20,656 nucleotides of DNA, taken from a virus. Both the position numbers and the translations under genes were made by a program. The notes under the pieces were generated by a model. That model searched no databases and was not told where the DNA came from. It saw nothing but the letters and a program-made list of their open reading frames with translations. Location of the stretch: positions 1-20,656 of IMG/VR virus record IMGVR_UViG_3300021091_000503. One strand, written 5' to 3'. Below are positions 1 through 20,656 of this stretch, one piece after another. How positions within the stretch are numbered: the first letter of the stretch is position 1; each line of letters starts with the position of its first letter.

Positions 1-2
1 AG

Positions 3-95
3 CAACTGGATTGGGTGCTCCGCATCGTAGCCTCCATCCTCGCCATCGCTGCGGGCGTCTACTCCATCGTGATACGCTACCGTTCTAGAAAATGA
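3..95 (+). CDS. C-terminal end of a small membrane protein (holin-like), cut by window edge
   Basis: An open frame enters from the left edge and ends at the TGA at 93-95, giving 30 residues. It holds one hydrophobic stretch (WVLRIVASILAIAAGVYSIV) followed by a strongly basic end (RYRSRK), the pattern of a membrane segment with a cytoplasmic tail. Its stop overlaps the ATG of the next gene (ATGA at 92-95), so the two are probably translationally coupled. Small membrane proteins next to phage tail genes are often holins or spanins, but only the tail of this one is visible, so the function is an inference. Confidence 0.55.
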   Translation, partial: QLDWVLRIVASILAIAAGVYSIVIRYRSRK

Positions 96-352
96 ACAAG
101 CGTTCCAAGGCGGATATGCCCTGCAACCGGCCAATGAAGAGCTGGAGGGCGGGCAAGAAGAAGGTGGTGAAGGCGTGTGAGGGAGGGCAGGAGCGCATCA
201 TCCACTTCGGGGACAGCAGTATGCAGGACTACACCCAGCATCGGAGCAAGGCCCGTAGGGCGTCCTATTGCGCTAGGTCTGGGGGCATCAAAGGGACGGG
301 CACCAAGCTCTCTGCCAACTACTGGGCTAGACGCACTCTGTGGTCCTGTTAG
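92..352 (+). CDS. Small basic conserved phage protein
   Basis: 86 residues, basic and Cys-containing. The core HFGDSSMQDYTQHRS followed by KARRASYCARSGGIKG and ending in LSANYWARRTLW resembles a family of small proteins found in many aquatic tailed phages, and in some large DNA viruses, with the pattern FGD-x-DYT-x-H, then RR-x-Y-x-AR, then YW-x-R-x-LW. The family has no established biochemical role that I can state. The ATG at 92 overlaps the upstream stop, which supports this start, although Met9 or Met16 would also keep the conserved core. A strong short hairpin follows the stop at 355-372. The place just before the tail genes suggests a late-expressed, possibly virion-associated protein. 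Confidence 0.7.
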   Translation: MNKRSKADMPCNRPMKSWRAGKKKVVKACEGGQERIIHFGDSSMQDYTQHRSKARRASYCARSGGIKGTGTKLSANYWARRTLWSC

Positions 353-354
353 CC

Positions 355-372
355 GCCTCCCCTAGCGGGGAG
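355..372 (+). other. GC hairpin between two small genes
   Basis: CCTCCCC and GGGGAGG form a perfect 7-bp stem around the loop TAGC, directly after the stop codon at 352. No U-run follows on the plus strand (the next bases are TGGAGGGGAAA), so it is not a standard intrinsic terminator. It may be an RNA-stabilising or processing hairpin. Confidence 0.5.
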
Positions 373-409
373 GTGGAGGGGAAATCCAATTTCAGTCAAA
401 CCAATTCCT

Positions 410-535
410 ATGAGCAAATCAGGTGAACGGTACAAGATGAAGAAGGGCAAGGATATGTACGCCAAAAAGGGCGGCAAGATGGATGGGGCGACGCGCAAGG
501 GCGACTACTCGTCCAAGCGCAAGAGCTGCTCTTGA
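410..535 (+). CDS. Tiny highly basic protein (41 aa)
   Basis: An ATG at 410 opens 41 codons ending in TGA at 533-535. The product is almost entirely Lys, Arg, Gly and Ser (MSKSGERYKMKKGKDM, then YAKKGGKMDGATRKGDYSSK), with a predicted strongly positive charge. Similar tiny Lys/Gly-rich proteins occur beside tail genes in aquatic phages; a nucleic-acid or virion role is possible but unproven. No SD lies at the usual distance; a purine run (GGAGGTGGAGGGGAAA) ends about 25 bases upstream. It is retained as a gene because it fills the space between the 86-residue gene and the adhesin gene and has a clean start and stop. Confidence 0.5.
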   Translation: MSKSGERYKMKKGKDMYAKKGGKMDGATRKGDYSSKRKSCS

Positions 536-549
536 AGAGCTAGGCGTGG

Positions 550-555
550 TAGGAT
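550..555 (+). promoter_or_regulatory. -10-like box (TAGGAT) six bases before ATG 562
   Basis: The context is GTGGTAGGATGGGGGT followed by ATG. It shares the pattern GGTARRAT-N6-ATG with the starts at 6714 and 8144. Its 16 bases match the -10 region of the minus-strand promoter at 20356-20371 at 14 of 16 positions. No clear -35 is visible. A small perfect inverted repeat, GCTCTT-G-AAGAGC, lies at 528-540, just upstream. Confidence 0.5.
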
Positions 556-561
556 GGGGGT

Positions 562-1320
562 ATGCCGCTCCTATCCACCACAGGCGCAGCCGGGGCCAGA
601 GCCTTCGGGCTGTTTGGCCAGCAGTCTGTTGCCGCCTTCATTATGGCGTCAGGCGGCACCGTCACCGACTCCGGGAACTACCGCTACCACACCTTTACGG
701 CTAGTGATACGTTCTCGGTAAGCAGCGCACCATCTAGTCGCACCATTGACTACCTGCTTGTTGCGGGAGGCGGTGCGGCTGGCATGCAAAGCGGTGGTGG
801 TGGTGGTGGGGTGGTAATCAGGACAGGAGAAGTGATTTCCACTGGAAGTTACTCAATCGTAATTGGAGATGGAGCAGGCAACTTCGGAACCAACCCAACT
901 GGCCAAGACACCACCGGATTTGGACGCACTGCCCTTGGTGGTGGCTCTGGAGGCGATTCCTTCACCTATGTCGGGAAGAGCGGAGGTAGCGGAGGTGGCG
1001 GCGAATTTCAGCCCGGGGTTGGACCCGGAGCTGGAGGGGCTGGCCTTCAACCGAGTTCTTCTTCGGGTGGGTATGGAAATTCGGGTGGAGCTTCAAGCGT
1101 GGGCGGAGGAGGCGGCGGAGCGGGAGGAGCGGCCAGTGGACAAACTGGCGGCATTGGTATTTCCGGTTCACCGCTCTCAACGGCTATTTACGCCTCTGGA
1201 GGCAACGGTTACATCAATGGCGTTGATGCCGTAGCCAATACAGGTCAAGGCGGCGGAGCGGGCGCATCTAATACGGCTGGCGCATCTGGCATCGTCATCG
1301 TCCGCTACCTCTATCAATAA
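562..1320 (+). CDS. Glycine-rich tail adhesin / fibre-tip protein
   Basis: 252 residues. After an N-terminal segment comes a beta-rich stretch (SGNYRYHTFTASDTFSV, then IDYLLVAGGG) and then long glycine-rich blocks: GGGGGG, GGGSGGD, GGSGGGG, GGGGGGAGGA, GGGAGA. It closes with GASGIVIVRYLYQ. This is the layout of the phage glycine-rich domain proteins, in which Gly-rich runs form a polyglycine-type sandwich used as a receptor-binding tip. It acts outside the virion, at the host surface. Start chosen at ATG 562, which sits six bases after the TAGGAT box and 26 bases after the preceding gene. The stop overlaps the next ATG (TAATG at 1318-1322). Adhesin by family resemblance; the receptor is unknown. 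Confidence 0.8.
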   Translation: MPLLSTTGAAGARAFGLFGQQSVAAFIMASGGTVTDSGNYRYHTFTASDTFSVSSAPSSRTIDYLLVAGGGAAGMQSGGGGGGVVIRTGEVISTGSYSIVIGDGAGNFGTNPTGQDTTGFGRTALGGGSGGDSFTYVGKSGGSGGGGEFQPGVGPGAGGAGLQPSSSSGGYGNSGGASSVGGGGGGAGGAASGQTGGIGISGSPLSTAIYASGGNGYINGVDAVANTGQGGGAGASNTAGASGIVIVRYLYQ

Positions 1321-3500
1321 TGCCTAGGTATTCCAAATACGGCACCCTCGACACGATGGTGCTTGATGACGGGGATGTGGGCTTCACCAGCTTCAACAAC
1401 CGGAAGCGCCCCGACCAACTGACCCAAGGGGAGCTGGCGGAGAGCATCAACGGGCGGATGGACCTTGAGGCGGCTTGGCAGGTGAGGAAGGGGCTGGACA
1501 GTTTCGGTCCTACGTTGACGGCCAACACGGAGTCCATCCGGCTTGTAGACCCGCCCGTCTGGAAACTGTACGCCAGCGTCAACATCAGCTCGGCCACCCG
1601 CTCCTCGGCCACCGTCACCATCACCACCTCCTCAGCCCACGGCTTCAGCAGCGGCACGCTGGTGAGCGTCAATGGCGTGAGCGGCACTGTGGACCCCACG
1701 GGCAACCGCCTCATCACGGTGACGGGCTCCTCCACCTTCACCTTCACCATCACGGGGGCGACGGGCAGCGAAACCTACTCCCTGAGCAGCGCCACGGCAA
1801 CGGCCCCCGAGCTTTCGGCCACTGCCACCACGGGCGTCTACGGCTCCTGCCTGTTCTCCGACCCGTCGAGCAACAACGCCAACTACATCATCCGGGCGAC
1901 CAACAAGGAGGCCATTGCCACGCCAGTGTCTGGCGGCTCCTCTACCACCATCGCCTACCCTGCTGGCATCACCATCTCCAGCACGGTGGAGCTGCTCCAA
2001 TGCTTCGACAAGGTGCTGATCTTCCGGGAGGGGGCTGCGGCCTTGGAGTGGGACGGCGACCTGTCTGGCTCCCCTGCCTTCACGGCGGTGGCCAGTGGCC
2101 TGTACACGCAGCCCGTTTATTTCGATTCGGCATCCAACGGCAGCATCACGGACGGGGTGGTGGCCATTTCCGCCACGGGCCACGGGCTGGCGGTGGGGGA
2201 CAAGGTGTACGTCATCGACAATGGAACGTCCGAGATGCAGGGGGGCGACTACGCCTACACCGTCAGCGAAGTCCCCACCGTCGATTCCTTCGAGTTTCTG
2301 GCGCAGGTGCCGGATGTGGCTTCTGACAGCTTTGTCATCAGCAAGCGCATCAGCAGCGGCAAGGGCTTCATCCATATGCCCGCCCCGGGCTGGGGCTACT
2401 ATCATCAACGTCGGCTGTGGCTGCCTTATTGGTATGAGCCTGCCTCTGGCAGCTACACCGAACGCAACCGCCGGGACGAAATCATCGCCTCCGACATCCT
2501 AGACAGCGACACCTACGACCGGCTGGAGAACCAATACCGAATCACGGCAGGCATTGCGGACTATGTGGTTGGCTTCCAGGCGTTTGCGGAAGACAAGCTC
2601 CTGGTCTTCAACCGCAATTCCATCCACTTGGTGCGGGGCATCAGCGGGTCGCTTGCCGACACCACTGTGACGGCAATCACCTCCGAGATTGGATGTGTGG
2701 CTCGTCGCACCATCCTTCAAGTGGGCAATCAGGTGATGTTCCTCTCCGACAACGGCGTGTACGCAGCCGCTTTTGGCGACCTCTACAACTTGAGAGGGGC
2801 TGGCGTGCCGTTGTCGGAGCCTATTTCTGCCACCATTGCCCGGATTAACAAGGACTACGCTGGAAACGCCGTAGCGGTTTATTTCAACAACCGCTACTAC
2901 ATTGCCGTGCCGCTGGATGCGGCCACGGTGAACACCCACCTGCTCATCTACAACTTCCTCAATCAGGGGTGGGAGAGCGTAGACTACGTAGGTCAGCAGG
3001 GTTGGGCCATCGACAACCTGATTGTGGGGGAGAACAACGGGCTGGCGTCCCTGTTCACCATCAGCCCGTCCGGGTCCATCCACAAGGTGGATGCCCGTGA
3101 GGACAGCAACGACCGCCTGTCGGTGTTTGCTGGGGTGCCCGCGGCCTCCTACCCCATCTACTCCTTGGTCACCACCCGCCAATACACCTACGGGACAATG
3201 GAGCGGAAGAAATACTCCAGCTATGAGGTGCACCTTGAGAGCTCCTCTTCGGAGTCGTCCAATGCCTCGGTGAGCATTGAGGTGGAAAACCCGGATTCCA
3301 CGACGGCTTTGGGCTCCGTCTCCGACCTACTTGGGGGCAATCTGGGCGTGGCGGAAGACGCCTCTGTGCGTGGTAGAATTGGGAACAAGCGCGGATATGG
3401 CGCCCAGCTGTCGATTGCCCCCAGCAATGGCCGTCCCAAGCTGCGAGCCGTAAAGGTGCAGGCTTCCACCACAGACCCCACGGCCACCTCCAAGACCTAA
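1320..3500 (+). CDS. Large tail protein with duplicated beta domains and propeller-like core
   Basis: 726 residues. It resembles large tail-tube or stabilisation-type proteins of aquatic podoviruses. Residues about 85-160 and 277-335 look like two copies of one small beta domain: both have a hydrophobic strand, then (S/G)HGxxxGxxVxVxxG, then a strand ending near TFTFT or SFEFL. The C-terminal half (about 355-600) has the recurring pattern of blade-like strands (FAEDKLLVFNRNSIHLVRG, VGNQVMFLSDNGVYA, FNNRYYIAVPLDA, LLIYNFLNQGWESVD), consistent with a propeller-like core. The start overlaps the adhesin stop, and no SD is needed if translation is coupled. The DNA ends two bases before the next ATG. 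It is probably part of the tail to which the adhesin attaches. The tail role is fairly safe; the exact component is an inference. Confidence 0.8.
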   Translation: MPRYSKYGTLDTMVLDDGDVGFTSFNNRKRPDQLTQGELAESINGRMDLEAAWQVRKGLDSFGPTLTANTESIRLVDPPVWKLYASVNISSATRSSATVTITTSSAHGFSSGTLVSVNGVSGTVDPTGNRLITVTGSSTFTFTITGATGSETYSLSSATATAPELSATATTGVYGSCLFSDPSSNNANYIIRATNKEAIATPVSGGSSTTIAYPAGITISSTVELLQCFDKVLIFREGAAALEWDGDLSGSPAFTAVASGLYTQPVYFDSASNGSITDGVVAISATGHGLAVGDKVYVIDNGTSEMQGGDYAYTVSEVPTVDSFEFLAQVPDVASDSFVISKRISSGKGFIHMPAPGWGYYHQRRLWLPYWYEPASGSYTERNRRDEIIASDILDSDTYDRLENQYRITAGIADYVVGFQAFAEDKLLVFNRNSIHLVRGISGSLADTTVTAITSEIGCVARRTILQVGNQVMFLSDNGVYAAAFGDLYNLRGAGVPLSEPISATIARINKDYAGNAVAVYFNNRYYIAVPLDAATVNTHLLIYNFLNQGWESVDYVGQQGWAIDNLIVGENNGLASLFTISPSGSIHKVDAREDSNDRLSVFAGVPAASYPIYSLVTTRQYTYGTMERKKYSSYEVHLESSSSESSNASVSIEVENPDSTTALGSVSDLLGGNLGVAEDASVRGRIGNKRGYGAQLSIAPSNGRPKLRAVKVQASTTDPTATSKT

Positions 3501-3501
3501 T

Positions 3502-4197
3502 ATGCCCATCCTAGCCACAGGCAACACGTTCGCCACGGGTGACAGCGTCACGGCCACGACGCTGAACAATGCTGTCAACAATGCCACCTTTGCGGCGGAT
3601 GCGGTGGACAATGCCACGACGCAGCTGTCTGGCGGGGCCGTCATCGTCAAGGATGGGGGAATCACCCCAGCCAAGCTGTCCACGGGTGGCCCTTCTTGGA
3701 CGTCTGGCGGGGCTCTGACGGCTACGTCCATCCAGTCCACGCCCATTGGGGCCACAACCCCCTCTTCCGGCGCGTTTACGGCCCTTTCTGCCACGGGGAC
3801 TACCACGGTATACGAAATGGTGGAGAAGGCCGCAATTTCGGCTACAGGGCTGTCTGGCCCCGTCAACTACAACGCCCTTGATGGGGCGGTGGTGTACGTC
3901 ACGGCCAACGCCACGGGGAATTGGACCCTCAACCTGCGGGGGGATGCGTCCACCAGCCTCAACAGCGTGCTGGCCACGGGTGACTCCTTCACATTTGTGG
4001 TGATGGCCACGCAGGGCAGCACGGCCTACTACCAGAGTGCGATGCAAATCGATGGCAACTCGGTGACGCCCAAGTGGGCTGGTGGCACTGCCCCCACTGC
4101 GGGCAATGTCTCCTCCATCGACGTCTACACCTTCGTGGTAATCAAGACCGCCGCCAACACCTTCACCGTTCTGGCCAGCCAGACCAAATTCGCTTAA
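3502..4197 (+). CDS. Fibre-like structural protein
   Basis: 231 residues, rich in Thr, Ala, Gly and Ser, with few charged residues. The N-terminus (FATGDSVTATTLNNAVNNAT, then AVDNATTQLSGGAVIVKDGG and ITPAKLSTGGPSW) is a pattern common in phage tail-fibre and virion-decoration proteins. The C-terminal half (NWTLNLRG, SFTFVVMATQGS, IDGNSVTPKWAGGTAPTAGN, FTVLASQTKFA) resembles a jelly-roll-like fibre head found in many aquatic phages. It follows the previous stop by one base and is followed by the next gene after three bases, so it belongs to one late operon. A tail-fibre or head-decoration role is likely; which of the two cannot be told from the sequence. Confidence 0.75.
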   Translation: MPILATGNTFATGDSVTATTLNNAVNNATFAADAVDNATTQLSGGAVIVKDGGITPAKLSTGGPSWTSGGALTATSIQSTPIGATTPSSGAFTALSATGTTTVYEMVEKAAISATGLSGPVNYNALDGAVVYVTANATGNWTLNLRGDASTSLNSVLATGDSFTFVVMATQGSTAYYQSAMQIDGNSVTPKWAGGTAPTAGNVSSIDVYTFVVIKTAANTFTVLASQTKFA

Positions 4198-4200
4198 TTT

Positions 4201-5910
4201 ATGGCCGAGTTCGATCCCTCCCTGATTGGCGTAAACAACCCCCGGCCCACGTACAACCCCACGGGCGGGGTGGTGCAGCTTCCCGGACAGGGCGGCGCTC
4301 CGGGTGCGTACACGGTGGACCCGGGTGCGGCGATGGCCAACTACCTCAGCGCCTTCAACCCGGCGTTGATGGACCAGCTGTTCAAACTGGAGCAGGAATA
4401 CGGCACCCGGTTTCAGGATATGGACATTGCGGCTCGCAACCGCAATCTGGGTGCCTTCACCGACCTGATTGGCAATCTGACCAACACGGCTGGAAACGTG
4501 GCCCGGGACGAAACCCGCACGCAGTCCCAGTTTGAGGTGGACCGCTTTGGTCAGTTTGGCGGCGCCTCCATTGCGGCCTACATTCAGGGCAACCCCTACC
4601 TGAAGTCGGCTATGGATCGGTCGGACGCCCTTGGCGGCGTGTCCACCAATCAGGCTTACGACGCCCTTTCCCGCCAGCTTCTGGGTGGAGCTCCCAGTGC
4701 CATCAACCTGAGCCCTGAGCGCATTGCGGCAGAGCGCCTCCAGTCGGGAGGCACCCTCACCCCGCAGCAGGTGCAGGCCGAGCGGGTGGCGGCGGAGCGT
4801 GTTCGGGCTGGGCAGGTGCAGGCAGGCGAGGTGGGGGCTGGTGCCCTTGGCCAGTCGCTCTACCAGCAGGCCCTGCGCGGGCAGGAGATGAGCCCCGTGT
4901 CCGCTGCCCTCCAGCAGCAGGCCCTCCAGATGGCTCAGGCCCCGGGCTCCCTCACCGAGCAAGAGCTGCGTGCCGCCACTCAAGGTGCGCGTGAACGCTT
5001 TGCTGGCTCCGGTCGTCTGGCGGACAATGCCGCCATTGCCGGGGAGGCTCTGGCCCGGGCAGGCGTGTCCCGCGAGCGCCAGATGCAGGACCTCGCTGCC
5101 GCCCAGCAGATCAACCAGCAGCTCCTTGGTGCCCAGCAGATGGGCCAGCAGCTGGCCACGGATGTCCTGCGGACGGACATCCAGCGCCAGCAGTCGAACG
5201 TGGGCAACCAGCTTCAGGCTGGCCAGTTCAACGTGGATGCGATGCTGCGGGGAGACCTCGCCAACCAGCAGACCAACCTTCAGGCCAATCTGGCCAATCA
5301 GGATGCGTTCCTGCGGGCGGCGCTGGCCAACCAGCAGGCGTCTATGCAGGCCGACCAGTTCAACATCCAGAACGCTCAGGATGTGGGCCGGTTTAACATC
5401 CAAACTGGGATGCAGGCCGGGATGTTCAATGCGGAGAACGCCAACCGGATGGCTGAGGCCAATCGTGGGTTCAACTACACCGCCCAGCAGGACTACCTCC
5501 GCAATCTGGGCCTGCTTGGTCAGGCTACTCAGGGCCTGCGTGAATCGGATCGTGCGTACAACCTCAATCAGGTGAATACTTACGGCAACGTCAGCAATGC
5601 CGGGCTGAATGCCACGGGCTACAACACCCCCGCTCCGGGTGTGAATGCGGCGATGAACTACTTCACGCTGGGGTCCAATGTGACGCCCAATCGGACGTTT
5701 GACCCGAATGCGGGCATCAATCTGGCGGCCACCGACGCGGCCAACCTCAGCAACTACAACGCCAACATCTACTCGGCCAACAGGTCGGCTGAGGCGGCTG
5801 CGGCTCAGGCGGCTGCGGCCAGGTCGGCGGGCAAGAGCTCGATGTTCGGAAGCTTGATCGGAGCGGGTGCGTCGGCATACGGTACCTATGCCGGACTCGC
5901 CGCATTATGA
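4201..5910 (+). CDS. Virion (ejection-type) protein with 5- and 11-residue repeats
   Basis: 569 residues, rich in Ala, Gln and Asn. Three parts are visible. Residues 190-214 are five pentapeptides of the form xVxA(E/G): QVQAE, RVAAE, RVRAG, QVQAG, EVGAG. Residues 331-418 are eight consecutive 11-residue units, for example LANQQTNLQAN, LANQDAFLRAA, LANQQASMQAD, QFNIQNAQDVG and RFNIQTGMQAG. The C-terminus (MFGSLIGAGASAYGTYAGLA) is a Gly/Ala hydrophobic segment that could enter a membrane. Hendecad repeats form long right-handed helical bundles, which would suit a protein extruded through the tail. Position between fibre and ejection-type genes supports an internal virion or tail-tip role. No family name is certain. 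The stop overlaps the next start (ATGA at 5907-5910). Confidence 0.7.
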   Translation: MAEFDPSLIGVNNPRPTYNPTGGVVQLPGQGGAPGAYTVDPGAAMANYLSAFNPALMDQLFKLEQEYGTRFQDMDIAARNRNLGAFTDLIGNLTNTAGNVARDETRTQSQFEVDRFGQFGGASIAAYIQGNPYLKSAMDRSDALGGVSTNQAYDALSRQLLGGAPSAINLSPERIAAERLQSGGTLTPQQVQAERVAAERVRAGQVQAGEVGAGALGQSLYQQALRGQEMSPVSAALQQQALQMAQAPGSLTEQELRAATQGARERFAGSGRLADNAAIAGEALARAGVSRERQMQDLAAAQQINQQLLGAQQMGQQLATDVLRTDIQRQQSNVGNQLQAGQFNVDAMLRGDLANQQTNLQANLANQDAFLRAALANQQASMQADQFNIQNAQDVGRFNIQTGMQAGMFNAENANRMAEANRGFNYTAQQDYLRNLGLLGQATQGLRESDRAYNLNQVNTYGNVSNAGLNATGYNTPAPGVNAAMNYFTLGSNVTPNRTFDPNAGINLAATDAANLSNYNANIYSANRSAEAAAAQAAAARSAGKSSMFGSLIGAGASAYGTYAGLAAL

Positions 5911-6704
5911 CCTATGAGCAGAAACTCCAACTAGCCAAACTCACCGTCAAGGCCGCCCTTGAGAACTCAAGGAACCCGGCGGTGATGTGTAGTTTCGGCA
6001 AGGACAGTGTGGTGGTGCTTCACTTGGTGAACACCTTCAAACGGCTTAAGGTGATCTTCCACCGGGAGCCATTCCAGCATCACAAGTATGACTACGCCAA
6101 CCGGCTGATGAAGGAGTGGGACCTCCACGTCATTGACTACCCCCCTGCGGGGACGGCGGCAGCTGAGGTGGGACCTGATATGGAGGTGGTCAATTACTAC
6201 CAAACTGGAAACAAGACCGTCCACCTACCCACAGGGCTGAAGCACGAGGACAAGGGGCCAGACACCCTCTGTGCACTAACGGACATTTACGGGAAGCCTA
6301 CCGGCGCCATCAACTACCCATTCGATCTGGTGTTCCACGGCCACAAGTCGGTGGATAGTGACCCTATTATGGGGGACGTGCCCTTGTTCGCGGACGTGGC
6401 AATGAACATCGGGTCCCCGTCTGCGGCGTTTCCGATCAGGCATTTCACTCACGCAGATGTCTGGCGTTACATTGAGGAGAACAACATCCCCATCCACCAC
6501 GAACGCTACGAGAAGCGGGACGGGGAGTGGGTGGAGAAGGACGACAAGACGTACAACCCGGACTACATCGGGTGCTGCTACGCCTGTATGTCCAAGACCT
6601 CGGGCAATAACGTCCATTGCCCCAAGTGGGGCCTCACCGTCAGCAACGTCTCCGGCCAGCTCCGTTGGGCTCCAAAGCTGGAGGCTAGCTATTTGAAGGG
6701 GTAG
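5907..6704 (+). CDS. PP-loop ATPase / PAPS-reductase-like enzyme
   Basis: 265 residues. The N-terminus carries the PP-loop SFGKDS (residues 29-34), which binds the ATP or PAPS phosphates, followed by VVVLHL and IFHREP as in CysH-like proteins. The redox motif of true PAPS reductases (ECG-x-H near the C-terminus) is absent. In its place is a Cys cluster, GCCYACMSKTSGNNVHCPK, with Cys223, Cys224, Cys227 and Cys238, better suited to binding a metal or Fe-S centre. Related phage genes are usually labelled phosphoadenosine phosphosulfate reductase; the substrate is unknown here, and a DNA, tRNA or sulfur-transfer reaction is as plausible as sulfate assimilation. It lies inside the virion operon, overlapping the upstream stop by four bases, so it should be made late with structural proteins. 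Confidence 0.8.
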   Translation: MTYEQKLQLAKLTVKAALENSRNPAVMCSFGKDSVVVLHLVNTFKRLKVIFHREPFQHHKYDYANRLMKEWDLHVIDYPPAGTAAAEVGPDMEVVNYYQTGNKTVHLPTGLKHEDKGPDTLCALTDIYGKPTGAINYPFDLVFHGHKSVDSDPIMGDVPLFADVAMNIGSPSAAFPIRHFTHADVWRYIEENNIPIHHERYEKRDGEWVEKDDKTYNPDYIGCCYACMSKTSGNNVHCPKWGLTVSNVSGQLRWAPKLEASYLKG

Positions 6705-6707
6705 AAT
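6702..6707 (+). promoter_or_regulatory. -10-like box (TAGAAT) six bases before ATG 6714
   Basis: The context is GGGGTAGAATAGGCTT followed by ATG. Its TAG is also the stop codon of the PP-loop gene. The spacing to ATG is exactly six, as at 562 and 8144. No SD sits at the normal distance and no clear -35 is seen. Confidence 0.45.
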
Positions 6708-6713
6708 AGGCTT

Positions 6714-8126
6714 ATGTTCACCTACGGCTCACAGGTAAACCCCGCCCTGCTGCGGCAGGACTTCTCCCCCATTGCACAGGGTGCTCAGGCGCTGGCTCAG
6801 GGCACAGCTCAGGCCGCCCAGATTCGGGCTCAGGGTATGGCCAATATGGGGGCTAGGATTGGTGAGGGCATCAGCGAGGGCTTCAAGTCGTACATCCAGA
6901 ACCGGGAGAAGAACTCCATCCTTGAGGGCAAGAACGCTGGGATGCTCAGGGCGATGGAGAAGGACCCGGTGCTGAACGCCGACCCTGACTTCATCAACCT
7001 CAGGGAGAAGCAGCAAAGGCAGGGCGGACTCAACCTCGCCGACAACTCAAAACTGAACGCCCTGCTCGTCACTTACGACGAGCAGAATCGCCTGCGTCAG
7101 GAGGGCGAGATGAAGAAGCTCTACGCCGATCAGGCCAAGGCTGCCACTGAGCGGCAACGCTTTGAACTGGATGAGGAGAAGCGGCGCAATGCAGCATTCA
7201 TCGCGTTCAGTCGCAATCGCTCTGCCTTGGGCGAAAACGCCACCCCGGAGCAGCTTCTGAATGCGGCCATTGCCGCTGGAATGCAGCCTAGGGACTACAA
7301 GGACGTCCTAGGGGTTGACCTCACGATTGAGCAGATCAACCAATCTAGGATTAATTTCCAAAACCAACTCTTTGACCGCACGACTGCGCTTGAGGAAAAG
7401 GCTAGAGACGCCGAGTTTGTTAAGAGGGTGATGTCTGGGGATGAGAAGGGCTACCGTATTGAAAAAGACCCCAACACCGGGGCTAGCATTGTGGTTCAGG
7501 TTGGACCGGGCGGAATTAAGCTAAGCTCGGTTATTCCGGCGCCTGATAACAGAGTGGACCGTGGCACCAAGGCAGAGCAATACCGCAAGGACTACCTTGC
7601 TGCTGTGGCCACGGGGGATCTGGCAGCGCAACGCATTGCAGCAACCAACTGGGCGGCAGAAACCGGGACCACCGGAGGTCTTGATATTGCCGAGCAAATG
7701 CTGCGTCGGAGCGTGAACCAAGGCAAGGGTGAGCTTGAGGTCACTGGAGGGCTCAAGCCCGTGCAGCTCCCCGCCTTCGACCAACAGATGCCTGACATTG
7801 GACGACTCAATCTTGGCGTCCCCCCGCAAAGCGGGCCGACGCTGGTGGACATTGTGCGTGGTACTGGCACCGCCCGGGCTGACGCCAACGAGGCAGGCGC
7901 CAACTTCCTGCGCGGAGCCGCCAATCGGATTGGTGAGCTAATGGACAGCAAGAACTGGCGCGGTGCCTCCTCAAAGGGTGGCGGGGCAATGGTGTTTGAG
8001 AACAAGACCAAGCTGGACAATCTGAAGAGCCAGCTAAGGGCATTGAGCAACAAGGACTCGTTTGCCGCCGAAAGCCTCCGTAAGCAGATTGCTGCCTTGG
8101 AGAACAAGCCGTCCCCCCTGAAGTAA
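6714..8126 (+). CDS. Internal virion / DNA-ejection-type protein with coiled coil
   Basis: 470 residues, not recognised as a named family. The N-terminus (residues 20-60) is Ala/Gln-rich and helical (AQGAQALAQGTAQAAQIRAQ), like virion proteins that wrap the DNA-ejection tube. Residues about 120-165 (YDEQNRLRQEGEMKKLYADQ and on to ERQRFELDEEKRRNA) should form a coiled coil. A second charged helical stretch lies near 215-235, and the C-terminus (KLDNLKSQLRALSNKDSFAA) is again helical. The size, composition and position directly before the 1211-residue protein fit one of the middle ejection proteins of a podovirus. The ATG follows the upstream stop by nine bases, within the TAGAAT-N6-ATG context. 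Confidence 0.65.
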   Translation: MFTYGSQVNPALLRQDFSPIAQGAQALAQGTAQAAQIRAQGMANMGARIGEGISEGFKSYIQNREKNSILEGKNAGMLRAMEKDPVLNADPDFINLREKQQRQGGLNLADNSKLNALLVTYDEQNRLRQEGEMKKLYADQAKAATERQRFELDEEKRRNAAFIAFSRNRSALGENATPEQLLNAAIAAGMQPRDYKDVLGVDLTIEQINQSRINFQNQLFDRTTALEEKARDAEFVKRVMSGDEKGYRIEKDPNTGASIVVQVGPGGIKLSSVIPAPDNRVDRGTKAEQYRKDYLAAVATGDLAAQRIAATNWAAETGTTGGLDIAEQMLRRSVNQGKGELEVTGGLKPVQLPAFDQQMPDIGRLNLGVPPQSGPTLVDIVRGTGTARADANEAGANFLRGAANRIGELMDSKNWRGASSKGGGAMVFENKTKLDNLKSQLRALSNKDSFAAESLRKQIAALENKPSPLK

Positions 8127-8131
8127 GCTGG

Positions 8132-8137
8132 TAAGAT
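8132..8137 (+). promoter_or_regulatory. -10-like box (TAAGAT) six bases before ATG 8144
   Basis: The context is GCTGGTAAGATTGGCCT followed by ATG. It is the third member of the GGTARRAT-N6-ATG set (562, 6714, 8144). No SD is present in the 17-base gap after the stop at 8126. Confidence 0.45.
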
Positions 8138-8143
8138 TGGCCT

Positions 8144-11100
8144 ATGCCAACTTTCACCATCTCCACCAGCAAAGGCATCTTTCAGGTGGAGGCCAATCGC
8201 CAGCCTACGCCTGAAGAGGCGGAGCGGTTGGTGCTCAATCAGGATTTGGGCGCCGACAGAATGTCGTTAGCCGCCCGCGTGGAGAATGAATCCACGGCAA
8301 AGCTGGCCAGAGGCATTGGCCTTGAGTTGGGCGGGGCGGTGGTAGGTGGTCTTATGGGCTCAATCCTAGGACCAGCAGGGGCCTACGTAGGGGCCGCAGC
8401 GGGCGGTGCGGCTGGCAACTACCTCAAGCAACTAGTGGAGGTGAGCGAGGGAAGCGCCAAGGAAGTCCATATGGGCAAGGTGGCGGCGTCTGGCGTTTAC
8501 GGCTTGGCAGGTGGAACGGCTGGCAAGGTGGCCAAAGCCGCCACTGGCTTTGCCCGCCCTATGCTGGCTAGGGCCACTCAGGGTGGCCTTGCGGCAGCTT
8601 CAGCCGAGGTGGTTGAGAAGGCCATCGACGAGGGTCGTCTGCCTACTTGGCAGGAGGTCCGGGCACCCATTGCCATTGGTGCCATCGGAGGTGGCGCTTT
8701 AGGCGGGTTGGAAAGGCGCTATGCCACCAACGGTAGCTTAATCACCAACAATGCCTTGGCTCAGGCTGCTCAAATCTCCACTGGCCTAGGGGTTGGAGCC
8801 TACGTCTACAACGACGCTCAGGAAAAGGGCGACAAGGACCCATTTGTGAAGGCTGCCCTGTACGCCGTTGGGGCTTATGGCGCCACCCACATCCCCTCCT
8901 TGGCCGGTAGATTGGACAAGGACAAGGTGCGCTTGACGGTGGCTGGACCTGAGCAGGTGGCCAATCGTGAGGTGGTTCTGCAAGTGATGGATATGCAGAA
9001 CAAACTGAAGGCCACCGAAGATCAGGCGGCACGGATTGGGAGTTGGATCAACAAGGAGATTTCAAAGTCCAGTGATCCAACGGCAATGACTGCCACGGTG
9101 CTTAGTGTGATGGACGGCAAAGCAAGCAAGACAGTCCTGCCTGCGGATATGCAGACGTATATGGACGAGTTCTTCCGCCTGCGGGATGAGAACTCTGACG
9201 CCATCCTAGCCCTCTATCCACATCTGGCGCCTCAGATTAGGAGCGCAATCGACAAGAACCGGACCTCATACGTTCGCACAGCCTATGCGGCGCACGACCC
9301 CAAGGCCAAGCGATACACCGACTTTGACGTTCCTGCTGACCGTGAGATCTACCGCAATGAGTTGATTTCGGACATCGTTGCGCAAGAGCCCGACAGGCAG
9401 GTAGCCCACTTCCTCAAGGTCAGCGGCGCCGCTGGGAAGCAGGCCGATGCCATAATGGCCAGAATGCTGGACGATGTGGCCTACGTCGGCAGCGGCAGCA
9501 TCCCCGGTGCTGGAGCTGGAATTGCGAGCTCGTCCCTGATGTCCAAGGGCGACCTGTCTTCCGCTGGACGCAAGTGGCTGGGTGAGGTGATGGACCCGGG
9601 CAAGCGAGTGACCCAAACCTTAAAGGCCCAATCTCGGCTAGTCATTACGGAAGAGCACGACAGGCAGATGGCCCAGTTTCTCAAGACCAGCGGTATTGGG
9701 CTGGAGGCACCTCCCGCAGCAGGAGGCTATGTGCGCTTGGTCGCGTCCGACGATCCTGTTTTGCATCGGTCGCTCAAGGACCTGTACGTTCCACAGGTGT
9801 GGGCGGATGCATACAAGGAAATCCTGTCCCCCAATCTGATTGGAGACGGGACCGTGGCCCGCAACTGGATGGCCTTGGGGACATTCTCCAAGGCTATGAA
9901 AACCGTGGGCAATTTGGCCGAGGCCATTGCCCCACAGGTGGTGGGTAACCTTGCCCTCGCCGCCTCTTCCTTCAAGGCCAACCCGCTCAACCTCATCGAC
10001 GGCGCCCGCCAAACCATGTTTGACCTAGGATGGCGCGGCGGCAATCTCACTGCTGCCGCTCGCGTCAATATGGCTAGGGAGATGCGCGAACTGAAGTCGC
10101 TGGGCATTATGCGCGGCGGCGCTGACATTCAGGAGCTTGAGACGTTCCTGAAGATGTCGGCCAAGGAGAACAATGGCACCAAACTGCTGGAGAAGTTCTC
10201 AAGGGTGTACGGCTTCCCTGATACGGCTGTAAGATACGGAATCTACAAGTCCAATCTGGAGGAGCTCAAGAGCTTCCAGCCCGGAAAGGTGTTCAGTGTT
10301 GCGGATGAACTTGAACTGAAGAAGCAGGCCGCTCGCCTGACGAACGATCAGTTCCCCACCTACGAGCTGATTCCGAGGCGCTACCGGCAGGCTTCAGCCC
10401 TCACTGTGGCCAACGCCTTCGGTGCCTTTGAGTTTGAGGTGATGCGCACCACCGTGAATCAGGTGCGTTATGCGTCCAAGCTGTTAACCTCGGGCAACCC
10501 CGAGATGGTTAAGGCCGGTGCGGCCCGCGCTCTCTCGATGGCCAGTGTTGCGTCCGCCACCGCCGGACTGGCCGTGTGGGGCAGCCGTGCGATGGGCACA
10601 GATGAGGATACGGCCAAGCGGATCAACAACCTGCTGCCCTCCTTTGATCGGAACAAGGCCAACATCATCGGCCTCACCGAGGATGGGAAAATCAACTACG
10701 GGCCGATCAACTATCTGGCTCCTTACGCCAATGCTATGGCCGCCCTCAATGAGGGCCTTAACGGCAGAAACCCCCTGCCATACGTCAAGACGATGTTTAT
10801 TGGCGATGACCTTGGTCCACTCGCCACCCCTGCGGTGGAGTTCATCAGCAACACCTACTACGGGACCAAGGTGCCCATCACTGAGCGCCGGGACAACCTC
10901 GCGCTGGCCGAACGCTTTGTCACCCGTGCGTTTATGCCCCAGTTTGTCAGTGGCACCCTAGCCCGGGTTGAGAAGGCTGCACGCGGAGAGGTGTCCAAGC
11001 TGGGCGCAGTGTACAACTTTGAGGACAGCACGAAGCGCCTGTTTGGCTATCGTGCCCAAACCTACGACCCCCTGAAGCTGGCCGAGGCCCGCATCCGCGA

Positions 11101-11779
11101 TGCCATCACGCCAATGCTGGGAGACCTCGCTGGCTACCGCCGCATCCTCAAGGACAAGGTGAACAACGAGACGGGTGCCTACAAGGACATCGACGAGGAG
11201 TCCATCTACCGCTCCCGTGCGGCTGGCTATGCAGAGGGGCAGAAGGCCCTGTCTCAGGTGTTTATGGACCTTCAGGTCATCGGCCAGAAGACCGGGAAGT
11301 TCGGGGAAAGGGAAATCATCAAGGCGTTCAAGGATGCTGGCGTTCCTGCTCGCATCATCGCCTCCTCCGCCTTTGGCCACATCTCCGAGATGCCCCGTGG
11401 GCTAGAGCGTTCCTCCACTGAAATCGTCGAGGAGTTGATGTCCGACCCAGCCAAGCGTAAGAACGCCCTGTCCACGTTAATGGAGCAGGCTTCCAACGAC
11501 CCCTTCAAGGCTCGTCGCCTTCAGGATGCTTGGAAGGAATACACGAAGGCCGAGGCCAAGGGCAATGACCCATATGTGAGTATTTTGGGCGGCTTAGGGG
11601 TTGCAGATGGTGAGCGAGCCAAGGCCATCGACAGCATTATGGCCAACTACGTGAAGCAGCCCGGTGGTGCTCAGGTGGCCGAGAAGCTCAGGAACAAGCT
11701 CTGGCTCTCTGGTGTAATCACCCCAGAGGTTTACTATCAGATGCTGGAGCTCAATCAGAAGAGGCGGATGGGTCCTTAA
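8144..11779 (+). CDS. Very large virion ejection-type protein (1211 aa)
   Basis: 1211 residues, the largest gene of the window and last of the plus-strand module. Residues 1-33 (MPTFTISTSKGIFQVEANRQ, then PTPEEAERLVLNQ) resemble the short ubiquitin-like N-terminal domain seen at the start of many large phage virion proteins. Residues 57-92 are a glycine zipper (LGGAVVGGLMGSILGPAGAY and on), able to insert in a membrane. The rest is long, mostly helical and lacks a visible catalytic motif; no lytic-transglycosylase glutamate motif was found. This suits a protein stored in the capsid and ejected into the host envelope to form a DNA conduit. Its 3' end overlaps the facing 93-residue gene by 29 bases. 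Confidence 0.7.
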   Translation: MPTFTISTSKGIFQVEANRQPTPEEAERLVLNQDLGADRMSLAARVENESTAKLARGIGLELGGAVVGGLMGSILGPAGAYVGAAAGGAAGNYLKQLVEVSEGSAKEVHMGKVAASGVYGLAGGTAGKVAKAATGFARPMLARATQGGLAAASAEVVEKAIDEGRLPTWQEVRAPIAIGAIGGGALGGLERRYATNGSLITNNALAQAAQISTGLGVGAYVYNDAQEKGDKDPFVKAALYAVGAYGATHIPSLAGRLDKDKVRLTVAGPEQVANREVVLQVMDMQNKLKATEDQAARIGSWINKEISKSSDPTAMTATVLSVMDGKASKTVLPADMQTYMDEFFRLRDENSDAILALYPHLAPQIRSAIDKNRTSYVRTAYAAHDPKAKRYTDFDVPADREIYRNELISDIVAQEPDRQVAHFLKVSGAAGKQADAIMARMLDDVAYVGSGSIPGAGAGIASSSLMSKGDLSSAGRKWLGEVMDPGKRVTQTLKAQSRLVITEEHDRQMAQFLKTSGIGLEAPPAAGGYVRLVASDDPVLHRSLKDLYVPQVWADAYKEILSPNLIGDGTVARNWMALGTFSKAMKTVGNLAEAIAPQVVGNLALAASSFKANPLNLIDGARQTMFDLGWRGGNLTAAARVNMAREMRELKSLGIMRGGADIQELETFLKMSAKENNGTKLLEKFSRVYGFPDTAVRYGIYKSNLEELKSFQPGKVFSVADELELKKQAARLTNDQFPTYELIPRRYRQASALTVANAFGAFEFEVMRTTVNQVRYASKLLTSGNPEMVKAGAARALSMASVASATAGLAVWGSRAMGTDEDTAKRINNLLPSFDRNKANIIGLTEDGKINYGPINYLAPYANAMAALNEGLNGRNPLPYVKTMFIGDDLGPLATPAVEFISNTYYGTKVPITERRDNLALAERFVTRAFMPQFVSGTLARVEKAARGEVSKLGAVYNFEDSTKRLFGYRAQTYDPLKLAEARIRDAITPMLGDLAGYRRILKDKVNNETGAYKDIDEESIYRSRAAGYAEGQKALSQVFMDLQVIGQKTGKFGEREIIKAFKDAGVPARIIASSAFGHISEMPRGLERSSTEIVEELMSDPAKRKNALSTLMEQASNDPFKARRLQDAWKEYTKAEAKGNDPYVSILGGLGVADGERAKAIDSIMANYVKQPGGAQVAEKLRNKLWLSGVITPEVYYQMLELNQKRRMGP

Positions 11780-12032
11780 CGCGGCTGCAAATCTGCTCAA
11801 AGGCACCGTCTGATTCGATCTGTATGGGCAGCAAAAATTCCAATCCGCAGTGAGGCCCGGAGACAATCTGGCACTCGATATGGCCATTCATACTTCGGCC
11901 TATGATCGAGAAGCAGTTACGCTGTGGGTCGAAGAACTGTGGGTTTTCATACCACCCATCTGCCAGCAACACCTTGCGTAGCCTCCCGTTGAACCTGAAC
12001 AGGGGGACAGGGTCTGAATCAGCTAGTGCCAC
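11751..12032 (-). CDS. Small protein of unknown function (93 aa)
   Basis: Not recognised. The sequence looks like a folded domain: VPLFRFNGRLRKVLLADGWY, then ENPQFFDPQRNCFSIIGRSM, NGHIECQIVSGPHCGLEFLL. It has two aromatic-rich strands and two cysteines. The start is uncertain. GTG at 12032 overlaps the end of the phosphoesterase gene by 14 bases and keeps the whole domain, but has no SD. An alternative GTG at 11972 follows a GGGAGG by nine bases and would drop the first 20 residues. It ends inside the 3' end of the facing 1211-residue gene. Codon content and the tight link to the phosphoesterase gene support a real gene, last of the minus-strand module. Confidence 0.55.
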   Translation of the reverse strand: MALADSDPVPLFRFNGRLRKVLLADGWYENPQFFDPQRNCFSIIGRSMNGHIECQIVSGPHCGLEFLLPIQIESDGAFEQICSRVKDPSASSD

Positions 12033-12918
12033 GGATGGAGAGCGTAAGACGGTCGCTTCCGCCCGTGGAGATGCGCTTGGGCGTCACCTCAAACTCAATC
12101 CAGCCCAGCGCATTGGGGCTGCGGCAGGCGTCCACGTTGTAGGAGGACTTGCCGTCCTCGTACACCTTGAGGAAACTCCCTGTACGACCCTGCCAGCTAG
12201 GCTGCTCATCAATCTCAAAGAACGGGAACTCACGGGTCTCGCGGGGCACCAGCACCACAGAGCCGCCATTGCACCCCTTGCCGTGGCTGTGGCCCATCAG
12301 GTTGATGTGTGCCCGGGGGAACATAAACCCCATCTTCTGGATCGGGTTGTACTGGCTCCCGGCCAGCGCCCCGCCCCCCAGCCCGTGGTGGGCCTGAATC
12401 CAGAGAGACACCGTTTGACAGCCCACTCCTCCCCTGCTGCGGGGGTTCTTACGCCCCTCCAAAAGCAGTCTTACGTTGATGAACGAGTGAACCCCGAGGT
12501 GCCTCGTCCCGAGAGCAGCCGCAAGCAGATGATCAGTGTTCTGGCCGTCATTGTAGTCAAAATAGTGATTACCGCCAAGAAGGCCAATGCACCTACCGCG
12601 CATAAAGCCAAGCTCGTTAGCAAGAGTGCGGACAACACCCTTGTACATATCGCCCATAGAGATCTTGGTGGTGGAATGTAGGTTGGAAGCATTGAGGATG
12701 GCCCGTTCTGAGGTGGATACGCCGTCTGTGTAGTCGCCCATCCCTAGGAAATAGGCGTTCTTCTGGGTCTTGGCGTAGTCCAGAAACTCCTGCCAAGTGG
12801 AGTGGGCGTGCATCTCCGAGTCCCGGTGGACGTCACCAAAGGGGATGATCTTGATCGGCTCCCCCAGCTTGCAGGGGATGTCCACCGAGTGGTTAACGTG
12901 CTTGCCGTCTGTTTTCAT
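12019..12918 (-). CDS. Calcineurin-type metallophosphoesterase
   Basis: 299 residues with all the metal-binding motifs of the calcineurin-like superfamily in order: GDVH (Asp29, His31), GMGDYTD (Asp62), GGNH (Asn117, His118), QAHHG (His177/178) and GHSHG (His210, His212). The enzyme should hydrolyse phosphoesters using two metal ions. In phage replication modules such proteins are often SbcD/Mre11-like nucleases or nucleotide phosphatases, but no capping domain identifies the substrate. The ATG at 12918 has no SD; the 40-base gap before it holds an A/T-rich stretch. The C-terminal 160 residues are less conserved in pattern, and the short Arg/Gly-rich stretch at 155-166 (GRKNPRSRGGVG) is coded by a C-rich hairpin-forming segment. 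Confidence 0.85.
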   Translation of the reverse strand: MKTDGKHVNHSVDIPCKLGEPIKIIPFGDVHRDSEMHAHSTWQEFLDYAKTQKNAYFLGMGDYTDGVSTSERAILNASNLHSTTKISMGDMYKGVVRTLANELGFMRGRCIGLLGGNHYFDYNDGQNTDHLLAAALGTRHLGVHSFINVRLLLEGRKNPRSRGGVGCQTVSLWIQAHHGLGGGALAGSQYNPIQKMGFMFPRAHINLMGHSHGKGCNGGSVVLVPRETREFPFFEIDEQPSWQGRTGSFLKVYEDGKSSYNVDACRSPNALGWIEFEVTPKRISTGGSDRLTLSIRGTS

Positions 12919-12958
12919 AGTTAGCGGGCTGTTTTATTTGCGATACGTTTGGGCTGGG

Positions 12959-13510
12959 CTACTCGCAGGAGTAAATCTCGGTCTGCCGTTTGAACTCGGT
13001 GGGCCAGTCTCCCGCATTGGTGGTGAACGAGCGTTCTTCGAACAGCAGGTGATCGGTCGGCTGCACCGTGAAGCGTCCGTTTTCCAATCGGATGAAGGTG
13101 AACTCCTTCCCCTGCTCGGGTACTTGGCTGAAGGCGTCATTGGCTGGCACCACGGTGAAGAGATACTCGCCCTCAAACGTTTCCCCACCGCACCGGGCCT
13201 TGGTCCGCAACTCCTTCAAGTACGTGTACTCGGTCGCGCTCCAGTCAGTGCCGTAGCAATCCCACCGCTGGGCTTGCCATTCGGCCCACTTTCTGGCCGG
13301 GTTATTGCTATGGCCCAGAGCGTGCAACGGCAGGCCACGGTACAAAGCGCCGCTCTCGAACAGGACGTTGCAGCCCCACATCCGACCGGGCAGGGAAACC
13401 AGCCCAAACCAGACGGCAGGTGCCCACCTGTCCGCTGGCGCCTTGTGGGTGAACGAGGTGTCCACCAGAACGTACTGATGCTTCGGCAGGGAGCCGATGA
13501 CGGAGTTCAA
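12959..13510 (-). CDS. Phage protein of unknown function (183 aa)
   Basis: Not recognised as a named family. The start is a TTG at 13510 that overlaps the stop of the upstream gene (TTGA at 13507-13510), so translation is probably coupled. The product is soluble, with many aromatics (WAPAVWFGLVSLPGRMWGCN, WDCYGTDWSATEYTYL) and six or so Cys/His residues but no clear metal motif. The middle (GLPLHALGHSNNPARKWAEW) could be an active-site-like loop, but this is a guess. The C-terminus (GDWPTEFKRQTEIYSCE) is polar. It lies between the small basic proteins and the phosphoesterase, hinting at DNA or nucleotide metabolism only by position. Confidence 0.65.
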   Translation of the reverse strand: MNSVIGSLPKHQYVLVDTSFTHKAPADRWAPAVWFGLVSLPGRMWGCNVLFESGALYRGLPLHALGHSNNPARKWAEWQAQRWDCYGTDWSATEYTYLKELRTKARCGGETFEGEYLFTVVPANDAFSQVPEQGKEFTFIRLENGRFTVQPTDHLLFEERSFTTNAGDWPTEFKRQTEIYSCE

Positions 13511-13740
13511 CGGTAACGTGCGGTCTTCTCGGCCACTTTCCTAGGCTGCCTAGAGAACTGCTTGCCGGCCTTGGTGGCCTTCCGCTTGGCCCGGTTGGTC
13601 GCGGCCTTCTCCGCAGGGCTCAGGGCCTTCCACGCGGCGTCAGGCAGGTAGCGTTCCCCCGTCTTCAGGGAGGGCTTGCCACTGGCTGTACGCCACTTCT
13701 GGTTGGTCCAATCACGGAGGCTGCGTTGTTGGGGCCTCAC
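13507..13740 (-). CDS. Small basic phage protein (77 aa)
   Basis: 77 residues, strongly basic. The pattern RSLRDWTNQKWRTASGKPS, then TGERYLPDAAWKALSPAEKA, then ATNRAKRKATKAGKQFSRQP ending KTARYR matches a family of short proteins found in many tailed phages and environmental viral contigs; its function is not known to me. A DNA- or RNA-binding role is likely from charge. I choose the GTG at 13740 rather than the longer frame from 13806, because GGAGGAGG lies 9-10 bases upstream and because this GTG overlaps the stop of the 59-residue gene (GTGA). The extra upstream codons of the longer frame belong to that other gene. Confidence 0.7.
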   Translation of the reverse strand: MRPQQRSLRDWTNQKWRTASGKPSLKTGERYLPDAAWKALSPAEKAATNRAKRKATKAGKQFSRQPRKVAEKTARYR

Positions 13741-13916
13741 GACTTGTACCCTCCTCCAGCGGCTTTGTACTCCCGGGCCACCATTTGTGCCTTGCGGGCG
13801 CTCCACTGCCCCGGCCTCCCACCCTTGCTGCTGGCCTTCACCCGTTCAAAGATGCGCTTGCGTAGAGCAGGCTTCGTGTAGACGCCTGCGGAATTAACGG
13901 TCGATTTGGTTTTCAT
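13737..13916 (-). CDS. DUF5872-like small basic protein (59 aa)
   Basis: A 59-residue gene on the minus strand, with ATG at 13914-13916 and TGA at 13737-13739. The C-terminal half (RIFERVKASSKGGRPGQWSA, then RKAQMVAREYKAAGGGYKS) carries the pattern KASSKGG-(K/R)PGQWSARKAQ-x4-EYK-x2-GGGYK, typical of the DUF5872 family of short basic proteins found in phages and giant viruses, and of nearby domains in larger proteins. The function is unknown; the basic charge suggests nucleic-acid binding. It starts within the last 23 bases of the 66-residue gene and ends overlapping the GTG of the 77-residue gene, so all three are probably translated as a coupled set. Confidence 0.7.
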   Translation of the reverse strand: MKTKSTVNSAGVYTKPALRKRIFERVKASSKGGRPGQWSARKAQMVAREYKAAGGGYKS

Positions 13917-14094
13917 TGAATATCCAACACTTGTATCTGCCTTCCTTACGTATCGTGTAAGGCTTGGGCCTGAACATCTCCCACCCGAGCTCGCTTAGGT
14001 GGGCGAGGTTTCCGGGCTTTGGCTTTGGGGGTGGCGGAGCCTTCACCCACTCCACCGGAGCAGGCGTCTCCTTCGTGAACATATCTAGCTGCAT
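13894..14094 (-). CDS. Small protein overprinted on the HNH gene 3' end (66 aa)
   Basis: 66 residues. The first part is acidic and proline-rich (MQLDMFTKETPAPVEWVKAP, then PPPKPKPGN). The second looks folded (LAHLSELGWEMFRPKPYTIR, then KEGRYKCWIFNENQIDR). The ATG at 14094 is preceded by AAGGAGGTGA, a full-length SD match, with six bases between GGAGG and ATG; this is the best ribosome-binding site in the window. The gene starts inside the HNH gene and shares 149 bases with it in a different frame. The HNH product is low-complexity exactly there, which suggests the small protein is the one under coding constraint. Function unknown. Confidence 0.65.
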   Translation of the reverse strand: MQLDMFTKETPAPVEWVKAPPPPKPKPGNLAHLSELGWEMFRPKPYTIRKEGRYKCWIFNENQIDR

Positions 14095-14446
14095 CTGTCA
14101 CCTCCTTGTGGCACGGCTTGCACAGCACCCTTAGCCCGTCTGTCTCGCAGAACAACCTCTCCACAAACCCCGGCAGGTCGGAGGTGCTTCTCAACTGCCC
14201 ACAGGGGTTTACGTGGTCCAACTGTGTTTGCTTCTGCTGGAACCACTGGTGACAGATGGCGCATTCGTACTCCCATTTCTGCTGCTTCAGTGGACCGACG
14301 TAGGGACGCCTGCCTGCGTTTCTCGCGTGGTAGTTGGGAGGCCAGCGCACGAAGGCACGCCTCAAGGCGCTTCTTAAGAAGGACCAGTAGCGTGCTTCCG
14401 TCCACGTTTTAGAAGCCCTTGTTAGCTCTGGCTTTGGCTTTGGCAT
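13946..14446 (-). CDS. HNH endonuclease
   Basis: 166 residues from ATG 14446. A basic helical N-terminus (residues 15-50: ARYWSFLRSALRRAFVRWPP) leads to an HNH/Zn-finger nuclease core: CAIC (Cys62, Cys65), QLDHVNPCG (His78), LRVLCKPCH (Cys109, Cys112, His113). The metal-bound His in LDHV is the usual catalytic base. Such HNH proteins are frequent in podovirus replication regions and act as nicking or double-strand nucleases in packaging, recombination or homing. The start at 14446 is preferred to the longer GTG/ATG frame upstream because GGGAGGAAGA lies directly before it; it falls within the last 38 bases of the HTH gene. After residue about 117 the tail is Gly/Pro/Lys-rich, where the 66-residue gene overlaps. 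Confidence 0.8.
   Translation of the reverse strand: MPKPKPELTRASKTWTEARYWSFLRSALRRAFVRWPPNYHARNAGRRPYVGPLKQQKWEYECAICHQWFQQKQTQLDHVNPCGQLRSTSDLPGFVERLFCETDGLRVLCKPCHKEVTDAARYVHEGDACSGGVGEGSATPKAKARKPRPPKRARVGDVQAQALHDT
14095..14110 (-). promoter_or_regulatory. Full-strength Shine-Dalgarno site for the 66-aa gene
   Basis: AAGGAGGTGA on the minus strand, complementary to the bacterial 16S rRNA 3' end over its full length, lies six bases (from GGAGG) before the ATG at 14094 and within the HNH coding frame. It decides the start of the overprinted gene. Confidence 0.75.
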
Positions 14447-14768
14447 TCTTCCTCCCAGCGTACCACAGGAGGATGCCGTCACGGTCGTGGGGCATCCCCT
14501 CGTAGCGTTCAAGACGGCGCTTCAGGATGGAGGCCGTGGTGGTGGAGATGCCGAAGCGATGGGCCACCTCATTCAGGTGGACGCCGTCGTCCAGCGCCTT
14601 GCTCACCTCATACATCATCTCAGGCTTCTCAATCTGGTGGCGGGAGGCATCCTTCTTGGATCGGGGCATAGCTTCGGGGATGTCGTCCCACTTCCAGCCC
14701 TTGGTGTGCTTGGCCAGCAGATGACGGATGGACGCCATTGTGGCCGAGACATCGTAGCCTAGGCTCAC
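14409..14768 (-). CDS. Small HTH DNA-binding protein
   Basis: 119 residues. Residues 55-95 (YEVSKALDDGVHLNEVAHRF, then GISTTTASILKRRLERYEG) form a clear helix-turn-helix, like the AT-hook/RNAP-sigma-like HTH domain of small resolvase-type or transcription regulators. The N-terminal half (IRHLLAKHTKGWKWDDIPEA, then MPRSKKDASRHQIEK) is basic and could be a second DNA-contacting part. The GTG at 14768 overlaps the stop of the previous gene (GTGA) with GGGAGG six bases upstream; an ATG at 14738 is the alternative start. It may control phage transcription or help replication initiation; neither is shown by the sequence. Confidence 0.6.
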   Translation of the reverse strand: MSLGYDVSATMASIRHLLAKHTKGWKWDDIPEAMPRSKKDASRHQIEKPEMMYEVSKALDDGVHLNEVAHRFGISTTTASILKRRLERYEGMPHDRDGILLWYAGRKNAKAKARANKGF

Positions 14769-15097
14769 TCCTCCCCTCCCCTAGCGGGCTGAAGGCCCTT
14801 CTGAATCCAGCTCAGGCAATGAAGGTAGCCGTGGGCATCGATGAGGTTGTCGTCCTTCTGGCGGTGGCTGTCCCGGCGGAGCTTCAGGGCCACCATCATC
14901 CGGGCCACATCCTCGGCGGTGATGTCACTGTGCAGCTTGGCGTTGATGAGGCCAGTCCACATCAGGGCAATCCCCTCAAAGTCCTCCCGGGGGTTGCCGT
15001 AGGCTTCGTTGCGGTCGCCTAGGATGAGGTCGAGCGAGGCTTCGGAGAAATTGGGGGAAGTGGCTTTGCCGGTCATAAACGAATGGGTGTAGCTCAT
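14765..15097 (-). CDS. DUF6378-like phage protein
   Basis: 110 residues from ATG 15097, whose ATGA overlaps the helicase stop. The core LDLILGDRNEAYGNPREDFE, then IALMWTGLINAKLHSDITAE, then DVARMMVALKLRRDSHRQKD and NLIDAHGYLHCLSW has the pattern of the DUF6378 family found next to helicase and nuclease genes in many phages: LGDR-x-EAYG-x-(P/S)RE, then TAEDVA-x-MM-x-LK, then D-x-(H/A)GY. The role is unknown; the charged conserved residues hint at a nucleotide or nucleic-acid binding fold. A frame extending to 15151 exists but adds residues that overlap the helicase gene. Met8 could also start. Confidence 0.7.
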   Translation of the reverse strand: MSYTHSFMTGKATSPNFSEASLDLILGDRNEAYGNPREDFEGIALMWTGLINAKLHSDITAEDVARMMVALKLRRDSHRQKDDNLIDAHGYLHCLSWIQKGLQPARGGEE

Positions 15098-16431
15098 ACA
15101 GGTGCGTAAGGCAGCAACTTGGTGATGGGCCGGTCGAACATCATCCCGCAACGCCCAGTGCCATCCGAGCGGCCCTTGGCCTGAATTGCGTCCACGTAGA
15201 TGAAACGCAGGTCGTTGTCGGTGATCGTTTGCATCGTGCCGTCAGGCCGATGGTCGGGGGCATTGAGGAAGATGACACGGTCGGCATCCTGCTCCAAGTT
15301 GCCCGACTCACGGAGGTCGGACAGGCGTGGCTCCCGGTTCTCCCGCTCCACGCTACGGCCCAGCTGGGCCAGCAGGATGACAGGCAGGGACAGCTCAATG
15401 GCTAGGTCCTTCATCGCCATCGTGAAGCGGCCAAGGGCCATATCGCGGGTTTCCCCGCGCTCCTGCTGGGCATCGTAGCGTTGCAGGTAGTCCACGCAGA
15501 TCGCTTTGGGCTTGGCAATCTGGGCAAAAGCCTTGGCCCGGGTGACGATGTGCGACAGGGTGCGGTCTTGGTCATACACCGCCACCTGTAGCCCCTTCAC
15601 CTTGGCCAACTCTGCCTTGAATGTCTCCAAGTAGGAGGTTGACAGGCGACCAGACAGGATGTCCCGGTAGGAGATGCCGCACTCCGTCTGGGCGAACAGG
15701 GGCGCCATCTGCTTGGTGGGCATCTCCCGGCTGAACAGCAGCACCTTGCCATCACGTGCCCAATGCTGGGCAATCTGGCGGCAGCAGCTGCTCTTCCCCA
15801 TCCCCGGACGGGCGGAGATGATGATGAGCTCACCCGGCTTAGCCAGCCCGAAGCGCCGGTCCCAGTCGGGCCAAGGGAAGCTCATCCCGATGTCCTTGTC
15901 CGTGTAGGTGCCAGCCTGCACCCGCTCCACTAGCTGAATAGCGGAGTCGGCGGCATCACTCAGGGTCTCCTGCTTCTGGCCCTCGTGGTGCTTGGTGAGG
16001 AGGTTGTTCACCTCCATCACGAAGCCATCGATGGAGCCGCTGTGGGCCAGCGTCTTCTCCGCCATCCGGGAGCAAGTGGCGTGAAGCTCACGCATCACGT
16101 AGTGCTGCCGGACAACATCAATCCAATGGGGCAACTGGGCCGTGGTGCAAGCAGCCTGCGTCATTTCCACCAGCCCAGCCATCCCGCCCACCTCGTGCAG
16201 CTTGTTCACCTTCTTCAGCTCCTCCACAAGGGCGTAGAGCTCCAGCGGCTGGCTGTTCTTATGCTGCCATTGGATGGCCCGCCAGAGGCGGCGGTGATGC
16301 GGGACGTAGAACACCTCCTCATCAATCTTGCCGTCAATCGCCTTGGCCAGCGAGCCCGGGCCATCCAGCAGGATGCAGGAGAGGATGATGCGCTCCCCCT
16401 CCTCAGAATGGGGCAATTCCGGGGCGCTCAC
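15094..16431 (-). CDS. dnaB: DnaB-type replicative helicase
   Basis: 445 residues, close to the size of bacterial DnaB. The N-terminal domain (about 1-150) starts with PHSEEGERIILSCILLDG, as in DnaB. The RecA-like motor follows: Walker A ARPGMGKSS (Gly210, Lys213, Ser214), Walker B AICVDYLQ (Asp314), then LLAQLGRSVERE and RLSDLRESGNLEQDADRVIF, the DnaB signature with the Arg-finger region. It unwinds the phage DNA fork as a hexamer. The GTG start at 16431 overlaps the upstream stop (GTGA at 16428-16431) and has GGGAGGTGA nine bases before it. The gene sits between a Cas4/RecB-like nuclease and a DUF6378-like gene, the core of the replication module. No primase is visible in the window. Confidence 0.92.
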   Translation of the reverse strand: MSAPELPHSEEGERIILSCILLDGPGSLAKAIDGKIDEEVFYVPHHRRLWRAIQWQHKNSQPLELYALVEELKKVNKLHEVGGMAGLVEMTQAACTTAQLPHWIDVVRQHYVMRELHATCSRMAEKTLAHSGSIDGFVMEVNNLLTKHHEGQKQETLSDAADSAIQLVERVQAGTYTDKDIGMSFPWPDWDRRFGLAKPGELIIISARPGMGKSSCCRQIAQHWARDGKVLLFSREMPTKQMAPLFAQTECGISYRDILSGRLSTSYLETFKAELAKVKGLQVAVYDQDRTLSHIVTRAKAFAQIAKPKAICVDYLQRYDAQQERGETRDMALGRFTMAMKDLAIELSLPVILLAQLGRSVERENREPRLSDLRESGNLEQDADRVIFLNAPDHRPDGTMQTITDNDLRFIYVDAIQAKGRSDGTGRCGMMFDRPITKLLPYAPV

Positions 16432-17213
16432 GACGTCACCTCCCGGGGATCGTAGTCACGACGCAGACGCCACAGGAGGCGGCACGCATTGAACCAGTGC
16501 CACGATTCCTCAAGCTGCTGGTTGGTGTAGCGCACGACATCCACCCGCCCCGGCTCGGTCTTGCTGACGTAGATGTTGAGGCCCACCTTCTCATCCCCCC
16601 ACCACACAAGGGTGCCGGGGTTGTATTTCGCCATAATGTAGGCGGCGATCTGGGCGCAATGGTTGCGCTTGAACGGGACCGGCTCGTCCTTCTCAGACTT
16701 GCAGGTTTTGTAGTCGAGGATGCCCAACGCCCTGCCCTCGCTGAAGGCACAGTCGGTGGTGCCAGCGTAGCCAAGCGCCCTGTTCACCACCGCCACCTCC
16801 TGCTCGTGCACCTCCAGACCATTGGCCTTGAGGCCATACAAAGCCTTGTGTGTGGCCTCTACCAGAAGCTCCATCCCAATCGGAACCTCTCCCTCCATCG
16901 CCTTGTGGAAGGCCGTGCCAAATATCTGGGCCTGCTCCATCTCCTTGTCGGCCCTCTCCCGAATGATGGCGGCATACTCCGACAGCGTCGGAGCCACCGC
17001 CAGTGGATCGCCGCTGTCGTAGCAAGCCTCGATGATTTTGTTGGCCTTCCAGCGGTCGAGCTCAGGAGCCGCTGCCTCGTTCAGGATGCTGCTCACGGAG
17101 GGCAGCAGTCGTTCCAGACGGGCATCACGCAGCGTGGTGGCGCGGGTGGTGCCGGTCTTGGTCGTGCGGGTGTGGGACGGTTTCCCGTCTCTCGTGTACC
17201 AGTGTTCGCTCAT
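16428..17213 (-). CDS. PD-(D/E)XK nuclease (Cas4/RecB-like)
   Basis: 261 residues. The C-terminal two-thirds carries the RecB/Cas4-type nuclease pattern: GTAFHKAME (His103), EVAVVNRALGYAGTTDCAF (Glu139 and Asp154), GILDYKTCKS (Asp167, Lys169) and the QIAAYIMA motif (Gln188, Tyr192). The enzyme should cleave single- or double-stranded DNA ends for replication or recombination. There is no cluster of three cysteines near the C-terminus, so the Fe-S cluster typical of Cas4 is unlikely. Position directly before the helicase, overlapping it by four bases, matches many phage replication operons in which this protein is a helicase-linked exonuclease. The ATG at 17213 has no SD and is preceded by a 66-base gap. 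Confidence 0.8.
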   Translation of the reverse strand: MSEHWYTRDGKPSHTRTTKTGTTRATTLRDARLERLLPSVSSILNEAAAPELDRWKANKIIEACYDSGDPLAVAPTLSEYAAIIRERADKEMEQAQIFGTAFHKAMEGEVPIGMELLVEATHKALYGLKANGLEVHEQEVAVVNRALGYAGTTDCAFSEGRALGILDYKTCKSEKDEPVPFKRNHCAQIAAYIMAKYNPGTLVWWGDEKVGLNIYVSKTEPGRVDVVRYTNQQLEESWHWFNACRLLWRLRRDYDPREVTS

Positions 17214-17279
17214 ATGTCGTCGTCAGGTGTCTACCATTGATGCCCGCTTTGCAAGAGTTTTTCCTATTATTTTGGATGA

Positions 17280-17567
17280 CTATGGCAGGGCAATCCTCAG
17301 CGGCTCTGGCTCCTTCACCAGCGCCTTGGGCCAGCCAATCATCGGCTCGGGCTCTGGCCTAGCCTTGCGGGCGGCAAGAATGGCAGCGTGCTCCTCCTTA
17401 TTGACGTAGGCCAGAAGGTAGCCCTTCCGGTTGGCCCTCTCGCCAACCATCTTCGGGTCCACCCGCAGCTCCTGCGCGATGTGCAGGGCACGGTGGCCTT
17501 CGGCCAGCATCCGGTCAATGGATGCCGCCATCTCGGGCGTGTTCAATTTGCGGTATTTTCTAGGCAT
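17280..17567 (-). CDS. Small HTH-like protein (95 aa)
   Basis: 95 residues. The N-terminus (MPRKYRKLNTPEMAASIDRM) is basic and helical, followed by LAEGHRALHIAQELRVDPKM and VGERANRKGYLLAYVNKEEH, which looks like a helix-turn-helix: ALHIAQEL, turn, DPKMVGER. The C-terminus is Pro/Glu-rich and probably disordered. It starts eight bases inside the end of the 74-residue gene, so the two are coupled. It lies directly downstream of the operator-like repeats at 17784-17839, which makes it a candidate repressor of its own operon. No family name is certain, and a role in sensing host conditions is only a guess. Confidence 0.55.
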   Translation of the reverse strand: MPRKYRKLNTPEMAASIDRMLAEGHRALHIAQELRVDPKMVGERANRKGYLLAYVNKEEHAAILAARKARPEPEPMIGWPKALVKEPEPLRIALP

Positions 17568-17784
17568 TGGGATCGATTTGGTTGAGGGTTGGCACCGTGT
17601 ACTCGGTGCGCAGCCATTGGGCTAGTTCGTCGGCGCTGGTGATGTTCTGCGCTGGCCCGTATTTCAGGTGGTTGCGCAGGTAGGAATCGATGTCGCCAAT
17701 CACCTGCGCCATCATTGCTGCCCGCGAGGCTTGGTGGAAATCACGCTCCTCCTCGGGCAGGTTGAATTCAAGAACACCCTTCAT
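17560..17784 (-). CDS. Small phage protein, first gene after the operator pair (74 aa)
   Basis: 74 residues, acidic and helical: MKGVLEFNLPEEERDFHQAS, then RAAMMAQVIGDIDSYLRNHL, then KYGPAQNITSADELAQWLRT. The N-terminal motif (M-x-G-x-L-x-FNLPEE) is common in short proteins of phage replication regions whose function is not established. The ATG at 17784 has no SD; the start codon itself lies at the edge of the second operator-like box (17784-17807), so a bound regulator should block both transcription and ribosome entry. It is the first gene downstream of a 104-base non-coding gap and probably leads a sub-operon with the 95-residue gene and the nuclease. Confidence 0.6.
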   Translation of the reverse strand: MKGVLEFNLPEEERDFHQASRAAMMAQVIGDIDSYLRNHLKYGPAQNITSADELAQWLRTEYTVPTLNQIDPNA

Positions 17785-17807
17785 AGTGTCTGATAGATTG
17801 GACGTTA
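17784..17807 (-). promoter_or_regulatory. Operator-like box B
   Basis: On the minus strand it begins TAACGTCC and ends GACACTA, the last base being the A of the ATG at 17784. It matches box A (17816-17839) at 20 of 24 positions, and the offset between the two is 32 bases, about three helical turns. Inside it the halves GTCCAAT and ATCAGAC form a degenerate inverted repeat. Confidence 0.6.
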
Positions 17808-17815
17808 AGGCTGGT

Positions 17816-17839
17816 TAGTGTCCGATGTATCGGACGTTA
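17816..17839 (-). promoter_or_regulatory. Operator-like box A with perfect palindrome
   Basis: It matches box B at 20 of 24 positions. Its core, GTCCGAT-GT-ATCGGAC at 17820-17835, is a perfect 7-bp inverted repeat with a two-base centre, the form of a dimeric HTH repressor site. No third copy was seen in the window. Confidence 0.6.
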
Positions 17840-17850
17840 GGTGGCTTCCT

Positions 17851-17892
17851 TCAGGGCCTCGGCAATGGCTGGGAACTAGGTGTGTCGCTCAC
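17851..17892 (-). CDS. Possible 13-residue mini-gene or truncated gene
   Basis: GTG at 17890-17892 overlaps the stop of the 84-residue gene (GTGA) and has GGAGG seven bases before it. It encodes only MSDTPSSQPLPRP before TGA at 17851-17853. The opening MSDT resembles the start of the neighbouring membrane protein gene (ATG AGT GAC ACA) and of the 84-residue gene (GTG AGT GAC GCC). Another frame of the same stretch reads FPAIAEALKEAT, like a protein end. It may be a decayed gene remnant or a leader peptide. Low confidence. Confidence 0.25.
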   Translation of the reverse strand: MSDTPSSQPLPRP

Positions 17893-18143
17893 GGCTGCGC
17901 CTCCTTTCGGGCGGCGTGCAGCATCCGGTTAAACTTGTCTTGCGCCTCGCGTAACTGGCCTCCTTTTACCGTTTCGGGCAACATCCAGATGGCGGCGGCA
18001 CAGCGTGCTGCCCATTGGTCGATCTCGGAGTCAGCAACGTGCAACCGCTCCCGCAGCTCGGCGTTCTCGGCCTCCAGCTTGTCCAGCTTGGCTCTATAGT
18101 CTACGCACGCGGCTAGGAGTTTTTGTTCTGTGGCGTCACTCAC
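17889..18143 (-). CDS. Small coiled-coil protein (84 aa)
   Basis: 84 residues from GTG 18143, which overlaps the stop of the membrane-protein gene (GTGA) and has GGAGGGTGA eight bases before it; the longer frame up to 18194 is thus not needed. Residues 10-45 (ACVDYRAKLDKLEAENAELR, then ERLHVADSEIDQWAARCAAA) form a predicted coiled coil with heptad Leu. The tail (GQLREAQDKFNRMLHAARKE) is a second charged helix. Next to a single-pass membrane protein and a lysozyme-like gene, it could be a soluble partner in lysis or a regulatory protein. Not recognised as a named family. Confidence 0.6.
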   Translation of the reverse strand: MSDATEQKLLAACVDYRAKLDKLEAENAELRERLHVADSEIDQWAARCAAAIWMLPETVKGGQLREAQDKFNRMLHAARKEAQP

Positions 18144-18328
18144 GGCCTCACCCTCCATTCCAGACGGGTGTCGCCCTTGTCGTCCACCAGCCACACCGCC
18201 GCGTTGTGCCTCACCGCCTGCTGCTCCACCTCACGCTGCCCCACCCAGCGGCCAGCGTAGAAGAAGCCAAAGGCCAGAAAGACGAAGGCCACGGAGGCCA
18301 TTGCCAGATCAATTATTGTGTCACTCAT
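18140..18328 (-). CDS. Single-pass membrane protein (62 aa; spanin- or holin-like)
   Basis: 62 residues. A hydrophobic stretch at about 8-27 (LAMASVAFVFLAFGFFYAGR) is followed by a charged tail (WVGQREVEQQAVRHNAAVWL, then VDDKGDTRLEWRVRP). The N-terminus is short and acidic, so this is a type II or III single-pass protein. Its neighbours are a coiled-coil gene and a lysozyme-like gene with a signal peptide, so a role in lysis (pinholin, i-spanin-like) is possible but not shown. The ATG at 18328 has no SD; a 37-base gap separates it from the upstream 66-residue gene. Confidence 0.6.
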   Translation of the reverse strand: MSDTIIDLAMASVAFVFLAFGFFYAGRWVGQREVEQQAVRHNAAVWLVDDKGDTRLEWRVRP

Positions 18329-18365
18329 TTGACTAGGAAGCTAAGTCGTTAGTGCAGCTTCCTAG

Positions 18366-18566
18366 TTAGGAAGCCTCTTCGATGGCGTTGTCCACCCGCG
18401 AAGCCTTCTTGCGGTGGTAGTTGGCGAGGCAGCGGTGGTTGTGAATCTTGCGGAGCAGTTCCTTCTCCCGCTCTGCCCACTCCTGTCTCTCCACGATGGA
18501 ATGGCAGTCCTTATTGGACACCAGCTTTACCCCAAAGCACGCTAGCAGTTTGTTTATTGTGTTCAT
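18366..18566 (-). CDS. Small basic unknown protein (66 aa)
   Basis: 66 residues from the ATG at 18566 (a TTG at 18572 would add two). It begins MNTINKLLACFGVKLVSNKD and continues with charged helix (ERQEWAEREKELLRKIHNHR, then CLANYHRKKASRVDNAIEEA). The sequence could form a short amphipathic N-terminus followed by a coil, but matches no family I know. It overlaps the 3' end of the lysozyme-like gene by 56 bases in another frame. The ATG has GGGAGG only 19 bases upstream, too far to be a normal ribosome site, so coupling to the lysozyme gene is more likely. Confidence 0.5.
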   Translation of the reverse strand: MNTINKLLACFGVKLVSNKDCHSIVERQEWAEREKELLRKIHNHRCLANYHRKKASRVDNAIEEAS

Positions 18567-18936
18567 ACGCAATCATTTCGACACGCCTCCCGTAGGCCAG
18601 CGTCTCTTCGCTCTTGTGGCCCCTCGGACCACCCTTGTGCACCCGCGCCAGCGTCTGCACATCCCCCAGCGCCCACGCCCTCGGGACGTAACGCAACATA
18701 TACCCCTCCACCACTTTCTTGGCCTTCTCTAAGTCGTCGCAATCCGACCAGCTGCCACCCACACCACTGTCCTGCCAGTAGGCCCTGCTGATTTGCAGCG
18801 GCCCACGATACTCCCCCCAAGACACACGCCCCAGCCTCCCTCCACTCTCCACCCGATGCAGCGCAACCCAGAACGCCGCACTAGGCGCAGCTGAACAAGC
18901 TGTTGAAAGGAGGAGGATGGACAGGAGCGTGCGCAA
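18511..18936 (-). CDS. Secreted lysozyme / lytic-transglycosylase-like protein
   Basis: 141 residues. Residues 1-20 (MRTLLSILLLSTACSAAPSA) form an export signal, possibly with a lipobox-like Cys14. The mature part has the lysozyme-like pattern: WVALHRVESGG with catalytic-type Glu30, GPLQIS at about 45-50, and VHKGGPRGHKSEETLAYGRR near 99-118, as in small transglycosylase-like endolysins. It should cut the host cell wall from the periplasm (signal-dependent secretion). Start: TTG at 18936 with AAGGAG nine bases upstream, 13 bases after the SSB-like gene stop; no ATG or GTG fits. Placing a lysis enzyme in the replication operon is unusual; the signal peptide suggests export without a holin. Confidence 0.75.
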   Translation of the reverse strand: MRTLLSILLLSTACSAAPSAAFWVALHRVESGGRLGRVSWGEYRGPLQISRAYWQDSGVGGSWSDCDDLEKAKKVVEGYMLRYVPRAWALGDVQTLARVHKGGPRGHKSEETLAYGRRVEMIAYEHNKQTASVLWGKAGVQ

Positions 18937-18949
18937 GGGGAAGCTCTCC

Positions 18950-19576
18950 TTAGAAGGGGGCGTCGTCGGCCCCGGAGGCGTCAGCCGCCACCGTCTCCGC
19001 CTGCGTCACCCGGCTGTTGCTGCGGCTCTTGGCCTCGTCCGACGCATCGATTTTGGAACGAATCCATTCAGGCACCACATCCGGCACCACAATCGTTCCC
19101 GATTCGGGAATGTCGAATACCACCGTGTCCATCGAGGGACGTACAGGACCCATCCCCTTGGTGAGCGGCATCACCCCCTGAATGCGGGCATAGATGCGGG
19201 ACGGATCGGCCTTCCCGGGCTTGTGCACGATGTTCAGCAGGCAGTTGGCCCCGATGATGTTCTTCAGGTCAAACCCAGCCAGCTCCTCGTTGGTGAAGGG
19301 CCGCCCACGCCAGCTCTCCAGCACCCCACGGAGCGTGGCCTTCTTGCCAATGCTCATCGTATACTCAGAGGAGATGATGCGCGGCTTGGGACCATCCTCG
19401 GTGGAGATGGTCTCGTGGGGCAGCTCCCAGCAGATCATCACCTTGCGGGCGGCTCGGTATTGGGGGTTGCCCGGGTCCTGTGTCCCCAGATCAATCACCC
19501 CATAACAGACGGCCTGATGCACCCCAGCGGGCACCGGCTCGATGGACTTACCACTGTCAGCTTTAACGGTAGGCAT
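18950..19576 (-). CDS. SSB-like single-stranded DNA-binding protein
   Basis: 208 residues. The body (VPAGVHQAVCYGVIDLGTQD, then KVMICWELPHET, SEYTMSIGKKATLRGVLESW, RGRPFTNEELAGFDLKNIIG, CLLNIVHK) has the beta-strand pattern of an OB-type fold and resembles small DNA-binding proteins of tailed phages. The C-terminus (VAADASGADDAPF) is an acidic, disordered tail ending in DDAPF, close to the DDDIPF tip by which bacterial SSB proteins recruit replication partners. It should coat single-stranded DNA in replication or recombination and may bind the helicase or the Cas4-like nuclease. The ATG at 19576 has no SD. A CTCCCC/GGGGAG hairpin lies 18-34 bases upstream. The assignment rests on the tip, fold pattern and location. 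Confidence 0.7.
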   Translation of the reverse strand: MPTVKADSGKSIEPVPAGVHQAVCYGVIDLGTQDPGNPQYRAARKVMICWELPHETISTEDGPKPRIISSEYTMSIGKKATLRGVLESWRGRPFTNEELAGFDLKNIIGANCLLNIVHKPGKADPSRIYARIQGVMPLTKGMGPVRPSMDTVVFDIPESGTIVVPDVVPEWIRSKIDASDEAKSRSNSRVTQAETVAADASGADDAPF

Positions 19577-19593
19577 ATGTGTTTTGGTTTTGG

Positions 19594-19610
19594 CTCCCCA
19601 TTACGGGGAG
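19594..19610 (-). other. Hairpin between the 86-aa gene and the SSB-like gene
   Basis: CTCCCC at 19594-19599 and GGGGAG at 19605-19610 form a 6-bp stem with a five-base loop. No U-run follows in the direction of minus-strand transcription (the next bases are CCAAAACC), so it is more likely a processing or stabilising hairpin than a terminator. A similar C-rich/G-rich hairpin occurs at 355-372. Confidence 0.4.
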
Positions 19611-19615
19611 AAGTG

Positions 19616-19876
19616 TTAGTTGGTGCCAGTGGGCTTGCTGCTCACCATAATGTTGCCGCCCTTCACCTCCATCGAGAAGCCAGCGGCCTCCCGGGTGCGC
19701 CGCAGCTCGGCATAGAGCTCCTTGGCGTGCAGAACAGCATCCTCCTGCTCCTTGCAGGTGGGCTCCAATTCAAACGTGGACAGGATTCCGTCGAGGATCA
19801 CCTCGGTACGGACCATCAGTTCTATGACGCACTCGATGTCGTCATTCCGGCTCTTGCTGGTAGTGTTGTTGCTCAT
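19616..19876 (-). CDS. Small acidic helical protein, first gene of the minus-strand module (86 aa)
   Basis: 86 residues from ATG 19876 (a frame extending to 19903 adds nine residues and is less likely). The sequence is charged and mostly helical: NDDIECVIELMVRTEVILDG, then FELEPTCKEQEDAVLHAKEL, then YAELRRTREAAGFSMEVKGG. No family is recognised. The start is preceded by GGTGGTGGGG with TACGGT seven bases before the ATG, and a perfect AT-rich palindrome lies 25 bases upstream, so the first gene of the module is closely controlled. Its place before the SSB-like gene suggests an early regulator or replication accessory. Confidence 0.55.
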   Translation of the reverse strand: MSNNTTSKSRNDDIECVIELMVRTEVILDGILSTFELEPTCKEQEDAVLHAKELYAELRRTREAAGFSMEVKGGNIMVSSKPTGTN

Positions 19877-19900
19877 CCCCACCACCGTACACCATTTCCC

Positions 19901-19923
19901 CAAAAATAAAAGATTTATTTTTG
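19901..19923. promoter_or_regulatory. Perfect AT-rich inverted repeat upstream of the 86-aa gene
   Basis: The arms CAAAAATAAA and TTTATTTTTG are perfect 10-bp complements around AGA. The repeat lies 25 bases upstream of ATG 19876, stands out in a GC-rich genome, and could be a repressor site, a bent promoter element or, on the minus strand, a weak U-rich terminator. The minus-strand bases after it are GGGGAAATGG, so termination is not favoured. Confidence 0.55.
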
Positions 19924-20233
19924 AGAGGTGGGCAAGACCCTCCTTGGATGTGCTTTACGTAATTTCTTGTTGAAAAAACAGGGCATTATTCCCGTCATCC
20001 AATACGCTGGTGCTGATGCAGGAACACGGGTGCACAGTTCACCCATTGCTGGGTGAAACATCCAGACGCTGTCTGCCGAGAGACGAGGTTTCCGGTATGC
20101 TGCCGCCCGTGCTGGTAGGCCATTGCCCACGGGTTGTTCGGCGGTTCACTCCCAAAGGGAGCCTATTAAGGAGGGCTGGTGCTGTCCGTCAGGCCCTCCG
20201 CCAGAACCGTTGAGTGCTGCCTTGCGCAGGTCA
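19924..20233 (-). ncRNA. Structured non-coding leader ahead of the replication genes
   Basis: No convincing gene is present. Strong stems are packed together: TTCACCCA/TGGGTGAA (20038-20057, perfect 8 bp), GCCG+CCCGTG with CACGGG+CGGC (20102-20142, one bulge), CTCCC/GGGAG (20149-20161) and GGAGGGC/GCCCTCC (20170-20199). This is typical of a structured RNA. If transcribed from the promoter at 20240-20267, it would be a leader or RNA of up to about 350 nt before the 86-residue gene. No match to tRNA, tmRNA, RNase P or a known riboswitch is apparent. The strand is inferred from the promoter. Confidence 0.45.
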
Positions 20234-20239
20234 CCACCC

Positions 20240-20267
20240 ACCGTATCAAACCCTTCTACCCTGACAA
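20240..20267 (-). promoter_or_regulatory. Minus-strand promoter P2
   Basis: TTGTCA (20262-20267 on the plus strand as TGACAA) and TACGGT (20240-20245) are separated by 16 bases. The -35 overlaps the U-run of the terminator just upstream. Transcription would start near 20233 and cross the structured region toward the replication genes. Confidence 0.5.
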
Positions 20268-20301
20268 AAAGAAACCCTCACCCCGCTACGCAGGGTGAGG
20301 G
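20265..20301 (-). terminator. Intrinsic terminator (minus strand)
   Basis: The perfect 9-bp stem CCCTCACCC/GGGTGAGGG at 20275-20301 is followed, in minus-strand direction, by TTTCTTTTTG at 20265-20274, a good U-run. It would end RNA coming from promoter P1 at 20366-20393. In the plus direction no U-run follows, so it is directional. Confidence 0.7.
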
Positions 20302-20359
20302 CCGTGGACTAGGTGACTAATCTAGTCCGGTAGAAGAGCGACACAATGAACAACTGGCG
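20265..20359 (-). ncRNA. Candidate small RNA of about 95 nt
   Basis: Bounded by promoter P1 (start near 20359) and the terminator. It holds a 7-bp stem, GGACTAG/CTAGTCC at 20306-20328, then the terminator hairpin. Neither a start codon with SD nor a plausible peptide is visible. This may be an antisense or regulatory RNA, an attenuated leader, or an antitermination site of the replication operon. Confidence 0.5.
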
Positions 20360-20365
20360 ACTCCC

Positions 20366-20393
20366 ACCCTACCACACGATGCTGTTCCGTCAA
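20366..20393 (-). promoter_or_regulatory. Minus-strand promoter P1
   Basis: TTGACG (20388-20393 as CGTCAA) and TAGGGT (20366-20371 as ACCCTA) are 16 bases apart, with A/T-rich sequence upstream that could act as an UP element. The -10 context GTGGTAGGGTGGGAGT is almost the same as the plus-strand -10 region at 550-561 (14 of 16 bases). Confidence 0.6.
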
Positions 20394-20550
20394 GGGATTT
20401 GTTTAGAAAAGTTGGTTGATGGTTAAACACGCCATTCAGTTGCTTTTGGATGGCTAAAGCCGCCGTTATCAAGACATTTACACCTACCCCCCTAAGTTGT
20501 TTATTGTAATGGGTTTATAAATCGATTTATTTTACTATCACTTAGGTGTG
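20394..20550. other. AT-rich block with a 14-bp palindrome (origin or control candidate)
   Basis: No gene is visible. The block is much more A/T-rich than its surroundings. It contains the perfect palindrome ATAAATCGATTTAT (20517-20530) and the 7-bp inverted repeats CCTAAGT (20491-20497) / ACTTAGG (20540-20546) and ACACCTA (20480-20486) / TAGGTGT (20543-20549), so the two halves flank the palindrome. It lies upstream of promoter P1. Duplex-unwinding and protein binding would fit a replication origin; no DnaA box series was seen. Confidence 0.4.
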
Positions 20551-20579
20551 ACTCTAGGTTGCTCCCCAGCTCAGACGAA

Positions 20580-20656
20580 CCCCCTCACCCCCCAACCCCC
20601 CTCCCCCCCGCTTCGCGGGGGGAAGGGGGGCTTCAGAGCCCCCTCACCCCCCAACC
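20580..20656. repeat. C-rich REP-like element with direct repeats and a long hairpin
   Basis: CCCCCTCACCCCCCAACC occurs at 20580-20597 and again at 20639-20656, where the window ends. Between them a very stable hairpin spans 20596-20630 (C-run and G-run arms closing on a TTC loop). The CCCTCACCCC...CCCCC style resembles REP-like palindromic repeats found in bacterial intergenic regions. The hairpin at 20275-20301 has a related core (CCCTCACCC). No gene is visible in this stretch. Confidence 0.55.

Follow-up and report, generated by a model that had tools for sequence, protein, structure and literature searches.

A conserved structured RNA core behind a candidate attenuated leader at the head of a phage replication operon

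Known RNA leaders and the setting of the element

In phage P4, the prophage immunity RNA CI is processed from a leader, and the put RNAs of phage HK022 fold as two stem-loops shortly after an early promoter. In the Gifsy-1 prophage, IsrK is made as terminated and read-through isoforms from one promoter with an intrinsic terminator, and the long isoform can be bound by the short one (PMC4825925). GOLLD, ROOL and OLE belong to the large noncoding RNAs with conserved structure, and phages carry some of them (PMC12286853).

The element described here lies in a 20,656-bp uncultured virus record, the whole of which is called the window. Like the P4 CI leader it heads a replication operon, with early termination (predicted here) and internal complementary segments; unlike P4 CI, no integrase or immunity function was seen and no Rfam family matched. 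The complementary segments, helices P0 and P1 below, are present but suited to intramolecular pairing. As in HK022 put, two adjacent stem-loops stand close to the promoter, although put has neither a terminator as its second stem nor a 230-nt core. The likeness to IsrK (PMC4825925) is one promoter and one intrinsic terminator with predicted short and read-through RNAs; unlike IsrK, no antiterminator gene was recognised nearby, no sequence relation was found and a conserved core of ~230 nt follows. GOLLD, ROOL and OLE are larger and belong to known families, whereas our element matched none in Rfam. Literature searches returned no description of it.

Structural-looking genes occupy the plus strand of the window from ~0.5 to ~11.8 kb, and the replication module occupies ~20 to ~12 kb on the opposite, minus strand. 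Just upstream of its first gene, on the same strand, sits the leader element, at the head of the module as a sequence-only reading had proposed. Downstream follow a small gene of unknown function (19876-19616, 86 codons from the ATG at 19876; a 36% identical homologue holds the equivalent position in L105), a phrog_862-like gene, also of unknown function (19576-18950), a PD-(D/E)XK exonuclease gene (17213-16428) and a DnaB gene (16431-15094). The same reading had suggested early-to-late switching, which this setting does not indicate: it is the replication operon that the element precedes, and no link to late genes was found. A 34-kb contig of a relative shares the layout, with an SU10-type major capsid protein, large terminase and ThyX. 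Genes of metabolic type were also noted: the window encodes a PAPS-reductase domain (5907-6704), and a relative has genes for amidoligase, glutamine amidotransferase and ThyX (L105:2762-4703; L104:17508-18365).

Relatives were found by an IMG/VR search with the phrog_862-like protein, which gave 32 loci; further scans by pattern and by protein recovered these again and added a few contigs (L066/L089, L067 and that of L092). Every member belongs to one small group of phages, sampled in a single collection. In the close relatives L002-L009, BLASTN of the leader aligns from ~20400 inward. In the distant relatives L010-L025 (~71% protein identity) it aligns ~20204-20004 at 82-87%, a stretch downstream of the terminator that had been reported. 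The core, whole or as a cut-off part, is present in 25 contigs besides the window (26 in all), once in each of seven long contigs. L026-L033, which are more distant (37-45% protein identity), lack it, as does Phage C75C1. A BLASTN comparison of the region with 50,697 phage records gave no match. A scan of 84,980 species genomes with one pattern gave 10 matches, none credible; with covariance scores of at most 10.8 bits, we attribute them to chance. Two relatives carry tRNA genes that could be used for host guessing, a tRNA-Thr (TGT) between the phrog_862-like gene and DnaB (L092:7887-7959) and a tRNA-Asp (GTC; L089:6350-6426).

Promoter and 5′ module

The promoter lies on the minus strand at 20393-20366, with a -35 TTGACG (20393-20388), a 16-nt spacer and a -10 TAGGGT (20371-20366); a TG at 20374-20373 makes this an extended -10 (TGgTAGGGT, 20374-20366). 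Its match to consensus, 8 of 12 positions (5/6 and 3/6), is weak alone and explains why a standard scan does not list it. It becomes convincing because relatives conserve it: TTGAC[AG] (TTGAC in most), 16-17 nt, then TGnTAnnnT in nearly all, the exceptions being L014, without the TG, and L025 and L066, where the -35 is degenerate. Between the promoter and the conserved 5′ end lie 6-8 freely variable nucleotides, after which conservation starts abruptly across clades at ~20359 with CGCCAGUUGUUC or a near-identical sequence. A promoter starting transcription at ~20359 would be expected to leave such a pattern, and we infer that the transcript begins there, with the CGCCAG (20359-20354) that forms the 5′ strand of P0. 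When the 753-nt intergenic region was shuffled 400 times with dinucleotides preserved, an extended -10 promoter followed by a terminator of the kind described below arose in 0 cases, under criteria that were post hoc and somewhat favourable. Upstream of the promoter (20400-20656) resemblance to relatives ends, several of which carry a gene there, and the window end holds GC-rich repeats (CCCCCTCACCCCCCAACC...); this may be a junction with other DNA or a misassembly.

Two hairpins follow on the minus strand. P2 (20328-20306) has a stem of 7 bp, GGACTAG/CTAGTCC, joining 20328-20322 with 20312-20306, and in the window's clade shows double changes at two pairs (A-U/C-G and C-G/U-A). Other clades have a different stem there, with a (U)GUGUC-like motif in the loop (~20321-20313 in the window) that is possibly a protein-binding or loop-loop site. 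P3 (20303-20266) has the form of an intrinsic terminator: a perfect 9-bp GC stem, CCCTCACCC/GGGTGAGGG, within a 14-pair hairpin (20303-20273), then TCTTTTT ending at 20266. In 11 of 11 representatives the P3 hairpin has a folding energy of -20 to -29 kcal/mol and the T-tail scores 3.07-4.55, whereas only 0.23% of background positions reach at least 3. Several members have a broken U-tract (L010 UUUUCCGUUUCUU; L024 UUUCUGCUU), which could make termination weak. P3 varies in the window's clade by G.U steps. All 195 of 195 cells of the 5′ module pair in that clade. The folding energy of the 105-nt stretch is -50.2 kcal/mol, far below the -31.9 of its shuffles (z = -5.6, 0/200). The predicted terminated RNA would span 20359-20266, ~94 nt.

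A covariance model built from the window's clade alone finds the 5′ module at the equivalent position in six relatives: L010 (E 1.9e-6), L015, L025, L089, L011 and L024 (E 0.014). This model, R2, missed L092, whose leader homology rests on position and an exact sequence pattern. Outside the stems and the 5′ end, the sequence of the module drifts fast between clades. Much of the sequence-only reading thus holds: promoter, 7-bp stem, GC stem and U-run are all where it placed them, no plausible gene overlaps the interval, its ~95-nt noncoding unit agrees with the predicted ~94 nt, and the check that it named, conservation in related phages, comes out in its favour, with covarying stems.

Its coordinates were right and its extent was not, for the conserved element runs from ~20393 to 20002, much longer than reported. 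Nor is the ~94-nt RNA self-contained, since the partners of P0 and P1 and the best-conserved ~230 nt lie beyond the terminator. P1 (20344-20243) encloses P2, P3 and the U-run, its strands GUGUC (20344-20340) and CUUCUACC (20336-20329) pairing with GGUAGAAG (20260-20253) and GAUAC (20247-20243). All P1 cells in the window's clade are paired, with one G-U/G-C change, although the helix hardly varies there (12 of 13 pairs invariant) and is weak or different in other clades. In P0, CGCCAG can pair with CUGGCG (20204-20199) in 14 of 14 aligned sequences; this pairing is suggestive, the changes being C-G to U.G only, that is, wobbles and not covariation. CUGG could alternatively take as its partner a CCAG, likewise invariant, at the core's 3′ end, and we speculate that two exclusive partners would suit a switch. 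Through P0 and P1, bases ahead of the terminator pair with conserved bases past it. No hairpin was found that would compete with the terminator, and P0 and P1 would form only after read-through.

The structured core

Directly after the terminator, at 20231-20002 on the minus strand, lies a noncoding structured RNA of ~230 nt (model R1, cmsearch 269 bits), recognised by identity and covariation. Its nucleotide identity in distant clades is ~82-87%, against ~71% for the neighbouring replication protein, and roughly 60% of its positions are invariant. The covariation analysis covered 14 distinct sequences and 33 pairs; paired cells make up 98.1%, compared with 35-49% for slid partners. Changes on both sides occur at 8 pairs, making 39 such cells versus 11.8 in shuffles, and the covariation score is 0.253 versus 0.136; as the sequences are related, the shuffle counts are not probabilities, and the slid controls, which keep that relatedness, give 0-3 double-change cells. 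The helices with double changes occupy alignment columns 34-39/59-64, 105-109/126-130 and 189-195/200-206. Wobbles in the well-aligned helices of both core and 5′ module are G.U and not A.C, as expected for a minus-strand RNA.

The evidence for the core is comparative: the 336-nt stretch 19930-20265 folds only moderately more stably than shuffles on either strand (z about -1.3), so energy alone would miss it. A coding explanation was rejected, as none of the reading frames stays open throughout the members and the indels do not come in triplets, which argues against a conserved protein. RNAalifold proposed a long-range GGGAGUGA/UCGUCUCUC helix; a local hairpin, CUCC-UU[U/C]G-GGAG, was preferred because it agrees better with the length changes seen in L010, L018 and L025. 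A weak second R1 match in the window (17281-17326, 15 bits) was judged to be chance. Searching Rfam (4227 families, E up to 1) with the window and L010, L024, L025 and L092 gave no match in the element; elsewhere there were only chance matches (miRNA and similar families) and one tRNA.

That the core changes so little while neighbouring proteins drift to ~70% identity or less points to strong constraint on RNA shape or binding. With an uncatalogued core and a conserved promoter-terminator unit side by side, possible control of a phage replication operon at the RNA level can be tested directly, and further members can be sought with the present alignment and covariance model as a seed.

Explanations for the element

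We favour, with confidence that is about evenly balanced, reading the element as an attenuated 5′ leader of the early/replication operon, with a partial stop, read-through and a structured core. A promoter lies upstream on the leader's strand, and a conserved GC hairpin with U-run stands before the first gene. On this reading a host-type extended -10 promoter would start transcription at about 20359, and the first ~94 nt would fold into P2 and P3. A share of polymerases would stop near 20266 and release the short RNA; the remainder would read through, allowing P1 and P0 to form and adding the core, and would go on into the replication genes. The leader module would in this way set the amount of replication mRNA, and the core may do the sensing or binding, its partner being a protein of phage or host, or else RNA polymerase. 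More tentatively, the core may represent a new class of structured RNA that decides between stopping at the terminator and expressing the replication genes; polymerase-modifying antitermination RNA, riboswitch-like sensor and ribozyme are the kinds we consider.

The arrangement of the parts bears on how independent they are. In L024, L025 and L089 an ORF of 67-68 codons lies between terminator hairpin and core (L024 ~260-470), homologous among the three (QVHW...GNR[VI]FRKQK.GPR), and its expression from the leader promoter would need read-through. L092, a more distant relative, has a leader with a canonical terminator (CCCUCUGG...CCAGAGGG UUUCUUUUUU) and neither the core nor a CCAG at the leader 5′ end. 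The terminator unit can therefore stand without the core, and the two may have separate jobs; wherever upstream sequence suffices, no core was seen without a terminator unit. The sequence-only reading had offered a stand-alone small RNA or an attenuated leader, and the L092 module fits either. A stand-alone RNA of ~94 nt, acting in trans beside a second, independent core element, would suit L092, the exact framing by promoter and terminator and the ORF that parts module from core. We nevertheless think it unlikely, since it has no known target, its sequence outside stems and 5′ end drifts fast between clades, and P1 and P0 have their partners across the terminator.

Alternatively, the element may be a single structured noncoding RNA of ~360 nt, from the 5′ end through the core, working as an RNP or in trans in the manner of other large ornate RNAs of phages, with P3 a structural hairpin only. 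The capacity of the 5′ end to pair with the beginning of the core in each of the 14 aligned sequences, the loss of the P0 CCAG motif from core-less L092 and a core conserved far above neighbouring proteins fit this. We judge it unlikely, because the T-tail is kept in all members, an ORF can be inserted between the halves and no terminator is seen after the core, so that such an RNA would need processing. A put-like RNA that modifies RNA polymerase in cis to pass downstream terminators would account for the pair of neighbouring stem-loops immediately after an early promoter, the strongly conserved core sequence and the lack of a recognised dedicated antiterminator gene; it is quite improbable given that the second stem is itself a terminator, and the Rfam search showed no likeness to put. 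That the hairpins act as DNA, in a replication origin or packaging site, appears highly improbable: the element does adjoin replication genes, is single-copy per genome and is very highly conserved, yet its minus-strand wobbles are G.U pairs instead of A.C, an oriented promoter lies just upstream and a repeat search saw no iterons.

Ribosome-mediated attenuation through a leader peptide was considered for the attenuated leader and rejected, as the start codon is not conserved: a frame ending in the core begins with ATG in most of the L010/L015 clade and has no start in the window, L002, L004, L005, L007 or L009. An 18-codon frame (MVWLRPVQGGSWAYWRGA) with an ATG after AGAAGG was noted at the core start in L010, L014, L015, L018 and L019; in the window's clade it has no start codon except in L003 (GTG). 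Outside the core and just before the first replication gene, an A/T-rich inverted repeat, CAAAAATA/TATTTTTG (19901-19923), is retained in the window's clade only and is possibly an operator.
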